Shown here in pieces: positions 1 through 64,000 of a stretch of DNA of 64,000 nucleotides. Position numbers and translations under genes: made by a program. Every line of letters begins with the position of its first letter. Position 1 is the stretch's first letter. The DNA is from Lachnospiraceae bacterium MC2017 (GTDB lineage: Bacteria; Bacillota; Clostridia; Lachnospirales; Lachnospiraceae). The stretch spans positions 1-64,000 of the forward strand of contig JNJK01000014.1 of assembly GCA_000701625.1 (NCBI GenBank). The letters run 5' to 3'. A model generated the notes under the pieces. It saw only the letters and a program-made list of their open reading frames with translations, did not search any database and was not told the origin of the DNA.

Positions 1-330
1 CCGTTCTTCGAAGTTACTGGAGCTTTGTTTTTTAGATTCTTTGATCTTGCTATCAGCATCTTCATAATATTTCTTAGTTAGGCAATCGATCATGTAACTA
101 ACGCCATTCCTTACATGTTTCATAGATTTGATATAAGCATTGGCTTTTTCTGCATTCTCGATCTTTCCTTCTGCAGCATTGAGAATCTTAATCGCTGACT
201 TTAACGAAATCTTTGGCTTGAACATTTCTCGTACCTTTTCGATATCTTCATCAGAGTAGCAGCCAGGATCAGGGATCTCTACAGCTTTTCCGTCAACTAT
301 CCTCTTTGGTGTTACTCCATCGGGCTGCAT
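1..330 (-). CDS. Hypothetical protein, 3' part cut by window start
   Basis: An open minus-strand reading frame runs from an in-frame ATG at 330 to the window edge without a stop (at least 110 codons). It has Lys/Glu-rich helical character (for example KIENAEKANAYIKS and KYYEDADSKIKES). The frame stays open upstream to about 400, where it meets a stop, with only a TTG at 369 as an alternative start. No good ribosome binding site is visible, so this could also be the remains of a longer gene. It is divergent from the gene at 412 with little promoter room. No family recognised. Confidence 0.45.
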   Translation of the reverse strand, partial: MQPDGVTPKRIVDGKAVEIPDPGCYSDEDIEKVREMFKPKISLKSAIKILNAAEGKIENAEKANAYIKSMKHVRNGVSYMIDCLTKKYYEDADSKIKESKKQSSSNFEER

Positions 331-411
331 CTCTCTCAGAATGGAAAAAATTGCATCATACCTATTCAAGAACTTAAAATATAAGATAGCAACTTGGAGA
401 GGTTAGAAATT

Positions 412-1251
412 ATGATTAGTAGAAAAGTAGAATACGAAAAAGCAATTAAAGCCATTAAAGAGTGTTTTGATGAGGGAATCATAAAAATAACTCACGGTAA
501 AGAAGCGTACGGGTGCACAGGCGTAGTATGTGAATTTAACTATAAATACAGTCATGGACAGTTCTATTTCGACAATGAAGCCAGTACGTTTGAAGGAGAT
601 GTAAGCGAATATTTACGTATATGTGGTGGGATGAAAAATATATGTGGAAAGATTGCTGAGGTCTTTTTTGAGCCGGAAATAAATGGGATGGGAGAGCTTG
701 AAGCAGAACTGTATATCTCATATATTCATGAGCTTACAGGATATAAATTTCACCATGTATCGGAATTTAAGAAGGCGAATTGGATAAGAAAAAAAGTCAG
801 GAAACTTGATAAAGAAGGTTATAATGTCCGTGGATATGAAGATCTTGATCCGTTTTACATGGATGCAAGATGGTACATGGGAGGAAAGGGAAATGAAAAA
901 TTAGAGATCCCGTTGCATTTGAGAAATAAAGAAATGGAGATATCATTAGAAATACGTGGTGAAGAATCGGCAAAGTATATATGTGATGATGAAATTCAGG
1001 CAGAATATATGAGCGGAGCATCATCATGCTCTTTTAAGGATATCTTTGGCTTTATATTCAAGAACGATGATGAGCTTAATTCTGCGATTGAAAAAGGGCT
1101 CTTTATTGAAGACAGCAGATGCCATTTAGCGGTCGTTATAAGCAAAGAGGGAAAGTCTTATAGATACGAAAAGGAGATACAAAGAATTGATGACCTATTG
1201 GAATTAGGTACGATTCAGAAAATAGAGAAATCTCTTCAGAAAAAAGCGTAA
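412..1251 (+). CDS. Hypothetical protein, 279 aa
   Basis: I chose the ATG at 412 because GGAGAGG lies at 396-402 with normal spacing; the frame also allows a TTG at 394, which lacks a ribosome site. The soluble protein has mixed alpha/beta character: an N-terminal part rich in Lys and Glu, a Tyr/Trp-containing centre (DARWYMGG) and a Lys-rich C-terminus (KIEKSLQKKA). No signal peptide, membrane segment or recognisable catalytic motif is seen. It is the first of a series of small unknown genes on this strand. No family recognised. Confidence 0.7.
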   Translation: MISRKVEYEKAIKAIKECFDEGIIKITHGKEAYGCTGVVCEFNYKYSHGQFYFDNEASTFEGDVSEYLRICGGMKNICGKIAEVFFEPEINGMGELEAELYISYIHELTGYKFHHVSEFKKANWIRKKVRKLDKEGYNVRGYEDLDPFYMDARWYMGGKGNEKLEIPLHLRNKEMEISLEIRGEESAKYICDDEIQAEYMSGASSCSFKDIFGFIFKNDDELNSAIEKGLFIEDSRCHLAVVISKEGKSYRYEKEIQRIDDLLELGTIQKIEKSLQKKA

Positions 1252-1339
1252 AACCGTCAAAATAAACTTAAATATAGCAAAAAAATGCCGATAAAAATGA
1301 AAAGAGAAGTCTTGTAACTCAATGACATGGAGGTAGAAA

Positions 1340-1681
1340 ATGACAGATGCTCTTTTCATATACGCCTTAAAAGACGGTAAAATAGTCAAAGAAAAATGTC
1401 CAATAATCAAAAAAACTAAAAATACTAATGTTATAGCTAGCTATATTCTTTTTTCTGGCTATAAAAAAGAATTAACCGTAAAAGCATCAGAATTAGGACT
1501 TTTCGTAAAAAAATATCCGTCACGTGTGATTTTGGATAAAGACGATGATACCCTGGCCAAACAGACTATTGAAAATTTTTGCAATGGTATGATTAAATCG
1601 TTAAAAGAAGAGATTGAAAATGTAAAGGTTGTAAAAGGGTGGAATATTACTGATATAACTGAGGCCGAAATCCGTGGATGA
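1340..1681 (+). CDS. Hypothetical protein, 113 aa
   Basis: The ATG at 1340 is preceded by GGAGG at 1329-1333. The small protein starts with a beta-rich segment (ALFIYALKDGKIVK) and continues with charged Lys/Glu/Asp-rich sequence; it has no membrane segment. The 88 bases between it and the gene ending at 1251 contain no clear promoter, so the two may be co-transcribed. No family recognised. Confidence 0.65.
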   Translation: MTDALFIYALKDGKIVKEKCPIIKKTKNTNVIASYILFSGYKKELTVKASELGLFVKKYPSRVILDKDDDTLAKQTIENFCNGMIKSLKEEIENVKVVKGWNITDITEAEIRG

Positions 1682-1712
1682 AAATGATGACATACGGTGA
1701 TAAAAGATAAAA

Positions 1713-1826
1713 TTACGCTTTAAACTAGAGCTAGGATATAATATAATCATTCCGACCAACAAATAAATCAGTATTTCTTTCAACCGCAATTCGGAGTTCT
1801 GGAGAACTCTGAACTGCGGTTTTTTT
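1713..1826 (+). promoter_or_regulatory. Promoter plus attenuator-like leader hairpin
   Basis: A TTACGC box (1713-1718) and overlapping TATAAT boxes (1737-1742, 1742-1747) form a likely promoter. The leader then carries TCAGTATTTCTTT (1768-1780), shared with leaders at 27.4, 28.5, 32.1, 33.1 and 37.9 kb. A stem of about 16 bp (1783-1798 with 1805-1820) follows, then a T-run (1820-1826). The structure looks like an intrinsic terminator placed before, not after, a gene; the next start codon is at 1867. Confidence 0.6.
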
Positions 1827-1866
1827 ACTGGTCTCAAAAGAGAAATCAAAGGAGAAAAGGAGAAAA

Positions 1867-2013
1867 ATGGACAAAGACTTTTTGTCATCACTTACGGCTG
1901 AATCAGCTGCAAGGATGAAGAAACGTGCAATAACCGGAGCAAGAAAGCTCTGCAATCCGAAAAGACTTTATGAAGTCATGCATGTTTTGCCCGGTAACAG
2001 GTACCAGAGATAA
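1867..2013 (+). CDS. Small basic protein, 48 aa
   Basis: A short reading frame begins at ATG 1867 directly after a strong A/G-rich ribosome site (AAAGGAGAAAAGGAG). The product is basic and probably helical (SAARMKKRAITGARKL), ends in GNRYQR and has no membrane segment. It is the first gene after the attenuator-like leader at 1768-1826, which supports it being real. No family recognised. Confidence 0.55.
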   Translation: MDKDFLSSLTAESAARMKKRAITGARKLCNPKRLYEVMHVLPGNRYQR

Positions 2014-2088
2014 CTTGCAGGAAGCACAGGCTGAAATTGGATTTTAAGGAAACCACAGGAGAGTGGAGAAAGAAGAGGTTAAAACTAT

Positions 2089-2379
2089 ATGATTAAAAAG
2101 CTTATCAGAAAGGTAAAAGGAATAATGACAAAATCAAGAGAAAAGCAGAGAGAACATAATTACTACAGCATATATTGTGCAGTAGCAGAATCTGCAAAGC
2201 AGATAAATGAAGAACTTAATGATCTTATAGATGAATCTATTAAGATCGAAGCTAAATTTATCAAAGAAGGCAGGCTTAATGCCGCCTGTGAAGAGCGTAG
2301 ATGGCGCTTAAATAAGATAGCGCAGGAATCTTCGCATAATAGATTTATAAGCGGAATGAGGGCAGACAGCATTGCGTAA
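2089..2379 (+). CDS. Hypothetical helical protein, 96 aa
   Basis: The ATG at 2089 lies downstream of GGAGAGTGGAGAAAGAAGAGG. The protein has a basic N-terminus (KKLIRKVKG) followed by long charged helices (KQINEELNDLIDES, EERRWRLNKIAQES). It is probably cytoplasmic and possibly coiled-coil. It follows the 48-residue gene with about 75 bases between. A second ATG at 2125 is possible but has a weaker ribosome site. No family recognised. Confidence 0.6.
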   Translation: MIKKLIRKVKGIMTKSREKQREHNYYSIYCAVAESAKQINEELNDLIDESIKIEAKFIKEGRLNAACEERRWRLNKIAQESSHNRFISGMRADSIA

Positions 2380-2425
2380 GGCATGGCTGCATACTTCCGC
2401 TAAAAGAAAATAATGATAACCCAAA

Positions 2426-2470
2426 GGGGCGATGTGAAATGAGATCATTTTGCATCGCTCCTTGTTTTTT
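2426..2470 (+). terminator. Hairpin with T-run 17 nt before the methyltransferase start
   Basis: GGGGCGATG (2426-2434) pairs with CATCGCTCC (2453-2461), followed by TTGTTTTTT. It can end the preceding transcript, but it also sits directly before the start at 2487, the arrangement seen at many genes here. It lacks the TTCAGT leader motif. Confidence 0.6.
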
Positions 2471-2486
2471 ACAAAGGAGACCAACT

Positions 2487-4037
2487 ATGAATTTAAAAGA
2501 ATTTTACCCGACACCTGAAAACCTTCTTTCAAAGATTCTTGGAAATATCAAGTGGTACAAAGTATCTACCGTACTTGAACCATCCGCAGGAACCGGAAAT
2601 ATAGTCGAATATATCCGAGAAAATGCAAAGGATAGATATGGCAACTGTGGAGTAGATATTGATTGTATCGAAAAGGAGTCCGAATTCAAGAGTATTTTGG
2701 AGGGAAAGAAATTTAAGGTAGTACACGATGACTTCCTTACATTTCGAACATTTAAGTCTTATGACCTAATTGTGATGAATCCGCCGTTTTCTGATGGGGA
2801 CAAGCACCTAATAAAAGCTCTTGATATGCAGAAGAAAACAGGTGGAAGTGTGATCTGTATCTTGAATGCAGAGACGCTAAAAAATCCATACTCAAATATC
2901 CGTAAGGACCTGCTAATGAGACTGGAAGACATCAATGCTGATATAGAGTATATAAGCGATGCATTTACAAATGCAGAGCGAAAAACCGGTGTTGAAATTG
3001 CGGTTGTTAAGGCTATGTACGAAGCTCCGCAGTTTGAAAGCTTAATATTTGAGAATCTAAGAAAGTATTCTGAGTATTCTGATGAATACGCAGAAAAGGA
3101 GGAGACTGATGTTGCTTCTGCTGATTATGTCGAATTGATTGTAAAGGCATATGAAATGGATGTTGAAGCAGGCTTGAAGTTTCTGAAAGAATACCGGGCC
3201 CTTAGATATCACTTCAAACCTTTTCTGAAATTGAATGATGAGGATCCGAACTCCTACATCAAAAAGGTTAGGATGAAATACTGGGAAGCCTTGTTTACAG
3301 ACACTAGGATAACAGGAAAAATGACAAGTAACCTTAGAGATCAATTCCTGAGCCGTGTGAACGAGCTGAAGGATTATGACTTCTCACTCTACAATATCAG
3401 AAGGCTTCAGATAGAGATGAGTAAACATCTTGTAAAAGGTATTGAGGATACAATTATCGAAATATTCGATAAATTAAGTCAGCAGTACAGTTACAATGAT
3501 GAATACTCACGAAATGTCCATTATTACAATGGATGGACAACAAACAAAGCCTGGAAAATCAACAAGAAGGTAATATTGCCGATGTATCGGTGCGTTGATC
3601 TTTTTGGCAGGCTTGATGTCGCTGATTACAGAGTTATCAATGAATTAAGAGATATAGAAAAGGCTCTTGATTATCTTGATAACGGAAAAACGTCATTTGA
3701 TGACGATATTTCCAGCATATTGAAAAATGCCAAAGAAGAAGGTGTGAGCAAGAATATAAGTCTCAAGTATTTTGATGTGACTTTCTATAAAAAGAAAACC
3801 TGTCATATCGTATTCAAAAACGAGGAACTTCTTAAGAAACTGAATATATTCGGCTCACAGCAGAAAGGATGGCTTCCGCAGGAATACGGTAGGAAAAAGT
3901 ATGCCGAGATGAATAAAGAAGCTCGTGATGTAGTTGATTCCTTTGAAGGAGAGCGAAGCTACAATGAAGTCATGCTGAATAAAGAATACTATATTCTTGA
4001 CTCCAGTAAGATGTTCATAGAGCAGAAAGTAGGATAA
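2487..4037 (+). CDS. N6-adenine DNA methyltransferase, DUF4942-type
   Basis: Start at ATG 2487 because AAAGGAGACC lies just upstream; the frame extends 48 bases further 5' without a site. The N-terminus carries FYPTPENLL, typical of plasmid and phage methyltransferases. The SAM-binding motif LEPSAGTGNIVEY follows at about residues 32-44, and the catalytic motif IV VMNPPF (N-P-P-F, N6-adenine type) at about 95-100. The remaining 400 residues are helical and resemble the DUF4942 region that follows such methyltransferases in mobile elements. No restriction endonuclease gene is adjacent, so a solitary protective or regulatory methylase is the likely role. The hairpin at 2426-2470 may attenuate it. 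Methylase call confident; DUF4942 assignment is from memory of the family. Confidence 0.85.
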   Translation: MNLKEFYPTPENLLSKILGNIKWYKVSTVLEPSAGTGNIVEYIRENAKDRYGNCGVDIDCIEKESEFKSILEGKKFKVVHDDFLTFRTFKSYDLIVMNPPFSDGDKHLIKALDMQKKTGGSVICILNAETLKNPYSNIRKDLLMRLEDINADIEYISDAFTNAERKTGVEIAVVKAMYEAPQFESLIFENLRKYSEYSDEYAEKEETDVASADYVELIVKAYEMDVEAGLKFLKEYRALRYHFKPFLKLNDEDPNSYIKKVRMKYWEALFTDTRITGKMTSNLRDQFLSRVNELKDYDFSLYNIRRLQIEMSKHLVKGIEDTIIEIFDKLSQQYSYNDEYSRNVHYYNGWTTNKAWKINKKVILPMYRCVDLFGRLDVADYRVINELRDIEKALDYLDNGKTSFDDDISSILKNAKEEGVSKNISLKYFDVTFYKKKTCHIVFKNEELLKKLNIFGSQQKGWLPQEYGRKKYAEMNKEARDVVDSFEGERSYNEVMLNKEYYILDSSKMFIEQKVG

Positions 4038-4044
4038 AAAAAAA

Positions 4045-4182
4045 ATGACAAATGAGGAAAAAAACTTCAACGAAGGTAGCGTAAAAACGCTTATGCAAGC
4101 TATTTACGACTATCTTTACGAAACAAACGAAGATGAAAAAAGCGAGGAAAAAAATGAAAGTTTACGTTTACAAAAACTATAA
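4045..4182 (+). CDS. Small acidic protein, 45 aa
   Basis: A reading frame from ATG 4045, eight bases after the methyltransferase stop, encodes an acidic helical peptide (SVKTLMQAIYDYLYETNED) and overlaps the next gene (4154) by 29 bases. The ribosome site is weak (AGTAGG, long spacing), so translation would probably be coupled to the methyltransferase. It may be spurious. Confidence 0.35.
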   Translation: MTNEEKNFNEGSVKTLMQAIYDYLYETNEDEKSEEKNESLRLQKL

Positions 4183-4411
4183 CGATTCGAACGCTTATGG
4201 AGAGGAATCCATAAGAGTGTTTGAGAGAAAAGAATCTGCAGAAGCTGCATTAAGAGCAGATGTAGAAAACTGTCACGAACTTCTGTGGAAAGATATCCCA
4301 GATGAAATGGGACTCACGGAAGAAGACACATTTGAACCAGATTATGTGTCTATACATTACGGAGACGGTGACACAATTTTCTGGATCATTGAAGAGAAAG
4401 AAGTGGAATGA
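4154..4411 (+). CDS. Hypothetical protein, 85 aa
   Basis: Start ATG 4154 follows GCGAGGAAAAAA; an upstream in-frame ATG at 4133 has no site. The small acidic protein begins MKVYVYKNYND and has a pattern (FERKESAEAALRADVE, then IHYGDGDTIFWIIEEKEVE) like small orphan proteins of conjugative elements. No membrane segment. It follows the methyltransferase closely and is probably in the same transcript. Confidence 0.65.
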   Translation: MKVYVYKNYNDSNAYGEESIRVFERKESAEAALRADVENCHELLWKDIPDEMGLTEEDTFEPDYVSIHYGDGDTIFWIIEEKEVE

Positions 4412-4449
4412 TCCACTTTAGAAAAATATGAGATTAATTCCTGACGAGG

Positions 4450-4490
4450 ACACCTATCGGTGGTTTGATTTAACAGCCACCGACGGGTGT
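4450..4490 (+). promoter_or_regulatory. Strong hairpin without T-run before gene 4510
   Basis: ACACCTATCGGTGG (4450-4463) pairs with CCACCGACGGGTGT (4477-4490), a 14-bp stem with wobble pairs, ending just before AACAGGAG. No T-run follows, so it is more likely a translational or stability element than a terminator. Confidence 0.5.
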
Positions 4491-4509
4491 GCTGTAACAG
4501 GAGAAAAAA

Positions 4510-5100
4510 ATGGGAACCATTAATTACGGAACTTCGTATAGATTTTTTGAAAACGAGGCTAATAAAGCACCCCGAAGAATCTGGGAAAAGGACATAACGA
4601 TCGGACTTAAGCCTATGAGTTATTTCTCAGATAAGGAATCTGGATATAACGAATGGCTTGAGGAAGAAAAATCTGAAAATCCAGATTTTGAGGAATCAGA
4701 TATGGAACGTTCTGAGTATGATCAGATGATGGACGAGGAAGATTTAAGCAATATTAAATGCTTTCTCGATAATCACGAAAACCTGCCAGAGCATTATGAA
4801 ATATCCATTGTAAACGGCTATTATGAAGGATTTTACCTCAATATCGAGGATGATATTCCATGGGTATTTGATGATTCAGAAGAAAAAAAGGAATACCTGA
4901 AAGACATTACCCGTCTGAAGAAAGTATTACTTGAGCTTTTGGACAATGGCCTTTGTGTCGTTTATCCGGGATGGTGTACAGATTTCGCAGACAAAAAGAA
5001 CTCCGTAAAGGAAATTATGACGTTTGTAAAAAATCTGCGTGAAGAGGTAAAGGCTGTAGATACCTTTGCTGTGTACAAAAAGAAGGAGACCGTGGCATGA
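4510..5100 (+). CDS. Hypothetical acidic protein, 196 aa
   Basis: The ATG at 4510 follows AACAGGAGAAAAAA. The protein begins MGTINYGTSYRFF, has a very acidic middle (residues about 55-80, with repeated EE and DD), and contains IVNGYYEGFYLNIEDD, a pattern seen in hypothetical proteins of Firmicute plasmids and integrative elements. It is soluble and unknown. The stop codon overlaps the next start (ATGA at 5097), so it is translationally coupled to the following gene. Confidence 0.7.
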   Translation: MGTINYGTSYRFFENEANKAPRRIWEKDITIGLKPMSYFSDKESGYNEWLEEEKSENPDFEESDMERSEYDQMMDEEDLSNIKCFLDNHENLPEHYEISIVNGYYEGFYLNIEDDIPWVFDDSEEKKEYLKDITRLKKVLLELLDNGLCVVYPGWCTDFADKKNSVKEIMTFVKNLREEVKAVDTFAVYKKKETVA

Positions 5101-5369
5101 AATACGGAGCGATGCTGTTAGTGCAGGGATTCATTCATTCTCTCGAGGAATGGTCAGATGATAAAGAACGAGCCTGTTATACGATGGACGAAAGATGGGA
5201 TTATCTTTTGGACTTTAGTAAGGGAATTCACTTTATCGACAGGACTTATGCTTGCGGAGAATACGATCCGGTGGTTAAGGATCGTATCGAACGCAACGAA
5301 GTTGAACTATTCTTTAATACATTTGACGACTTGTTTGAATGGATTGATAGAATGCACATGTGTGCTTAA
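5097..5369 (+). CDS. Hypothetical protein, 90 aa
   Basis: The start overlaps the previous stop by four bases (ATGA), with AAGAAGGAG upstream inside the preceding gene. The small soluble protein is rich in Asp/Glu and aromatic residues (LEEWSDDKERACYTMDERWDYL). A second frame at 5158 is an overlapping shadow. No family recognised. Confidence 0.65.
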   Translation: MKYGAMLLVQGFIHSLEEWSDDKERACYTMDERWDYLLDFSKGIHFIDRTYACGEYDPVVKDRIERNEVELFFNTFDDLFEWIDRMHMCA

Positions 5370-5395
5370 GTAGGTGAATAATACAGGATTATGAT

Positions 5396-5430
5396 AAGAG
5401 TCGCAGAAGTTATAGCTACGGCTCTTTTTT
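5396..5430 (+). terminator. Terminator-like hairpin 14 nt before gene 5444
   Basis: AAGAGTCG (5396-5403) pairs with CGGCTCTT (5419-5426), followed by a run of T to 5430. The ribosome site of the next gene (AGAGG) comes directly after. It can act as terminator for the preceding operon or attenuator for the next gene. Confidence 0.6.
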
Positions 5431-5443
5431 ACAGAGGACAAAA

Positions 5444-6022
5444 ATGATCAATATAGAAAGACAAAGAGAAAATTTCAAAGATCATGTTGCGACATTCACA
5501 GATTACGGAAATATCAAGATAATCGACTTCAAGAATCCGAAAAGCTTAAATTACAGAATCAGATTCATGTTTGAAGAAGATTATTACAGACTTCATATAT
5601 CCGGAGATTTGGGCGAGCTGATCGCAACCAATTTCAATAATATGTGCTATAAGGACTTCTCAGACTTTATTCACAATACAGGCTATTTTGAAGGCAAGGT
5701 GAACTGCTCCAGCAGACCCCTTTATGAGTATGATTACGATAAAGCCAAAGAGGATCTTCGAGAACTTTTCGAAGATTATGATTTTACGCCTGAATATGAC
5801 TTTGAAACAGAAGAAGGACTTCGTGATGAAAAAATAAATGAAATTCTTGAGGATCTGGATCTGAGAACTGGTCTTGGCTCAAAGGCTTATGAAATATTAA
5901 GTGATATGGACGGCAGCTACTATGAAGAATGGAAAGATATCGGCAAGGTAAAAACAGGAATCCTGGAACTATATGTGCTTGCCTTTGAACTTGCTCAGAA
6001 GCAGCTTTCCGAAAAGAACTGA
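5444..6022 (+). CDS. Hypothetical protein, 192 aa
   Basis: ATG 5444 follows CAGAGGAC. The soluble acidic protein has an N-terminal alpha/beta part (IKIIDFKNPKSLNYRIRFMFEEDYYRLHISGDLGELIATNF) that resembles orphan proteins found next to methylases in conjugative elements, and a very acidic C-terminal half. No catalytic motif seen. Confidence 0.65.
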   Translation: MINIERQRENFKDHVATFTDYGNIKIIDFKNPKSLNYRIRFMFEEDYYRLHISGDLGELIATNFNNMCYKDFSDFIHNTGYFEGKVNCSSRPLYEYDYDKAKEDLRELFEDYDFTPEYDFETEEGLRDEKINEILEDLDLRTGLGSKAYEILSDMDGSYYEEWKDIGKVKTGILELYVLAFELAQKQLSEKN

Positions 6023-6083
6023 CACGTATTATTTCGTGCGGTTTCAAGGTGGATTTGCTATAATAAAGGTGAAAGGAAGAACA

Positions 6084-6792
6084 TTGGGAAAGAAAGATTT
6101 GACCGAAAAAGCGTATCTTTCCGATAACAGGAAATTTGCAGATGTTGTAAACTATGTGCTCTATAACGGAGTCCAGAAGACACACGCAGAAGACCTGTCG
6201 GGAGAAGATACAACAGAGGTATTTGAGGATATCATAAAAAACATCCCGATTTCTGTTCAGAAATACAGGGATGTGCTGAAAAAAGTAGTTTTCAGGCGAG
6301 TGCAGGAGCAGTATTGGATTGCTATTGTCGGGATCGAAAACCAAACTGACATTAATTTTGCAATGCCTATTCGATGTCTTTTGTACGATGCCATCAACTA
6401 TGCAGAGCAGGTAAAAGAAACTGCTAAAAGCAACAAGGAAAAGGATCCGAACGGTAAAGAAACGGATTTTCTGTCAGGACTAAAAAAGGATGATACGATC
6501 CTTCCGGTGATCACGATCACCGTATATTGGGGACCGGGCAAATGGGATGCTCCCAGAAGCCTGCACGAAATACCAGGAGGTGATCGACGTGTGTAAGGCT
6601 GTAGAAGAATGGCGCCAGGAGGAACGCGCCGAGGGACGAACTGAGGGGCGTGCAATAGGAATAAAAGAATTACGCAATTTGTATAATTGGTTAATCAGCA
6701 CAGGTCGAACAGCCGACGCTAATCAACTAATGTCATCAGACGATGAACTTTTTCAAAACAAACTTTTTTTAGAATATGAAAAAGATAGGTAA
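6084..6792 (+). pseudogene. Decayed Rpn-family (PD-(D/E)XK) transposase-like nuclease
   Basis: A TTG start at 6084 has AAAGGAAG at normal distance. The N-terminal part (KKDLTEKAYLSDNRKFADVV, later GIENQTDINFAMPIRCLLYDA and VYWGPGKWDAPRSLHE) matches the Rpn recombination-promoting nuclease family. That frame stops at 6596. The family's C-terminal end continues in another frame (from about 6560), with EVIDVCKAVEEW and the EGRTEGRAIG-type repeat, ending at 6792. The whole segment between RSLHE and EVIDVCK, normally over 100 residues, is missing. An internal deletion with frameshift explains this; no slippery site is visible. Confidence 0.75.
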
Positions 6793-6886
6793 GGTTGTCG
6801 TAGAACCGACTTAAGGATCAGCAACAGCTGATTCATGAGTTGTTTCCTGAAATGGAAGATAAAAAGTCAGAATAATACAGAGTTTA

Positions 6887-6920
6887 AGCGGAATCCGAAA
6901 GGGTTCCGCTATTTTAATTT
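6887..6920 (+). terminator. Intrinsic terminator after the nuclease pseudogene
   Basis: AGCGGAATCC pairs with GGGTTCCGCT around a GAAA loop (6887-6910), followed by ATTTTAATTT. Confidence 0.75.
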
Positions 6921-7014
6921 TAAATGTTTGAAAAAAGGTGCAAAAGTTCAAATTGAAACTCAGTATTACCATAACTTATATTTATGTCCCGTAAAAAGTG
7001 TTAATGGAGTAACA

Positions 7015-7206
7015 ATGTCAGTAAATACGGAAACAATAAAACTGATCATTATTGCCGGAGGGATAATCTCGTTTGGCTGTATCTCAGGTGGACTTATTGT
7101 TTGGTCTGTTCTGAGATCTGTTATTAGAACGTTACAGTTCATGGCTGGAAATCAGCCGGAAAAAGCTAAAACGATAAAAATAAGCTATCCAAAACGAAGT
7201 GGGTGA
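7015..7206 (+). CDS. Small single-pass membrane peptide, 63 aa
   Basis: ATG 7015 follows AATGGAGTAACA. One hydrophobic segment (about residues 10-30, LIIIAGGIISFGCISGGLIV) is followed by a basic tail. The length and layout resemble holin-like small membrane peptides, and the AGGII...GG pattern loosely recalls the peptides at 42745 and 43883. It opens an operon of membrane and secreted proteins and overlaps the region before the next start (7211) by a few bases. Function unknown. Confidence 0.6.
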   Translation: MSVNTETIKLIIIAGGIISFGCISGGLIVWSVLRSVIRTLQFMAGNQPEKAKTIKISYPKRSG

Positions 7207-7210
7207 AGTA

Positions 7211-7696
7211 ATGATTTTATTTGAATTTAGAATTCAAAAACGCTTTGATATGAATTCTTCTGAATATGCTCAAAGGGTCAGATTCCTTGAAGAATTAGGA
7301 ATTCCCAAGCCAAAGGGAATCTATTTTGCAAAAAACTTTTACCAGTCCGCAATGATTGTAGGTGACGGACTTGAGCGTAACGGGTTCATATATCTGGGAG
7401 AAAAAGCATTCATCATATACCGCGAAGTAGAAAATACGATCGAAGGGGAAAGAAGCTATGACCGGGTACTCCGGTTTATTCCTTACAGTGAAATCGCCTG
7501 TGTATCAGTAAAGGATATCCGTCAGACCCAGAAATCATATTATTACATAACTCTGGTATTTAAACATGCGATTGATGATGGAGCAGAGGCTATCCAGTTG
7601 GATGTACCGCATGATTTTGGCGTAGGTCAGTTTATGTGCCGATTTACGTCAGAATGTTACAGTTATAGATCAACTCAAACCAAACAAATCGGATAA
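7211..7696 (+). CDS. Hypothetical protein, 161 aa
   Basis: I chose ATG 7211; a GTG at 7199 in the same frame is also possible. The protein looks beta-rich, like a PH-type or plasmid housekeeping fold (GFIYLGEKAFIIYREVEN; RFIPYSEIACVSVKD; YYYITLVFKHAID). No signal peptide. The PH-like resemblance (a membrane-proximal bPH domain beside membrane proteins) is a guess from the strand pattern only. It follows the membrane peptide directly and is probably in the same operon. Confidence 0.6.
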   Translation: MILFEFRIQKRFDMNSSEYAQRVRFLEELGIPKPKGIYFAKNFYQSAMIVGDGLERNGFIYLGEKAFIIYREVENTIEGERSYDRVLRFIPYSEIACVSVKDIRQTQKSYYYITLVFKHAIDDGAEAIQLDVPHDFGVGQFMCRFTSECYSYRSTQTKQIG

Positions 7697-7710
7697 AGAA
7701 AGGATAAAAC

Positions 7711-8031
7711 ATGGCTGACTTAAAGGCAGGAATAACACGTGAGGAGATTATACAGTTTCGTGATGAAGTTAAAGTTGGATCAGTTCTAAATGTAGTCGGA
7801 ACAGATCCTACACAGGGAGATAGTTCTACCCACAGAAGTCAGATGACTGTTATCGGCAAATACAGAAATATATGCCTTCTTGCGTCAAAAAAAGGAAATA
7901 GGACTACATATACGTGGAAAGAGCTGTATCTTCAGAACAGCCCCAAATTCACAGGAAACACCACGACTGAAAATTCCTCAGAAGAAATCTTTATGGAAGA
8001 GGCATATAACAGAGAAAGGTATTGCGGTTGA
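7711..8031 (+). CDS. Hypothetical protein, 106 aa
   Basis: ATG 7711 has AAAGAAAGG upstream. The protein starts MADLKAGITREEIIQFRDEV and has a compact beta segment (MTVIGKYRNICLLASKKGNRTTYTWKELYLQN) like the short orphan proteins of mobile elements in which a variable ligand ends in WKELY. It overlaps the start of the peptidase gene (8028) by four bases, so the two are likely coupled. Confidence 0.65.
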   Translation: MADLKAGITREEIIQFRDEVKVGSVLNVVGTDPTQGDSSTHRSQMTVIGKYRNICLLASKKGNRTTYTWKELYLQNSPKFTGNTTTENSSEEIFMEEAYNRERYCG

Positions 8032-9188
8032 AAAAAAGGGTAATAGCATTAACATTCCTGTGCGCATCTTTTCTGATTGGATGTACTCATGATAGTGCGA
8101 ACGTGTCCAAAATGAACACCGTTTCTCCTTCGAATATACTTGTAACAGAAGAAAAGATAGTAGAACGGGATATAACTGAATATGCAGCTAAGAAAGCTGC
8201 TTCAAAAAGCATAGATGGTGTCGTTCTGTCTGATAAAGAGATCCTTTCCAAAGAGGAACGTATAGAAAAGGCCGAGGAAACGAGAAAAAGACTTGTTGAA
8301 AGCCACAAAACAAAAACTCTTATCAAAAAAGAAAAGACTGTTTCTGAAAATAGGGAAGAATCGAAGGATCCTAAAACAATCTATGTAGATTATGAAGATT
8401 ATTATGATTCCATTATACGCAGCGATGATTCGGAAGAGCACTCTGATGAAAATGAGGAAGATTTTGAAACAGAGGATGAGACGCATCTTGACAATATAGA
8501 AGATTCTGAAGACACAGACACTGATAGTAACGAAAAAGATTACAGTGGAGTCGATTTCCTCAATCTTGACTATGATAAACAGCAGAGAAGAGCCAATCCT
8601 GAATTTTACAAGACAGGAGAATACTTTAATCAGGGTGTAAATAGTGATGATTATCAGGGAACGTGTGGCGAAGCAGCACTGGCAACAATAATGAACTCCC
8701 TGTTTAATACTACGGTATATACCGAGAATGCAGTGCTCCAGTTCACAAAGGGAAAAGCTCTTTGCGGAGCAAACGGAGCAATGACAGGCGTTCAGATCAA
8801 GAATACAGCAATGGAGATCGGAAATGTCACAGGAGACATGGTTGAGTCATATACAACGGAAATGGCAGGAATACCGGAACCGGATGAACTTGGACCGATG
8901 CTTACGGACAAAAAGAAAGCAATAATCCTATTGGACAGTTATCTGTTATGGGGCGCAGATCCGAATGTAGTTGCTGCATCCGGAGACAGGTATTACACAT
9001 CAAATCACTGGTTGGTATTAAAAAGCGCAACATATGATAAAAATGGACACGTTTCGGGATTTAATATAGTTGATTCATCTGGATTTGGGGCATCGTATTT
9101 ATCGGTTGATCAGTATGTCAGTTATACATATGGACCGACAGGAAGAGAGGGACTAACACCTGTATGTGTATTCGTCAGCAGAAAATGA
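8028..9188 (+). CDS. Lipoprotein with C39-like cysteine peptidase domain
   Basis: Start TTG 8028 (AGAAAGG nine bases upstream); a TTG at 8022 is the alternative. The N-terminus has a lipoprotein signal (MKKRVIALTFLCASFLIGC; lipobox LIGC, lipidated Cys at residue 19). A long acidic, low-complexity linker follows (to about 175), then a papain-like/C39 fold: catalytic Cys in QGTCGEAAL (about 212), His in NHWLVLKS (about 324) and an Asp in NIVDSSG (about 345). It should sit on the outer face of the membrane and cut or bind a peptide. It lies between a small gene and a multipass membrane protein with overlapping ends, suggesting a joint surface or export function. No substrate is identifiable; an inactive C39-like domain is possible. 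Confidence 0.75.
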   Translation: MKKRVIALTFLCASFLIGCTHDSANVSKMNTVSPSNILVTEEKIVERDITEYAAKKAASKSIDGVVLSDKEILSKEERIEKAEETRKRLVESHKTKTLIKKEKTVSENREESKDPKTIYVDYEDYYDSIIRSDDSEEHSDENEEDFETEDETHLDNIEDSEDTDTDSNEKDYSGVDFLNLDYDKQQRRANPEFYKTGEYFNQGVNSDDYQGTCGEAALATIMNSLFNTTVYTENAVLQFTKGKALCGANGAMTGVQIKNTAMEIGNVTGDMVESYTTEMAGIPEPDELGPMLTDKKKAIILLDSYLLWGADPNVVAASGDRYYTSNHWLVLKSATYDKNGHVSGFNIVDSSGFGASYLSVDQYVSYTYGPTGREGLTPVCVFVSRK

Positions 9189-10705
9189 GCCTAAGAATGA
9201 TACCGAAAAAGAGAGAAGAACAAGGTATGGAGAAAAAACTGTCACTTTTATGCGGCAGTTTTTTTTCTGTAGAGCTGCTTCTATTTATTACCACGATCAT
9301 CATCAGCTTCCCAAGGCTTGTTATAGATAATGACTTCTGGTTCTATCTGTCGCATGGCAGATATATTATGGCTAATGGTCTGTATCCGGGAACAGACCCT
9401 TTTTTGATCCATGAAGGGTTTCAAATGACCTTTCAGAGGTATGCTACAAGCCTGTTATTTTGGAATATATACCGCTTATTCGCAGAGAAGGGTATATTTT
9501 TACTCCTGATACTTTCAAGCTATCTGACGGCATATATTTTATATAAACAGGCTATGTTTGTGAGTAACCGGAATAAGCAGATAAGTCTGCTCACAACAAC
9601 GATCTTGATGTTCTGCATGAAGGATCTTATCGTGACCAGAGCGCAGATGTTCTCAACGCTTTTACTCGGCTTAAGCATATTGTGCCTGGAAAAATATATG
9701 GCAGATCGGAAAAAGCGGTATCTTATCCCTGTTTCATTATCATATTTTCTGATCATTCAATTCCATTCATCCTTATGGCCAATGTTATCAATCTTAGCAG
9801 CGCCGTACTTTGTTGAATTGGCACTTGAATGGAAAAAAGATAAAGATAACGGTTTTAAGGAATTTATACTTTCCGAGCTGACAGGCATCGGTTCGATGAT
9901 CTTAAATCCGTATGGCATAAAGTCTATAGAATATGTTTTTCTTGCCTATGGAACGAAAGAACTTGAGATGATCTCAGAAATGAGAGCAGTATCGATCAAA
10001 AACATGCCGGAAACACTGTTTCTGCTGCTTGTATTAGTCTCATTAATGTGTATGAGACGGGAATGGCTGATAGAGAAAATATCTGGTGTAACAAACATAT
10101 ATGAAGGCAATACAAACGGTATAAGATATATATTCCTGATCGCAGGTTTTGGAATTTTTTCACTGGTTTCAGCAAGAAATATCACAATGATGGCAATGTG
10201 TGCCGGATTTATAATAGCCTTTTTCTTAAAGGATTACAGATTCGGAAAATTGTCTGTTCTCAGAATGGGACTGATATTGACAGCTTTTATGGTTATAGAA
10301 ATATGTTTGCTAAAACCTTCAGTAACATGCTTTTCAAGTATGTACAAAGCCATTGATTATCTTGCTGCATACGAGCAGAGAAACGTTGAAGGTACAGAAA
10401 ATGTTCTGACCTTTACCGGATATAACACAGGAAATTATGCTCAGTATAAAGGAATGAAAACCTACTCTGACGCAAGAGCTGAAGCCGGTATGAACAAAAT
10501 AAACGGAAAAGCGGATACGTTGAAGGAATATTACAATCTGACCAGAGGAATACTGAGTCCAAAGAAATTTATAGAAAAATACAGGTTTGACTTTATGCTT
10601 GTTGAAAATCTGGTGGATCCGGAGCTGTACTGGTATCTCGATTCTGATGAAGGGTACATGAAAGTGTACGATGTGGGAGGATATTCAATCTTTTTTCGAA
10701 AATAG
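9185..10705 (+). CDS. Multipass membrane protein, GT-C glycosyltransferase-like
   Basis: The ATG at 9185 overlaps the previous stop (ATGA); ATG 9227 is the alternative start just before the first membrane helix. The protein has about 9-11 hydrophobic segments. The first extracytoplasmic loop holds DNDFWFYLSHGRYI followed by GLYPGTDPF, like the D-x-W...G...P..DPF signature of GT-C membrane glycosyltransferases. A soluble C-terminal domain follows (YDVGGYSIFFRK end). Acting on lipid-linked sugars is a family inference; the acceptor is unknown. Translational coupling to the peptidase lipoprotein suggests they work together. Its stop codon lies next to the first of the 23-bp repeats. Confidence 0.7.
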   Translation: MSLRMIPKKREEQGMEKKLSLLCGSFFSVELLLFITTIIISFPRLVIDNDFWFYLSHGRYIMANGLYPGTDPFLIHEGFQMTFQRYATSLLFWNIYRLFAEKGIFLLLILSSYLTAYILYKQAMFVSNRNKQISLLTTTILMFCMKDLIVTRAQMFSTLLLGLSILCLEKYMADRKKRYLIPVSLSYFLIIQFHSSLWPMLSILAAPYFVELALEWKKDKDNGFKEFILSELTGIGSMILNPYGIKSIEYVFLAYGTKELEMISEMRAVSIKNMPETLFLLLVLVSLMCMRREWLIEKISGVTNIYEGNTNGIRYIFLIAGFGIFSLVSARNITMMAMCAGFIIAFFLKDYRFGKLSVLRMGLILTAFMVIEICLLKPSVTCFSSMYKAIDYLAAYEQRNVEGTENVLTFTGYNTGNYAQYKGMKTYSDARAEAGMNKINGKADTLKEYYNLTRGILSPKKFIEKYRFDFMLVENLVDPELYWYLDSDEGYMKVYDVGGYSIFFRK

Positions 10706-10831
10706 TTCTTCTTAACATTCGAAAAAACCAAAACAAAATATTCGAAAAAGATAAAATAAAATACTCGAAAAAACAAAAATAGATTACTCGAAAAAACAGA
10801 AATAAAACACTCGAAAAAATATAAATGCCAT
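10694..10831. repeat. Array of 23-bp iteron-like direct repeats
   Basis: Four exact 23-bp units start at 10717, 10740, 10763 and 10786, with a fifth, partial one at 10809. Each begins A(T/C)TCGAAAAA and continues with an A-rich tail. A degenerate unit at 10694 overlaps the end of the preceding gene. The period is about two helical turns, so the TCGA cores lie on one face of the DNA. This fits plasmid iterons or a centromere bound by a dedicated protein. The converging coiled-coil HTH gene (10984-11616) is a candidate binder. No replication initiator gene is recognised nearby. Confidence 0.7.
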
Positions 10832-10983
10832 TGAGTTTTCCCCTTAATAATGTGAGAGGAAAAATAAACCTCAAATTATACTCTGCTTTTACAATCTGAT
10901 ATAAGTTCCGTTAATTTAGTTGATCTATTTCATCTATTTGATATTTTAACCGGAATTATTATACTGAAATGGTCACTGTCGCG

Positions 10984-11616
10984 TTAAATTAATTTTTTCA
11001 GACGGAAAAAGGTTGCCCTGCTTAGGTCAAGAAGCTGCATGATCTGAGCATTGGACTTTCCGGAGAGAAGCAACTTCTCGATCTCGTTGGCTATTGCTTG
11101 CTGCCGTTCAGTTTCTTTGGGTCTTCCTGCCTTTTTTTGGTTAGTCTCAATAATTCTGTGAGTATTTCTAAGACTACGGTTCACAGCTAGTTGTTCTTCT
11201 AATAATGAGACGGTTTCGGAGTGTTCTTTCTGAAGTTCTTTGGATGCTGCTTTTACCTTATTGAGTTCGTCTTCAAGATCCTGGATGATCCTATAATCGG
11301 TAAAAGGCTCTTTTTGGGGATTCCTGCAAAACCAATAGAAGCCGCCATTCCCATCTGGCGCCCATATGTCGTTAAATATACGTTTTCCTCGGCTGTCGCT
11401 GTGATGGACTATTATCCGTCCGGTTTCTCTTTCGGAAACGACCTCAGTCCCTTCGGCATTTAGCATCTGCGTTTTCTCAAATTCTATACATAAATGGTAA
11501 TCTTTAATGACTTTGCTTCGATATCGAAATCCTTCACCTTCTGTAGATTCAAATTCCTTTGGTCTAACAGAATAGGCATCCAGTATCTGATTTAAGATGG
11601 TCTTATTTAACTTCAC
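10984..11616 (-). CDS. Coiled-coil HTH DNA-binding protein, 210 aa
   Basis: Start GTG 11616 (CAGGGG upstream); GTG 11625 is also possible. The N-terminal half is a small alpha/beta domain (FEKTQMLNAEGTEVVSERET; WAPDGNGGFYWFCRNPQKEP). A coiled coil follows (about residues 115-155, rich in Glu, Lys, Leu). The C-terminus has GRPKETERQ and a helix-turn-helix (LLSGKSNAQIMQLLDLSRAT) like the resolvase HTH. It could be a KfrA-like or partition/regulatory protein acting on the adjacent repeats (inference). It is divergent from the gene at 11869. Confidence 0.7.
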   Translation of the reverse strand: MKLNKTILNQILDAYSVRPKEFESTEGEGFRYRSKVIKDYHLCIEFEKTQMLNAEGTEVVSERETGRIIVHHSDSRGKRIFNDIWAPDGNGGFYWFCRNPQKEPFTDYRIIQDLEDELNKVKAASKELQKEHSETVSLLEEQLAVNRSLRNTHRIIETNQKKAGRPKETERQQAIANEIEKLLLSGKSNAQIMQLLDLSRATFFRLKKLI

Positions 11617-11737
11617 CCGTATCACCCCTGATAGTCTCAGAAATATTATTGATACTTATGAGCATAGAGAAAAATTTGCATTGTGGCAAGGGAATTGGAC
11701 AGTTGTTTCGATTTGTATCTCATAAAGAACAATGTAA

Positions 11738-11842
11738 GTGTATACAACATACAAAAATGTGGTATAATACACAAGACAAAAAACGAGAAAAATTTCACAA
11801 AATACTTTCACCGAGCGAACAGCCTGTCCGCTCGGTTTTTTT
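11738..11842 (+). promoter_or_regulatory. Promoter, TATACAA palindrome and attenuator hairpin
   Basis: GTGTATACAA (11738-11747) lies just upstream of an extended -10 TGGTATAAT (TATAAT at 11763-11768). The leader then forms ACCGAGCG/CGCTCGGT (11810-11817 with 11829-11836) followed by T7. The gene on the other side (10984-11616) runs away on the minus strand, so this terminator-like hairpin cannot end an upstream plus-strand gene. It lies between a promoter and the start at 11869. Confidence 0.7.
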
Positions 11843-11868
11843 ATGCTCAAAAATAAGGAGAAAGACTG

Positions 11869-12237
11869 ATGACGGAAGTAAACATCGAAGTAGCAAATGG
11901 ACTTACAATCACTGGTATAAAGAACAGATCCAAGAGCTGTTCGGTATATGTGATCGAGGACGGAGAGAAGAAAGAGTTCAGATCCAACAAAATGACAGTA
12001 ACTGAACTTGAGAAAAATATTTTTAACATTAGAAAGATTGTTGGTGGAATTAAAGAAGTTATTTATTCAGGCGGTCATCCAAAAGAAATGGAAAATGAAA
12101 TACGCAGACTCTCAACACCGGAAAATGTGATGTATGAGCTTAACCTTGCGCTTGGACTCATGCGAGATGAAAAAGAGCATAAGGTTATGAAGGAATGGCG
12201 TAAACGCAGATTTGCTGCAGGACTTCAGATGTATTGA
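11869..12237 (+). CDS. Hypothetical protein, 122 aa
   Basis: ATG 11869 follows AATAAGGAG. The protein begins MTEVNIEVANGLTITGIKN, is alpha/beta then helical, and ends with the basic segment KEWRKRRFAAGLQMY, which may bind nucleic acid. It is expressed behind the attenuator-like leader at 11810-11842. No family recognised. Confidence 0.65.
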   Translation: MTEVNIEVANGLTITGIKNRSKSCSVYVIEDGEKKEFRSNKMTVTELEKNIFNIRKIVGGIKEVIYSGGHPKEMENEIRRLSTPENVMYELNLALGLMRDEKEHKVMKEWRKRRFAAGLQMY

Positions 12238-12277
12238 GAAAAGAAATATATCAAAAAGAAAGTTTTGAGGTTTACCT

Positions 12278-12736
12278 ATGCCAGAAAAAATAAGTGATTG
12301 TCTACCATTTTTCTTTATCGGATTTTTCGTAATGATACTAGCGGTATTCTTTTTATGGATCCAAAATACGTTTATGGGCGACATAAGAATTCCGGAAAAT
12401 CCCGCCTTTGTTAAAGGAACTATCACTGACTATGAAAACCATAGTTATTATAGAGAGGGGGGGATGTTTATGGAAAAGAAAGTGCCCCATTATGTGAAAA
12501 ATTACACCTATTCTTTTGATAATGAAGAATTTCAAGATAAATCTCCGGTTGGTGGAACTACATGGATATCAAAGAATATTACAGTAGTAGTCGATTCAAA
12601 GGATCCTTCGCACAGTATTCCACTTATTGACCTTATGTCAAGCTGGTGGATGTATGGACTTATGTTTTTCTGCGGAGCACTTGGATTCTTTTCAGGTGGA
12701 TATTATATAGTTAAAATTCTTCTTAACCGAAGATAG
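12278..12736 (+). CDS. DUF3592-like membrane protein, 152 aa
   Basis: ATG 12278 follows GAGGTTTACCT. One membrane segment lies at residues about 8-32 and a second near the C-terminus (about 120-145). The loop between holds a beta-rich domain (KGTITDYENHSYYREG; YSFDNEEFQDKSPV; VVVDSKDPSHSIP). This N-helix, beta, C-helix layout, with VVDSKDP in place of VxYDPxNP, fits DUF3592-type proteins. Function unknown. Confidence 0.65.
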   Translation: MPEKISDCLPFFFIGFFVMILAVFFLWIQNTFMGDIRIPENPAFVKGTITDYENHSYYREGGMFMEKKVPHYVKNYTYSFDNEEFQDKSPVGGTTWISKNITVVVDSKDPSHSIPLIDLMSSWWMYGLMFFCGALGFFSGGYYIVKILLNRR

Positions 12737-12804
12737 TGACATATCGAGAAGAAAATCATGCTATAATTAATCGAGATTTTGCACAGAAAAATATCATTCA
12801 GTGG

Positions 12805-12842
12805 AAATGGTTTCTCTTGCCGGAAGAGCGGAGAAGCCATTT
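12805..12842 (+). promoter_or_regulatory. Leader hairpin before gene 12869
   Basis: AAATGGTTTCTC (12805-12816) pairs with GAGAAGCCATTT (12831-12842). The hairpin sits 27 bases before the GTG start; the following T-run is weak. Confidence 0.5.
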
Positions 12843-12868
12843 TGCTATATGGATTTTGGGAGAAACAA

Positions 12869-13306
12869 GTGAATAATAATAATAAAAGGGCAGTCTTTTC
12901 GGTAATAAACGGAGGAAAAAGCACGAATGTTAGAAGTGACTTCCTTCATCCATCACAACAGTCAAATACAGACAAAATCCCGGCATACGCACACTCTGAC
13001 AGGAAAATAGGAGCCGGTGACCTGATCGTGGAGTATTCGGTTCCCTCAGAGTGTATTAACGCTATTCTGGACCTCAAACTCAAGCCAATGGAAAAGAGAA
13101 CGGAAAACGATTACAAGCGTCTTAAAAGCGATAGGGATAAGTTTGAGACTATGGGAGAGAATGAACTGATAAAACTCCTTGATCCGGCAGCCGTAAGATA
13201 CATCTCCAATAACACGAAAGCTGGAAAGAGAAGATCAGATGCCTTCAGATGGGCAGCGAGAGGATTAAATGCTGATGATGCGCTAAGAAAGGCACTTCTG
13301 ATGTGA
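12869..13306 (+). CDS. Hypothetical protein, 145 aa
   Basis: Start GTG 12869 with GGGAGAAACAA upstream; the frame extends to 12779 through the leader hairpin, which is unlikely to be translated. The N-terminus is a flexible, Asn/Ser-rich stretch. The core is VPSECINAILDLKLKPMEKR and the C-terminus is basic (RRSDAFRWAARGLNADDALR). Soluble, unrecognised. A second small gene follows at 13359. Confidence 0.55.
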   Translation: MNNNNKRAVFSVINGGKSTNVRSDFLHPSQQSNTDKIPAYAHSDRKIGAGDLIVEYSVPSECINAILDLKLKPMEKRTENDYKRLKSDRDKFETMGENELIKLLDPAAVRYISNNTKAGKRRSDAFRWAARGLNADDALRKALLM

Positions 13307-13358
13307 CAATTCTCCGATAATGTGAGAAATCCTAATGTTTGCAGATAGGAGAAGGTCG

Positions 13359-13538
13359 ATGGAAAAGAGAGATTATTCAGATTCTCGCAAACCTGAAGCT
13401 TCAGAAAAAAGTGATAATAAAGGAAACAAAAGTATAGTAGACGAGTTGTATGGAATCGCAGCGAATGTTTCGTTGTCAGTAGCGGAAATCCGAAGCGAAA
13501 GGCTTCAAAAACAAATACAACCAAAACCAAAGCCCTAG
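13359..13538 (+). CDS. Small charged protein, 59 aa
   Basis: ATG 13359 is preceded by AGGAGAAGG. The charged small protein has a Lys/Ser/Asn-rich N-terminal half and a helical C-terminal half (DELYGIAANVSLSVAEIRSE). It ends QPKPKP inside the 5' arm of the terminator at 13529-13563. No family recognised. Confidence 0.5.
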   Translation: MEKRDYSDSRKPEASEKSDNKGNKSIVDELYGIAANVSLSVAEIRSERLQKQIQPKPKP

Positions 13539-13563
13539 AGTAGAGAGTGCTCTAGGGCTTTTT
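13529..13563 (+). terminator. Intrinsic terminator (AAAGCCCTAGAG type)
   Basis: AAAGCCCTAGAG pairs with CTCTAGGGCTTT, followed by T. The same stem sequence recurs at 17127-17159 and 63021-63055. Confidence 0.8.
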
Positions 13564-13589
13564 CGATCATAACCAATAATCTCTTGTTG

Positions 13590-13709
13590 ACACCCTATTA
13601 GATAGGGGAAGTATAGTGAACTACTCGGCAATTGAATTGCCGAGCATCTGATGCGCGTTGAAAACATCAACGCAGGTTCAGGGTGCGTCCATAACACCAA
13701 TACTGCTGT
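13590..13709 (-). ncRNA. Putative omega RNA / right end of the TnpB element
   Basis: The 120 bases 3' of tnpB on its coding strand contain the hairpin TGCGTTGATGTTTTCAACGC and the end palindrome at 13624-13644. TnpB proteins of this class use an RNA from exactly this position as guide scaffold (established for the family). The guide would read the sequence beyond the right end, about 13590 downwards. Inferred from position only. Confidence 0.45.
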
Positions 13710-14966
13710 TTAGGCAGCTACTTTTATTACATAAGGTATTTTGATAGACATGGGATCCAGTTCCATGTCTATCTTATTTTTATCCAGATACAGACGCAGG
13801 ATGTTATAAGCACCCACACAGTCTGCGTTCCATGTATTTATCCCGTCCCTGTACAGACCTCTGCATACACGGTTTGACTTCACCGCATGTATTTTATCTA
13901 CCTTTGGCATAAGAGGGCTTGTCTGACTTGAATACGCTTCGCACTGCCCGGCAAGAGTGATACCTTCCAACGCCAGCTTATATTTCAGCATAATGTAGAT
14001 TTTCCTGTAAGGGAGACTGTGTAGTTTCTGATTTGTAACTGCTCCAAAGTTCTTATCCTTGCGTATATTTGTGATATCACCGATCACAACTGTGTTGATA
14101 CTGTTACTGATGCAGTAGTTTACAATGGATCTTGTTACTTTATGCAGATAATCCAGAATTGCATCATTTTTCTTTTTGTACAGACGCAGCACATGCTTTG
14201 AGGGTTTCGGATATTTAACATCTTTCTTCACCTGTATCATCGCCCACTGTCCCTGCACTCTTGCAATCTCTTTATTGTAATAATGGCATAATGAGAGATA
14301 TTTTCTTCCGGCAATAAAAGTATTGCCGTCTGTATCATAGCAAGTCATAAGATTATGCAGTCCCATGTCGATAGACAGATATTTTCCGTTATCATCTAAT
14401 GCCTGAACGTCAGCTATCTCATAAATGACGATGACTTCGCAAAGTCCATTCTCCGGTGGATATATCTTTATCTGTTTAATGGCGTCAGTGTCCTTGAAAA
14501 TCTTATTTTCAAGAAACAGGTATTTGTCACTGATACCATAATTCTCAGACATATAAGACATTAACTGCCTTGGCAGTGATAACCGGATCATATGAGAACC
14601 GGGTTCATGCACGATCGCGTTCTGCATATAAGTTATGGCAATACCGTCATGTTTGAACCTTGGCGGCTTGGGATTTTCAATACCTTTGGATTTTTTCAAT
14701 GCGAAAAATGACTTCCAGGATTTGTCGAGGAGCTTACATACTTCCTGCGCTGTCTGAGAAGGAAGCTGCTTGAACCACATATCATCTTTATGAGCTTTTT
14801 TCTGATAATACCAATCAGGATAATCAACAGAAAGATTCAGTTCCTTATAATGAAGACGCTCATAATTGCAGACATTCCAGAGCTTGTAAGCGGCGTAACA
14901 CATATGACCAATGATGTTGGAATGATCGCTATTCAGTTTTATCCTGGTTTTATGCGACAACAGCAT
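13710..14966 (-). CDS. tnpB: TnpB RNA-guided nuclease (418 aa), variant RuvC
   Basis: ATG 14966 follows TTGAAGGAG. RuvC-I Asp is in YLSIDMGLHN (about 198) and RuvC-III Asp in WNADCVGAYNILR (near the end). At the RuvC-II position the usual ED is replaced by VVIGDITNIRKD; a Glu instead lies further on in QCEAYSSQTS. The zinc-finger CxxC pairs of classical TnpB are missing: that stretch reads SSQTSPLMPKVDK. This is a known TnpB branch with a relocated Glu. The protein should cut DNA using the adjacent RNA (family inference). Confidence 0.85.
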   Translation of the reverse strand: MLLSHKTRIKLNSDHSNIIGHMCYAAYKLWNVCNYERLHYKELNLSVDYPDWYYQKKAHKDDMWFKQLPSQTAQEVCKLLDKSWKSFFALKKSKGIENPKPPRFKHDGIAITYMQNAIVHEPGSHMIRLSLPRQLMSYMSENYGISDKYLFLENKIFKDTDAIKQIKIYPPENGLCEVIVIYEIADVQALDDNGKYLSIDMGLHNLMTCYDTDGNTFIAGRKYLSLCHYYNKEIARVQGQWAMIQVKKDVKYPKPSKHVLRLYKKKNDAILDYLHKVTRSIVNYCISNSINTVVIGDITNIRKDKNFGAVTNQKLHSLPYRKIYIMLKYKLALEGITLAGQCEAYSSQTSPLMPKVDKIHAVKSNRVCRGLYRDGINTWNADCVGAYNILRLYLDKNKIDMELDPMSIKIPYVIKVAA

Positions 14967-14978
14967 ACTTTTACTCCT

Positions 14979-15389
14979 TCAATAAGATTTGCTCTGCTTC
15001 TCAATATATCTGCGGATATTTTCTTCTGAGACTGAGCCTATGGTCTCACAGTAGTACGAATGATTCCAAAGTTCTCCCTTCCATAGTTTTTGACGTATCT
15101 CAGGGAACTGTTCAAAGAGTTTCCTTCCGGTAATGCCTTTTAGATATTTGACTATGGTTGTCACTGACAGTTTTGGCGGAGCTGATACAAAACAATGTAT
15201 GTGATCACCTTCGCCGCACTCAAACAGCTGCACGGTAAATCCCTTTTCCACAGCTATTTCCTGCGCCAGAGTCTTTAGGTAAGTTTCAATTTCTGGTGAT
15301 AGTATTTTCCTTCTGTACTTAACAGACCACACCACATGGTAGTTTATATTACATACAGAAGTACGGTAATGCACAAGATTATCTTTCAT
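14979..15389 (-). CDS. tnpA: TnpA, Y1 HUH transposase
   Basis: I chose the ATG at 15389 (MKDNLVHYRTS); the frame runs 5' to 15458 without an alternative ribosome site. It has the HUH motif in GDHIHCFVSA and the catalytic Tyr in HSYYCETIGSVSEENIRRYI, the hallmarks of IS200/IS605 single-strand transposases (typical length about 130-150). The stop at 14979 lies 12 bases before tnpB. It moves the element as single-stranded DNA between the hairpin ends. Confidence 0.9.
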   Translation of the reverse strand: MKDNLVHYRTSVCNINYHVVWSVKYRRKILSPEIETYLKTLAQEIAVEKGFTVQLFECGEGDHIHCFVSAPPKLSVTTIVKYLKGITGRKLFEQFPEIRQKLWKGELWNHSYYCETIGSVSEENIRRYIEKQSKSY

Positions 15390-15533
15390 ACACATAGTAT
15401 ACCATGGCAAAAGAAAAACGTAAACATTTGTTTGTGGCAAATGTCTACGTTTTCTCACCGGTCGCTTTCATCTCGGTAATTGAATTACCGAGGATTCCCG
15501 CTCTTTATCCTAAACTTCTTAAATCGGAGAGGT

Positions 15534-15881
15534 TCACTCGTTCCAGTAGTCTTCGGTCCCTTGGGATGTGGTTTTTACCCCAAAAAGATCCATCATGAAA
15601 TCTTCACGCTCGTTATAGATATTAACGATATATATACAATCCTGTTCTATCCGGTAGAACACATAATTCTTTGCAACAAAGATACACAAGCAATCCGTAT
15701 CTACTCCATACATATCACGCACAGAAATACCTATTTGCTCGTATTCACGCAATGAACGGACACGGCTACCAATTTCTTTGATAATCTTTTTCCTGACTTC
15801 TCCATTGAACTGAAAGTCAAGATACTTCTTTAGCTCCCGCATCTTTTCGGTATAATCGGGAGAGTACTTTAATTTCTTCAA
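15534..15881 (-). CDS. RelE/ParE-family toxin
   Basis: 115 residues. The fold pattern is that of RelE/ParE: a helical N-terminus (YTEKMRELKKYLDFQFNGEVRKK), then strands ending in IGISVRDMYGVDTDCLCIFVAKNYVFYRIEQDCIYIVNIYNEREDF. The start overlaps the antitoxin stop by four bases (15878-15881). The IS605 left end lies just downstream. Predicted mRNA or gyrase toxin; target not determinable. Confidence 0.8.
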   Translation of the reverse strand: MKKLKYSPDYTEKMRELKKYLDFQFNGEVRKKIIKEIGSRVRSLREYEQIGISVRDMYGVDTDCLCIFVAKNYVFYRIEQDCIYIVNIYNEREDFMMDLFGVKTTSQGTEDYWNE

Positions 15882-16138
15882 TCTATGATCCCCATCTCCC
15901 GATCAAAATCATCCGCATCAATCCAACCTTCACGGTTAGCTCGTGCTTCAGCTCTTCGCAAATCTGCAGCTAGTGATCTGGCCGCTCTTATCCTGTCCAA
16001 TTCATCAGCTTCAGCAACTGTCATGATAGTATATGCACCATGACCATTTCTGGTAAGATAAACACGATTTTTATTATCAACTTCCTTAAGGACTTCTGTG
16101 TAATTCCTTAAATCTGAAATTGGCATTATACTCGGCAT
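15878..16138 (-). CDS. Phd/YefM-family antitoxin
   Basis: 86 residues. The N-terminal DNA-binding part, MPSIMPISDLRNYTEVLKEV then NRVYLTRNGHGAYTIM, fits the Phd/YefM family; the C-terminal part neutralises the toxin. GGAGGTGTG lies before the start at 16138. It precedes the toxin gene, as usual, and should repress its own promoter at the operator around 16209-16226. Confidence 0.85.
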   Translation of the reverse strand: MPSIMPISDLRNYTEVLKEVDNKNRVYLTRNGHGAYTIMTVAEADELDRIRAARSLAADLRRAEARANREGWIDADDFDREMGIID

Positions 16139-16185
16139 ATTTCACACCTCCATCCATTGATTCTTCTATGTGTAAGCCTATAATT

Positions 16186-16226
16186 ATGATACAATACAAA
16201 AAATTTATACGCAAGTATATTTGCGT
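16186..16226 (-). promoter_or_regulatory. Toxin-antitoxin promoter with palindromic operator
   Basis: On the minus strand, TTGCGT (16214-16209), 17 bases, then TATCAT (16191-16186). The palindrome ACGCAA-6-TTGCGT (16209-16226) overlaps the -35 box, and a further TTGCGTG lies at 16233-16239. This fits autorepression by the antitoxin. Confidence 0.7.
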
Positions 16227-16334
16227 GTTAATTTGCGTGCGTTATCATCCTTAATAATCTCGGGTGAAGAGGAAATTAGCAGGTTTACAGGAGATTTTCA
16301 AGTAATTTATTAAGCGATTGCCTTATTGTAGTGC

Positions 16335-16363
16335 TTGAGAAAATACCAACCAGATGATAATCT
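16335..16363 (+). promoter_or_regulatory. Promoter of type I toxin mRNA, copy 1
   Basis: TTGAGA (16335-16340), 17 bases, TAATCT (16358-16363). The leader that follows can fold (GCGCGACAGCGC; GGTGGCTGCC) and may hide the ribosome site GGGAGGTG before the toxin. The identical promoter recurs at 16765-16793. Confidence 0.65.
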
Positions 16364-16448
16364 AATTGTTGCGCGACAGCGCAGGAAAAGTATCCATGAC
16401 AGGGTGGCTGCCTCTCAGACTGACTAGAGCAGGAAGGGAGGTGACGAG

Positions 16449-16568
16449 ATGACAGATTACGAAATTATAATGGTAATGCTTGGAATCCTGGCATTAGTAA
16501 TTTCAACAAGTAGTTTGTTAATTGCGTTACTGAGCTTTCTCGACAAGAGAAACAACCGACGTAAATAA
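16449..16568 (+). CDS. Holin-like type I toxin peptide, copy 1 (39 aa)
   Basis: ATG 16449 after GGGAGGTG. The peptide is one hydrophobic segment (MTDYEIIMVMLGILALV, then SLLIALLSFL) with a charged tail (DKRNNRRK), matching the putative holin-like toxin family of type I toxin-antitoxin loci. Overproduction is expected to depolarise the membrane (family knowledge). The antisense RNA on the other strand overlaps its 3' region. It is nearly identical to the copy at 16879. Confidence 0.8.
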   Translation: MTDYEIIMVMLGILALVISTSSLLIALLSFLDKRNNRRK

Positions 16569-16664
16569 AAAATGCCTCTCCTGTCTGCCAACAGAAGAGG
16601 CGGCTCATGTAATGTGAGCTAAACATTTCCACGAGGCATCCACTTTGGAGTGGGTGCTTTTTCT
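16569..16664 (-). ncRNA. Antisense RNA antitoxin, copy 1
   Basis: Minus-strand promoter TTGAAT (16699-16694), 17 bases, TATATT (16676-16671), giving a start near 16664. The RNA would end at a hairpin (GCCTCTTCTGT/AGACAGGAGAGGC, about 16572-16600) followed by ATTTTTTATTT. It overlaps the toxin mRNA 3' region, as in txpA/ratA systems. The toxin mRNA itself ends at the plus-strand hairpin 16637-16662. Confidence 0.65.
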
Positions 16665-16764
16665 ATACTCAATATACCATCATACGGTTTTGGATTCAAT
16701 GTTAAAATAAAAGATCGTTGTAAGGCACTTATTAAGCAATCACCTAATATGGCGCTGATAAAGC

Positions 16765-16793
16765 TTGAGAAAATACCAACCAGATGATAATCT
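16765..16793 (+). promoter_or_regulatory. Promoter of type I toxin mRNA, copy 2
   Basis: TTGAGA (16765-16770), 17 bases, TAATCT (16788-16793), identical to copy 1. Confidence 0.65.
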
Positions 16794-16878
16794 AATTGAT
16801 GCGCGACAGCGCAGGAAAAGTATCCATGACAGGGTGGCTGCCTCTCAGACTGACTAGAGCAGGAAGGGAGGTGACGAG

Positions 16879-16998
16879 ATGACAGATTACGAAATCATAA
16901 TGGTAATGCTTGGAATCCTGGCATTATTGATTTCAAGCAGTAGTTTGTTAATTGCGTTACTGAGCTTTCTCGACAAGAGAAACGACAGACGTAAATAA
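16879..16998 (+). CDS. Holin-like type I toxin peptide, copy 2 (39 aa)
   Basis: ATG 16879 after GGGAGGTG. It differs from copy 1 at four residues (VIST becomes LISS; NN becomes ND). The approximately 380-bp unit including promoter, toxin, antisense RNA and terminator is a tandem duplicate of 16310-16700. Same predicted function as copy 1. Confidence 0.8.
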   Translation: MTDYEIIMVMLGILALLISSSSLLIALLSFLDKRNDRRK

Positions 16999-17093
16999 AA
17001 ATTGCCTCTCCTGTCTGCAAACGGGAGAGGCGGCTCATGTAATGTGAGCTAGAATCTCAACGAGGCATCCACTTTGGAGTGGGTGCTTTTTCT
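16999..17093 (-). ncRNA. Antisense RNA antitoxin, copy 2
   Basis: Minus-strand promoter TTTACT (17128-17123), 17 bases, TATATT (17105-17100). The terminator hairpin GCCTCTCCCGT... is followed by ATTTTTATTT. Whether the RNAs of the two copies cross-protect cannot be told from sequence. Confidence 0.6.
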
Positions 17094-17126
17094 ATATTCA
17101 ATATATCATTATACTGTTTTGGAGTA

Positions 17127-17159
17127 AAGCCCTAGAAAATCAATCTAGGGCTTTTTTAT
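17127..17159. terminator. Terminator hairpin (AAAGCCCTAGA type)
   Basis: AAAGCCCTAGA pairs with TCTAGGGCTTT, followed by T6 on the plus strand. It is placed between the toxin loci and the converging gene at 17184. Confidence 0.75.
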
Positions 17160-17183
17160 AGGTGTTCATTTTGAACACAGCTT

Positions 17184-18368
17184 TCATCGTTTCTTCATGA
17201 AGTAAATAACAGCGCCAATACCAATAAGTATTACAGAACCTCCGGCAACAGGGAAGATTGGGAAAGATGATTTTGGTTTCTCGTCCTGTGCAATCTCGGT
17301 TGCTTCTTCTGTCGGTGCAAGTGATGCTTCAATCTCTGTAGCCTGCTCTGTTGCAATGCTTTCAGCATAAGCCTTATTTAACTTTTCAACTTCGCTAATA
17401 ATATCCGTCTCTGAGATGTAGTAATCAATGGACAGCTCTGTTACTGCAAGATCAAGGAATCCATCTTTATCAGTTCTCTTTGAGGTAAAGTAGTCAAAGC
17501 CTTCCTCTGTCTTATTGAGAACGTAAACCTCATTGTCAGAAACACCTGTCTGAACTCTGAAAGTGCAGCCATTATCTGAGACAGTTCCTCCTGCGAATGA
17601 TACTTTATTTGCGCTTGCGGTTACTGTTTCACCGCTTTTAGCGGTTTCTGATATTTCAGTTTCTGAAATAGAAGCAGTAAGATCTACCGACGCATCATCT
17701 GGTCCAACATACTTATCGAAGATCCACTCATAGTCCACGCCGTCATCGGAGACAAAGGAGATCTTTATATCTTCGTTTTCCGAAGAGTTAAGCTCTTTTC
17801 CACTGATGATGTTCTCTGTTGAAGATGACTTTATGTTCAGATAAGCATTATCTGATATGTCATCGCTTAAGAAGTGATTCAGTGCAGAAATCGCTTTGTC
17901 ATTCAGAGAGTCAAAATCATGGGAATAATCAACAGTTGGCTTCTCTACTTCAGGAATGGTTTCTACTGAAGTGACCTCTGTCGGTGCAGCCTCGGGTGTT
18001 TTAACCGGTTCCGGTGTAGTCGGCGTTGACGATGTTGCTTCTGAAGTGGTCTGTGTTGGCGTCGAAGTCTGTGAATCAGAAGTAGTCTGTGTTGAAGTGG
18101 AAGCATTTTTACCATATTTATGTTCTGGATCGTAGAATTCGTCAGGATGAGATGTGCGATATGCAGATTCTGCACCAAGATATCCTGGAATTGCACCTGG
18201 CGCAGGAGCGCCTTCGGGAGTCATTGCCTTTTGAAATTCCTTTGCTTCTTCTGCCGATGGATAGCCATTTTCCCACGTATCCCAAATATCAGTAATCGAC
18301 ATAACAGTTCCTGCAGTCAGCGTTGTAGAAATAATAAGCGCAATAGCCAATTTATTTAAGTTTTTCAT
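17184..18368 (-). CDS. Secreted, C-terminally membrane-anchored protein, 394 aa
   Basis: Start ATG 18368 (GTGAGAGAA upstream); the frame runs to 18458 across the promoter region. A signal peptide (MKNLNKLAIALIISTTLTAG) leads a Pro/Ala-rich segment and a long Thr/Ser/Pro/Glu linker (residues about 95-150). Then come two beta-rich regions with SISETEISETAKSGETVTAS, and a C-terminal transmembrane helix (FPVAGGSVILIGIGAVIYF) with a KKR tail. No LPXTG motif. It is a cell-surface protein of unknown ligand. Its promoter region contains a perfect TTGTATACAA at 18410-18419, as does the divergent-facing surface protein gene at 19086. Confidence 0.75.
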   Translation of the reverse strand: MKNLNKLAIALIISTTLTAGTVMSITDIWDTWENGYPSAEEAKEFQKAMTPEGAPAPGAIPGYLGAESAYRTSHPDEFYDPEHKYGKNASTSTQTTSDSQTSTPTQTTSEATSSTPTTPEPVKTPEAAPTEVTSVETIPEVEKPTVDYSHDFDSLNDKAISALNHFLSDDISDNAYLNIKSSSTENIISGKELNSSENEDIKISFVSDDGVDYEWIFDKYVGPDDASVDLTASISETEISETAKSGETVTASANKVSFAGGTVSDNGCTFRVQTGVSDNEVYVLNKTEEGFDYFTSKRTDKDGFLDLAVTELSIDYYISETDIISEVEKLNKAYAESIATEQATEIEASLAPTEEATEIAQDEKPKSSFPIFPVAGGSVILIGIGAVIYFMKKR

Positions 18369-18409
18369 AATAATTCTCTCACGGGTAAAACTCCCCCGCG
18401 TCCTTTCGA

Positions 18410-18419
18410 TTGTATACAA
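18410..18419. promoter_or_regulatory. TTGTATACAA palindrome upstream of gene 17184
   Basis: Perfect 10-bp palindrome, 42 bases before the start. A TTGACA lies upstream on the minus strand (about 18439). The same palindrome is at 19059-19068, with one mismatch at 11738 and 33915. Confidence 0.55.
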
Positions 18420-18466
18420 TAATCGTAAGGATATTATTTTGTCAAATATTATTTCCAACTCATATA

Positions 18467-18625
18467 TTAATAGTTCTTGAACAGATCAGTATGTGAACCA
18501 GTTCTTACTGCGGTAAGAATGAGACTATCTTCGTCTTTTCCATAGATGAGCAACCAGTCTGGTTGTATGTGACATTCATTGAAACCTTCATAGTTACCAT
18601 GTAAAGGATGATCCAGATACTTTGC
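18467..18625 (-). pseudogene. Truncated YafQ/RelE-like toxin
   Basis: The frame GCA AAG TAT on the minus strand encodes AKYLDHPLHGNYEGFNECHI and then QPDWLLIYGKDEDSLILTAV, ending FKNY. This is the C-terminal half of a YafQ-type toxin (the family's LxxHxLxGxxxxxxxxHIxPDWLLIY pattern). The N-terminal part is absent, because the antitoxin gene ends immediately before it. The toxin should be inactive. Confidence 0.75.
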
Positions 18626-18627
18626 AT

Positions 18628-18924
18628 CTAATGTATGTCATCAAGCTCATTGAACAGCTCTTTTGCAGAGCCATAAGTCTTTGCTTCCACCTTTCCAGAC
18701 ATTATATCTTTTGCCTCGTTAATGGCATCATTAGTTTCTTTATTGTACTTAGGAACACGTACATCAAAAGGAATTCCACCTTCTATAAGGGACATCTCAA
18801 AAAAAATGCTGACTGCCTCTGTAAGAGTCATTCCAAGACTGCCATAGAGCTCTTCAAGGCTTGCTTTTTTCTGCTTGTTCATTCGCATGTTGAAATTTGT
18901 ATCTTTAATTAATGTTGCTGACAT
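18628..18924 (-). CDS. RelB/DinJ-family antitoxin, orphan
   Basis: Start ATG 18924, with AGGAGG eight bases upstream; ATGs three codons earlier are too close. MSATLIKDTNFNMRMNKQ is followed by the DinJ-type ribbon-helix-helix (LEELYGSLGMTLTEAVSIFF), with a toxin-binding C-terminal part (SAKELFNELDDIH). 98 residues, normal for the family. Promoter TTGCAT-16-TATTAT on the minus strand (18972-18945). The toxin downstream is truncated, so this may remain as an orphan or regulator. Confidence 0.8.
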   Translation of the reverse strand: MSATLIKDTNFNMRMNKQKKASLEELYGSLGMTLTEAVSIFFEMSLIEGGIPFDVRVPKYNKETNDAINEAKDIMSGKVEAKTYGSAKELFNELDDIH

Positions 18925-18944
18925 AAGCATCACCTCCTAAGATG

Positions 18945-18972
18945 ATAATATCACAATGTAACACGAATGCAA
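18945..18972 (-). promoter_or_regulatory. Promoter of the DinJ-like antitoxin
   Basis: TTGCAT (18972-18967), 16 bases, TATTAT (18950-18945) on the minus strand. Confidence 0.6.
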
Positions 18973-19058
18973 CACATTGTTTTACGGGAACAAATGTCCG
19001 AATGAACGAAAAAAAGTGCTTGTTTTTGGGGTATACGGCAAAATAATATATAAACGTG

Positions 19059-19068
19059 TTGTATACAA
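19059..19068. promoter_or_regulatory. TTGTATACAA palindrome at the start of the surface gene
   Basis: Perfect 10-bp palindrome 17 bases before the start, just downstream of a TAATAT-type -10 (about 19043). Confidence 0.55.
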
Positions 19069-19085
19069 AAACAAGGAGTTTTTTT

Positions 19086-22000
19086 ATGTATAGATTTTTT
19101 CAAAAGGTGATGTGTTTTATCTTGGCAGTGATCATGACTGTCCCATCTTCCGGAACAACTGTATTTGCAGCCAATAATGGTCAGCCGACATATGACTATG
19201 GGGATACTGTAGAAGTTGATCCTGACATGACAGGGGATCCAACAACTGAAGGAAATACCAGTTTTGGTGTTACGATCAATGGAGATGGAGATATCGTGAT
19301 CCGAACCAGAGATAAGAGACGTACGTCTAACACATGGTATAAAACTGTAGGATTCCATATATCAAGGTGTAAGTACAATCCTGCAGAAGAAGAATTACAC
19401 TCTGGAACGACATCGGATCATACTGAGTTTTATCTTGATGAAGCTCATAAACAGGTGGATGAAAGTGATCCTGAGAGCTATTATACGATCACTAGATTTA
19501 CATATCCTTTTGAGGAAGTGTATTCGCTTATTGCGGCAGTAAGTGCTGATTGGGCGACAGAGGTATCAGATGCCATGTACAATGGCTCGTCTTGTTATAT
19601 TAAGTTCGACTCTATAATGGTTGTTTTTGATAACGGACATCTTCAAAGATATCTATATGTAGATAAACCACCTGTCGATGGTCGTAACCCCGGTGTTCTC
19701 CGTGCATCACAGCGAGCACCGCAGGATAAGGGTGAACTCTATAACGCAAGACCGTGGGCAAACCCTTCGGGAATCCCAACGCACTTTGACAGATACCTGC
19801 CGATCAGCTCCCCGACAGAGATACCTGTTCCTGAAGATTATCCTGTAACAGAGGATACGAACGTACCGGATACTTCAGCTAAGGGATATTCCGCAGGTAA
19901 CGCAAATCTGCAAGGCTATGATGCGTCGCTCGGAGTTCCCTCATCAAAGACATTGGAAGTCTATGGCGAGGCTCTTCCGTGGTGCGCTGAGAATAAGGTA
20001 TGGGCACGAATGGTGGGAGCTACATACTATCCTGTTTATTATTACAGGTGGTCATCGCACTATTCCGGTTCATACCATGATGCCAGTGCAGAGAGGCTTC
20101 TCCGGGCTGAAGGCGTATGGGATCTCTTGGACGGAGATCAGGATGTTTATACTGTCACCAAATCCGGGTTCAGTGAGATAAGAGACGAAAATAACGTAGG
20201 AACAGGTCAGTATCATGGCGGTACGGTCACATTTAAGATAAGCCGTCCTCTCCATGAAAGGGGCTATGCAGGAATAAAAGCGTATGTCGCTTTCCAGTAC
20301 CTTGACCGTGCCAAGACAAATGCCTATGACCTTGAAACTATGGATCTGAAAAATGATGCATATGGAAGTGCAGGACTGCAGTTTGTATCAAATTACATGA
20401 CCAATACAGATGCATCTGTGGGTCTTGAAGAAAAAGACTTTAATGACAGTACATTAAACGCAGTCACAGGTGATTACGTGTCATGGGCTGATACCCCTAC
20501 AAAGGTAGCAGGAAAGATCACTCACAATTTTGATGAGGATCTGAAGGAAGCCTGTGAGGATATCTATAATGGCACGAAAACAGCCAATGACTATCTGTAT
20601 ATAAAAGATCAGCCGGGAGAAGATCCGGGTCCGGGAACATACCTTGGCGGTTCACAAACCAGAGGCGTAAATTTCCGTGGAAAGAGAGGCGCAAATGCAG
20701 ATGCGCTCGGACACAGAGCTATCGGTAATCTCACTGCCAATAACAGCAACGGTGGTTATGGCTACAGTGATCACTGGGCAGAGTGTACTGAGTCTGCAGC
20801 AGTTAAAGCCGAGTGTCATCCGTACACACAGGGCGGCAGGAAATTCCCTGGGGCGAATGCGGTATGGGAAAAGTTTGATTCCCAGTCAGTTACGATCCCG
20901 CCCAGAACAAATAACGGAAAACACGATACATATTTCGATAATGAGAATGGTGTAACGTACACAAAGATCGGAAACCTGCTTCCTACAAGCAATGGAGGCA
21001 CACAGATCTTTGGTGCAGGAAAGAAGGTAAATACAGACTATATTTACTGTGATACATATGCTCAGTTCGGAAATCATGTAAATATCCAGTCAGAGCAGTC
21101 AAACCAGATCCTGTCGTACTGGAATAATGCTCTGGGTATTGCAGGAGACGAGAATACAAAGATAGTTGATCCGGTAAATGTCCATACACCGGTAATAGCG
21201 CCGACAGTTATCAATGATGGAGATGGATCTTCACAGCAGATCGGCGGCACCGGAGGGGAAAATCAGCTTATCCATCCGAACACAGGTAATGGTGATGGAT
21301 TTGGTGAAGATGATGAAGGAGCGATATTGCCGTCAGAACTGAGGCTTGACGGATGGTATATCATTCACTGGGTTGACCTTGTAACCAATGCTGATTCAGA
21401 TCAGGACGGCGTAGAAGACGGAGCAGAACACCGAAACATACCTACGCCTGATGACGGTGGATATCAGGATGAAACGCTGCTTCATGACCAGTTCACTAAG
21501 GACAAGTACATGAAGTTCCCGTTTGAAGTTTATTACGACGGTGTATTTTATGCGGCAAATGAATGGATAAAGGTCGTAAATCCGAATGAATATAAGTTCA
21601 CGGAGCAGTCGGATACCACACTCACAAAGATATATCGGACTTCAACATCAAGTACGGGATGGCAAATTGCTTCTTATGGTGATGGAAGTTCATGGAAAAA
21701 GAACGGAAATGTGACATGGTATGACAGCTATGGAGCTACCCGTTCACTTAACCACTGGAAGGATACGCCGATCTATATCCCGTCATGGTCAAAAGAAGGA
21801 CTGTATAAAGAGATCGCAAAGAGTGAGAACGAGAATGATCCTGATGATGACCGTATAACCTGTGCACAGTTCAGAGTTCACGCGATAAATACGTATGATG
21901 ATGACAGTCAGTTCCATTATGACGAGATGAAAAAGATAGCAAATAACAGTTATAACATGATACTCTATCCGGTAAGCAGTACAGGAAGCGGATATGCTGC

Positions 22001-23678
22001 ATATGTTGCTCTGTTCAATTCCGCAGTAGAACTGTCCGGCTGGATTCATGACTTTACTATCACAGGAACAAATGAAAGTGAGCTGTTTGGAGGTATATCA
22101 AAGGAAGATGTCAAGGATACGCAGATACACAGCGACCAGGACTATTCTTTTGCCGACAATAAGCAGGACAAGAAATCAGGTGTACTTAACCGTATAGGGG
22201 AAAAGGCACTGAGATACTTAAAGGATGGTATTATATCAAAAGTCAGTGGATCTGCAAAGTGGCTTGAGGAAAATACTGTGGCTCTTCTCGGAGGCTACGA
22301 TTATAACGGCAATCATATTTACGGTAAATCAAATGCTTTTCCGGATATGGGAACAGTTCCTAAGGGTACGTCGTTCAGCTTTATGTTCAGGACGATATCA
22401 AATCTCTGGGATTTCACTGATCTCGACTCTTCGAAGGGCGATTTTGTAAAACTGACACCGACTTATAAGTATTACAAGTGGAAAGATTCCGCATGGTACA
22501 CACTTAATAATCCGGATATTAAAGCATATTACTCCGAAAACGGAGAGGACTTTATCCCTTACGGAAGTGAAAGGGACGAAAACAACTGGAAAGAAACTTC
22601 GCTTGGAATAAAGCAGTTCCGGCAGTCTTACTATGATGAAAAAGATCAGGTAACTAATGGCTCTGAAGTTCTCAGATATGCTGACTGGATCACGTGGAAT
22701 ACGTACAGATACAACATGGAAAATCCTGCAAGTGGTCTTCCAAATACGACGACGTTTGAGAATTACAAAACAATGGAAGAAGGAGGAACGTTACCTGACC
22801 ACTGCATCACGAATCAGGAATGGCTGAAAACGATGCAAAAGAACTACAAACTGTCAGAAATACAGGCAGGAACAGAAGATAATGTGTATCTGAGACTTCT
22901 TTCCGGAGAATACGATCAGCTCCGCATAAATATCTACGGAAACGGACAGGATACAGGTGATACGATGTTCAGAACGTATAAGGATTTATTAGATACTGAT
23001 GTGACAGGAAATGCATGGAACAAGGTCGGAACAGGCTCGTTTGACCGTAATAGAAATACGGGTGATGATGGTTATAAAATGACCTTGAAAACAGCCACTC
23101 TGACAGAGAATGACTGGGACATGGACACAGCGTTCAGAAATTCCATGCAGGCATGGTATGGTTCATATTATGTGCCGGAATCACTGAAACTGATCGATCT
23201 TAATGAAAATCCGATGTTCAGAGACTTTTCTGATGAACATTCACTTGTGCACAGTATTTTCAACTCACAGGGGTACGTTACCGGAGATCAGCTTGAAGCT
23301 GCATACTCGATCGGAGGACCCGGAGGGGATGCATCCAAAGGCAAATATACGGATGCGATGCAGTATTACGCTAACATTAAGCGATATATTGATCCTGATA
23401 GGGACGGACTCAATGAAGATGATGAAGTCTTTATCAAAGATGGTTATCTTATCATCAACTTTGACATCATTGCGTATAAGAACGGTAATGAATATATGCG
23501 ATACACTGGATCTAATGGTGGTCAGTGGACGAAAGAAGGCTACATAGAAGTACCAGATGACGAAGTACCTGATGATGACGATGATGCACCGCCGACAGAT
23601 CCGGGAGATGTGATCGTTATTGACCTTGAGAAAAAGGTAAGTGACAAGTACAGAGCCGGAATCTACAACATAAACTAA
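19086..23678 (+). CDS. Very large secreted protein, 1530 aa
   Basis: Start ATG 19086 (ACAAGGAG upstream); a frame extension to 19056 runs through the promoter region. It has a signal peptide (MYRFFQKVMCFILAVIMTV, cleavage near VFAA). The mature part is long, aromatic- and Asp/Asn-rich and beta-dominated. It holds two calcium-binding type Asp-rich segments (ADSDQDGVEDGAEH around 784-797, and DPDRDGLNEDDEV near the C-terminus). The tail is acidic (DDEVPDDDDDAPP) and ends KYRAGIYNIN, without LPXTG or a membrane helix. It looks like a secreted or loosely surface-bound adhesin/enzyme; no catalytic family recognised. TTGTATACAA overlaps the promoter end (19059). Confidence 0.7.
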   Translation: MYRFFQKVMCFILAVIMTVPSSGTTVFAANNGQPTYDYGDTVEVDPDMTGDPTTEGNTSFGVTINGDGDIVIRTRDKRRTSNTWYKTVGFHISRCKYNPAEEELHSGTTSDHTEFYLDEAHKQVDESDPESYYTITRFTYPFEEVYSLIAAVSADWATEVSDAMYNGSSCYIKFDSIMVVFDNGHLQRYLYVDKPPVDGRNPGVLRASQRAPQDKGELYNARPWANPSGIPTHFDRYLPISSPTEIPVPEDYPVTEDTNVPDTSAKGYSAGNANLQGYDASLGVPSSKTLEVYGEALPWCAENKVWARMVGATYYPVYYYRWSSHYSGSYHDASAERLLRAEGVWDLLDGDQDVYTVTKSGFSEIRDENNVGTGQYHGGTVTFKISRPLHERGYAGIKAYVAFQYLDRAKTNAYDLETMDLKNDAYGSAGLQFVSNYMTNTDASVGLEEKDFNDSTLNAVTGDYVSWADTPTKVAGKITHNFDEDLKEACEDIYNGTKTANDYLYIKDQPGEDPGPGTYLGGSQTRGVNFRGKRGANADALGHRAIGNLTANNSNGGYGYSDHWAECTESAAVKAECHPYTQGGRKFPGANAVWEKFDSQSVTIPPRTNNGKHDTYFDNENGVTYTKIGNLLPTSNGGTQIFGAGKKVNTDYIYCDTYAQFGNHVNIQSEQSNQILSYWNNALGIAGDENTKIVDPVNVHTPVIAPTVINDGDGSSQQIGGTGGENQLIHPNTGNGDGFGEDDEGAILPSELRLDGWYIIHWVDLVTNADSDQDGVEDGAEHRNIPTPDDGGYQDETLLHDQFTKDKYMKFPFEVYYDGVFYAANEWIKVVNPNEYKFTEQSDTTLTKIYRTSTSSTGWQIASYGDGSSWKKNGNVTWYDSYGATRSLNHWKDTPIYIPSWSKEGLYKEIAKSENENDPDDDRITCAQFRVHAINTYDDDSQFHYDEMKKIANNSYNMILYPVSSTGSGYAAYVALFNSAVELSGWIHDFTITGTNESELFGGISKEDVKDTQIHSDQDYSFADNKQDKKSGVLNRIGEKALRYLKDGIISKVSGSAKWLEENTVALLGGYDYNGNHIYGKSNAFPDMGTVPKGTSFSFMFRTISNLWDFTDLDSSKGDFVKLTPTYKYYKWKDSAWYTLNNPDIKAYYSENGEDFIPYGSERDENNWKETSLGIKQFRQSYYDEKDQVTNGSEVLRYADWITWNTYRYNMENPASGLPNTTTFENYKTMEEGGTLPDHCITNQEWLKTMQKNYKLSEIQAGTEDNVYLRLLSGEYDQLRINIYGNGQDTGDTMFRTYKDLLDTDVTGNAWNKVGTGSFDRNRNTGDDGYKMTLKTATLTENDWDMDTAFRNSMQAWYGSYYVPESLKLIDLNENPMFRDFSDEHSLVHSIFNSQGYVTGDQLEAAYSIGGPGGDASKGKYTDAMQYYANIKRYIDPDRDGLNEDDEVFIKDGYLIINFDIIAYKNGNEYMRYTGSNGGQWTKEGYIEVPDDEVPDDDDDAPPTDPGDVIVIDLEKKVSDKYRAGIYNIN

Positions 23679-23705
23679 AAAGAGAGCGGTTATTAGGAAA
23701 GAAAA

Positions 23706-23746
23706 AACGCCTGAAAATGAGAATATCATTTTCAGGCGTTTGTTTT
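23706..23746. terminator. Bidirectional terminator between convergent genes
   Basis: AACGCCTGAAAATGA pairs with TCATTTTCAGGCGTT (stem 15 bp, small loop), with T-rich tails on both strands. Confidence 0.8.
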
Positions 23747-24197
23747 AAAATTTTGGCATCGCTTCCCACCATTTAGTTTCTTTACTGTAGCGGCTTATAG
23801 TACTGAAGCTGTTGAGGATTTTAAGAGATTCCTCAAAAATAAATACCCATAAGTCATTGTTAAAAGAGGGATTAAAAGTTACCGAAATATACTCATCCGA
23901 AATGGTTACAGATTTTATCACGTTTGTGAAACGTTCAGGAGAGCTTTCAATTATAACCCAACCCAAAAGACTCTTCGCACATTCCTTGTTATAATCAGCT
24001 TCAGCATCGGAAATTTTTTGGAGCTTATTATCCGATGTAATAGGAATCTCAGATATGATGGTGTTTAATTCTTTGTCCTCTAGTTTCGAATTTTCGAAAG
24101 CGAGAGCGAAGAGCCATCTCTCTATCGGAGCTAGATCGCCCTTAACGTTAATTAATTCGTAGGAATTATTGTGAGACTTTTCGTCTGAGAGAGCCAT
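23745..24197 (-). CDS. Hypothetical protein, 150 aa (paralogue A)
   Basis: Start ATG 24197 with GAAGGAGG upstream. The soluble protein contains LEDKELNTIISEIPI and ISVTFNPSFNND, shared in spirit with the next gene (LDKELNTLISIFPE; ISIMFNSSLTRE). So the two genes are divergent paralogues in tandem. Both have a helical core ending in an Asn/Phe-rich strand. No known family. Confidence 0.65.
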   Translation of the reverse strand: MALSDEKSHNNSYELINVKGDLAPIERWLFALAFENSKLEDKELNTIISEIPITSDNKLQKISDAEADYNKECAKSLLGWVIIESSPERFTNVIKSVTISDEYISVTFNPSFNNDLWVFIFEESLKILNSFSTISRYSKETKWWEAMPKF

Positions 24198-24224
24198 TTG
24201 AACCTCCTTCAACCAGGCTGAATT

Positions 24225-24578
24225 TCAATAAGATAGACAAATTAACTCCAAAACTTCACGGGTCAAAGAACTGTTAAACATGATACTAATCTGACAATCC
24301 CGATAACTAATACTTTGAACAACGTTAAAGCCCTGACACATTTTATCGTCGGGATGTTTTTCAATTAAACGGACACGTGACAAATGCAACTCTGAGTCGG
24401 CTATTGAATCGAAAGATGGTTTTAAATCATCCATATGCAATAATCTCTCAGGAAAAATCGAGATAAGGGTATTCAATTCTTTGTCTAATTTTGCGTATTT
24501 TGCTCCCATTGAAAGGATTTGACGATCCATATTGGTCAACCTTCCTCTTGGAATTTCAACACTAAAGGAATTTTTCAT
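24225..24578 (-). CDS. Hypothetical protein, 117 aa (paralogue B)
   Basis: Start ATG 24578 with AAGGAGGCAGCA upstream. It is related to the 23745 gene by the conserved LDKELNTLIS and MFNSS motifs. The two genes are separated by 27 bases on the same strand and are probably co-transcribed. Function unknown. Confidence 0.65.
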   Translation of the reverse strand: MKNSFSVEIPRGRLTNMDRQILSMGAKYAKLDKELNTLISIFPERLLHMDDLKPSFDSIADSELHLSRVRLIEKHPDDKMCQGFNVVQSISYRDCQISIMFNSSLTREVLELICLSY

Positions 24579-24834
24579 TGCTGCCTCCTTAAATAAAATG
24601 GAAAAAGTACATGAAAAATCATATCATTAAATTTATCGGACATTTCGCCAGAAAAAATAACCGGAAAAAAAGGAAAAACATAGTTTGAAGGAAAGTTTGA
24701 AGAAAAATTCTCAATACAGACAGATCCATACGGAAGAAAAAGCAAATAAAAATTCGCAAACTGACGATGGAAGAGGTTCAAAAGATTATTCTGGAAAGGA
24801 AAAAGTATGAGCAAACTTGTGGGGAAATCCACGT

Positions 24835-24962
24835 TTGACGATGTAATAAGTAAGTGATACTATGGAAATGAAAAAGGTGCTGCCGATAGACGGTTAGTCC
24901 TGAAATCTTATAACGAAAAAATAACCGCTCAAAGTTTCTCAGGCTCTTGGGCGGTTATTTTT
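24835..24962 (+). ncRNA. Antisense RNA of the type I toxin at 24955 (with promoter)
   Basis: Promoter TTGACG (24835-24840), 17 bases, TACTAT (24858-24863) on the plus strand. The short RNA (start near 24870) ends at the stem AATAACCGCTCAA/TTGGGCGGTTATT (about 24920-24959), followed by TTTTTG. It overlaps the 3' end of the convergent toxin gene (24955-25056), as expected for a type I antitoxin. Confidence 0.65.
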
Positions 24963-25056
24963 GTGTCTTGGAATCACGCTTTCCATGCATGTAACCAAGA
25001 CTATAGAACGTCGCACAAAGTGCGAGAACTGCAATCAAGTCACTAATGGTCAGCAT
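24955..25056 (-). CDS. Small type I toxin-like membrane peptide, 33 aa
   Basis: ATG 25056 is preceded by AAAGGAGG. One short hydrophobic helix (ISDLIAVLALCATFYSLGYM) is followed by a basic tail (HGKRDSKTQK). It has a strong promoter of its own (25202-25174) and a convergent antisense RNA. The layout is txpA/ratA-like; the peptide sequence differs from the holin-like group at 16.4 kb. Confidence 0.75.
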   Translation of the reverse strand: MLTISDLIAVLALCATFYSLGYMHGKRDSKTQK

Positions 25057-25173
25057 TTATCAAGTACCTCCTTTCAAAGATTTCCCTATAAGAGATTTCT
25101 ATGATAAACAGAGGTCACAGTCCTCTGAGAAAAGGACTAACCGCTTACCGAAAATGGTAACACCCGAGGCAAT

Positions 25174-25202
25174 ATTATACAGAACACATATTCAATGTGC
25201 AA
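25174..25202 (-). promoter_or_regulatory. Promoter of the toxin mRNA
   Basis: TTGCAC (25202-25197), 17 bases, TATAAT (25179-25174) on the minus strand. Confidence 0.75.
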
Positions 25203-25206
25203 TTGC

Positions 25207-25515
25207 CTATTTTTTGACTATAATCCCCATTTCTACAGCGCCCTTCCAAAGAGCTTCATTGATCCTTGTCTGATATCCTTTTCCAGTGGATTTGAAAGCA
25301 TCAACAAGCATAGAATCAAGGCGTAGAGAGATGAGCTCTTTGTTTGGACGATAATATTTTGGATTTGCAGGTCTAAACTCATGGAGTTCGTCGTCTGTAA
25401 GCTTTGGAGCATCATCGGTGAATGTTACGGGCTTTTTTGAAGCAGCCTTTATTTCTTCAAGCTGTTCTTTAGTAGGCTGGTCCCCAGGGTTCAGATTCAT
25501 CGTTACAGTAGCCAT
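25207..25515 (-). CDS. brnA: BrnA antitoxin
   Basis: Start ATG 25515 (AAAGGAGAA upstream). 102 residues. The C-terminal ribbon-helix-helix reads ELISLRLDSMLVDAFKSTG then KGYQTRINEALWKGAVEMG, the signature of BrnA. The N-terminal 50 residues bind the toxin. It follows BrnT and overlaps it by 47 bases; the pair should autoregulate. Confidence 0.9.
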   Translation of the reverse strand: MATVTMNLNPGDQPTKEQLEEIKAASKKPVTFTDDAPKLTDDELHEFRPANPKYYRPNKELISLRLDSMLVDAFKSTGKGYQTRINEALWKGAVEMGIIVKK

Positions 25516-25780
25516 TGTAGATTCTCCTTTCATGTGAGGTAGCGATTCTTGCAGATATCAAGCGGATTTCACCGTTGATTCTTTCTTCGTAGGCAACGAA
25601 TATAACATCATTAACTTTGCCCATGGTCTGCCATCTGTTTTCAAGTGTATTGTTATTCGCAGATAAATCTGGACGCTCAATCCGATAAGGATCATTGAAA
25701 ACATATGCTGCAGTACTTAAGTGTATGCCATGAATGCTATAGTTTTTCGCGTCCTTATTGTCATCCCATGTAAATATCAT
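25469..25780 (-). CDS. brnT: BrnT ribonuclease toxin
   Basis: Start ATG 25780 (AGAAAGG upstream); the frame continues to 25837 without a site. 103 residues: MIFTWDDNKDAKNYSIHGI opens with the F-W-D-x-x-K signature of BrnT (RelE fold RNase). The middle holds RPDLSANNNT and the end has RIATSHERRIYNGY with the catalytic-type Arg/His. Promoter TTGAAT-17-TATTAT at 25837-25809. Confidence 0.9.
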   Translation of the reverse strand: MIFTWDDNKDAKNYSIHGIHLSTAAYVFNDPYRIERPDLSANNNTLENRWQTMGKVNDVIFVAYEERINGEIRLISARIATSHERRIYNGYCNDESEPWGPAY

Positions 25781-25808
25781 ATTGTAGTACCTTTCTGTAG
25801 CTACAAAT

Positions 25809-25837
25809 ATAATATCACGTTTGGGTAGTAAATTCAA
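25809..25837 (-). promoter_or_regulatory. brnTA promoter
   Basis: TTGAAT (25837-25832), 17 bases, TATTAT (25814-25809) on the minus strand. Confidence 0.7.
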
Positions 25838-25993
25838 AACTAAGAATAAGAAAACTCAAATGTTTTTTTGACTGATAAGAGGTCAGAAAAGTAAAATTAA
25901 ATAAGATAGAAAGCGCTTAAAATCTACATTTTTTCACAATTTACAAACTATTATTCTAAAAGACATGGCTCGGAGGAGCGGGAAGATTTTATT

Positions 25994-27331
25994 ATGGCAG
26001 ATTCAAGATATCCAAGAGAGGTTTTCGGACTCGTAAGACAAAAGACTTTTTCAATCGAAGCAGCATTTTCAAAGGCAAAGGATGACATTTTCCTTAAAGT
26101 TTTTGACGGACACTTTTCAAGATTTATTTTTGCAGTTGTTGCCGAAGGAAAGGGAGCAACAGGCAATTTCCCTGTAAGCGAATTTTCGGGATTAAAGAGA
26201 CGAAGTGAGTATGCGTATAAAAAGCAGCTGTCGCTTATGAATGATGGAGAAAAAGGGAAAAAAGAACATAATTCAGCAGCCTATACGGTCAGATTCCGTG
26301 CAGGAAAACTCAAGGGAAAGACTCCGGTTGATGTAATTCTTGAAAATGGAAAAGAGGCAAAAGAGATCCTGAATGAACAGTATAAATTCCTTAAGCAGAA
26401 CGTGAAAAAATATCCGGCAAATCAAGAAATCATGGATGCGATCAGTGAAGCCGCAAAGATTCCAAAGGAAGATCTTGAAAATGCCGAAAGTACGCAGATT
26501 GAACCGTTTACTCTTTTCAAGATGCCTATAAGACCATTGCAGAGAAGAAAGCGTCCCGACGGACTTGCGTTTGTTTATGAGTATTCCGTGGAATGGGATT
26601 TCAATATGCCTGAAACGCCGGTTCACGTGCATATGAGAAACTTTTATGCTCCGGTAGTTAAGACGGAAAAAGGACTGCTGAATGTCCAGGCAAAGAAGAT
26701 GGATAAATCATCCGAAGTGAATAATACCTTTGACATCACAGCAGATGAATGGATGGAGGCTATTGATTCGATGGAAATGGCAATTACATCTTTCCATCAG
26801 ATGAATTTCCCGGAAATGTTCAAAAAAGCAGAGGATGCAAGCAGAAATGTCAGAGCATCTGTATCTCAGAAAGAAAGAACGGAAGAAAGAAGTGAAAGCA
26901 GAGAGGTACAGAGAACAGCGAAGGAGAGTACAGAAAATAAAACTGCGCCAAAAGCGACAGCAAACCCTTCAGTAAACAAAACTGTACAGTCAGATAAAGC
27001 AGAACCGGCAAGGGCAAATCAAGCAAAAAAGACTTCTGAACAGACAGGTGAAAAAGAACCCAAAGCACAGGAGAATGTTCAGAAAGTAAAAGTCATCTGC
27101 GAAAGTTTCCGGGCAAGCTCGTACAAAGAGGACAAAAACTGTCTAATCGTTACTGCATTTACGGAAGATAACAGGGAAGTTAAGGTCAGATTTGGACAGA
27201 ACTATTACAACAATCTGGATCCGATCACACAGACTTCAATCCGTAACGCAGTCATGAACGGAAAGAAATTTACAATCCGTGGAGCATACGCAAAGAATAA
27301 CACAATGTTCTGCTTTGGTGGAGTAGCGTGA
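25994..27331 (+). CDS. Hypothetical protein, 445 aa
   Basis: ATG 25994 follows GGAGGAGCGGGAAGA. The N-terminal part (residues 1-110) is beta-rich with FSRFIFAVVAEGKGATGNFPVSEFS, recalling mobile-element proteins. The centre is a long helical region. Residues about 295-350 are an extended, basic, Lys/Ala/Thr/Glu-rich linker. The last 90 residues form a compact beta domain (VKVICESFRASSYKEDKNCLIVT; VRFGQNYYNNLDPIT; IRGAYAKNNTMFCFGGVA), possibly OB-fold-like nucleic-acid binding. No confirmed family. Confidence 0.65.
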   Translation: MADSRYPREVFGLVRQKTFSIEAAFSKAKDDIFLKVFDGHFSRFIFAVVAEGKGATGNFPVSEFSGLKRRSEYAYKKQLSLMNDGEKGKKEHNSAAYTVRFRAGKLKGKTPVDVILENGKEAKEILNEQYKFLKQNVKKYPANQEIMDAISEAAKIPKEDLENAESTQIEPFTLFKMPIRPLQRRKRPDGLAFVYEYSVEWDFNMPETPVHVHMRNFYAPVVKTEKGLLNVQAKKMDKSSEVNNTFDITADEWMEAIDSMEMAITSFHQMNFPEMFKKAEDASRNVRASVSQKERTEERSESREVQRTAKESTENKTAPKATANPSVNKTVQSDKAEPARANQAKKTSEQTGEKEPKAQENVQKVKVICESFRASSYKEDKNCLIVTAFTEDNREVKVRFGQNYYNNLDPITQTSIRNAVMNGKKFTIRGAYAKNNTMFCFGGVA

Positions 27332-27375
27332 GAGGAAAGGCAATAGCTGGACAGAGCAATCGTTTAATATAATGC

Positions 27376-27567
27376 TTGATATTATCAGACATAACCATAT
27401 ACAATATCTATATAAACGAACTATTTCAGTATTTCTTTTAAGTTTTTATAAAACGAATAATAATATATGGGTGCTTCGCCCTGTGAGAGAAATCAATCAG
27501 GGCGAGGTTAATCCTTTCCCTGTTTATATAGATGTAACATGCTAACCTAAACAGAGAAAGGAATTAA
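27376..27567 (+). promoter_or_regulatory. Promoter and long leader with ribosome-site-hiding stem
   Basis: TTGATA (27376-27381), 18 bases, TACAAT (27400-27405). The leader begins with TTTCAGTATTTCTTTTA (27424-27440). It then forms CGCCCTG/CAGGGCG (about 27478-27505). A long stem follows, in which CCTTTCCCTGTTTA pairs with TAAACAGAGAAAGG, so the ribosome site GAGAAAGG is paired shut just before ATG 27569. Almost the same leader precedes the gene at 53725-54780. Confidence 0.65.
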
Positions 27568-27568
27568 T

Positions 27569-28357
27569 ATGATTAACAAACTGACTTTAGAAGAAAAACG
27601 AGCAAGGGTTCGAGATTTTCGCCCTATTGATGACGTTTTCTTTGAGTTACTTGCTTCAAATAAGGAAGTATGCGAAGAGATACTTCGTACAATACTAGAA
27701 GATAATATGCTCGCTGTTAAGGATGTTATTGTCCAGAGTAGTGAGAGGAATATCTACGGACGTTCGGTAAGGCTTGATGCGCTATGTACTCTTGGTGATG
27801 GCAGCAAATGCAACATTGAGGTGCAACGAGCCGATAATGATGACCATCTGCGTAGGGCCAGATTCAATGCAGCAAGCATAACCGTCAAAGAGTCAGCTCC
27901 GGGCAATAAGTTCGAAGAAGTTGCCAATGTATGCATTGTCTATATATCAGAGTTTGACTTCCTTGATAAGGGAAAGACAATCTACCATATAGACAAGGTT
28001 ATCAGAGAGACAAATGACGTTATTGATGACGGTCTGACAGAGATATTCGTTAATACGGCTGTCGATGACGGAACGGACATAGCGGATCTCATGTCATGCT
28101 TTGTAAAAAAAGAGGTTAATAATCCAAAGTTTCCTAAATTTTCTAGTGAGGTTAAGAAACTTAAAGAAACGGAAGGAGGACTCAATTCTATGTGTGAGTT
28201 AATGGAAAAATACAACAAAGAAGCTGCTGAAAAAAAACAACTCGAAATCATTGAAAATATGATTTACTCTAACTTTACCGATGAGCAAATTTCGCTGGCG
28301 GTAAAGCTTCCGATATCTGATATTGAACTGATTCGAAAAGAAATAATTCAAAAATAA
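27569..28357 (+). CDS. PD-(D/E)XK nuclease-family transposase-like protein
   Basis: ATG 27569. 262 residues. The N-terminus (DFRPIDDVFFELLASNKEVCEEILR) and the catalytic pattern RLDALCTLGDGSKCNIEVQ (Asp, then Glu-x-Gln on the next strand) place it in the PDDEXK_2 transposase-like family. The C-terminus is helical (ENMIYSNFTDEQISLAVKLPISDIELIRKE). Its translation is likely limited by the long leader. It is probably a mobile-element or homing-type nuclease; no repeats were found around it. Confidence 0.8.
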   Translation: MINKLTLEEKRARVRDFRPIDDVFFELLASNKEVCEEILRTILEDNMLAVKDVIVQSSERNIYGRSVRLDALCTLGDGSKCNIEVQRADNDDHLRRARFNAASITVKESAPGNKFEEVANVCIVYISEFDFLDKGKTIYHIDKVIRETNDVIDDGLTEIFVNTAVDDGTDIADLMSCFVKKEVNNPKFPKFSSEVKKLKETEGGLNSMCELMEKYNKEAAEKKQLEIIENMIYSNFTDEQISLAVKLPISDIELIRKEIIQK

Positions 28358-28419
28358 AAGTAAAGTGAACTACACTGACCCATAAGGCAATAGCCGTAGA
28401 TCAGAGTAGTTCTCAGTAA

Positions 28420-28600
28420 ATTATGGTTGTTTTTAGCGGTCAGCCATAATATACTAAGGCATAGAAACGAAAAACTTCAGTATTTCTTTTAATTATCGTC
28501 GGTGGACGCATACCCCCATACTGACGATTCTTGAAGGAAATACTGGAGTTTTTTTGTTTTTAAAAACTAGTAAAGGGAATTATCCCGGAAAGTGAGGAAA
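28420..28600 (+). promoter_or_regulatory. Promoter, operator-like repeat and attenuator leader
   Basis: TTGTTT (28427-28432), 17 bases, TATACT (28450-28455). ATTATGG (28420-28426) and CCATAAT (28444-28450) form an inverted repeat across it. AAACTTCAGTATTTC (28472-28486) pairs with GAAATACTGGAGTTT (28537-28551), 15 bp with one wobble, closing an inner ATCGTC/GACGAT hairpin and ending in T8. The last part (TAAAGGG..CCCGGAAAG..GAGG) is shared with the leader at 37930-37980. Confidence 0.7.
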
Positions 28601-28602
28601 AG

Positions 28603-28995
28603 ATGGCATTAAATGAAAGGAGAGCACTGATCAGAAAGGAATGCACTGAGCATTTTATCGCTGAGTTTTACTACGCACAAACAGTCGAACAGGAAATAAC
28701 TGTAAAACTGATCGTAAAAAAGATCGGTGGTTCCATCAAAGAATTTAGAATTGATGGAAATCACAGTGTTGTTGAAAGCATGGTGAAGGACTATGGCGAT
28801 AAGTATCTTTCCAGAGTGTTTTCATCGGAACTTTCAACTCTGTCCGTAGAAAATGGCTATGGACGGAACACATCGCATTCTGAGATAGCGATGAGCCGTG
28901 AGCAGTTGGCATTTTTGCGAGAACTTCTCGGACGTACACCAGAAAATAGTGCAGAAATCAATGCACTGAAAGATGTTCTGAGAAGCGCGGAATAG
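28603..28995 (+). CDS. Hypothetical protein, 130 aa
   Basis: ATG 28603 follows GTGAGGAAAAG. The soluble protein, starting ALNERRALIRKECTEHFIAEF, is rich in alternating beta/alpha, ending MSREQLAFLRELLGRTPE and a Glu/Asn/Ala-rich helix. It is the first gene behind the 28420-28600 leader and probably co-transcribed with 29021. No family recognised. Confidence 0.65.
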   Translation: MALNERRALIRKECTEHFIAEFYYAQTVEQEITVKLIVKKIGGSIKEFRIDGNHSVVESMVKDYGDKYLSRVFSSELSTLSVENGYGRNTSHSEIAMSREQLAFLRELLGRTPENSAEINALKDVLRSAE

Positions 28996-29020
28996 GCGTA
29001 GACAAGAAAGGAAAAATATA

Positions 29021-29440
29021 ATGAGAGAAAATACTTTGTCACTCATAGACAGAAAAGACGAGGCCGCCTTTAAGATAGCAACGGACACGGAATCACTTTG
29101 GTTCTGTATTCAGGAATACTCGGAAGGTGGTTATGATTATAATTTGTATCACGAGGACTACTCTGAATATGATTCAGGTATAATCGAAGATGAAGATCTG
29201 TCCATGAGCGAAGCTGCATTGGAAGCTCTTAAAGAATGTGGAATAGATATTTCTGACATTCAAAAGAGAATCAGCTTTGCCGATTATGATGAAATAGTGG
29301 ACGCTTCCTACAAAAAGTGGGAAGAAAGAGTAAAGCTCGCTAAGAAAGGATGCTTTATGTCAACTACCACGCACCTAAAGGTACGTGGCTTGCGACTACC
29401 CAGTAGTACGTCTACGACTCCTACCTTTGATACGGTGTAA
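29021..29440 (+). CDS. Hypothetical protein, C-terminus altered by an insertion
   Basis: ATG 29021 follows GAAAGGAAAAA. Residues 1-110 are acidic and plausible as a natural protein (IQEYSEGGYDYNLYHEDYSE; MSEAALEALKECGID). The last 30 residues (from MSTTTHLKV) are read from the insertion at 29365-29775, so the original C-terminus was replaced. The frame across the probable original junction would run into the ATG ACA ACC at 29780, suggesting the insertion split a continuous region. Confidence 0.6.
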   Translation: MRENTLSLIDRKDEAAFKIATDTESLWFCIQEYSEGGYDYNLYHEDYSEYDSGIIEDEDLSMSEAALEALKECGIDISDIQKRISFADYDEIVDASYKKWEERVKLAKKGCFMSTTTHLKVRGLRLPSSTSTTPTFDTV

Positions 29441-29775
29441 TTTCCGTGGTGTCGCATTAACGGGGTGATTGACAACACCCTTTACAGACAAGATATGCTC
29501 ATCTGTAACTGTATCAGGGACTCTGTATGCAGACCACACGGACTGCATATTCCCATGCCGTACAGCAAACGCGGATGCTTGAGTATATTTTACGTAACAC
29601 CAAGACTTATGTGTTACAACCTCATATATACTTGCCAATGTACAAAGAGTGCCTTTGGTGAACAGCACACCTAACGGTTTTCTCTTGAAACTTGCTGTTG
29701 AGTATATTATTGCATACATGTTCTTGAATAACAATTTACAAGGCTCCTCCCACCGCCAAAGGGCAGTGGGTTTCC
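29365..29775. mobile_element. MITE-like IS200/IS605-type remnant
   Basis: About 410 bases bounded by two small hairpins: CCACGCACCT/AGGTACGTGG (29367-29388) and CCCACCGCC/GGGCAGTGGG (29749-29770). These have the size and position of IS200/IS605 ends. No transposase is inside. A minus-strand frame of 112 codons (29396-29734) spans it but matches no known protein. It interrupts the region between 29021 and 29804. Confidence 0.55.
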
Positions 29776-29803
29776 GCCTATGACAACCGAAAGGATTTTA
29801 TTT

Positions 29804-30058
29804 ATGAAAAAGGAATTTGTCCAGTTTAATAACGGTGTAAAACTGGCATACTCACCTGTGCAGGAACCTGATGCACATATCATCATTTACTGTACACAGG
29901 AAAAAGCCGGAAAGGATAAGAATGCGGAATTCAGATTTCCTGATGCAACGCTTCTTAATAATGATGGATTTTCAGATGGAGAACTGATGATGATCCAACA
30001 GCAGGTAAACCGACTAGGAAAACTTGCCTTGATGCAGGCAAGAGAAGAAGCTCTTTAA
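29804..30058 (+). CDS. Hypothetical protein, 84 aa
   Basis: Start ATG 29804 (GAAAGGATTTTATTT upstream; the site is weak). The soluble protein begins MKKEFVQFNNGVKLAY, contains HIIIYCTQEKAGKDKN and ends in a helical Gln/Arg/Glu-rich segment. It lies directly downstream of the MITE-like insertion. No family recognised. Confidence 0.6.
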   Translation: MKKEFVQFNNGVKLAYSPVQEPDAHIIIYCTQEKAGKDKNAEFRFPDATLLNNDGFSDGELMMIQQQVNRLGKLALMQAREEAL

Positions 30059-30078
30059 TCAAAGATTCGAAATGGAAG

Positions 30079-30109
30079 AACTCCCACAGCGAAAGTTGTA
30101 GGAGTTTTT
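30079..30109 (+). terminator. Terminator-like hairpin 22 nt before gene 30131
   Basis: AACTCC..ACAGC pairs with GTTGTAGGAGTT around GAAA, followed by TTTTCTG. It sits between genes of the same strand, so it could end one transcript or attenuate the next. Confidence 0.65.
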
Positions 30110-30130
30110 CTGTTCTTAAGAAAGGAAAAA

Positions 30131-30457
30131 ATGATGAAAAAATATTATTTACGTCGCCCTGTAGATATAGGAACCTGTCCCAAAGGATTCATTTCATTCA
30201 AAAACTATGATGATCTTACATATGTTTCTGAAGTAGGAAGAAACTGCTGGGGTGAAGTTACCTACGATCGTGAACTTCGGAAAGAAGAGATTGATCGTTA
30301 TGAGCTGTATTATCCTGCACCAACATATCCCCTTGTGGATGAGGCGGAACAGGAGATGGTTCGCTCGATGACCGGAAAAGAACTGGAGCAATATTTGGAA
30401 TACGCGAAGCAGCTTCAAAAACTGATTATTGAAGTAAGAGCAGAAAGGGCAGTATGA
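30131..30457 (+). CDS. Hypothetical protein, 108 aa
   Basis: Two consecutive ATGs (30131, 30134) follow GAAAGGAAAAA. The N-terminus (YYLRRPVDIGTCPKGFISFK) is beta-rich; the C-terminus is helical (EYAKQLQKLIIEVRAERAV). It overlaps the next gene by four bases (ATGA), so it is coupled to it. It resembles small conjugative-element proteins; no function known. Confidence 0.65.
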   Translation: MMKKYYLRRPVDIGTCPKGFISFKNYDDLTYVSEVGRNCWGEVTYDRELRKEEIDRYELYYPAPTYPLVDEAEQEMVRSMTGKELEQYLEYAKQLQKLIIEVRAERAV

Positions 30458-30858
30458 AGAAGGAAGATATTATGTTTTTGATAAAGACATGGGATCTTCT
30501 TATGGAAGAAAGCCCTGAAGAGGACGTAAACATTGAGGGGGCGGTTAATCTGAAAGCCCGCCCTATCAGTGATTACAAGGTTCGCCTTGCATATGGCGAT
30601 CTGACACTGATAATTTCAATGATCAGAGATTATATAAAAGGTCTGGACCAGATGTGCGAAGATGGGGACTTAAAGATAAATCCCATAGAATATAAGGCTT
30701 ATTACCGAAATAAGTTTCTTAAGATCGCAGACCGTATTTCTGAGCAGATCGAATACGACTACGACACGCACTTGGAAAAGTGCGTAAAAAAGCTCGGAAA
30801 AGAAAGCAAGAGCGATATCGGCGGCGAGGCTTTAAGTCTCGCATTAAAAAGGAAATAA
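30454..30858 (+). CDS. Hypothetical protein, 134 aa
   Basis: The start overlaps the previous stop. The soluble helical protein (KTWDLLMEESPEEDVN; LTLIISMIRDYIKGLDQM; FLKIADRISEQIEYDYDTHL) ends in a basic tail. No catalytic motif. It forms a translationally coupled row with 30131 and 30864. Confidence 0.65.
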   Translation: MKKEDIMFLIKTWDLLMEESPEEDVNIEGAVNLKARPISDYKVRLAYGDLTLIISMIRDYIKGLDQMCEDGDLKINPIEYKAYYRNKFLKIADRISEQIEYDYDTHLEKCVKKLGKESKSDIGGEALSLALKRK

Positions 30859-30863
30859 GAAAT

Positions 30864-31550
30864 ATGGTGAATTGCGAAGAGACCAAAAGGATAAAGGCAA
30901 AAAATCTACGGTATAAAAAGACCATGGCTAAATCCATGAATCTTGAACATATTAAGCAGACACTCTGGGATATTCAGGAAGAATGCGAAAATGTAAGATG
31001 GTATGTTGATGGCGATGATGACAGTCTTATAAATGCATTGGATGGAAATGAAGATGAGGCGTATGAATTCCGTATGGAATTTGCAGATCTTTGCGCCGAG
31101 TGTGAAAAAATGCTTGAGGACCTGAATGATCATTGGCTTGATGCAAAATTTCAGGATATTTTTAATAATTTCTTTGTCGCAATAAAATACAATGATGATC
31201 TGCTTGGCTGGGACAGCTATGAGCAAGATTACTATGGTATTGAGTATAGAGATTTTGCTGAAGATGAAGCCGGAAAGAGACTTATGAAAATGACTAAGGA
31301 AAACATAATTCAGTATGCCGGATTGTCATTTAACATTGCCATGAATTATATCGGACTTCAAAACCGCTACGATAATCTTAAGGCCGCTTTGGATATTCTT
31401 AAGGATAAAAATACCGGGCATATCCAGGTAATTAAGAAAATTGAGAAAATGTATGACCAGATCGAACACTCGGATCTGTGGGGAACCGGTAACGACAAAG
31501 AATGGGAACGATTTACTAACTCACTTCCACAGGAAGCATGGATAGCATAA
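30864..31550 (+). CDS. Hypothetical helical protein, 228 aa
   Basis: ATG 30864 follows AAAAAGGAAATAAG; the frame extends to 30780 without a better site. Highly helical and acidic (TLWDIQEECENVRWYVDGDD; LINALDGNEDEAYEF), ending PQEAWIA. It is typical of orphan proteins on integrative elements. It closes the coupled row starting at 30131. Confidence 0.65.
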   Translation: MVNCEETKRIKAKNLRYKKTMAKSMNLEHIKQTLWDIQEECENVRWYVDGDDDSLINALDGNEDEAYEFRMEFADLCAECEKMLEDLNDHWLDAKFQDIFNNFFVAIKYNDDLLGWDSYEQDYYGIEYRDFAEDEAGKRLMKMTKENIIQYAGLSFNIAMNYIGLQNRYDNLKAALDILKDKNTGHIQVIKKIEKMYDQIEHSDLWGTGNDKEWERFTNSLPQEAWIA

Positions 31551-31675
31551 GAAAGAATAATCATGGAAAAATTTTTCAATATAAAATTAGACAGTCGTGT
31601 TATCTTCACTAACGTTCTTATTGTGATAATATAAAAGGTGTTTTAACATTTTAGGAAAGGGTGAATGTATAAAGA

Positions 31676-31981
31676 ATGATTAAAAATTTAAATCCATTTG
31701 AACAAATAAATACAAAATTACCATACCCTCTTTGTATTGTTGAGGATAGATATTGTGGGGCGTATTCTGGTGCCTGTTTTCTTGCATTTAATTTGGAGCC
31801 GTATCATGTGCAGGAACTTCCTATTGATGCGGGTGATATAGATTGCGAGAATTTTTGGAATGGTAAGGATAAGGATTATGATATAAATGATTATATCATC
31901 GGCAAAGGAGAAACTCCTGAAGAGGCTGTATGGAATTTGATTTTACTTTTACGGGATAAAGTTGATGGACAGACGAGATAA
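31676..31981 (+). CDS. Hypothetical protein, 101 aa
   Basis: ATG 31676 follows AGGAAAGGGTG at longer spacing. Soluble: CIVEDRYCGAYSGACFLAFN, then ELPIDAGDIDCENFWNGKDK, then an acidic Tyr/Asp loop and a helix ending DKVDGQTR. Two close Cys pairs (CIVEDRYC; C in GACFLAF) might hold a metal, but spacing is not diagnostic. It is separated from its neighbours by 125 bases with a plausible promoter (GATAATATAA). Confidence 0.6.
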   Translation: MIKNLNPFEQINTKLPYPLCIVEDRYCGAYSGACFLAFNLEPYHVQELPIDAGDIDCENFWNGKDKDYDINDYIIGKGETPEEAVWNLILLLRDKVDGQTR

Positions 31982-32025
31982 GAAAAGAAATTAACAAAAT
32001 AGTTGAGGAAATGAGAAAAGAATAG

Positions 32026-32140
32026 TTGAAATCAAGTTTATGATATATTATCATAAACTTACTTAACAAATTATTATCAGTCTTTCTTTTAACGATTTAT
32101 CCATAGGGGATATTTCTATTCAAAAGAAAGGCTGTTTTTT
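32026..32140 (+). promoter_or_regulatory. Promoter, 27-bp palindrome and attenuator leader
   Basis: TTGAAA (32026-32031), 17 bases, TATCAT (32049-32054). A perfect 27-bp palindrome (32034-32060, AAGTTTATGATA arms) overlaps the -10 and spacer, an operator candidate. Downstream, CAGTCTTTCTTTTA (32078-32091) pairs with CAAAAGAAAGGCTG (32121-32134), followed by T6 and an inner TATCC/GGATA hairpin. The next start is at 32186. Confidence 0.7.
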
Positions 32141-32185
32141 ATGCCTAAACGTCAGAATGACGTAAAGCAGGAAAGAGAGGAAAAG

Positions 32186-32524
32186 ATGAAAGTATTATGG
32201 TTTTCAAGGCACAAAATGACACCCGAGCAGATGGAAGCTCTCAGAGCGAAAGTCGGAGAGTTTGAACTTGTTCAAATTTCCAAGACTATTAACTCTGCGT
32301 TTGAGCTGAAAGATGAGGTTGAGGAGTGCGACGTAATTGCGATCGTTGCGCCGATCAACATCCAGTCACAGTTTCTGAAGATCGCAGGTGATAAGCCTGT
32401 GATCACAGCGCTCTCTCGAAGGGAGCTAATTAAGAAGGAGGACGGCGAGGACGAAGTAAAATTCGTTTTCGAAAAATGGCAACGTATCGAAAAGATAGAA
32501 GTTGTCATGTCCGATTTCTGTTAA
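32186..32524 (+). CDS. Hypothetical protein, 112 aa
   Basis: I chose ATG 32186 with AGAGAGGAAAAG upstream; the frame extends to ATG 32141, which follows the T-run directly. It begins MKVLWFSRHKMTPEQMEAL, a motif seen in many small mobile-element proteins, and continues in a compact alpha/beta fold (FELVQISKTI; VEECDVIAIVAPI; KIAGDKPVITALSRRELI). Function unknown. Confidence 0.65.
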   Translation: MKVLWFSRHKMTPEQMEALRAKVGEFELVQISKTINSAFELKDEVEECDVIAIVAPINIQSQFLKIAGDKPVITALSRRELIKKEDGEDEVKFVFEKWQRIEKIEVVMSDFC

Positions 32525-32535
32525 CGAAAAAAAGA

Positions 32536-32715
32536 TAAGCTTGATCCTGATCAAATTGAGCTTTTCGTAAAGTAGCTGTTTGACAGGGCATTCTTGGAGT
32601 TTAACGACTCTGTATGCTTTAAGGGCAGCAAGGTTAGAAGGTAAAAGAAAAAGAGTCGGTTATATGCCGGCTCTGAGCAAAAAGAAAAAAACTCAGTCCT
32701 GATCAAATTGAGTTT
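32536..32715 (+). promoter_or_regulatory. Leader region with three hairpins before gene 32729
   Basis: AAGCTTGATCCTGATCA...GAGCTT (32536-32564), AGAGTCGG/CCGGCTCT (32652-32674), and AAACTCA/TGAGTTT followed by T (32689-32717). The first and last share TCCTGATCAAATTGAG. The ribosome site AAGGAGG comes immediately after. Confidence 0.5.
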
Positions 32716-32728
32716 TTAAGGAGGCAAA

Positions 32729-32968
32729 ATGCTATATTTGAAAAAGGAGCTCCTTGAAATAAAGGAGCAGATTATCGCTGAGATGTTCGAAATCGAGGCG
32801 GCCGCTATGAGTGGAATGCCCGCTGTTTCTAGAGATAATCTCGAGAAACACGAGTGGTACAAAAAACTCGATGAGCTCGCAGAACGCGTCGATGATGAGG
32901 ACCGTGCAGCGCAAATTGTCGGTTTTTCCGACAAAGATGCGGCATGGACCGCAATGATGTATTCGTAA
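32729..32968 (+). CDS. Hypothetical helical protein, 79 aa
   Basis: ATG 32729 has a strong site (AAGGAGGC). The all-helical small protein reads LYLKKELLEIKEQIIAEMFE, then a charged helix with HEWYKKLDELAERVDDEDRA, then FSDKDAAWTAM. No membrane segment. A terminator hairpin follows its end. No family recognised. Confidence 0.6.
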   Translation: MLYLKKELLEIKEQIIAEMFEIEAAAMSGMPAVSRDNLEKHEWYKKLDELAERVDDEDRAAQIVGFSDKDAAWTAMMYS

Positions 32969-32975
32969 GATATGA

Positions 32976-33011
32976 AATACAGGGTGTAGAGCTTGCTCTA
33001 CACCCTGTATT
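32976..33011 (+). terminator. Intrinsic terminator
   Basis: AATACAGGGTGTAGAGC pairs perfectly with GCTCTACACCCTGTATT around a two-base loop, followed by ACTTTT. Confidence 0.8.
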
Positions 33012-33027
33012 ACTTTTAAATTAAATA

Positions 33028-33141
33028 TTTACAAAAAAAAATAACCTGTTATAATAAAGACACTTAACAGATTAACTTCAGTCTTTCTTTTACGACATAT
33101 CCATGAGGGATGTGTTCATGTAAAGGAAGGGCTGTTTTTTT
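33028..33141 (+). promoter_or_regulatory. Promoter and attenuator-like leader of the large RNA
   Basis: TTTACA (33028-33033), 16 bases, TATAAT (33050-33055). CTTAACAGATTAACTTCAGT then leads into CAGTCTTTCTTTTAC (33079-33093), which pairs with GTAAAGGAAGGGCTG (33120-33134), around an inner ACATATCC/GGGATGTGT hairpin, with T7 at 33135-33141. The same kind of leader precedes protein genes at 32.1 and 37.9 kb, yet here no protein gene follows. Confidence 0.65.
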
Positions 33142-33715
33142 ATGTCTGAAAAGTCGTGGTGCTTGACCACCACGAAGTATGTGCTCATTCCAGGAGCATA
33201 TACAGAGGTAATCCATCCTCAGTACGCGAATAAAAGCTTATAAAGCGAATCGCCTCTGCAAGAAAAATGGATAGAACATTGCATAGTTCGAATCTTACAG
33301 GTCGAGATGTATCGGAGCTGGAATCCCGATGATCTATATGCAAAACTACATCTCAAAAAAGTCAAAGATATACTTTGAGTGGAAATAGCTGTTAGCTGCC
33401 GCACCTGAGCCGGAAGGTCGTTTCGAAAGAGACGGGGTGTTGGAGAGGGTTATTTCACTCTATATATGGGCTGATCACCATATATAGAACCGTTCAAAGT
33501 ATGTCTGCTAATACTCTCCCGTAAGGGACATCTGAAAAGGATGGATCAAAGAGTAAAAGCTGGGCGCTTAACCTCTTGCAGGAATATAATCCTGTGGGAG
33601 ATGAAATCTCTTGCGCCTCGTGGATACTCGTTTATCGGGTATCAGAGGCTTTACATATTCCCGTCGTCACCCGGTACGATAAAGGTACAGGATGATGGCG
33701 GGATTTTTTTATTAT
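33142..33715 (+). ncRNA. Large structured non-coding RNA (ROOL-like candidate)
   Basis: About 575 bases without a credible gene but dense in perfect stems: GTGGTG/CCACCAC (33156-33173), GTATGTGCTC/GAGCATATAC (33177-33203), CTATATATGG/CCATATATAG (33460-33487) and GATACTCG/CGGGTATC (about 33622-33644). TGCATA (33280-33285) pairs with TATGCA (33337-33342), and GAGATGTA (33304-33311) with TACATCTC (33347-33354), in the crossing order of a pseudoknot. The RNA ends in CCCGTCGTC/GATGATGGCGGG with inner GTAC/GTAC and a run of T (about 33660-33715). Size and host fit ROOL (Rumen-Originating, Ornate, Large), a known group of about 580-nt RNAs of Lachnospiraceae and mobile elements; OLE or GOLLD fit size less well. 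Structure is direct; the ROOL name is inference. Confidence 0.75.
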
Positions 33716-33727
33716 TACGATCATTAT

Positions 33728-33832
33728 AATTGTCCTATTAGCAAAGTTTTATATCGTTAGAGGACAAATATGACATGATTTTTGCGTCATAATTGTCCGC
33801 TAACATTATTTTTTACTGCTTAGAGGACAATT
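33728..33832. repeat. Two tandem copies of an inverted repeat (ATTGTCC...GGACAAT)
   Basis: Copy 1 (33728-33769) starts AATTGTCC and ends AGAGGACAAAT; copy 2 (33791-33832) starts AATTGTCC and ends AGAGGACAATT, each with 30 bases between the arms. TTAGAGGACAA occurs in both right arms. The pair lies between the large RNA and the promoter of gene 33949. They may be operators, a centromere or terminator-like elements. Confidence 0.55.
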
Positions 33833-33914
33833 ATAATTATTTTTAAAATATTTGTTCAAGAAAACATGCAAAAATCGTTGTTGATTTTGATATAAACGAC
33901 AGGGTAACATACGC

Positions 33915-33924
33915 GTGTATACAA
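33915..33924. promoter_or_regulatory. GTGTATACAA element before gene 33949
   Basis: Nine of ten positions match the palindrome TTGTATACAA found perfectly at 18410 and 19059. Confidence 0.5.
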
Positions 33925-33948
33925 AAACGACATTCGGAGGGCATAAAT

Positions 33949-35208
33949 TTGAACATAAATGATATTTTAAGACAGGGAAAAAGGCACGTTGTCTGTAAGG
34001 ACGGCCTAGAATTTGATATTAAACGGCTTGAAGACGGCCGGATTCTTATGCTGAATCAGACTATAAACGGAGAGCAGGTAAATAGCAAGGATTTCGGAAC
34101 TGCTATGAAGCTAAAAACAGCGGAAACTCTGGTGAGAAAAAAGCATCAGGGGGTTGTTGGCTTTGAATCTGTAGGATACGTGAATAAAGATAAAACCGGA
34201 ACAGATGATATAGCAATGGCTGAACCGGATGAAGATTTTTTAGAAGATGCAGACTTTGAAAATGAAGAGCAGCCTGCTTTCAATCTGAAGCAGATAATCC
34301 ATAGGACATACTATGACAGAGAAGATCTGACAAATGATGATGAGGATCCGACTGAGCAGATCTTTTATGATGAAATCAGCGATGAGGAAGAAGTAGAATA
34401 CGAAAATGTTGAAGAAGAGATCGAAATTGAGGAAGCCATAGAAGAAAACGACGGTGACGATGATCTGTTCATCGACTATGAGAAGGAAGCTGAAGAACAG
34501 GAAAAAGCTGATCAGCATGTAGATTCGCTTCGTGAAATCGAAGAACAGAAGAGAATAGAAAGAGTCAAAAAGCAGATCGCTGAAATGGAAGAGGTTCAGA
34601 GAGCACATCTGGAAAAAGAGCGTCTTGAAAAAAAGAAATCTGAACGTTCAGACATGATCCGTCAGGAAGCAGCAGACAGGCATGAATCAAAGAAGCAGGA
34701 GATTAAGCCGAAAGCAATAAAAGAACCTTCATATAAGAAAGTGGAAAAAGTCACACCGATAAGAAAGGAAGTAAGAAGCGTGAAGAAACATTACAATATC
34801 AACGAGCTTGTAGCAAAACTCAATGAGGTAATAAAGGGAAATATCTACAAGTGCGGTAACTGCGGAACGGAACTTGAGGTACACCTTGATGGAACACTCC
34901 AGTGCCACTCCTGCGGACAGGGCTATCTTAACAGTGAAAGTGTGGAGGCGTTAACCATGGTAGATCTGCTCGACAGGGATGTTGTGGCATCGACATATAT
35001 CATGTCAGATGGCTTCACCTATGAGTCCGGAAGAGCATATTTCCTCAGGGAAAACGGAATAGAACTTTATATCGACACTGATCTTCAGAGCATTGAAATG
35101 AAGGCTCCGGGAATGAATGATTCCCGTCCGATCATGAAAGCTGTTGTTACAGCAGTAGATAAATGGCTTAATAACAGATTTGAAATAGAAAAGAACGCAA
35201 TCCGATGA
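33949..35208 (+). CDS. Hypothetical zinc-ribbon protein, 419 aa
   Basis: Start TTG 33949 with CGGAGGG upstream. The N-terminal domain, about 80 residues, is beta-rich (VCKDGLEFDIKRLEDGRILM). An extremely acidic region (about 85-170) and a long charged coiled coil (about 175-290) follow. A zinc ribbon CGNCGTELEVHLDGTLQCHSCG-type (CxxC...CxxC, about 303-324) and a C-terminal alpha/beta domain complete it. GTGTATACAA lies upstream (33915). It could bind DNA or RNA polymerase (inference from the ribbon and acidic region). No family recognised. Confidence 0.65.
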   Translation: MNINDILRQGKRHVVCKDGLEFDIKRLEDGRILMLNQTINGEQVNSKDFGTAMKLKTAETLVRKKHQGVVGFESVGYVNKDKTGTDDIAMAEPDEDFLEDADFENEEQPAFNLKQIIHRTYYDREDLTNDDEDPTEQIFYDEISDEEEVEYENVEEEIEIEEAIEENDGDDDLFIDYEKEAEEQEKADQHVDSLREIEEQKRIERVKKQIAEMEEVQRAHLEKERLEKKKSERSDMIRQEAADRHESKKQEIKPKAIKEPSYKKVEKVTPIRKEVRSVKKHYNINELVAKLNEVIKGNIYKCGNCGTELEVHLDGTLQCHSCGQGYLNSESVEALTMVDLLDRDVVASTYIMSDGFTYESGRAYFLRENGIELYIDTDLQSIEMKAPGMNDSRPIMKAVVTAVDKWLNNRFEIEKNAIR

Positions 35209-35211
35209 TAT

Positions 35212-35237
35212 GATCCCACGGCGCAAGCCGTGGGATC
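35212..35237 (+). terminator. Strong hairpin after gene 33949
   Basis: GATCCCACGGC pairs with GCCGTGGGATC around GCAA; no T-run follows. It may block processing or stabilise an mRNA shared with gene 35279. Confidence 0.5.
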
Positions 35238-35278
35238 ATTGTGGGAAAGCTGAAACTTGAAGAGTAGTAGGGAAGATA

Positions 35279-37618
35279 ATGACGAAATCACACATACATA
35301 CGTACATATACAGATTTGTCATATGTATATTATTGATAATAAGTGGAATAGGTGCATTTGCAGCTAAGGCACATGCCGCAAATGATGCAACTAAGGGCAC
35401 CAGAGAGAAATATGGTCTGCTGATATATGATTATCCGACACCGGAAAAGGAAGGATATCAGTTTGCTGGCTGGTATACTGCGGCGAAGGGAGGGACAAAG
35501 ATCGATCCCGCTAAATGGACAACGCCGCTTGCCGCAAAAACAGATTATTATGCGCACTGGACGCCAAATTCATATAAGCTGACGGTAAATATCACAAACA
35601 ATCGTAATAAATCGCAGACAAATAATAATGGAAGCGATGTTAACGCAATAAAGGATGTTACTATCACAGCAACCAGAAAAGGTTCCTCTGATACAAGAAC
35701 ATATACTATTGCAAATGGCGGAACCTGTTATCTGAAGTTTGATGACGAAGTAACAGTTAAAGCGAATATGACGGATAGTTATACTCAGGGAGACTGGTTC
35801 TATCCGACAAGCACAGTTCGATATAAGGCAAGGCATAACATAAGCTTTGGAAGTTGGAAACTGACTCCGGCATCAAATTACCCGGCAAAGCCTGCACTGG
35901 CGAATGCTTCTTCATCCACAACGACATTCAAGTGGAATTGTACGAATTCTATCGTATTAAGCTGCAGTGGTACTGATACGACGAGTCAGACTGAGCATAT
36001 GGGTAAATTGACGGTAAATGTCACCAACAACCGGAATAAAACACAGACTGGAAATAAGGGTGATAACGTTGATGCTATAAAGAACGTTACTGTCACAGCA
36101 GTAAGAAAGAATAATACCGATAAACGTACTTACACACTTGCTAATGGTGAGTATGTATTCCTGAATTATGAAGACGTTGTATCAGTTAAGGCAAATATGA
36201 ATGCCGGTTATACTGAGAGCAGTTGGACAAATGGATCAGATACCTCTAAGTATAAGGTTAAGCATGATATTGCATTTAACAGCTGGCAGTTGAGCCCGTT
36301 GTCAACATCACCTGCAAAGCCTACTCTGGCAAATGCGGCAGCATCCTCAACTTCATTCACATGGGGCTGCAAGGAAGGAATCGTATTAAAATGTACAGGT
36401 ACTGATACGACAAGCCAGACTGAGAATATGGCTAAACTGACGATTAATATCACCAACAATCGAGATAAGTCACAGACTGGAAACAAGGGTGATAATGTTA
36501 ACGCAATAGATAAAGTTACTGTCACAGCAGTAAGAAGCAATAATACCGATAGACGTACATACACACTTGCTAATGGTGAATCAGTATTCTTGAAATATGA
36601 AGACGTTGTAACAGTTCAGGCAAACATGAATACCGGTTATACTGAGAGCAGTTGGACAATTGGATCAGCTACCTCTAAATATAAGGTTAAGCATGATATT
36701 GCCTTTAACGCTTGGGCAATGACCCTTATTTCAGGAACACCTGCACAGCCTAGACTGGCAAATGCGAGTGCATCAACAACTTCATTCACGTGGAGTTGCA
36801 CAGAAGGTATCGTATTAAAATGTACAGGTACTGATACGACAAGCCAGACAGAAAATATGGGTAAATTAACGGTAAATATCACGAACAATCGTGATAAATC
36901 ACAGACAGGAAACAACGGTGCGGATTGTGATGCGATACAGAATGTCACTGTCACAGCGATCAGAAGTGATAATACCGACAGCCGTACATATACTCTTGAA
37001 AACGGTGAGTCTGTATTCCTGAATTATGATGATGTTGTAACTGTTCAGGCAAATATGCATGAAAGTTATACTGAGGGCGACTGGATCAACACATCAAGTA
37101 CTTCTCGATATAAGATAGGACATAATATTACCTTTGATGGCTGGGAGCTGAATCCATTATCAACAACACCTGCAAGGCCATCGATGGCAAATGCGGCTAA
37201 TTCATCAGCTTCATTCACATGGAAATGCAAGGAAGGTATCGTATTAAACTGTAGCGGTACTGATACGACAAGTCAGGCTAATAAGCAGACTTATCATGAA
37301 TCAACATATACATACTTCCGCATTACAAACTCATTCCTTAGTTCAACTCCTCAACCTGCGAAGTTAGAAAGAGGTGAAACAAAAACTTGGAGATGGTACG
37401 CGGCAGATTGGGAATGTTATTATGATGGAGATGTGTTAACAGTTTATGGTGGTGTTCATGTTGATCATGAAAGAACCATTAGGGTAGAATGGGGACCTTC
37501 CGAGGATGGCCCTTGGTACGTTCCAAATGATCCAAATAACAACGACTGGTACTATACCGGTAAGGCAGGCAAAATAACAATTAAAACACATGCTCTTGGA
37601 AATGGAGGATGGTATTAA
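35279..37618 (+). CDS. Secreted protein with four tandem 142-residue repeats, 779 aa
   Basis: ATG 35279 (AGGGAAG upstream). Signal peptide (FVICILLIISGIGAFAAKAHA). Residues about 45-100 form a Listeria-Bacteroides-type repeat (EGYQFAGWYTAAKGGTKID). Four repeats of about 142 residues then start near nucleotides 35579, 36004, 36432 and 36859. Each begins KLTVNITNNR and ends SCSGTDTTSQ or KCTGTDTTSQ, with two Cys per repeat. A distinct 110-residue C-terminal domain ends GNGGWY. No LPXTG or membrane helix. It is likely an extracellular adhesin or cohesive protein. The repeats are similar at DNA level, so unequal recombination may change copy number. Confidence 0.75.
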   Translation: MTKSHIHTYIYRFVICILLIISGIGAFAAKAHAANDATKGTREKYGLLIYDYPTPEKEGYQFAGWYTAAKGGTKIDPAKWTTPLAAKTDYYAHWTPNSYKLTVNITNNRNKSQTNNNGSDVNAIKDVTITATRKGSSDTRTYTIANGGTCYLKFDDEVTVKANMTDSYTQGDWFYPTSTVRYKARHNISFGSWKLTPASNYPAKPALANASSSTTTFKWNCTNSIVLSCSGTDTTSQTEHMGKLTVNVTNNRNKTQTGNKGDNVDAIKNVTVTAVRKNNTDKRTYTLANGEYVFLNYEDVVSVKANMNAGYTESSWTNGSDTSKYKVKHDIAFNSWQLSPLSTSPAKPTLANAAASSTSFTWGCKEGIVLKCTGTDTTSQTENMAKLTINITNNRDKSQTGNKGDNVNAIDKVTVTAVRSNNTDRRTYTLANGESVFLKYEDVVTVQANMNTGYTESSWTIGSATSKYKVKHDIAFNAWAMTLISGTPAQPRLANASASTTSFTWSCTEGIVLKCTGTDTTSQTENMGKLTVNITNNRDKSQTGNNGADCDAIQNVTVTAIRSDNTDSRTYTLENGESVFLNYDDVVTVQANMHESYTEGDWINTSSTSRYKIGHNITFDGWELNPLSTTPARPSMANAANSSASFTWKCKEGIVLNCSGTDTTSQANKQTYHESTYTYFRITNSFLSSTPQPAKLERGETKTWRWYAADWECYYDGDVLTVYGGVHVDHERTIRVEWGPSEDGPWYVPNDPNNNDWYYTGKAGKITIKTHALGNGGWY

Positions 37619-37770
37619 CCGTTTGAAAAAAAGAACTCATTATAATAATTCAAACCACAACCACAGGCTCACTCATATTTATACATCGAGAGAGCTTTCC
37701 CTCCTACTTTTGGATAAATAATCCAAGCCTCGAACAGTAAGTTGCTGACACATTGAATCAGAAAAAATAA

Positions 37771-37817
37771 CACAAGCGTTAGATAGACGGTTATATGTCT
37801 ATTTAACGCTTGTTTTT
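37771..37817 (+). terminator. Intrinsic terminator after the four-repeat gene
   Basis: ACAAGCGTTAGATAGAC pairs with GTCTATTTAACGCTTGT, followed by T6. Its T-run overlaps the -35 box of the next promoter (37810-37815). Confidence 0.8.
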
Positions 37818-37984
37818 TAAAATCACGTAGTATATACTTATCTCGTAAACGAAAGCTTCAGTATTACCTTCAACGAACGTCGGTGTTCATTATGAACACG
37901 GGCGATTTTTTATGGTAATGACTGGAGCTTTTTTATTTTTAAAAGCTTAGGTAAAGGGGAATGCCCCGGAAAGAGAGGTAAAAA
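37810..37984 (+). promoter_or_regulatory. Promoter and attenuator leader of gene 37985
   Basis: TTGTTT (37810-37815), 17 bases, TATACT (37833-37838). AGCTTCAGTATTACC (37854-37868) pairs with GGTAATGACTGGAGCT (37914-37929), enclosing GTGTTCAT/ATGAACAC followed by its own T-run; another T6 follows the outer stem. The 3' part (TAAAGGGGAATGCCCCGGAAAG then GAGG) is shared with the 28.5-kb leader, including the GGGG/CCCC hairpin. Confidence 0.7.
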
Positions 37985-38524
37985 ATGAACCTAGCTGTAA
38001 AAGGACGAGCGTTATATAACGTTCAAAGATGTCTTCATTTACCATCGGAGACACTTGTTCCGAAAACTGAGGAGCACGCAGCCGGAAAGTATCGTGTAGC
38101 AACGATCAAAAGTTTTAACTCGATCGCTGTTCAGCTCAAGGCTGATGTAAACGAGCTTCCGTATAGGAAGTTTGAGAACGCTTCAGAGCAGATCGAGTTC
38201 GATCAGTTCAGAAGTGAGCAGGCTCAGAACGTGATCGGCACAGCGATGTGTCTTTACGATCTGAAAAAAGAGCTCTCTGATGAAGAGCAGGACCGGCTTT
38301 TCGAAGACAGGTATGCAAAGGCTTATGCCGATGCAGTCACTGCGATCGAGAAGTTTGAATCTTCGCTCGAGAAAGAAGAGAAGAAGAAACAGAAGGACAA
38401 GGCATTCAAGGAGAAGATGGATGCCTTAAAAGCTAAATCCGCTTCAAAAAAAGCGGAGAAATCGTTAACAAAGATTGAAAATTACACCGAGCAAAGTGGA
38501 ACGAGCTTCGCTGCTGCGGTGTAA
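37985..38524 (+). CDS. Hypothetical protein, 179 aa
   Basis: ATG 37985 follows GAGAGGTAAAAA. Residues 1-75 are mixed alpha/beta (GKYRVATIKSFNSIAVQLKADV). The C-terminal half is a Lys/Glu-rich coiled coil (EKEEKKKQKDKAFKEKMD). Codon use resembles a cluster with 32186 and 32729 (CGAG-rich, frequent GATC), which share similar leaders. No family recognised. Confidence 0.65.
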   Translation: MNLAVKGRALYNVQRCLHLPSETLVPKTEEHAAGKYRVATIKSFNSIAVQLKADVNELPYRKFENASEQIEFDQFRSEQAQNVIGTAMCLYDLKKELSDEEQDRLFEDRYAKAYADAVTAIEKFESSLEKEEKKKQKDKAFKEKMDALKAKSASKKAEKSLTKIENYTEQSGTSFAAAV

Positions 38525-38537
38525 GGAAAGGACTAAT

Positions 38538-38702
38538 ATGGGAATAATGATTGTATTCTTTATCTTTTTTGCACTTTCAGTGCTGTCTTTCAAAGACGCA
38601 ATGGATAAGGGAAAGCTTGAGCTTTTTGGTTTAGGCTTAATCTTTTCAATGATCACAGTGATCGTTTTAACGAAAGTGATCGAAGAAATATGGATATTCT
38701 GA
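38538..38702 (+). CDS. Small two-helix membrane protein, 54 aa
   Basis: ATG 38538 has GGAAAGG upstream. Two hydrophobic helices, FFIFFALSVLSF and LGLIFSMITVIVLTKVI, are separated by a short Lys/Asp loop (DAMDKGKLELF). It follows the 179-residue gene by 13 bases and is likely in its operon. No family recognised. Confidence 0.6.
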   Translation: MGIMIVFFIFFALSVLSFKDAMDKGKLELFGLGLIFSMITVIVLTKVIEEIWIF

Positions 38703-38724
38703 AAACCTGAGCAATCAGGAGCAC

Positions 38725-38755
38725 AACCCTTGGGAGCAATCCCAGGGTTTTTTTT
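38725..38755 (+). terminator. Terminator-like hairpin just before the PcfK-like gene
   Basis: AACCCTTGGGA pairs with TCCCAGGGTT around GCAA, followed by T8; it ends 16 bases before the start at 38771. Confidence 0.7.
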
Positions 38756-38770
38756 ATGAAAGGAAAAATT

Positions 38771-39616
38771 ATGACAACAGCAGAAATAAAAGCACCTGTA
38801 AACATCACATTCGACGGAGGAGAAAAAATTCGTCGGGAACTTAGCAGATTAATCCAGAAAACTTTGGAAGAATCTGGAAAAAAGAAACCCGGTGAAACGG
38901 ATACTCAGGCTGCAGATAGAGAACTGATTGAAAAGATGCAGCTTGCTCAGTGGGCGGTAGTGATCGATCCGCTTGCAGAAAAGTGCAAAGAGGATCTGAT
39001 CCTGAATGCCAAGGTGCTGAATCCGGAGCTGACGATCCCGCTTTTGTTTGAGTATCTGTCAAGCAAAGCAAAAGCGTTTGCCATTTGTGGCATCGCCGGT
39101 GTCATGGATGAAACCGTGATTAACTGGGCGAGAGATTTTTACGTTGAAGAAGGCGTGAAACTCCTTGAAGAAAAACGCAAAAAAGCCGAGGAAGAAGCCA
39201 AGAGAAAGGCAGAAAGGGAAGCCCAAAAGAAGGAAAAAGAAAAAAAGAAGAAAGCAACTAAAGCTCGGACCATAAAAAAGACTGAGCCGAAAGTTGTGGA
39301 ACCTGTGGAGGAAACAGCACCGGTTCCTGTAAAAGAGAATCCCGTGCCAGACCAGTCTCCCGAAAGAAAGGTGATCAAGCCTGAAATTAAGGAAGCTGTG
39401 ACGGAAGTGGAGGACGAAGGAATCCCGTTTCCGGATGCAGGTGAAGAAAGCTCTGCTAAGAGCGAAGATGAGACAAGCGAATTTATTGATTGTCCAGATG
39501 ATGAGTGTCCTTTTAAAGAGAACACGATTCATCCGGCTTTTAGAAAAAGCTCTCTGGAAAGAGAGGTTTCTGATATTGGTGATGGACATCAGATGTCGCT
39601 TTTTGATCTTAACTAA
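38771..39616 (+). CDS. pcfK: PcfK-like / AcrIIA9-family protein, 281 aa
   Basis: ATG 38771 (AAAGGAAAAATT upstream; an in-frame ATG lies at 38756). Residues 1-135 have the helical PcfK pattern, including SLRLIQK-type helices (ELSRLIQKTLEES; EKMQLAQWAVVIDPLAEKC; SSKAKAFAICGIAGVMDE; WARDFYVEEGVKLL). Residues 135-165 are a Lys/Glu coiled coil; the rest is an extended acidic tail with a C-terminal MSLFDLN. PcfK-type proteins sit beside PcfJ on conjugative plasmids, and a branch acts as anti-Cas9 (AcrIIA9). The tail ending in SLFDL resembles clamp-binding peptides (QMSLFDL). The call rests on the pattern and on the PcfJ gene next door. Confidence 0.7.
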   Translation: MTTAEIKAPVNITFDGGEKIRRELSRLIQKTLEESGKKKPGETDTQAADRELIEKMQLAQWAVVIDPLAEKCKEDLILNAKVLNPELTIPLLFEYLSSKAKAFAICGIAGVMDETVINWARDFYVEEGVKLLEEKRKKAEEEAKRKAEREAQKKEKEKKKKATKARTIKKTEPKVVEPVEETAPVPVKENPVPDQSPERKVIKPEIKEAVTEVEDEGIPFPDAGEESSAKSEDETSEFIDCPDDECPFKENTIHPAFRKSSLEREVSDIGDGHQMSLFDLN

Positions 39617-39694
39617 TGTGAAACTATCCCCGAAGGGATACGGGTTTAAGACCGGGTATCCCTTGTACAGGGATATTCGGCAGATTGGAGAATT

Positions 39695-41749
39695 ATGATG
39701 AAAAAAATAAAAGATCTGCTGAAGAATAGTAAAGAGGTAATCAATTCGGAGGATCTAAAAAAGATAAAAAAATCCGGAAGTGAGTACCAAAAGGACAAAT
39801 GTTCCGATGGTACTAAGTATTTCTATAAAGCAGTTGTCAGAGATGGCAATCTGTATGTAGAAGGATATGGGTGCTCTAAAAAAGGAGGTTCTCCTTTTTA
39901 TGTAGGAAGAACTGTCCTGCTCTCTGATAAGAGCGATATGCTCACCCAGAAATGGGACGGCTCATTCTCTGTAACTCCGGTAGATGGATACAGAGCAAGG
40001 GACTGTTGGTGGTATTCAAGATCTGAATACCTTGATGATTCAAAGGAAATCATCAAAGAATTTGTAGGTCCCAAAAATTCCACTCTTGAACAAGTCAGAA
40101 ATGACATACTCAAAGTGGCAAATAAGAAAAAGGCCGATGCTGAAAAGGAAAAGATGGACAAGATCTTTAAGGGATTAAAGCCACTTTCATCAGCGCAGAA
40201 GAGTTTCCTTCAGAAAGAGGTATTTGAAACAGCCTCATATATGTTCTATGAAGGGAATAAAGGCACATGCTCATATTGTGGGCATGAAGTAGAACTAAAA
40301 AAACCCAAGCACAGGACAGAAACGAAATGTCCGAGCTGTGGATGCAGAGTAGAGCTTATTAATAAAAGAAGGAAGAAAAATGCCTTTTGGGATACACGAT
40401 ACGCTGCTTTTTTACAGAGGCTTGCTTCCGGCGATGTTGTGATCAGATACTATCAGGTAAATAGATCATTGACACCTCAAAATGAGATAAAGTATCTGCA
40501 CTCTTCAGAAGAAGCCCGGCAGATTATCCGAAAGGATGGAACGGTTGAGGATTACAAGTATGTCCTTGATCAAAAAATAAACGCATACGTCTGGAAAAAA
40601 GGTATGCATAGTGAAGGAGGATACTATTATCATGGTATCCAGTGGAGAGGCGAAGGCAAGGTTTATCTGAGAGGTGTAAAGTCTCTCTTAAAGTCTTTGC
40701 CTAATATGTCTCGAACCGGAATCATTGAAATGATGCCGGTTATAAATGGAAAAGGCCTTGATACTGACTTTATAGGTTATTATCTTAAGGCCGTAAAGGA
40801 AAGACCATACCTTGAATGGTTTGCAAAAAGCGGATTCTATTATTTAACGGAACAGCTTGCCTATGCGTATGGTTACGTGTTGAAAGACTTTGATCCTTCA
40901 GCGAAGAATATCCATCAGGTGATGGGCATTGATAAACAGTGCTATAGAAAGCTTCTTGAAGAGAAGGAATCTATATCTATGGATATTCTGAAGTATGCAA
41001 GGGAAAATCCGGAAGGATCACTTGCAGAATGGAAGGAGTCTGCAATTCTTGGTATTGAGCCGGAGAAGATGAAACTTGTAAGAAAAGTTACAACTCCTCA
41101 TAAGCTGCTTAAGTACTATGAAGCGCAGAAAGAACTTGAAAAGTCCTTAAAAGATACGGACTCTCGGAAGAAATTCGGCTATGACTTTTCTTGGGGATCT
41201 CGGCATGTGCTTTCAGATTGGCGCGATTATATTGAAATGTGCATTGAAAGAGCTGGATGTGAGGAAAACTTTGTTTTTGATAAAAAGAACAGCATGCAGG
41301 TTTTCCCAAGATGGCTTAAAGTCGAACACGATCGCATGTATGAGTGGAAACGTGCTCATGAGGACGAAGAGAAGAAGAAGATCCGTGATCAAAAGATCGC
41401 AGCCTTGAATAAATTTCTCTTTAAGATTCAAGAGAAATACAAGTTCGAGGATGAAAAGGAAGGAATTACTATTTCTGCACCGGAAGACGGAATGGAGATA
41501 GTAAACGAAGGACTGAAGCTACGAACTTGTGTAGGCAATAACGGATACATTGAGGACATGGCAGATGGCAAAACGGAGATCCTGTTTGTCAGAAAGTCAA
41601 AGCGTCCGAAAAAACCGTATTTTACAGCAGAAGTCAAAAACGGAAAGATAGTACAGCTCAGAGGATATCAGAATTGTGCTCCGGGCGAGGATGTACTTAA
41701 CGCCGTGAAGCATTTCGCTGAAAAAAAGGCACTTGTTTGTGATTTCTAA
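39695..41749 (+). CDS. pcfJ: PcfJ-like protein, 684 aa
   Basis: ATG 39695 (or 39698) follows TTGGAGAAT. It contains a zinc-ribbon-like pair of CxxC (CSYCGHEVEL; CPSCGCRVEL, around residues 190-225) and a long helical middle. The C-terminal block reads NEGLKLRTCVGNNGYIEDMA and then TEILFVRKSKRPKKPYFTAE, with a final RGYQNCAPGED. That C-terminal pattern (LxTCVG, IxFxR, PxxTxE, QxRGxxN) defines the PcfJ family of conjugative plasmids. The precise role in conjugation is unknown. It follows PcfK with a hairpin leader (39623-39650). Confidence 0.85.
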   Translation: MMKKIKDLLKNSKEVINSEDLKKIKKSGSEYQKDKCSDGTKYFYKAVVRDGNLYVEGYGCSKKGGSPFYVGRTVLLSDKSDMLTQKWDGSFSVTPVDGYRARDCWWYSRSEYLDDSKEIIKEFVGPKNSTLEQVRNDILKVANKKKADAEKEKMDKIFKGLKPLSSAQKSFLQKEVFETASYMFYEGNKGTCSYCGHEVELKKPKHRTETKCPSCGCRVELINKRRKKNAFWDTRYAAFLQRLASGDVVIRYYQVNRSLTPQNEIKYLHSSEEARQIIRKDGTVEDYKYVLDQKINAYVWKKGMHSEGGYYYHGIQWRGEGKVYLRGVKSLLKSLPNMSRTGIIEMMPVINGKGLDTDFIGYYLKAVKERPYLEWFAKSGFYYLTEQLAYAYGYVLKDFDPSAKNIHQVMGIDKQCYRKLLEEKESISMDILKYARENPEGSLAEWKESAILGIEPEKMKLVRKVTTPHKLLKYYEAQKELEKSLKDTDSRKKFGYDFSWGSRHVLSDWRDYIEMCIERAGCEENFVFDKKNSMQVFPRWLKVEHDRMYEWKRAHEDEEKKKIRDQKIAALNKFLFKIQEKYKFEDEKEGITISAPEDGMEIVNEGLKLRTCVGNNGYIEDMADGKTEILFVRKSKRPKKPYFTAEVKNGKIVQLRGYQNCAPGEDVLNAVKHFAEKKALVCDF

Positions 41750-41772
41750 AGATGATGAATACAGAAAGGATA

Positions 41773-41800
41773 AGAGCCGGTTCCCCTGTGGGCCGGCTCT
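41773..41800 (+). promoter_or_regulatory. Hairpin directly before the ADP-ribosyltransferase-like gene
   Basis: AGAGCCGG pairs with CCGGCTCT (41773-41800). It ends 10 bases before the start at 41810, and no ribosome site is left between them. Confidence 0.55.
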
Positions 41801-41809
41801 GAATAACAT

Positions 41810-42355
41810 ATGAAAGAAATCAGAGAAGCAACAGCGGAAGAGATCGAAGAAGTTATGGATATACTTCCATACGCATTTGAAGAATGTGTAGATCAAATCG
41901 AAACTGTCGAACATGACAGGAATCGGTTTGAAGAATTTAAGAAGAATAACCGGATTGAAGAATCTGAGTACCTTTTTAAGGGTGCTTATAATCTGGAAGA
42001 GATTATCACATCAGGAGGACTTGATGTTGAGAAATCTCATAACGGTGGAACATATACCACCGGAAAAGGAATCTACCTTGCGGATGATCCTATGCTGGCA
42101 CTTTCCTACGCTGACAAGAAATTCATAATCGTTGAAACGGCTGTGAATTGGAAAGAAATAGTGAAGGAAGGCAAAACCAATAATCCTCATGATGTTGAAG
42201 AACTTCGTAAAGAAGGATTCAGCGGACTATTAATGCAGGACTATGGGGAAGACCAGCATGAAAATGAGCGCATCGTTTTTGAGAATGATGCAATGCTTAT
42301 AAGATATATTGTCAAAATGAAGAATATGCCTCCGATATATGAGAGGCCAAAATAG
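41810..42355 (+). CDS. PARP/ART-fold ADP-ribosyltransferase-like protein, 181 aa
   Basis: ATG 41810. Residues about 50-80 read YLFKGAYNLEEIITSGGLDV (position of the HGT-type NAD site), then GTYTTGKGIYLADDPMLALSYA (the G-x-Y-L-A-D...A..YA pattern of PARP-like ART folds), and near the end NERIVFENDAMLIRYIVKM (position of the catalytic Glu strand). The usual His of HGT is replaced (FKG), so activity is uncertain. An upstream hairpin and missing ribosome site suggest tight translational control, fitting a toxic enzyme. Fold call is moderate. Confidence 0.55.
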   Translation: MKEIREATAEEIEEVMDILPYAFEECVDQIETVEHDRNRFEEFKKNNRIEESEYLFKGAYNLEEIITSGGLDVEKSHNGGTYTTGKGIYLADDPMLALSYADKKFIIVETAVNWKEIVKEGKTNNPHDVEELRKEGFSGLLMQDYGEDQHENERIVFENDAMLIRYIVKMKNMPPIYERPK

Positions 42356-42369
42356 AAAGGAATAAAGAA

Positions 42370-42741
42370 ATGGGAATAGAAGCTAATTTAATAATCTCTA
42401 CGTTCTCCGTAATACTTGCATTTGGTGGGTATTTTGGAGTAGTAATGGCTGACGAGTTTGTAGCAATGTCAGCATTTATGTACATCGTAGCTTGTCTTAA
42501 TGACTCGCTAAGTAAGATTACCGGGTATAAAAAAGAAGAAGGAACCTTTGTCCTTCTGTTCAACCTGATCGGACTGATCGGGTCAATGATAGCTGTTATA
42601 CTTATCTTTAGCTATTATTTTAGCAAAAACGATGCCACTGTTGAATGGATAAAATGTTTTTTACTAGTTTATCCAACAAAGAACTCCATGTTGTTTATCC
42701 GTAATATCGGGAAAGCAGTAATGAAAAAACAGAAAGGGTAA
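42370..42741 (+). CDS. Membrane protein, 123 aa
   Basis: ATG 42370 follows AGAAAGGAATAAAGAA. Three hydrophobic segments (IISTFSVILAFGGYFGVVMA; FVAMSAFMYIVACLN; FNLIGLIGSMIAVILIFSYYF) and a basic tail (KAVMKKQKG). It closely follows the ART-like gene and is followed at four bases by a tiny membrane peptide (42745). Function unknown. Confidence 0.65.
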   Translation: MGIEANLIISTFSVILAFGGYFGVVMADEFVAMSAFMYIVACLNDSLSKITGYKKEEGTFVLLFNLIGLIGSMIAVILIFSYYFSKNDATVEWIKCFLLVYPTKNSMLFIRNIGKAVMKKQKG

Positions 42742-42744
42742 GAA

Positions 42745-42861
42745 ATGAATTACATAACACTACTTATTTGTGCTGGCCTGATTGGGTCAATATTCGGAGT
42801 GGTGAGCTTAATCGAAACAGAGATTGTAAGATCTTTGAAGAGAAAAAATGACAAGAAATGA
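42745..42861 (+). CDS. Tiny single-pass membrane peptide, 38 aa
   Basis: ATG 42745 follows AAAGGGTAAGAA. One helix, LLICAGLIGSIFGVVSLIE, then VRSLKRKNDKK. It shares LLI-AG-IG-FG--SL and -IVR- with the peptides at 43883 and 47024. The three form a small family near the PD-(D/E)XK nuclease genes. A terminator (42863-42898) follows directly. Confidence 0.6.
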   Translation: MNYITLLICAGLIGSIFGVVSLIETEIVRSLKRKNDKK

Positions 42862-42862
42862 T

Positions 42863-42898
42863 AAAAGTCTCGGTTCCAATCGGTTCCGGGGCTTTTTT
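42863..42898 (+). terminator. Intrinsic terminator
   Basis: AAAAGTCTCGG pairs with CCGGGGCTTTT, followed by T. Confidence 0.75.
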
Positions 42899-42966
42899 AC
42901 AAGATTTTTTGGTATAGGACAGATGAAAATGGTAATATGTAAATATAAGAAATAGGAAGAAGATTA

Positions 42967-43854
42967 ATGGGAGAATACGAGAAAACGCAATGGCATCCAC
43001 CGTTTTGCGCGGCAGTAAAGCTAGAGCTACGGGCGAACAAGAAAGATCTGAACTTCAATACAGAACACACGCTTAACACGAAATCGATACAGATAGATCT
43101 GCTTGTCATAAAGAAGACGCGAGATGTAAAAATCGAGAATGAAATAGGTAGGATATTCGAAGGACATAACATCTTTGAGTATAAATCGCCTAAAGATGCT
43201 CTAGGAATAGACGAATATTTCAAAACACTGGCGTATGCGTGTCTCTACAAAGCGAACTGTCCAAAAACAGATAGTATAAAGGCAGAAGATGTGACTATAT
43301 CGCTTGTCAGGGAGGGAATACCTCGGGAACTTATTAAGTGGTTCATAGAGAATGGATGTGAAGTTATCGAGAAATTTCCGGGAATACACTATATAATAGG
43401 AAGAAAGATCATCTTTCCTACGCAGATAATAGTATCGTCTAAGCTGAATGAGGCTGAACATCAGTGGTTAAAGGCGTTAACCAAGAAGATGAGCATGGAA
43501 ACAGGCGAAAGACTTATTCTTTCAGCAAGAGATTTGTCCGAAAAAGAAGATAAGGATAATGCTGATTCTGTGTTACAGTTGGCGCTTTCAGAGAATAAGA
43601 ACATTTTTAAGGCATTAAGGGAGGACTCAGTTATGTGTGAGGCTCTAAAAACTTTAATGAAACCGGAATTAGATGCAGCAACAACTTTGGCAAAAAATGA
43701 AGGTAGATCAGAAGGCCGAGCCGAGGGTGTTACAGAGTTATCGACAGTAGTAAAACGCCTAAAGAAAGGTACGTCGGAAAAGGCTCTCGTCGATGAAGGT
43801 TTTTCAGAGGCTATTATAAAATCAGCGAGGGAATTATTGGATGAACTTAGTTGA
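42967..43854 (+). CDS. PD-(D/E)XK nuclease-fold protein (Rpn-like), intact copy
   Basis: ATG 42967 follows ATAGGAAGAAG. The N-terminal core contains SIQIDLLVIKKTRD, then GHNIFEYKSPKDALGIDEYF, the ID...EYKSP pattern of the PD-(D/E)XK family frequent in Lachnospiraceae. The C-terminus has a short EGRSEGRAEG repeat and the conserved ending FSEAIIKSARELLDEL. It is followed 28 bases later by the peptide gene 43883. A truncated second copy lies at 46429. Probable DNA nuclease; biological role unknown. Confidence 0.8.
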   Translation: MGEYEKTQWHPPFCAAVKLELRANKKDLNFNTEHTLNTKSIQIDLLVIKKTRDVKIENEIGRIFEGHNIFEYKSPKDALGIDEYFKTLAYACLYKANCPKTDSIKAEDVTISLVREGIPRELIKWFIENGCEVIEKFPGIHYIIGRKIIFPTQIIVSSKLNEAEHQWLKALTKKMSMETGERLILSARDLSEKEDKDNADSVLQLALSENKNIFKALREDSVMCEALKTLMKPELDAATTLAKNEGRSEGRAEGVTELSTVVKRLKKGTSEKALVDEGFSEAIIKSARELLDELS

Positions 43855-43882
43855 TATATTTTCACAGTATGAGGGATGAACT

Positions 43883-44014
43883 ATGGATTATTCTAAGCTG
43901 TTGATACTAGCTGGTGTAATAGGTGCAGTATTTGGAATTATGAGTCTTTTTGAGAATGATATTGTTAGACTTATAAGAAAGATACTTAAGAAAGAAAAAA
44001 CTGAAAATAAGTAA
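43883..44014 (+). CDS. Tiny membrane peptide coupled to the nuclease gene, 43 aa
   Basis: ATG 43883 follows TGAGGGATGAACT. One helix (LLILAGVIGAVFGIMSLFEN) plus a basic tail (VRLIRKILKKEKTENK). It lies 28 bases downstream of the nuclease in both copies (43883 and 47024; one residue difference, S to T). A terminator follows. The layout resembles holin-like toxins, but here the peptide shares a transcript with a nuclease and no antisense promoter is obvious. Confidence 0.65.
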   Translation: MDYSKLLILAGVIGAVFGIMSLFENDIVRLIRKILKKEKTENK

Positions 44015-44015
44015 A

Positions 44016-44068
44016 AAATAAGCTGTAAACGTCTACCATGTGAACCGTTTACAGCTTATTTTTATACC
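44016..44068 (+). terminator. Terminator with AAGCTGTAAACG stem
   Basis: AATAAGCTGTAAACG pairs with CGTTTACAGCTTATT. The same terminator follows the second copy (47157-47205). Confidence 0.8.
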
Positions 44069-44099
44069 TTATACCTTGTGCTAGAAGTCTGTACGCATA

Positions 44100-44262
44100 A
44101 CCATTATGCATTATAATTATTAATAAAAATTTGTATAACAGGCAATCGTTGGGGACACAATGTTATATTGTGCGTCTGCCCGTGACAGACATTGCCTATG
44201 CTTATTATAGCTTGTTGAAGAAAGAAATAAAACATAAAAATTAGGCTGTGTCACAACAGCCT
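44100..44262. other. Structured intergenic region, no gene seen
   Basis: GGCAAT (about 44142) pairs with ATTGCC (about 44194), enclosing ACACAAT/ATTGTGC. At 44243-44262 AGGCTGT pairs with ACAGCCT, followed by T-rich sequence on the minus strand (terminator of the gene at 44270). It may hold a small RNA or a remnant of a toxin locus; no promoter is clear. Confidence 0.4.
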
Positions 44263-44269
44263 GTCAGTA

Positions 44270-44812
44270 TTATTTATTTTCGCCTATAAGCTCATCTTTG
44301 TTTGTTACGGGTTTGGCTACTATGGTGACAATATCCTCATCATCACATTCATCACTTTCCCAAACCATCACGATTTTTTTCTTTTCATTTTCACATTCTA
44401 GTGAATACACCTTGAATTTTTTCTTTTTATTTACACAATCTAGCAAACACGCATTGAGTAATGTCTTGTATGGTATTCCTGTCTCAGAAGCCTGTTCTTT
44501 GAAATAATCTTTAACCTTATATGGAGTCGTTATAGTGACCAGCGTTTTACGCTCTCTTACAGATTGATTTTTTCTTGGATTCAGCTTATCAATATCATAT
44601 GCCTCTAAAATCCTAAATTTTTTCTTTTCCTTTACAAAATCTACCAAATAAAAACAGATCAAATTCTTGTATGATAGTCCTGTCTCAGAAGCCTGTTCTT
44701 TGAAATAATCTATAACTGCAGGCTCAATATTTATAGGGACCAGCGTTTCACGCAAAATTGCATATGGATAAGGTACTGGACTCATCATAGCAATATCATA
44801 TTCATCTAACAT
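44270..44812 (-). CDS. Tandem ribbon-helix-helix DNA-binding protein, 180 aa
   Basis: Start ATG 44812 with AAAGGAGAG upstream; the frame extends to 44845, into the right end of the neighbouring element. Two copies of a BrnA/CopG-like unit lie in one chain: LVPINIEPAVIDYFKEQASE (about residues 24-43) and LVTITTPYKVKDYFKEQASE (about 91-110). Each is followed by TG(L/I)(S/P)YK and a helix ending in a KKKKF segment. Ribbon-helix-helix proteins usually dimerise; here the pair is fused, like a single-chain dimer. Acidic C-terminal tail. Likely a transcription regulator or antitoxin without a visible toxin. Confidence 0.65.
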   Translation of the reverse strand: MLDEYDIAMMSPVPYPYAILRETLVPINIEPAVIDYFKEQASETGLSYKNLICFYLVDFVKEKKKFRILEAYDIDKLNPRKNQSVRERKTLVTITTPYKVKDYFKEQASETGIPYKTLLNACLLDCVNKKKKFKVYSLECENEKKKIVMVWESDECDDEDIVTIVAKPVTNKDELIGENK

Positions 44813-44859
44813 ATCTTTCGCTCTCCTTTTTTGTTGCTTGCTCACGCTAACTGTGAACC

Positions 44860-44969
44860 TCTCCGACCTACGGCAAAGCCTTAGAGGTCGGAGCTTCTAA
44901 AGAGGGGCGGGGAAATCCGCCCTTTTTTCTTATTTAAGAAGTTTGGTATTTAAGTCTCCACCTGAAAAT
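44860..44969 (-). ncRNA. Putative omega RNA at the 3' end of tnpB
   Basis: On the tnpB strand, bases after the stop form GGGCGG/CCCGCCC and the end hairpin CTCCGACCTCT.../...AGGTCGGAG. Position and folding fit the guide scaffold of TnpB elements; not otherwise supported. Confidence 0.45.
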
Positions 44970-46331
44970 TCAGGCAACCCTTATTCTTATAGGCGTGTCC
45001 ACATCGCCTCTACCGTATAGGATACTAAGATCCACAACGCTACTTTTACGCATGATATTTAATGCTCCATTAACATCGGCATTAAAACAAAAGCCACTGG
45101 CAGTTTTATACATTCCACGATGTATTCTTTTACCACTGAACTGATACTCTTTTGGATTGTCGTTATTATATACAGGAATATAATCTTTATCCCAAAATGA
45201 TGCCTTTGACGTATAGCTTTCTTCCTGTTCAACATAAGTAATACCATTAAGTTCACAAAGGTATGACAATTTATCTCTTAACAGCCCATAAGGGATATTA
45301 ACGAAATTCTGATTTCTCTGTTTACCCATATGTGAACTTCTCTGAAATGTAACATTATATCCAGCTACAAGAGTTCCAATATCATTAGTAATACAGTAAT
45401 CTATAACCTTACGTGCAACCTTACTCATATAATCATTTATCTTATTATTACGATCACGAGCTATGGCTTTCTGGCGGTTCGTAGTTTTTCTACAAAAATG
45501 CTGCTTATCTTTAATAGACTGCAAACGAGCATTTTCTTTATTGAACCACTGGTTTATGGATTTAAGTCTTTTTCCATCAATTATAAATGACTTTCCGGTA
45601 TTTGATACTGCAGTTACGAGATTATTTATACCAAGATCGAGCGCCAGTGCATTGTTTTTGTTAAGATTTCTTTGAATACATTCAGCTTCATAAGTGTACT
45701 GAATTTCAAAGAACCTGGCATGAGCTTTTGGTATGATACGTATCTCTTTAACTTTTTTATCAAGTAAAATTGGCGGAATCTTAATTTCAACAGGCTTATG
45801 AGTTTTCTTAAAGCTGTTTGAAAATGGAAGTATCAGCTTATTTCCATTAAGTCTTACAAATCCAATAACAAGTGTAGTATATCCGTCTTTTGGAAGATAA
45901 TTTGGAAGTTTACAGTCCTTAAAAGCATACTTACCCTGTTTGGCAAGTTTAAGTAGTCCAAAAAATGACTTAAAACTACCATCTACTTCTTTGAGGATCT
46001 GCTGTGCCATATTTGAATTTAATGTCTTGTAATTATGGCTATTCTTTAAGAGAGCATAATTCTTTTCGTATTTCAAGAATTTACTCTCAGTAAAGTAATA
46101 CTGTCTTACATTATAAATAGCTTCATTAGCCAGATTTTTAGCAGCATGGCACAATTCTTTTATAGAACGATAATCTTCTTTGGACAGATGTTTTACCTGT
46201 TGTTTTACAGTAAGATACACATAACTATTTCCTTTCATAAGACTCGGATTGCTCCTGTATGTATATTGTATCATATATTTTACCGAAAGTATAGTATTAT
46301 AGTAAAATACAGATACATTAAAAAAGACCAA
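44970..46331 (-). CDS. tnpB: TnpB RNA-guided nuclease (about 450 aa), variant RuvC
   Basis: The frame runs to 46331; an internal ATG at 46238 (MKGNSYVYLTVKQQVKHLSK) fits the family start better, with the upstream part covering the left end. RuvC-I Asp is in ALALDLGINN and RuvC-III in FNADVNGALNIMRK. At the RuvC-II site the family Glu is missing (GTLVAGYN), and a Glu appears later in EQEESYTSKASF. There are no CxxC zinc pairs. It is only distantly related to the TnpB at 13710 but shares the same rearrangement. Confidence 0.8.
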   Translation of the reverse strand: MVFFNVSVFYYNTILSVKYMIQYTYRSNPSLMKGNSYVYLTVKQQVKHLSKEDYRSIKELCHAAKNLANEAIYNVRQYYFTESKFLKYEKNYALLKNSHNYKTLNSNMAQQILKEVDGSFKSFFGLLKLAKQGKYAFKDCKLPNYLPKDGYTTLVIGFVRLNGNKLILPFSNSFKKTHKPVEIKIPPILLDKKVKEIRIIPKAHARFFEIQYTYEAECIQRNLNKNNALALDLGINNLVTAVSNTGKSFIIDGKRLKSINQWFNKENARLQSIKDKQHFCRKTTNRQKAIARDRNNKINDYMSKVARKVIDYCITNDIGTLVAGYNVTFQRSSHMGKQRNQNFVNIPYGLLRDKLSYLCELNGITYVEQEESYTSKASFWDKDYIPVYNNDNPKEYQFSGKRIHRGMYKTASGFCFNADVNGALNIMRKSSVVDLSILYGRGDVDTPIRIRVA

Positions 46332-46428
46332 TAGCTATGCTATCAGTCTCTTATATTTTTCTTAAGTAAACGCATTCATCCCCTACCTACGCTACGCTTA
46401 GAGGTAGGGGGTTTCTGCAAAAAACTTG

Positions 46429-46995
46429 ATAAAGGCAGAAGATGTGACTATATCGCTTGTCAGGGAGGGAATACCTCGGGAACTTATTAAATGGTTCATA
46501 GAGAATGGATGTGAAGTTATCGAGAAATTTCCGGGAATACACTATATAATAGGTAAAAAGATCATCTTCCCCACGCAGATAATAGTTTCGTCCAAGCTGA
46601 ACGAGGCTGAGCATCAGTGGTTAAAGGCATTAACCAAGAAGATGAGTATGGAAACCGGAGAAAAACTTATTATCTCAGCAAGCGGATTATCCGAAAAAGA
46701 TGATAAGGAAAATGCGGATTCTGTATTGCAATTGGCTCTTTCAGAGAATGAGGGCGTTTTTAAGGCATTAAGGGAGGACTCAATTATGTGCGAGGCTCTA
46801 AAAACTTTAATGAAACCTGAATTGGATGCGGCAGTTGAAGCGGCATCAATAGTGGCAAAAAATGAAGCCGTTACAGAGTTATCAACTGTAGTAAAACGTT
46901 TAAAGAGTGGTTTTTCGGAGAAGGAACTCGTCGATGAAGGTTTTTCAGAGACTATTATAAAATCAGCGAGGGAATTATTGGATGAACTTAGTTGA
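46429..46995 (+). pseudogene. Truncated second copy of the PD-(D/E)XK nuclease gene
   Basis: From 46429 the sequence matches 43276 onward at about 90%. The first 103 codons, including the catalytic core (EYKSP), are missing, replaced by the TnpB element's left end. The remaining frame is open (IKAEDVTISLVREGIPRELI to ARELLDEL). The EGR repeat of the intact copy is absent here (SIVAKNEAVTELS). The protein should be inactive as a nuclease. Confidence 0.8.
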
Positions 46996-47023
46996 TATAT
47001 TTTGAAAGTATGAGGGATGAACT

Positions 47024-47155
47024 ATGGATTATACTAAGCTGTTAATCCTAGCAGGTGTAATAGGTGCGGTATTTGGAATTATGAGTCTTTTTGAGAATGA
47101 TATTGTTAGACTTATAAGAAAGATACTTAAGAAAGAAAAAACTGAAAATAAGTAA
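47024..47155 (+). CDS. Tiny membrane peptide, second copy, 43 aa
   Basis: ATG 47024 follows TGAGGGATGAACT. Same peptide as 43883 except Thr for Ser at position 4. It is preserved intact although the nuclease upstream has lost its catalytic core, suggesting it is useful or harmless on its own. Terminator at 47157-47205. Confidence 0.65.
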   Translation: MDYTKLLILAGVIGAVFGIMSLFENDIVRLIRKILKKEKTENK

Positions 47156-47156
47156 A

Positions 47157-47205
47157 AATAAGCTGTAAACGGATTACATGTGAACCGGTTACAGCTTATT
47201 TTTTT
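47157..47205 (+). terminator. Terminator after the second peptide copy
   Basis: AATAAGCTGTAAACG pairs with CGGTTACAGCTTATT, followed by T7. Confidence 0.75.
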
Positions 47206-47310
47206 ACGAAAATGAAGCAGTAAGCTCTGAGCACTAAGCAAAAAGCAGAGGTACGGAAGAAAGAAAATACTCCTGATGTCGCACGCATGAAGCATTATGT
47301 GTCATAAAAG

Positions 47311-47350
47311 TTGACAGACGCGACAACTGACTTTATAATAATGTTGTCGC
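47311..47350 (+). promoter_or_regulatory. Consensus promoter with inverted-repeat operator
   Basis: TTGACA (47311-47316), 17 bases, TATAAT (47334-47339), a perfect consensus. GCGACAAC (47320-47327) and GTTGTCGC (47343-47350) form a perfect 8-bp inverted repeat flanking the -10. A repressor bound here would shut the operon; the XRE protein encoded first (47397) is the natural candidate. Confidence 0.8.
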
Positions 47351-47396
47351 ATGAATGTGTCACGATGCTGCATATCGAGCATAAAGGAGACCAACT

Positions 47397-48299
47397 ATGA
47401 AAAGCCAAGATCTAACAACCTTAAATAACCTTATTGGAAACAAGCTGTCAGAGCAGCAAAAAGAAGAGTTTAAAAAAGCTCTAATTGAAGCGATGAACGG
47501 AAGAACTCAGATACAGTTTGCAGCAGACTCAGGAATCTCAAGATCGCAGATTTCAAGACTTCTCAATGGAGACTATACTACACCGCCATCCAATGAGACC
47601 CTTGAAAAAATAGCGGATCACGCTGCTGGACGGGTGAACATGGCAAAATTAAAAGGAGCTCTGGGACTTACTATCCTTGATAAGGATTCGGAGGATAACT
47701 TTGAAGAATTATCCTATAGCAGAAGAAATGCAGTGCAAGCAGAAGAACTAAGGAGAGGGCTTACAGAACTTACAAATAAGCCAATTAAGCATGGAACTGT
47801 TGAAGAAATCCTTGAAACGCTGATAATGCTGTACTCAAGAGACACGACAAAATATCAGGTTGATGAGATATTCTCACTAAACGATGAGGATGAAAAAAAG
47901 CATAAAGGAGCAGAAGAAGCCTGCAATGTACTCCTTAGATGGGAGAACAGGGAAAGCTATGTAGACTATGGATGCACCATATTTTACTGCAAGACGCAAA
48001 AGGGTGGAATTATCGTAAATGATCTCGCCTTTGATTTAAAAACTCTCTATGAATGCAAGAACCGAGTAGCTATTGAGATAAAAGACGGACTTGTTACCGG
48101 AGAAGAAGAAATAAACCCGGATGACAATTCGTTAAGCTATATAACTGTTGTAAAGAATGACCCAAATGCCTTTGTAAAGCAGGAGAATAAGGATAAGGAT
48201 AACGCAAAGATACTATCAAGCCTGTATGCAGTTGCAGGCGACGAGGAAAGAAAAGTTCTTGATATTCTCTGTGAGAGGATAAGAGAGTTTGAGAGTTAA
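47397..48299 (+). CDS. XRE-family HTH regulator, 300 aa
   Basis: ATG 47397 follows AAAGGAGACC. The HTH at about residues 37-70 reads QIQFAADSGISRSQISRLLN, then TLEKIADHAAG. The remaining 230 residues are a separate alpha/beta region with RWENRESYVDYGCTIFYCKT and KNRVAIEIKDGL, perhaps a sensor or PDDEXK-like fold (unproven). It is the first gene of a two-gene operon with the helicase at 48312, behind a perfect promoter with an operator. It should repress its own operon until a signal arrives (inference). Confidence 0.75.
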   Translation: MKSQDLTTLNNLIGNKLSEQQKEEFKKALIEAMNGRTQIQFAADSGISRSQISRLLNGDYTTPPSNETLEKIADHAAGRVNMAKLKGALGLTILDKDSEDNFEELSYSRRNAVQAEELRRGLTELTNKPIKHGTVEEILETLIMLYSRDTTKYQVDEIFSLNDEDEKKHKGAEEACNVLLRWENRESYVDYGCTIFYCKTQKGGIIVNDLAFDLKTLYECKNRVAIEIKDGLVTGEEEINPDDNSLSYITVVKNDPNAFVKQENKDKDNAKILSSLYAVAGDEERKVLDILCERIREFES

Positions 48300-48311
48300 G
48301 AGGTAAAGAGA

Positions 48312-50153
48312 ATGGCACTGCTTCCACATAATGAAAAAATCTACACTGCTCTTGAAAAGGCATACCTAAAGAATCAGAGCATACTTCTCATTCATGGCAC
48401 GGGTTTGGGAAAGAGCTTCTTATTTTTGGAACTCGCCAATATGCTAAAGGGTAAGAAAATTCTCTTTGTGATACCAAAGTATGCTGTACAACAGGGTATA
48501 AGTGAATATGACGATTACAAGGCAGCCGGCGTAGATGTAACCTTTAAGACCTACAACTACTTTAATACCGTAGATAAGGCGATAAAGGTAGTCTGTGATT
48601 ATGATGTCTTTGTTTTTGACGAAGCGCATCACCTTGGAAGTAGTCTTTATGGGAAGAATGCCAGAGAGATATTTAACCTTATAGAAGGTACGGATAAGAA
48701 AATCCTCGGAATGACTGCAACCAATGTAAGAGAAGATCACGTGAATATCGAAGAATACTTCTCAAAAACGGTCCACGGTCTTAGCACTTTTGATGCAATA
48801 AGGAATGGGCTGATACCGCCCTTTGAGTACCTTGTATGTAGAGATAGTGGGGCAGAAATGGCAGATAAGAAGGAAAAGGATTATAAAAAAGTGATTGATT
48901 ATTATGACAGCCTTCCACTTCTTTCTGAAACGGTATGCAAAAATAAGAGAAACAGATGGCTATGCTTTTTCACCAGCATAAAAGAACTTGAAGAGCATGA
49001 AAGCACCATAAAAGAGCTTTTTTCAGACGAATATACATTTATCAAGATCACATCAAAGCACGATGCAGTGGTTAGTGAGATATCCGAGCATGAAAATACC
49101 GTAGTTTTATGTGTCGATAAACTCCTTGAAGGCATACATATTCCGAAAACACAGGGAATTATCTTGTTCCGAAATGTACAGTCACTTCCTGTATTCCAAC
49201 AGATACTTGGGAGAGTAGTCCATGTAGGAGAAAAAGAGCCTCCGATTGTTATTGACTGCACAAGATCTGCTATAAAGATTCTAGCAAAACTGCTTAAGGA
49301 AAATGAGCTAAAAGGCAACGAAAGTAAAAAAGGGGTATCAAATAAGCAGATCCTATATTGCTCATTAAGCAATACGGAGCATTTTAATCTAACAAAGCTC
49401 CTTGCCCTCACAACAACATCATGGGCAGATGAGGAAGTTGAGATAATGAAAAAGTATTATCCAACAGAAGGGACAAGGGTAAGTAAGAGACTCAAAGGAC
49501 GTACCCCGCTTGCCTGCAAAGCATTTGCACAGCAGGCAGGAATAAGATATATAGTAGACAAGTCCTGGTCTGAGGAAGAAAACGAGATTCTTAGAGAGTA
49601 TTACCCGACAGAAGGTCGTGATGTGGTGAAGAGACTTCCAAAAAGATCTCTGTCAGCAGTAAGAAATCAGATAAATAAGTTGGGAATAAAGGTGATCAAC
49701 CAATCTGCTTATACAAATGATGAGATAGAAAAACTCAGAGAATTATATCCAAAGATGGGGCAGCGCTGCTATAAAGATTTTCCCGGAAGAACAAAAGAAT
49801 CCATTATCCAGAAGGCTGTTCAACTTGGAATCACAAAAGCAAAGACAAAACCTTTTGATGAAAAAGAACTGCAGTATATCAGAGACAATATAGATAAGGG
49901 TTTTGAGACGATAGCTACTGCCCTTGGAAGAAACGCAGACAGCGTAAGGAAAAAAGCAAAGAAAATCGGAGCATACACCCCAAAATCGGAGCAGAGATGG
50001 TCTGAGGACGAAATAAAGCAAATCTCAGAAATGTATATGACTGGGAATTTTACTATCCCTCAGATCGCAGAAGCAATAAGCAGACCCTATGCGTCAGTAA
50101 ATGGTAAACTCGCCCAACTTCGTAAAGCCGGAAAGTTAACAAAAAGCGCATGA
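48312..50153 (+). CDS. SF2 helicase with C-terminal SANT/Myb-like repeats, 613 aa
   Basis: ATG 48312 follows GAGGTAAAGAG, 12 bases after the regulator's stop. Motifs in order: Walker A IHGTGLGKSFLF (about 27-38), DEAH box FDEAHHLG (about 103), SAT-type MTATNVRE, and QILGRVVHVGE (arginine finger motif VI, about 297). From residue about 370, four to five repeats of about 50 residues follow, such as TSWADEEVEIMKKYYPTEGT, SWSEEENEILREYYPTEG, AYTNDEIEKLRELYPKMG, PFDEKELQYIRDNIDKGF and RWSEDEIKQISEMYMTGN. They match the SANT/Myb-like DNA-binding pattern. No nuclease motif was found. Its position behind an XRE regulator suggests a defence or replication role. Confidence 0.8.
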   Translation: MALLPHNEKIYTALEKAYLKNQSILLIHGTGLGKSFLFLELANMLKGKKILFVIPKYAVQQGISEYDDYKAAGVDVTFKTYNYFNTVDKAIKVVCDYDVFVFDEAHHLGSSLYGKNAREIFNLIEGTDKKILGMTATNVREDHVNIEEYFSKTVHGLSTFDAIRNGLIPPFEYLVCRDSGAEMADKKEKDYKKVIDYYDSLPLLSETVCKNKRNRWLCFFTSIKELEEHESTIKELFSDEYTFIKITSKHDAVVSEISEHENTVVLCVDKLLEGIHIPKTQGIILFRNVQSLPVFQQILGRVVHVGEKEPPIVIDCTRSAIKILAKLLKENELKGNESKKGVSNKQILYCSLSNTEHFNLTKLLALTTTSWADEEVEIMKKYYPTEGTRVSKRLKGRTPLACKAFAQQAGIRYIVDKSWSEEENEILREYYPTEGRDVVKRLPKRSLSAVRNQINKLGIKVINQSAYTNDEIEKLRELYPKMGQRCYKDFPGRTKESIIQKAVQLGITKAKTKPFDEKELQYIRDNIDKGFETIATALGRNADSVRKKAKKIGAYTPKSEQRWSEDEIKQISEMYMTGNFTIPQIAEAISRPYASVNGKLAQLRKAGKLTKSA

Positions 50154-50167
50154 TTGTTAAGTCGAAA

Positions 50168-50204
50168 GTCGGGAATTCTCAGTACGTGACCGAGAATTCC
50201 CGAC
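50168..50204. terminator. Perfect 13-bp hairpin between convergent genes
   Basis: GTCGGGAATTCTC pairs with GAGAATTCCCGAC; there is no T-run on either strand, so it may act as a barrier rather than a classical terminator. Confidence 0.6.
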
Positions 50205-50228
50205 AAAATTCTTATATAAGATAAAGCT

Positions 50229-51614
50229 TCAAATCCTTCTTAGAAAAACGTTATTATGCTGACTGGTATAATCGATCAGCGCATCTGAAAATCCGCTTTT
50301 TGAATATAGAACGTAAAATTCATCTCTTATATCATTTTTCCACTTAACAGATTCAGCTTTCGTTTGAAGATTCGTAAGAACATCCATGCCCTTCTTTTGT
50401 TTTGAATATTTGCACTCTCCAAATACAATATCTTTCCCAACGGAGTCATAAGCAACAATATCTATCTCGACATCTTTTGAGCCCCACCATCTGCCTGATC
50501 TGTTGAAAGAAACACCCTCTGATAGAAGGTTCCATATATCCTCCCTACAAATATCTTCATATATATATGCAACGTGATTATCCAGAAAATTCTGACGCAG
50601 CTTATCCTCCACATATCTGATTCGGCCAGATTCAAGTAAAGCGCGATTGGGGTAAACGAACTTAAACCAAAAAGAGATAAAGTTATCTTTGATGCGGTAA
50701 AGTCCCATTTTACTCTTTTCGGGAATTTCTTCAGTTATAGGAACGTCGCGTTCGATTATATCCAAATCTATAAGTGTTTTTAAATAAGAAGTCAAACTGG
50801 ATTGCGAAACGCTTAGTGCAGCAGCAATTTTTCCGAGTTTGTGATTTCCGGCAGCAATAGTCTTTAACACTGAAAAGTAACTTCCGATTTCAGAAACCTC
50901 TTTTTGAAGTAGAAATTCCGGCTCTGCATATAAGAAAGAATTAGGAGAAAGAACATTTTCTCTTATTGAGGTTATGATATCGTCTTTTTTGCGGAAAAGC
51001 TCGACATACTTTGGCACACCGCCAGTTACGGCATATTGCTGTATCTGCTCATCTTTTGAAAGAGTATCATCAAATTCATGATAATAAGAGAACTCGATTT
51101 GTTTCAGTTTTATCTGAGCGGTTCTTCTTCCATATAAAGGAGAATCGTAATTGAGGACCTGTGATGTCATCATGTTGATAAGAGAACCACAGAGAATAAG
51201 CATAACATTTGCTTTACTCAAAATGTCGTCCCATACTTTCTGCATGATCGAAGGGAAAGCCTTATTTGCTTTGCAGAGATACTGAAACTCATCAATTACA
51301 AGGATCAATCTTTCGTTTCTTGACTCATCAGCTATTAGCCTGAAAATAGGAATCCAGGAATCCAGCGAGGCGTTTGCTAACAGATCATTCTGAAAAGTAT
51401 TCGATATTAAGTCCTTGAAAGACTTTCTGTTCTCAGATTCCTTTTCTTCTGTTGCCAAAAAGTAGATTGTTTTTTTTTCTTCACAGAAATGATTTATAAG
51501 GGTGGTTTTCCCGACACGTCTTCTTCCATATAAAACTACAAACGAAGCATCTGATCGAGCGTACTCATTTTCGAGTGTTGTCATTTCTAATTTTCGATCA
51601 ATAAATTTTTGCAT
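50229..51614 (-). CDS. AAA ATPase (archaeal-type) with PD-(D/E)XK-like tail, 461 aa
   Basis: ATG 51614 follows TCAGGAGG. Walker A VLYGRRRVGKTTLINHF (about 28-44), Walker B LILVIDEFQYLCKAN (about 118). Then comes a winged-helix segment (LGKIAAALSVSQSSLTSYLK, about 256-275). The C-terminal DUF234-type region contains EIDIVAYDSVGKDIVFGECKYS, a PD-(D/E)XK core with Asp and E-x-K. 461 residues is usual for this group of STAND/AAA proteins. Function unknown; possible DNA-binding or defence role. Confidence 0.8.
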   Translation of the reverse strand: MQKFIDRKLEMTTLENEYARSDASFVVLYGRRRVGKTTLINHFCEEKKTIYFLATEEKESENRKSFKDLISNTFQNDLLANASLDSWIPIFRLIADESRNERLILVIDEFQYLCKANKAFPSIMQKVWDDILSKANVMLILCGSLINMMTSQVLNYDSPLYGRRTAQIKLKQIEFSYYHEFDDTLSKDEQIQQYAVTGGVPKYVELFRKKDDIITSIRENVLSPNSFLYAEPEFLLQKEVSEIGSYFSVLKTIAAGNHKLGKIAAALSVSQSSLTSYLKTLIDLDIIERDVPITEEIPEKSKMGLYRIKDNFISFWFKFVYPNRALLESGRIRYVEDKLRQNFLDNHVAYIYEDICREDIWNLLSEGVSFNRSGRWWGSKDVEIDIVAYDSVGKDIVFGECKYSKQKKGMDVLTNLQTKAESVKWKNDIRDEFYVLYSKSGFSDALIDYTSQHNNVFLRRI

Positions 51615-51800
51615 CAGATTCCTCCTGAAGTTTATAATTATAAATATTATAATTCAGAATATAATAATATCAAATATAATTGGTGCTTTACGTTTCGGCG
51701 CGCTTGAAAAGTAAATTTTCAATCCAGTTCCACTATATATGACTTAACTATCAGTGTGGTTAAAACGGAAAAGCAAAAACAAAGAAAGAATGAAAACTAT

Positions 51801-52097
51801 ATGTTAAACAAATACACTGTAAATATAAATAATCTCAAAATATCAGGTTCGGCAGAAGAAATTCATAGACTCGCAAATGTATACGGACTTGCCTCATGTC
51901 AATATGGACATCAGATTGTTGAAGAAATCAAAGGTAAGCATCGTGACGATCTCATAACAGAACTATCAGTTGAAGAAAGAGCTCTTAGCGATATTGAAAA
52001 ACAACTCATAGATGTTATTCGTGATAGCGACTATTATAAACATTACTCTGCTGAAATGTCAGATATGATAGATAGCATCTTGGAAGAAATTGAATGA
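51801..52097 (+). CDS. Hypothetical protein, 98 aa
   Basis: I chose the ATG at 51801; the same frame extends to a GTG at 51756 without a good site. Alpha/beta N-terminus (KYTVNINNLKISGSAEEIHR), then a Lys/Glu/Asp-rich helical C-terminus (EERALSDIEKQLIDVIRDSD). Soluble, no family recognised. The ribosome site is weak (AAAGAAAG at longer distance). Confidence 0.5.
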   Translation: MLNKYTVNINNLKISGSAEEIHRLANVYGLASCQYGHQIVEEIKGKHRDDLITELSVEERALSDIEKQLIDVIRDSDYYKHYSAEMSDMIDSILEEIE

Positions 52098-52180
52098 TTC
52101 GGCGGCGCATTCTCGTGACTTGAGTGGGGAGTGACAAGCGGTTAACTGAAACCACACTCAAAGTTAAAGGGATTCAATTA

Positions 52181-52290
52181 TGTACTAAAATTAACGTGCG
52201 GCAAAAATGTACTAAAAGTGATGGAATAAAAGGCGATTTTGTTATAAAATAGCAGTACTAAAAATAACGAAGGTTAAATATAGTACATAA
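52181..52290 (+). promoter_or_regulatory. Repeated TGTACTAAAA motifs before gene 52313
   Basis: TGTACTAAAA at 52181 and 52208, AGTACTAAAA at 52253, AGTACATAAA near 52282, around TTATAAAAT (about 52241-52249). The repeats may be operators for the HD-protein/recombinase operon. Confidence 0.45.
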
Positions 52291-52312
52291 AACCGCAAGG
52301 GAGATTTGAGAA

Positions 52313-52981
52313 ATGATAAATAACGAAGAAAATATTTCAAGGTTTGAACAGTTAATGGGAAAAGTCGAACGTGACGGAAAAAAGGAACTGATGAATTATA
52401 TAAAGAATAAGACGGATTTTTATAAGGCTCCGGCATCGACTCAGTTTCACCTGTCGTGTGAAGGTGGACTCCTTCAGCATAGCCTGAATGTATATGACTG
52501 TCTTATCGCAAAAAAAGAATCTCCGGTATGGAAAGGTGTTTTTGAAAGTATCCCCGAAGAAAGTCTGATCATCATGGCTCTTCTTCATGATCTTTGTAAG
52601 GTTAACTTCTATATAAAGAGTACGAAGAACCAGAAGACCTACGATAAAGATAAAGTTGCCGCAGCTGAAGGATGGCAGCGAAAACATGACAGCATGGGTG
52701 ACTTTATCTGGGAGACAGTTCTTAAGTATGAGATCAACGATACTATGCCATTAGGGCATGGAGAAAAATCGGTAATGCTCATACATTGTTTTATGAAGTT
52801 AAAAACTGACGAGATTTTTGCAATACGCTGGCATATGGGATTTTCCGAAGATAAAACGCAGTATAAAGCATTAGGCGAAGCGATGGAAAAATATCCGATC
52901 GTTCTGGCTCTACATGAAGCTGATTTGGAAGCATCGAATCTGATGGAAGACACTGATGGAAACAAGGAGCATAAAGCATGA
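52313..52981 (+). CDS. HD-domain phosphohydrolase, 222 aa
   Basis: ATG 52313 follows AAGGGAGATTTG. Metal ligands in the HD pattern: GGLLQHSLNVYDC (His, about 56), ALLHDLCKVNFY (HD, about 91), then MPLGHGEKSVM (His, about 144) and RWHMGFSEDK (His, about 171), with LHEADLEAS (Asp) near the end. Probably acts on nucleotides or signal molecules; substrate unknown. Its stop overlaps the recombinase start (ATGA). Confidence 0.8.
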   Translation: MINNEENISRFEQLMGKVERDGKKELMNYIKNKTDFYKAPASTQFHLSCEGGLLQHSLNVYDCLIAKKESPVWKGVFESIPEESLIIMALLHDLCKVNFYIKSTKNQKTYDKDKVAAAEGWQRKHDSMGDFIWETVLKYEINDTMPLGHGEKSVMLIHCFMKLKTDEIFAIRWHMGFSEDKTQYKALGEAMEKYPIVLALHEADLEASNLMEDTDGNKEHKA

Positions 52982-53676
52982 TCTACGGTTATGCAAGAAT
53001 AAGCCGGAAGGAGCAGTCGATAGAAAGACAGGTGCGAAATATAAAAGCTGCGTATCCCAATGCTCTTATTGTCAAAGAAGTTTACACCGGAACAAAAATG
53101 GATCGCCCTGAATGGAATAAACTATATAATAAGGTAAGAACTGGTGACACGATTGTGTTTGATTCGGTTTCCCGTATGAGCCGAGATACTGATGATGGAA
53201 TAGAAGTATATTTTGATTTCTACGAAAAGGATATTAATCTGATCTTTCTTAAAGAACACTATATTGATACATCTGTTTACGCTGAGAATATGAGGGACAG
53301 AATGGAGCTGCAGGGTACAGACGAGGATGAAATCTTTAAGGGACTGAATAACTACTTTAGGAAACTTGCAAAAAGGCAGATACGCATTGCTTTTGAGCAG
53401 GCAGAAAAGGAAGTACAGGATCTTCATCAGAGAACAAAGGAAGGAATAGAAACCGCTCGGCTCAATGGAAAGCAGATTGGCCAGAAAAAAGGAAAAAAGC
53501 TAAATATAAAGAAAAAAGAGCCTGCAAAAGAGAAAATACTTAAATATAGTAAGGACTTTTATGGGAGTCTGAAAGATTCAGAATGCATCCCGATAATCGG
53601 GATCAACAGAAATACATATTATAAATATAAGAGGGAACTCAAACAAGAACGTTTATTAAAGAATTTCAGAAAATAA
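52978..53676 (+). CDS. Serine recombinase / resolvase, 232 aa
   Basis: The start overlaps the HD gene stop. MIYGYARISRKEQSIERQV carries the catalytic Ser in YARISR (residue about 9). DSVSRMSRDTDDGIEVYF carries the Arg pair. A long helical E helix and a basic C-terminal part (KKGKKLNIKKKEPAKEKI) lead into a short HTH. Length and layout fit resolvase/invertase, likely plasmid multimer resolution or inversion. No res site was identified. Confidence 0.9.
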   Translation: MIYGYARISRKEQSIERQVRNIKAAYPNALIVKEVYTGTKMDRPEWNKLYNKVRTGDTIVFDSVSRMSRDTDDGIEVYFDFYEKDINLIFLKEHYIDTSVYAENMRDRMELQGTDEDEIFKGLNNYFRKLAKRQIRIAFEQAEKEVQDLHQRTKEGIETARLNGKQIGQKKGKKLNIKKKEPAKEKILKYSKDFYGSLKDSECIPIIGINRNTYYKYKRELKQERLLKNFRK

Positions 53677-53677
53677 A

Positions 53678-53714
53678 ATAAGCTGCAAGCCCAAGTTCCG
53701 GACTTACAGCTTAT
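53678..53714. terminator. Terminator between convergent genes
   Basis: ATAAGCTG pairs with CAGCTTAT around a partly paired stem; T-rich (TTATTTTATTTT) on the minus-strand side. Confidence 0.55.
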
Positions 53715-53724
53715 AATCACTCAA

Positions 53725-54780
53725 TCATTTCTTAAAGTTTTTCACCATTTCTGCAAACTCTGCCTCGGTTTTATTACAGCGTTTTGCAGCAACAGATTGA
53801 TCAAGAAGGCCATCGCAAACAAGAGAAACAAGAGTTTTTATCTCACCGCGAGCCTCGCCACGAGCTTCGCCAATAGCCTCGCTTTCTTGTCTTTCAAAAG
53901 ATATTACAGCGTTAAAATCAGCCTCTGCGTATTTTTCAGCCAATAACATAGCCTGCACCTCCTTATTCTGAACAAAGGTCTTTGCCTCAACAATCATATC
54001 CCATAGTTCCTGATATTTATGCGCTTCAGACACTACTTTTGCATTGCTGGAATCTGCGAGTAAAGACAACAACAACTGCAGTTTGGCATTGTTTTCGCCG
54101 TCTTTTCCGTCAAGGAACTGCTTCAGACACTTGTCCAACTGCACATACACTTTCTGTATCAGCGGAGTATATTCTATTCCAGACTCTGACCGCTGTACCT
54201 TAAATCGATGAATATATCGATCCGATTCATGTGATCTGAATGGTTCAGGGCTGTTTTTCATCAAATATATGATAAGGACACCCTTGACGTTTTTATAATT
54301 TACTTCAGATTTCTTATCTCCATAATTAACACTATACTGAAGCAAAAGCAGATCCGAACCGTATATATCTCCACGTTCGAGAGTGAAGTTCTGAGCCATT
54401 AACTGAAATTCGGCATCGCCAAGCCGTCCATCATGAAAATGCGACGTTATGTCAAAAATCGTCTTTTTTGATCCAACAGCCTGAATGAACCCTTCATTTC
54501 TGAATGACGAATCTACTATTATAGTATCATCACCGGAAAGATCTCGAAACAGACTCTGCAATCTTTCCCTGTGCTCATCAGCATCGAAGAGTTTCTTTGC
54601 AACCACATCGGACATGAAGGACGGCAGTTTTTTACCTTTGATCACAGCCTCATAATCACTGCGATTCTCTTCCGACAGATGTTTCAATAAAATTTCTTCC
54701 AGGACTTCTCTATCCGGATTATCCGCATTACTTAATATGCGATAGACTGAAGATTCCTGAACTATACCTGTTTTTTCCAA
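53725..54780 (-). CDS. PD-(D/E)XK nuclease-family transposase-like protein, 351 aa
   Basis: Start TTG 54780 behind a paired AGAGAAAGG site. The catalytic pattern is TIFDITSHFHDGRLGDAEFQ (Asp, then Glu-x-Gln). The middle is a helix-rich domain (VQLDKCLKQFLDGKDGENN). Near the end EAIGEARGEARGEIKTLV carries an Arg/Glu/Gly repeat typical of Rpn-like proteins. Its leader (54781-55110) matches that of the gene at 27569. The protein itself is only distantly related to that one. Likely a mobile nuclease. Confidence 0.8.
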   Translation of the reverse strand: MEKTGIVQESSVYRILSNADNPDREVLEEILLKHLSEENRSDYEAVIKGKKLPSFMSDVVAKKLFDADEHRERLQSLFRDLSGDDTIIVDSSFRNEGFIQAVGSKKTIFDITSHFHDGRLGDAEFQLMAQNFTLERGDIYGSDLLLLQYSVNYGDKKSEVNYKNVKGVLIIYLMKNSPEPFRSHESDRYIHRFKVQRSESGIEYTPLIQKVYVQLDKCLKQFLDGKDGENNAKLQLLLSLLADSSNAKVVSEAHKYQELWDMIVEAKTFVQNKEVQAMLLAEKYAEADFNAVISFERQESEAIGEARGEARGEIKTLVSLVCDGLLDQSVAAKRCNKTEAEFAEMVKNFKK

Positions 54781-55110
54781 AACGTTTTCCTTTCTCTGTT
54801 TAAGTCAACATGTAACATCTATATAAAACAAACAGGGAAAGGATAAGCCTCGCCCTGATTGATTGCTCGCACAGGGCAAAACACCCATATATTATTTTAA
54901 TTCTATTATTGTCAGTTATATATTGATAATATGTATTATTCCAACGATAGACAACGGATATTCTTTAAGAATTCCCGCTATATAAAACTACAGCATCAAA
55001 AAACAAGCTATGTTTGATTTTTTGGTTCCAATTCTTCTCATTTATTATATCGGCTAATTGCCGAGGTCTAACTCATTGAATAATTAAAAGAAATACTGAA
55101 AAAAGTTTGT
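54781..55110 (-). promoter_or_regulatory. Leader of the 53725 nuclease gene, shared with 27.4 kb
   Basis: On the minus strand the sequence begins with TTTTCAGTATTTCTTTTA (about 55085-55100). After a 150-base insert it has ATATATGGGTG..GCCCTG/CAGGGCGAGG and then CCTTTCCCTGTTT pairing with AAACAGAGAAAGG, the ribosome site. It is homologous to 27424-27567. The start region is thus folded shut in both genes. Confidence 0.65.
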
Positions 55111-55205
55111 TTTATATTAGATATTGTATATTGTTCTGTAAGGTGATTTCAAGCAAATTATTAAGCGATTGCCCTGTTCCAGAAATTCTTTCTGGAGGTC
55201 TTTTT

Positions 55206-57188
55206 CTACATAAAATCAATCGTGAGCATTCGCTGTATGTGATGTTTCAAAATCTCGTCAGTCTGTTTACGTGCGTGAGAAATGACAAAGTTAAATCTAT
55301 CTTCATTTTGAAGCATTTCTTCTATATAAATGTTCATGCCAGACTGTTCTTCTCCGAAAATATTTCCACTTCGTCTGAGTTCGAGATCCTTTTTTGATAT
55401 TTCAAATCCGTCCGTAGTGTTGCACATGGTCATAAGACGAGGGTTTTCTCTTGGTGATACAGGAGAAACGAGAATACAGTAAGATGGAGCAGATCCTCGG
55501 CCTACCCGTCCTCTTAACTGATGCAATCCGGAAAGACCAAAACGCTCTGCATTATGGATGATTATAAGAGTGGCGTTAGGAACATCAACACCAACTTCGA
55601 CAACGGTAGTCGAGACAAGGACATTGATCTTACCGGATCGGAAGTCTTCGAGAGTTCGTTCGGTATCCTCTGGAGCCATTGTCCCGGTCAGCTCTTCGAT
55701 ACGGTACTTCGGGAGATATCTTCTATAAAGAGTGAGGGCTTCTGTTGTACTTGTAATTCCTTCCATAACAGAGCCATCAGCGGAAGATTCTATCATTGGG
55801 CAGACAACATATATCTGATGCTTATGCTCAAGTATCTTCCTTGCAAAGTTTATTGTCTTAACACAGTCTAGCGCTCCATTGTCGTAAAAGGTCTTAACAG
55901 GCTTTCGATTTCCGGGCATGTCTTTAATGGTAAAAATTTCTGTATCACTTCCATATAATGCATTGGCGAGAGTTCGGGGAATAGGAGTCGCAGACATACT
56001 AATATAGTTTACGGATTCCTGTTTTTCTTCCAGAGTGCGTCGCTGAACAACGCCGAATTTATGCTCCTCGTCAACTACAATGAGAGAGAGATTGTTAAAC
56101 TTAACCTTGTCAGAAATCAAAGACTGGGTTCCAACAGCGATAAGAGCCTCACCACTTTCAAGGGCTTTTAAGTCTTTTTTTGATGTTGCAGCACCCGAGA
56201 GGAAAACACACTTTATATCTGTTCCTTGGAGGAAAGCAGAAAGTTTATCATAATGCTGCTTGGCCAGAATTTTGGTCGGAGCCATAAGAGCACTCTGAAA
56301 ACCGTTACCGGCAGCAAGCAGCATTGCTAAAAAGGCAGTTATGGTCTTTCCGCAGCCAACATCTCCCTGAACAAGTGCTTTAATACGTTTACCATTCATC
56401 ATAAGGGATCTAAAGGCTTCATAAGTCTTTAGCTGTCCTTTTGTAAGTTCGTAGGGAAGGGCCTCAATTATGTTCCTGGTCAGTTCATCATTGGATATTT
56501 TCACTCCATTAGAGGAAACCTTGCGTTCTGAAAGAATAAATCTGCCTGCAAGGTAATACAGATCATCAAATAAAAGGCGTCTTTTTCCGGAAGAAACCTC
56601 ATTAAATGATGTGGGATTATGCAGGTATTTAAGAGCAGTATTTATTGGAAGAAGGGACAGTTCATCACGAAGATCATCAGGAAGTGTATCATCTTCGTCA
56701 GAAGAGAGAGCACGGTTTATAGCTGCTTTAAGCTTTTCACTGTCTACGCCTTTAATATTGTGATAGACCGGATGAAGGATCATGTTTTTTTCTATATTGG
56801 TAGATAAAACATCTGGATTCCCGATTAACGGTCGTCCGTTACGATAAGTCAGCTTGCCGGAAACGATGACGGTGCTGTTTATCCAGGTTCTCATATATTT
56901 ATGAAGATGGTTTTTTCCGAAAATATAGATCCGGACAGCTTGCCCGGATTTACGGTCTATAACAGAGCATGTTATATATTTTGGCTGACGAAGCTCCAAA
57001 ACGCAGTCGGTAAACTTTCCTATTATAGTGACATGAGAATCAGCAAGTTTAGGATCTATTCCTGTTTCAACCGATGCATCTATATATCGAAAAGGAAAAA
57101 AACGTCTTAGCTGATAATCATTTGTGATACCGCGCTTTTTTAATATTGTCTGTGTTCTTTTTGGAAAAAGTGAAAAAATACTGTCCAT
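55206..57188 (-). CDS. recG: ATP-dependent DNA helicase RecG, 660 aa
   Basis: Start ATG 57188 (GGCAGG upstream); the frame extends to 57221. N-terminal wedge domain (residues 1-200), then SF2 motifs: QGDVGCGKTITAFLAM (Walker A, about 275), VVDEEHKFGVVQR (DEEH, about 380), SMSATPIPRT (motif III, about 410), STTVVEVGVDVPNAT (V) and HQLRGRVGRG (VI). The order and sequence are clearly RecG, a replication-fork-remodelling helicase. It is unusual on a plasmid; a second copy may exist on the chromosome. Confidence 0.95.
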   Translation of the reverse strand: MDSIFSLFPKRTQTILKKRGITNDYQLRRFFPFRYIDASVETGIDPKLADSHVTIIGKFTDCVLELRQPKYITCSVIDRKSGQAVRIYIFGKNHLHKYMRTWINSTVIVSGKLTYRNGRPLIGNPDVLSTNIEKNMILHPVYHNIKGVDSEKLKAAINRALSSDEDDTLPDDLRDELSLLPINTALKYLHNPTSFNEVSSGKRRLLFDDLYYLAGRFILSERKVSSNGVKISNDELTRNIIEALPYELTKGQLKTYEAFRSLMMNGKRIKALVQGDVGCGKTITAFLAMLLAAGNGFQSALMAPTKILAKQHYDKLSAFLQGTDIKCVFLSGAATSKKDLKALESGEALIAVGTQSLISDKVKFNNLSLIVVDEEHKFGVVQRRTLEEKQESVNYISMSATPIPRTLANALYGSDTEIFTIKDMPGNRKPVKTFYDNGALDCVKTINFARKILEHKHQIYVVCPMIESSADGSVMEGITSTTEALTLYRRYLPKYRIEELTGTMAPEDTERTLEDFRSGKINVLVSTTVVEVGVDVPNATLIIIHNAERFGLSGLHQLRGRVGRGSAPSYCILVSPVSPRENPRLMTMCNTTDGFEISKKDLELRRSGNIFGEEQSGMNIYIEEMLQNEDRFNFVISHARKQTDEILKHHIQRMLTIDFM

Positions 57189-57390
57189 AAAAATACCTGC
57201 CTTTGTTGTTAATGTTAACATTTACAAGTTTGTTGACGCAAAAATTTTGCTATTAGTTACCAACGGGGAAGTAAAACTTTGGAAAAAACATGATAATTTG
57301 AGGAAATTGAAAAAAAATAAAAAAAGGTCTGAAAATTGTTGTTGAAACTCGAAATACGATGATATAAGATGCAGATAACAAAGAAAACGA

Positions 57391-57434
57391 ACAGCGCTCA
57401 CACGTATCAGCGTGCGTAGCGCTGTATTTTTTTG
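57391..57434 (+). promoter_or_regulatory. Attenuator-like hairpin before the giant secreted protein
   Basis: ACAGCGCT (57391-57398) pairs with AGCGCTGT (57418-57425), with an inner CACG/CGTG, then ATTTTTTTG. The recG gene on the left runs away on the minus strand, so this cannot end an upstream plus-strand gene. A TATAAG box lies at about 57363-57368. The start at 57515 follows 80 bases later. Confidence 0.65.
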
Positions 57435-57514
57435 CGCAAAAATAATGAAAGATTTTTGATTTTTAAAGTACTGAAAAGCAAAAATGCAGACAGAATCACG
57501 TGAAAGGAGAAAAA

Positions 57515-60500
57515 ATGTTTGCAAAGCACCAGATTAGAGTAATGTCCGCGATACTTGCGGCTACGCTTTCTATGTCACCTTCAGTTCAGGCTGTTGCCGG
57601 AACAGGCGTGAGCTCAAATTCAGGAAAGTATAACTCTGAGTATGAGGAAACAGAGACCGGCGATATTGCTAGTGAAACTGAAGAAGCGACAGAAATGACT
57701 GAAGAAATGAGGGAAGAAGCAACAGATTCTTCAGCAACAGAAGAAAGCAGCGAAACTCCGGCTGACAATGAATCTGAGTCTACGGAAGAAAGCGAACCTT
57801 CTGAATCAGATGAAGATGTTGCAGAGCATAAGGAAGAGACAACATCTGAAAATGAAGCTGTTGAAGACGAACTCCCATCTGAAGAAGTTTCTGAAAATGC
57901 TGCAGATGAACAGGACAAGAAAGATGTTTCTGAAAATGCCGTAGATGAACAGGACGAGGAAGAAGTTAGTTCAAACGATGCAGAAGAAGGAGATTTTTCG
58001 ATCATGTCTGTTTCTTCAGACAGCTCAGAAAGCGCTAATTCGGTGTCTTATAATGCTTATTCCGGAGTTGAGACAGTTCCTTCAAGACTGAATGACGGTA
58101 CGTTGGGTATGGTCAGAGGTCAGAAATGGTACACCAGTACAGATGGACTTGAAACCGGTAATAAGAAACATATAAAGATCAATACAAAGAAAGGTATTGT
58201 TCAGGCAAGTAAACCCGGAACAGCAGAAGTCGGTGTAGGTGGAAGAAAGTACAACGTGACAGTTGTTGATCCGGTCCTCAGTACAAAGAGAGTTTCGATC
58301 GGGGTAGGTGAAAATGCATCTGCCGAACTTAAGGATAAGAAGAGCAAAGAGAGTCTTGAAAGTCTTGGATTCAAGGTTGCATGGGAAACAACCAATGCAA
58401 ACGTTGCACAGGTTGTAAATGGAACAATTGTAGGATCCGGAAAGGGCGCTGCAAAGGTATATGCCGTTGTAGGCGGTAAGATCTATTCCGTAAGTGTAAG
58501 GGTTAAGGATAAGCCTTCATCAGAGTATCTGATGAATATGCCTAACAAGAAGTCGGCACGAAATCAGGTTCCACAGGCAAACAAAACCTCATGGTCTTAC
58601 GAAGGCGATAAGATTAGCATTAGCGAGAAGAGCAAGGCAACGGTTAATGCAAAAGAACAGGGACTTACCATTGTACAGGGTAACGATAACCACAAGGTTT
58701 GGGTGTACAGTAATAATCCGACTGTAGATACTTCTTATGGAATCAGTGCGGTTGGTAAAGCAAATAAATATACTGTACGAATGATCCCCGGAGACAAGCT
58801 CCTTATCAATCTGTCAGAATCTCATGAGCTGCCGATCTGGAAGACAAATAAGCCCGGCATTGCAGTTGCATCAGAATATGGTGTTATCATTGCAGAAAAC
58901 AAGGGAACAGCAAATCTTTCAGCACGCGTTGGTGGTAAGAAGGTAAATGTGCAGGTCGTTGTAGGAGATACCCGCAGTTACGATTATTCAACAATGGATG
59001 ATTCTTACCTTGAGAAAACAGTTATCGATCCTCTTAACGGTAATAATACCGTAAATATTTTCATCAAGAGGGATGGTACTTTCGTTATAGGTGATGTTGC
59101 GCCTAAAGAATATGCAGATATAAAGTTTGACTCTGATGGTGGAACACCTGTCGCAGATGCAAGAGTAAAGAAGGGAAATACAGTTTCACGGCCTTCTGAG
59201 CCTGTGAAAGAAAAGAATATTTTCGATGGTTGGGATCATGCAGGAGTTAAATGGGACTTTGCACAGGCAGTTACAGATGATATGACACTGACAGCAGTAT
59301 GGCTGGCAGATGAAGATGAAAACGGTATCCCCGATATGGATGAGGCAACTGTAAAGTTTGACTCTGACGGAGGAACAACTATTGCAGATGCAAGAGTAAA
59401 GAAGGGAAGTACAGTTTCATGCCCTTCAGCACCTACGAAAACAAAGAATCTTTTCGATGGTTGGAACCATGCAGGAGAGAAGTGGGACTTTAATCAGGCA
59501 GTTACAGATGACATGACTCTGACTGCATCATGGCTTGTAGATGACGACGAAAATGGTATCCCGGATAAGGATGAAGCAACAGTAAAGTTTGATACTGACG
59601 GTGGATCACATATCGCTGACGCAAGAATTAAGAAGGGAAGTACAGTTTCATGCCCTTCAGCTCCCACAAAGGCTAAGAATCTTTTCAATGGTTGGAGCCA
59701 TGCAGGAGAGAAGTGGGACTTTAAGCAGACTGTTGCAAATGACATGACGCTGACTGCATTATGGCTTGCGGATGAAGATGAAAATGGCATCCCTGATAAG
59801 GATGAAGCAACAGTAAAGTTTGATACTGACGGCGGATCAAATATCGCAGATGCAAGAGTAAAGAAGGGAAGTACAGTTTCATGCCCTTCAGCACCTACAA
59901 AGGCAAAGAATCTTTTCGATGGCTGGAACCATGAAGGAAAGAAGTGGGACTTTAAGCTGCTAGTTTCAGATGACATGACACTGACAGCAGCATGGCTTGC
60001 TGATGACGACGAAAATGGCATTCCGGATAAGGATGAAGCAACAGTAAAGTTTGATTCTGACGGTGGATCTCATGTAGCGGACGCAAGAATTAAGAAGGGA
60101 CACCTGGTTACTCGTCCTTCTGATCCTACGAAAGCAAAGAACGTCTTCAACGGTTGGAACTATGCAGGTTTCAAGTGGGACTTTGAACAGAATGTTGAAG
60201 ATGATATGACACTGACAGCATCATGGCTTGCGGATGAAGACGGAAACGGCATCCCTGATTCTGATGAAGCTGAAGATCCTTCACAGAAGATTTTCACAGT
60301 TATCTACGACGCAAATGGTGGAAAGCTTGGAAATGGTTCCGAATTTGGAATCACAGAAACAAGCGAAAGCAGGATCAGAGCAGATCTTATTGTTCCTGTA
60401 CGTGAGGGATATGAATTTAAGGGATGGCATTATCAGGATAATAAGAAAGCCTGGAATCCAAAGGATGTCATTACCGGAAATGCAACTCTTATAGCATACT

Positions 60501-62164
60501 GGGAAAAGGACGGTGTTATTTACGGAAACGATCTTCCGTTAGTTATGTTCAATGATGCTCATGGCGGATTTTTCATGAGAAGAGCAAATGAGGATCATAC
60601 TGTAACAGCGCCGACTCCTGAATGGACAAATCACGCATTCCAGGGATGGTTCTATGAGGACGGTACAACAGAATACGCTAGTACAGACGTCTTTACAGAA
60701 ACAAAGATCCTTACAGCAAAGTGGGATGACGGACAGATCGGTACTTATAAGGATCTCGTTGTCACATTCAATCCCGATAATGGCGATGAGCCTACTATCG
60801 TGAAGGTAAAGACTGGTGCAAAGGTAGACGAACTGGAAGAACCTTGGAAGGATAAGTTTGCATTTGTAGGTTGGTATAACGGAAGTGTTAGATACGATTT
60901 CTCTGACGCAGTTACAAGAAACATCACTTTAACTGCAAAGTGGGTTCCTGCGACATACATGACTGTTTCATTCAATTCAAATGGTGGTACAGAGATATCT
61001 CCGGTAACAGTTCAGTCAGGAAACAGGATCGCAAAACCCGAAGATCCTGTAAGGGAATCCGATTTCCATGGGGATTATGAATTCCGTGGATGGACTCTCG
61101 ATGGAGAAACATTCGATTTCGATACAAAGATATATAAGAACTTCACACTGAATGCAGAATGGAAGAAAGTATTCACTGTTTCTTTCAACAGCAATACAGA
61201 TGATAATATTAAGTTCAAGTCCCAGAGAATCGACGAAGGCGATCATGTAAATGAGCCTGATTCACGTAAAATGAAGGGACATACTCATGCCAAGACATTC
61301 AAGCATTGGGAAAACGATGAAAAGTTTGACTTCAATGAAGGCGTAAATGACAGCTTCACACTGGACGGACAGTGGACAAAGGCATTTACAATGTACAAGG
61401 ATGGAAAAGAAGGAAATAAGATCCTTAAAGCACTTGTAGATGCAGAAAAGGGAACATATTCACAGGTAAAACATTATACTAACTATAACGGCATTCCAGA
61501 GTTCCTTTTATCTTATGACGAGGATAAGCTCGTTAATGGAATTGGAACATTTGATGGTGTAATGGTGGGGGTTTTATCTGTTCCTTTCGGAACTAATACT
61601 CCGGCAGTGGATGAAGATGTAGATACTGACGTAAATACAGAGCTGTTTGTATGGTATAACCACGCGGAACATACCTTTTATTGGTGGACCGAAGCTGTCG
61701 GTGAAAAGAATGGAATCTGGCCTGGTACAAACATGGATCACTTATTTGACGATTTCACAGGAATTGTTCCCGGAGATCTTCCTTTTAAGTCCGAATATGA
61801 ATACAAACTTACATACGCTCCAGTTTCAGATTCCTTCGCAGGAAGTATTACTAACAAAAATAATTATCCGAAAACCGATATGACAATAGCCATCAATAAT
61901 TCAGATGGAACAATCAGTAAAAACGTAATTAAGGCAAATTATGGTGCAACAGAGGAAATCAAGTTCCCGAAAAATGCGAAGGCGGTGACACTTTCACTTG
62001 TTCTGAAAGAAGCAACGGACAGTTATTATACCTATAAGTGGCATGTAATTGACGAAAACGGTAAAGAAATACAGACCGGTGGTGGTCAGTCAATTTTGCT
62101 GAAAACACTTGGAAATTACACTGTTTACTTTACAGCTGAACCTATGCCGGCTTTTTTCGGATAA
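57515..62164 (+). CDS. Giant secreted B-repeat surface protein, with possible -1 frameshift extension to 62649
   Basis: ATG 57515 (GTGAAAGGAG). Signal peptide (VMSAILAATLSMSPSVQA) then a Glu/Ser/Thr-rich acidic stretch (about 25-170), two Ig-like BIG2-type regions (about 190-330, 370-500), five Listeria-Bacteroides type repeats of about 77 residues (nucleotides about 59118-60260; KFDSDGG...DARVKKG...GW...WDF...TLTA.W), and further diverged repeats to residue about 1310. The frame stops at 62164. In the -1 frame the sequence continues without interruption to 62649 (KYQLETTKAGTYQNVAFAND and on). A T TTT TTC heptamer and a stem-loop at the stop suggest programmed frameshifting; a point deletion is the alternative. 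No LPXTG or membrane helix seen. Confidence 0.75.
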   Translation: MFAKHQIRVMSAILAATLSMSPSVQAVAGTGVSSNSGKYNSEYEETETGDIASETEEATEMTEEMREEATDSSATEESSETPADNESESTEESEPSESDEDVAEHKEETTSENEAVEDELPSEEVSENAADEQDKKDVSENAVDEQDEEEVSSNDAEEGDFSIMSVSSDSSESANSVSYNAYSGVETVPSRLNDGTLGMVRGQKWYTSTDGLETGNKKHIKINTKKGIVQASKPGTAEVGVGGRKYNVTVVDPVLSTKRVSIGVGENASAELKDKKSKESLESLGFKVAWETTNANVAQVVNGTIVGSGKGAAKVYAVVGGKIYSVSVRVKDKPSSEYLMNMPNKKSARNQVPQANKTSWSYEGDKISISEKSKATVNAKEQGLTIVQGNDNHKVWVYSNNPTVDTSYGISAVGKANKYTVRMIPGDKLLINLSESHELPIWKTNKPGIAVASEYGVIIAENKGTANLSARVGGKKVNVQVVVGDTRSYDYSTMDDSYLEKTVIDPLNGNNTVNIFIKRDGTFVIGDVAPKEYADIKFDSDGGTPVADARVKKGNTVSRPSEPVKEKNIFDGWDHAGVKWDFAQAVTDDMTLTAVWLADEDENGIPDMDEATVKFDSDGGTTIADARVKKGSTVSCPSAPTKTKNLFDGWNHAGEKWDFNQAVTDDMTLTASWLVDDDENGIPDKDEATVKFDTDGGSHIADARIKKGSTVSCPSAPTKAKNLFNGWSHAGEKWDFKQTVANDMTLTALWLADEDENGIPDKDEATVKFDTDGGSNIADARVKKGSTVSCPSAPTKAKNLFDGWNHEGKKWDFKLLVSDDMTLTAAWLADDDENGIPDKDEATVKFDSDGGSHVADARIKKGHLVTRPSDPTKAKNVFNGWNYAGFKWDFEQNVEDDMTLTASWLADEDGNGIPDSDEAEDPSQKIFTVIYDANGGKLGNGSEFGITETSESRIRADLIVPVREGYEFKGWHYQDNKKAWNPKDVITGNATLIAYWEKDGVIYGNDLPLVMFNDAHGGFFMRRANEDHTVTAPTPEWTNHAFQGWFYEDGTTEYASTDVFTETKILTAKWDDGQIGTYKDLVVTFNPDNGDEPTIVKVKTGAKVDELEEPWKDKFAFVGWYNGSVRYDFSDAVTRNITLTAKWVPATYMTVSFNSNGGTEISPVTVQSGNRIAKPEDPVRESDFHGDYEFRGWTLDGETFDFDTKIYKNFTLNAEWKKVFTVSFNSNTDDNIKFKSQRIDEGDHVNEPDSRKMKGHTHAKTFKHWENDEKFDFNEGVNDSFTLDGQWTKAFTMYKDGKEGNKILKALVDAEKGTYSQVKHYTNYNGIPEFLLSYDEDKLVNGIGTFDGVMVGVLSVPFGTNTPAVDEDVDTDVNTELFVWYNHAEHTFYWWTEAVGEKNGIWPGTNMDHLFDDFTGIVPGDLPFKSEYEYKLTYAPVSDSFAGSITNKNNYPKTDMTIAINNSDGTISKNVIKANYGATEEIKFPKNAKAVTLSLVLKEATDSYYTYKWHVIDENGKEIQTGGGQSILLKTLGNYTVYFTAEPMPAFFG

Positions 62165-62195
62165 AGTACCAGCTGGAGACCACTAAGGCTGGTAC
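62152..62195 (+). other. Candidate -1 ribosomal frameshift site (slippery heptamer plus stem-loop)
   Basis: T TTT TTC at 62152-62158 is in the zero frame (GCT TTT TTC). After a seven-base spacer (GGATAAA, containing the in-frame TAA), GTACCAGC (62166-62173) pairs perfectly with GCTGGTAC (62188-62195) over a 14-base loop. A -1 slip gives TTT TTT CGG ATA AAG and continues to the stop at 62649. Confidence 0.6.
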
Positions 62196-62649
62196 GTATC
62201 AGAATGTGGCATTTGCAAACGACTCTACGGTTAGAGCAAAAGGTGATGGTACGAAAATAGATACTTCAAAGTACGCAACAAAGGTGGGTAAGTGGAATCT
62301 GACAGTCGATGAAATTCTTTCTGAAGCTGTTGGATCTTCTAAGACACCGATCGTATCTAAAGAGACAAGTTCAACAAAATGGAATAAGGATCATTCACAG
62401 GGATTTCATCTTGTAGGCGTGAAGATGGTGAACTCATCTGTTCCGGCAGATCATTCAGAAGGAAAGACAATAAACGCGACAAGTCCTAAAAATGTTGATC
62501 AGGCACAGAATCTGCAGCTTGATGCGACAAAGGTAAATACGTTATTCCTTTTCTACGAGAGAAATTACTATGATGCAGTATTCCATACAAACGGAACTGA
62601 TAATGGAGACGGAACAATATCGTCTACTACAGCAAAATTCAAAAGCTAA
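62165..62649 (+). CDS. C-terminal extension of the surface protein in the -1 frame
   Basis: About 162 codons continue the protein in the frame reached by a -1 slip at 62158: KYQLETTKAGTYQNVAFAND, later SSTKWNKDHSQGFHLVGVKM and a final NGDGTISSTTAKFKS. No ribosome site or sensible start lies before the internal GTG at 62206, so independent translation is unlikely. Either a frameshifted extension or the broken 3' end of the gene. Confidence 0.6.
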
Positions 62650-62662
62650 TATGAGGTAAAAA

Positions 62663-62705
62663 AACGGCGTCTGGACTCAAAATAAGAGGACAGGCGTCGC
62701 TTTTA
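62663..62705 (+). terminator. Intrinsic terminator after the surface protein
   Basis: CGGCGTCTG pairs with CAGGCGTCG (wobble included), followed by CTTTT. Confidence 0.65.
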
Positions 62706-62770
62706 ACTGAAAATATGTGTTATACTAGCACTCGGAGCGGTAGCCCTGCGTAAGCAGGGAGGTGAGGCCG

Positions 62771-62884
62771 ATGGTTACTTACAATGATTTATTCACGTTT
62801 GTGATAATGATAGCAGCAGTTACAACGTTGACTATCGAAATCGTAAGACTTGTCATCGAAATTATCCTGAAGATAAAGAAATAA
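62771..62884 (+). CDS. Holin-like type I toxin peptide, 37 aa
   Basis: ATG 62771 follows AGGGAGGTGAGG. One helix (FTFVIMIAAVTTLTIEIV) with a basic amphipathic tail (RLVIEIILKIKK). The leader (GGAGCGGTAGCCCTGCGTAAGCAGGGAGG) can pair its ribosome site. A converging antisense RNA promoter (62997-62970) completes a type I locus. It differs in sequence from the 16.4 kb group and lies just after the surface protein's terminator. Confidence 0.75.
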   Translation: MVTYNDLFTFVIMIAAVTTLTIEIVRLVIEIILKIKK

Positions 62885-62964
62885 CCGCCCCGGACTGGCA
62901 ATCTAGGCGGTTATTCTTGAAATAATCAATTAGTTTACTAAGCGGGGTTACCGCTCCTTCTTTA
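62885..62964 (-). ncRNA. Antisense RNA antitoxin of the 62771 toxin
   Basis: Minus-strand promoter TTGAAA (62997-62992), 16 bases, TATAAT (62975-62970), starting near 62964. The RNA passes GCGGTAACCCCGC, which pairs with itself, and ends at the CCGCC/GGCGG stem (62886-62911) followed by TTATTTCTTT. It covers the toxin's 3' side. Confidence 0.65.
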
Positions 62965-63020
62965 TCTGAATTATAGCATATGGCACAGTATTTTCAAGCT
63001 ATGTAGTGTCTGATTCTTAA

Positions 63021-63055
63021 AAGCCCTAGAGGAATTTTTCTCTAGGGCTTTATTA
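63021..63055. terminator. Bidirectional terminator (AAAGCCCTAGAG type)
   Basis: AAAGCCCTAGAG pairs with CTCTAGGGCTTT over a short loop, T-rich on both sides. It is nine bases from the end of the converging gene at 63064. Confidence 0.75.
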
Positions 63056-63063
63056 ATGAAGAA

Positions 63064-64000
63064 TTATTTCGACCAGTTTCCCGTAAATCTTCCACTGAAT
63101 GTAAGAGAATCTTCCGTACCAGAAAATTCACTTTTCTTTAGCTTTATTCCATTTACAAGAACAGACTTTAATACACCCTTAGTGTTTATATTAACAGTAA
63201 CGGAGTCCTTTGTAGAAACCTCATAAGGAACTATTGTTACAGGGAATTTATACTTCTTGATCAGCTTTGCTGTCGCTTTATCTCCGCTAGGAGATTTGAT
63301 CTTAAAGGATGTTGATCCGGCTTTTGTAGACTTTGAAATCTTAACGGCTTTAAATGAAAGCTGAGATCCATCGGAATCTGTTATAGTGACATCACCTGTG
63401 TTAAATGCTGCTTTCTTTCCCTTAGAGAAAGATATTTCTTGCGGATAAGTTATTGTAGCAGAACCAACTACTACAGAAACCATGTTATCAGAAAGCGAAT
63501 CGTTTGTACGTGTGTCAGGTCTCGAAGCAGATGGATCGCCATCTATCGGATTAGTAATAGGCCTTTTGTTTTCATCAGTCGGATGTGTAACATCGTTATT
63601 TCCTGGGGGATCATTATTGTTTCCGTTATTCAGATCAGAGACATCAGTACCGCCAGATGAATCATTACCGTTTTCAGCATTTGAATCAGAATCATCATTA
63701 CCGCTGTGGCTATCATTATTGTCTTCATCAGTCGAATCAGAGACATCATTATTGTCATAGATTACATTATTGTCTTCATCATTCGAATTAAAGACTTCAT
63801 TATCGCCATGGGAAACATTATTGCCTTCATCAGTCGATTCAGAGGCATTATTATCGTCATAGGTTACATTATTGTTTTCATCATTCGTATCATAGGCATC
63901 ATTATTTCCGGGGATATCATTATTATCGAAATTATCGCTTTCACTAGGCTCGTCAGAAGGAACACTCTGAGAAATCTGGAATGACTCTGTAACGGCTCCT
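63064..64000 (-). CDS. Secreted Asn/Asp-rich surface protein, 3' part (cut by window end)
   Basis: The frame is open from the window end to the stop at 63064. Before the segment beginning MVSVVVGSATITYP, the minus strand encodes more than 170 residues of Asp/Asn/Ser/Thr-rich low complexity with repeats such as SDSTDEDNN and ENNNVTYDDNN, so the internal Met at 63483 is not the start. The last 140 residues form a beta-rich domain (KISKSTKAGSTSFKIKSPSG; SVLVNGIKLKKSEFSG). No LPXTG or membrane helix. It is another large extracellular protein, and its N-terminus lies outside the window. Confidence 0.7.
   Translation of the reverse strand, partial: GAVTESFQISQSVPSDEPSESDNFDNNDIPGNNDAYDTNDENNNVTYDDNNASESTDEGNNVSHGDNEVFNSNDEDNNVIYDNNDVSDSTDEDNNDSHSGNDDSDSNAENGNDSSGGTDVSDLNNGNNNDPPGNNDVTHPTDENKRPITNPIDGDPSASRPDTRTNDSLSDNMVSVVVGSATITYPQEISFSKGKKAAFNTGDVTITDSDGSQLSFKAVKISKSTKAGSTSFKIKSPSGDKATAKLIKKYKFPVTIVPYEVSTKDSVTVNINTKGVLKSVLVNGIKLKKSEFSGTEDSLTFSGRFTGNWSK

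Follow-up and report, generated by a model that had tools for sequence, protein, structure and literature searches.

Few natural RNAs as large and complex as ROOL, GOLLD and OLE have been characterised, and in the part of a 2025 cryo-EM paper on which we draw, their functions are described as poorly understood (PMC12286853). The same part reports that ROOL and GOLLD form RNA cages, that ROOL often lies near tRNA islands in phages and prophages, and that GOLLD is a large ornate multi-domain RNA of mobile elements with many members longer than 800 nt; it leaves undecided whether large natural RNAs commonly form cages (PMC12286853). In the excerpted text of a second paper, OLE is a single large RNA of about 610 nt, and deletion of an RNA from an L. 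salivarius megaplasmid lowered the megaplasmid copy number, perhaps indirectly (PMC5643018).

Here we describe a candidate RNA gene in a DNA stretch of 64,000 nucleotides (the window) at the start of a contig of 102,815 bases. The RNA body is 574 nt long and has a computed fold with a z score of -8.29, in keeping with the 550-660 nt and extensive secondary structure of ROOL. It resembles ROOL (RF03087) in length class (the model has 574 positions), in its elaborate computed fold and in its location on mobile DNA; the L. salivarius ROOL is located on a megaplasmid. It differs in that no tRNA was found on the 102.8-kb contig (window and remainder), whereas ROOL is often, but not always, near tRNA islands, and in that an attenuator-like leader common with a protein gene belongs to the RNA here. 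Like GOLLD it is a large ornate multi-domain candidate on a mobile element, but at about 575 nt it is shorter than many GOLLD members, and like OLE it would be a single large RNA of similar size. On balance, we lean towards an independently transcribed, attenuator-gated, trans-acting large structured RNA of a conjugative element, which would work in the manner of ROOL and GOLLD without being a member of either family.

The Element and Its Other Features

Homologues of PcfK and PcfJ were encoded on the contig, and a VirD4-like coupling protein of the CD1115 family was found above the cut-off. RecD2 and a TadA-like ATPase were encoded on the contig, the latter below its curated cut-off. Relatives of the TadA-like ATPase were present in 26 of 245 genomes, including its own, and distant relatives of PcfJ in 7 of 48 genomes of the genus (own included) and in 556 plasmid records. 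From its gene content, the replicon is taken for a putative conjugative plasmid or integrative element; as a guess, its host would be a Lachnospiraceae bacterium of rumen or gut.

The element also encodes a DNA polymerase III alpha subunit at contig positions 90120-93578 (L014:6120-9578), with a relative of 46% identity on a 101-kb contig (G076:C1, L126). A tandem duplication at 16449-16568 and 16879-16998, within a strongly structured 1-kb gap, encodes two hydrophobic peptides of 39 aa that are almost identical and have a charged tail; we take them to resemble type I toxin peptides with an antisense RNA. A 779-aa protein at 35279-37618 has four repeats spaced 429 bases (143 aa) with a List_Bact_rpt domain, and in our reading is surface-protein-like. 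The 181-aa protein at 41810-42355 matched a PARP catalytic domain with 32.8 bits (cut-off 26.7). Two TnpB-like proteins (OrfB_IS605 and Cas12f1-like_TNB matches) are encoded on the minus strand at 13710-14966 and 44970-46331, and no link to the RNA was seen.

Gene Content and Base Composition of the Locus

The RNA body lies between a 79-aa ORF (32729-32968) and a 419-aa ORF (33949-35208), together with the following features:

32976-33011, plus strand: 16-bp terminator-like hairpin closing the preceding unit with the 79-aa ORF, from the simple terminator scan
33142-33715, plus strand: body of the predicted structured non-coding RNA, with a strong computed fold and no Rfam family; predicted transcript end at about 33710
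33726-33837, no strand assigned: four alternating inverted operator- or iteron-like motif copies (around AGGACAATTAT) from a motif scan, just 3' of the RNA terminator

A preliminary description, made from the letters of the DNA, had called 33142-33715 gene-free and highly structured. The first point held, as all three plus-strand frames contain stops, the four overlapping ORFs of at least 50 aa reach only 50-62 aa, and the codon-statistics gap finder left 32963-33867 uncovered. The GC content of the body was 43.6%, compared with 39.4% for the contig, 26.4% and 29.6% for the preceding and following spacers, and 26.6-39.9% for 12 other intergenic gaps chosen by hand. Long GC-rich intergenic regions are where a published pipeline hunts for structured RNAs, according to the portion of that paper used here (PMC8723152). 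Lying behind the RNA terminator and ahead of the 419-aa gene, the four motif copies resemble a set of operators or iterons. Only at this place on the contig do four copies stand so close; ten looser copies (at most two mismatches) are spread over the rest of it, including a pair separated by 51 bases (63715 and 63766).

Predicted Transcript and Shared Leader

Signals for a transcription unit were located on both sides of the body:

33028-33055, plus strand: promoter TTTACA-16-TATAAT with TG before the -10 box (extended -10), 11 of 12 consensus matches
33060-33141, plus strand: leader with a 15-bp lower stem (33079-33093/33120-33134) and an apical hairpin, then T7, from its fold and a sister copy
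33659-33710, plus strand: intrinsic terminator with an 11-bp base stem and T7, -26.7 kcal/mol

Counting both strands, the contig has seven sites that match the consensus at 11 or more of 12 positions, this promoter among them, and such a site arose in 1.2% of 1000 shuffles of the 173-nt upstream stretch (plus strand). A promoter in front and a strong terminator at the end had both been proposed. The near-consensus promoter exists, but it does not stand directly before 33142, with a leader of about 80 nt in between; the terminator was borne out, its stem occupying 33659-33703 and its T7 33704-33710. The leader, which the earlier reading overlooked, forms a hairpin of -29.6 kcal/mol before its T-run and looks like an intrinsic terminator or attenuator. 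The simple terminator scan reports neither this hairpin nor the 3' terminator, and both rest on folds and T-runs. Because the leader resembles a terminator, most transcripts may end at about 33141, which counts against the RNA-gene reading; a read-through transcript would run from about 33062 to 33710, roughly 650 nt. The RNA-gene reading is supported by a promoter among the seven best of the contig and by terminator-like hairpins on both sides; the GC content of the body, the leader in common with a protein gene and the putative conjugative setting also speak for it.

About 1 kb upstream there is a second copy of the sequence that runs from the -10 box through the T-run, and related leaders were found before further genes:

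32059-32140, plus strand: sister copy of the 33060-33141 leader (94 nt aligned at 78% identity), ahead of the protein gene with listed coordinates 32141-32524
28462-28560, plus strand: related leader hairpin and T-run before the ORF at 28603 (R3, 25.4 bits, E 0.017)
37845-37940, plus strand: related leader hairpin and T-run before the ORF at 37985, from sequence and fold; missed by R3 at E <= 5

The protein gene listed at 32141 likely starts at 32186, after a ribosome-binding site. R3 is a model of the close leader pair (33060 and 32059), and the 111.1 bits of the sister copy are high by construction. Over 59 stretches (the window, the rest of the contig and related elements), R3 gave 13 matches at E <= 5; the best plus-strand match past the two source copies was the leader at 28459 (E 0.017), and the best match in a related element had an E value of 0.089. 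Among the 48 genus genomes, R3 matched two, its own and one other with a weak match (E 0.005). The anatomy of this leader family (promoter, terminator-like hairpin and T-run) was thus found in several transcription units. Since the RNA gene and protein genes of the element have the leader in common, they are probably under common control, the likeliest form of which is early termination relieved by leaky or regulated read-through. It is possible that the leaders at 28462-28560, 32059-32140, 33060-33141 and 37845-37940 form an attenuation regulon of the element.

The same arrangement would suit a long cis-acting leader, with tandem attenuators or a riboswitch-like fold, controlling the downstream 419-aa gene at 33949. 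The structure is on the same strand as this ORF, it is a structured leader with terminators upstream of it, and competing pairings could serve as a switch; however, a strong terminator ends the unit at 33710, the ORF begins only some 240 nt further on, past AT-rich DNA that contains four operator-like sites, and leaders elsewhere on the element measure about 80-100 nt. We consider cis control of the 419-aa gene unlikely.

Computed Structure of the RNA Body

The minimum free energy of 33142-33715 was -205.2 kcal/mol, compared with a shuffle mean of -153.4 kcal/mol (sd 6.3), and none of 100 dinucleotide shuffles was as good. The z score was -6.97 without the terminator and -5.23 when the subregion 33203-33656 was folded alone, so the terminator alone is insufficient to account for the strength of the fold. 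The computed structure is therefore above chance, and the proposal of a highly structured region was upheld. The 59 stretches contain 62 gaps with a length of 380 nt or more, and by fold score the gap that holds the RNA came fourth. The predicted structure has the following parts:

33154-33203, plus strand: two stable 5' hairpins (33154-33161/33168-33175 and 33177-33186/33194-33203), mean pair probabilities 0.97-1.0
33274-33354, plus strand: candidate pseudoknot of complementary strings, 33279-33285/33337-33343 (7 bp) crossing 33304-33311/33347-33354 (8 bp)
33366-33506, plus strand: central branched domain, mean pair probabilities 0.93-0.99, with a long stem (33366-33381/33491-33506), a second stem (33382-33390/33448-33456), two GNRA-capped hairpins (GGAA and GAAA) and an 11-bp hairpin (33459-33469/33478-33488) whose loop contains the self-complementary UGAUCA
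33512-33649, plus strand: 3' domain with a GUAA-capped hairpin (33518-33520/33525-33527) and the stems 33573-33583/33590-33600 and 33623-33630/33636-33643, mean pair probabilities 0.99, 0.81 and 0.96, respectively

Three hairpins of the minimum free energy fold are capped by GNRA tetraloops. Of 200 shuffles, 170 had no such hairpin, 27 had one, 3 had two and none had three; this feature was picked after the fold was known, and it is supportive and not a planned test. The pseudoknot had been described from the pairing of TTGCATA (33279-33285) with TATGCAA (33337-33343) and of GAGATGTA (33304-33311) with TACATCTC (33347-33354). These strings exist and interleave, but an equivalent crossing pair occurred in 14.6% of 500 shuffles, so that chance could account for the pseudoknot. 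Local pairs compete with a possible long-range helix of 9 bp (33211-33219/33538-33546). The partition function favours neither this nor other long-range helices and prefers local pairs such as 33205-33208/33217-33220, 33529-33533/33539-33543 and 33615-33619/33645-33649, a point against the RNA-gene reading. A kissing loop through the UGAUCA in the loop at 33470-33477 was considered and rejected, as UGAUCA recurs 48 times on the contig and is not significant.

The complementary strand of 33142-33715 also folded above chance (z -5.71), but more weakly than the plus strand (-8.29). The complement of any set of stems also folds above chance. G-U pairs made up 22 of 183 pairs in the plus-strand fold and 11 of 173 in the minus-strand fold, and A/C mismatches were found in one of four and five of seven 1x1 loops, respectively; the numbers are small in both comparisons. 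More G-U pairs and fewer A/C mismatches are expected if the plus-strand RNA is the selected molecule. A count over the ten long helices, with eight G-U against four A/C, makes this strand argument mixed. Against it, the best 500-nt window of the wider gap scored -11.3 on the minus strand and -8.4 on the plus strand (8 shuffles each); the best minus-strand window, 33368-33867, takes in the inverted-motif cluster 3' of the RNA.

The hairpins could instead act at the level of DNA, as a single-strand origin, as an oriT-type or leading-region element, or as a replication or partition site by the cluster at 33726-33837. The conjugative nature of the element would fit, as would hairpins next to four alternating inverted motif copies in 112 bases and the minus-strand window with the motif cluster, which folds best in the wider gap. 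The body itself, however, folds better as plus-strand RNA than as its complement and with more G-U pairs, a promoter and a terminator indicate transcription, and the cumulative GC skew of the contig has no turning point at 33 kb. We give a DNA-level role a low probability.

Search for Relatives of the RNA

In blastn searches of phages and plasmids, no homologue was found at 1e-5, and at E <= 10 eight phage records gave pieces of 20-34 nt only and plasmids gave none. DNA searches were carried out in genus, family and order sets, which overlap and in which candidates were scored for up to 12 (genus) or 2 (family, order) per genome. Besides its own genome, the RNA gave only a 25-nt match at the 3' terminator end in the 48 genus genomes, nothing in the 397 family genomes, and pieces of 20-34 nt in 10 of the 392 order genomes. 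Four of these ten pieces were read in translation, and all four lay in long open frames; one of these four (L171) extended to 74 nt at 73% identity under lenient gap costs.

Two single-sequence structural models were also used, R1 of 33362-33508 and R2 of 33507-33656; the structure of R2 was assigned manually, and one of its helices, 33562-33567/33613-33618, is not favoured by the partition function. Over the 59 stretches, related elements included, R1 and R2 found themselves and four R2 matches at E 1.2-3.7, and over 345 genomes each they found only themselves. When nine of the ten order-genome loci and the locus of the weak R3 match were rescanned with both models, the best E value was 0.12. 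All 56 stretches from elements related by the TadA-like ATPase are among the 59 sources scanned, and nhmmer detected no copy of the RNA in the first 36 of these 56. Six exact 16-mers of the RNA occurred in 44, 36, 25, 4, 6 and 2 viral contigs, respectively, with no aligned piece longer than 29 nt among the best 30 and 15 lines and nothing found by nhmmer. One 20-mer had a single Flavobacterium match in genome contigs, without extension. No relative of the neighbouring 419-aa protein turned up in viral contigs, plasmids or the 47 remaining genus genomes, the 112-aa neighbour had none in viral contigs or plasmids, and the 12 kb around the RNA gave no megablast match to plasmids.

These searches cover a small part of known diversity, and far-diverged relatives would escape them. 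A new large RNA class, the fallback of the preliminary description, would call for several homologues with covarying paired positions. Because no homologue was found, no class can be declared, and any claim to a class suffers above all from this lack of relatives. The searches gave no sign of long-term conservation, and an orphan RNA could be a recent chance structure. For comparison, the folds of six other structured gaps were inspected, for one of them with both strands folded. Those of four gaps in related elements have the look of long palindromes or of repeats of transposon type; a fifth gap (L120) holds a tRNA, and a tandem duplication makes up the sixth, at window positions 16142-17204.

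A decaying or chance structured remnant between genes, for example of a transposon or intron and without present function, would agree with the orphan state of the sequence across the genus, family and order genomes, phages, plasmids and related tad-type elements, and three other gaps of related elements have stronger fold scores. Against this, the body consists of many independent stems, in contrast to the single long palindrome type of four of the six inspected gaps, it has its own promoter and terminator as well as GNRA loops, and no Rfam intron match was found in the window. We likewise give a remnant a low probability.

Comparison with ROOL, GOLLD and OLE

The structured RNA gene that we prefer was compared with known families. 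With Rfam 15, neither the window nor the remaining contig yielded a match that passed the gathering thresholds, and none of the 4227 families matched 33120-33740 at E <= 10. As a positive control, the same search was run on pMP118 of L. salivarius, whose divergent ROOL scored 130.4 bits with an E value of 1.1e-27. We take the L. salivarius RNA of the deletion study to be the ROOL identified here by this Rfam match. The preliminary description had suggested a large ROOL-like RNA gene and had named the Rfam search as its check. A structured RNA gene with promoter and terminator is supported, but identity with ROOL was rejected, as no covariance-model match to RF03087 appeared at E <= 10 while the control scored well. 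GOLLD (model and conserved 3' domain) and OLE likewise gave no Rfam match at E <= 10, each without a separate positive control. ROOL was found in none of the 48 genus genomes, a weak result, as none of 14 control genomes matched either. Among the matches listed from the open-licence literature, no title described the RNA at 33142-33715.

Around the region, 20 sub-threshold Rfam matches (MicC, miRNA precursors, snoRNA and others) were recorded, all under their own cut-offs. They sit on the flanks; two of them overlap 33142-33715, one by 6 bases at its start and the other by a single base at its end. The best of them, a microRNA model on the downstream inverted motifs (E 0.0018), was below its cut-off and was disregarded.

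A very divergent ROOL (or GOLLD or OLE) that escapes the Rfam models would explain the similar length and the large mobile replicon, as for the L. salivarius ROOL, but it is most improbable given that the divergent control was detected while no family matched here, and that the contig has no tRNAs where ROOL is often near tRNA islands (PMC12286853).

Discussion

We favour an independently transcribed, leader-gated RNA that acts in trans, with the following course of events predicted from the locus. RNA polymerase would start near 33062 and meet the terminator-like leader hairpin, which would be passed by leakage or under an antitermination control encoded by the element and common with at least one protein gene. 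After read-through, the body of about 570 nt would be made and stopped at 33710. Its fold would be compact, with a pair of hairpins at the 5' end, a central domain that branches and bears GNRA loops, a 3' domain, and possible long-range and pseudoknot pairings; the folded body would act in trans as RNA. Its role would most likely be that of a scaffold or self-assembling particle, or of a regulator of maintenance or transfer of the element, analogous to ROOL and GOLLD but unrelated to them. The ROOL cage is octameric. Oligomerisation and a role in maintenance are speculative for the RNA described here. The nearest functional precedent is the L. salivarius ROOL with its effect on copy number upon deletion, and the same action here would be speculation.

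The RNA may also be the first representative of a new class, made up of large, ornate and perhaps self-assembling RNAs that conjugative elements carry and that are leader-gated together with protein genes; we consider this tentative proposal possible but doubtful. If it is true, a non-coding RNA would be wired into a plasmid regulon. If the favoured reading is true, the RNA would provide an independent test case, being unrelated to the known ones yet similar in size, carried by a conjugative element and transcribed from a regulated promoter of its own, and large RNAs would be tied to the biology of mobile elements.
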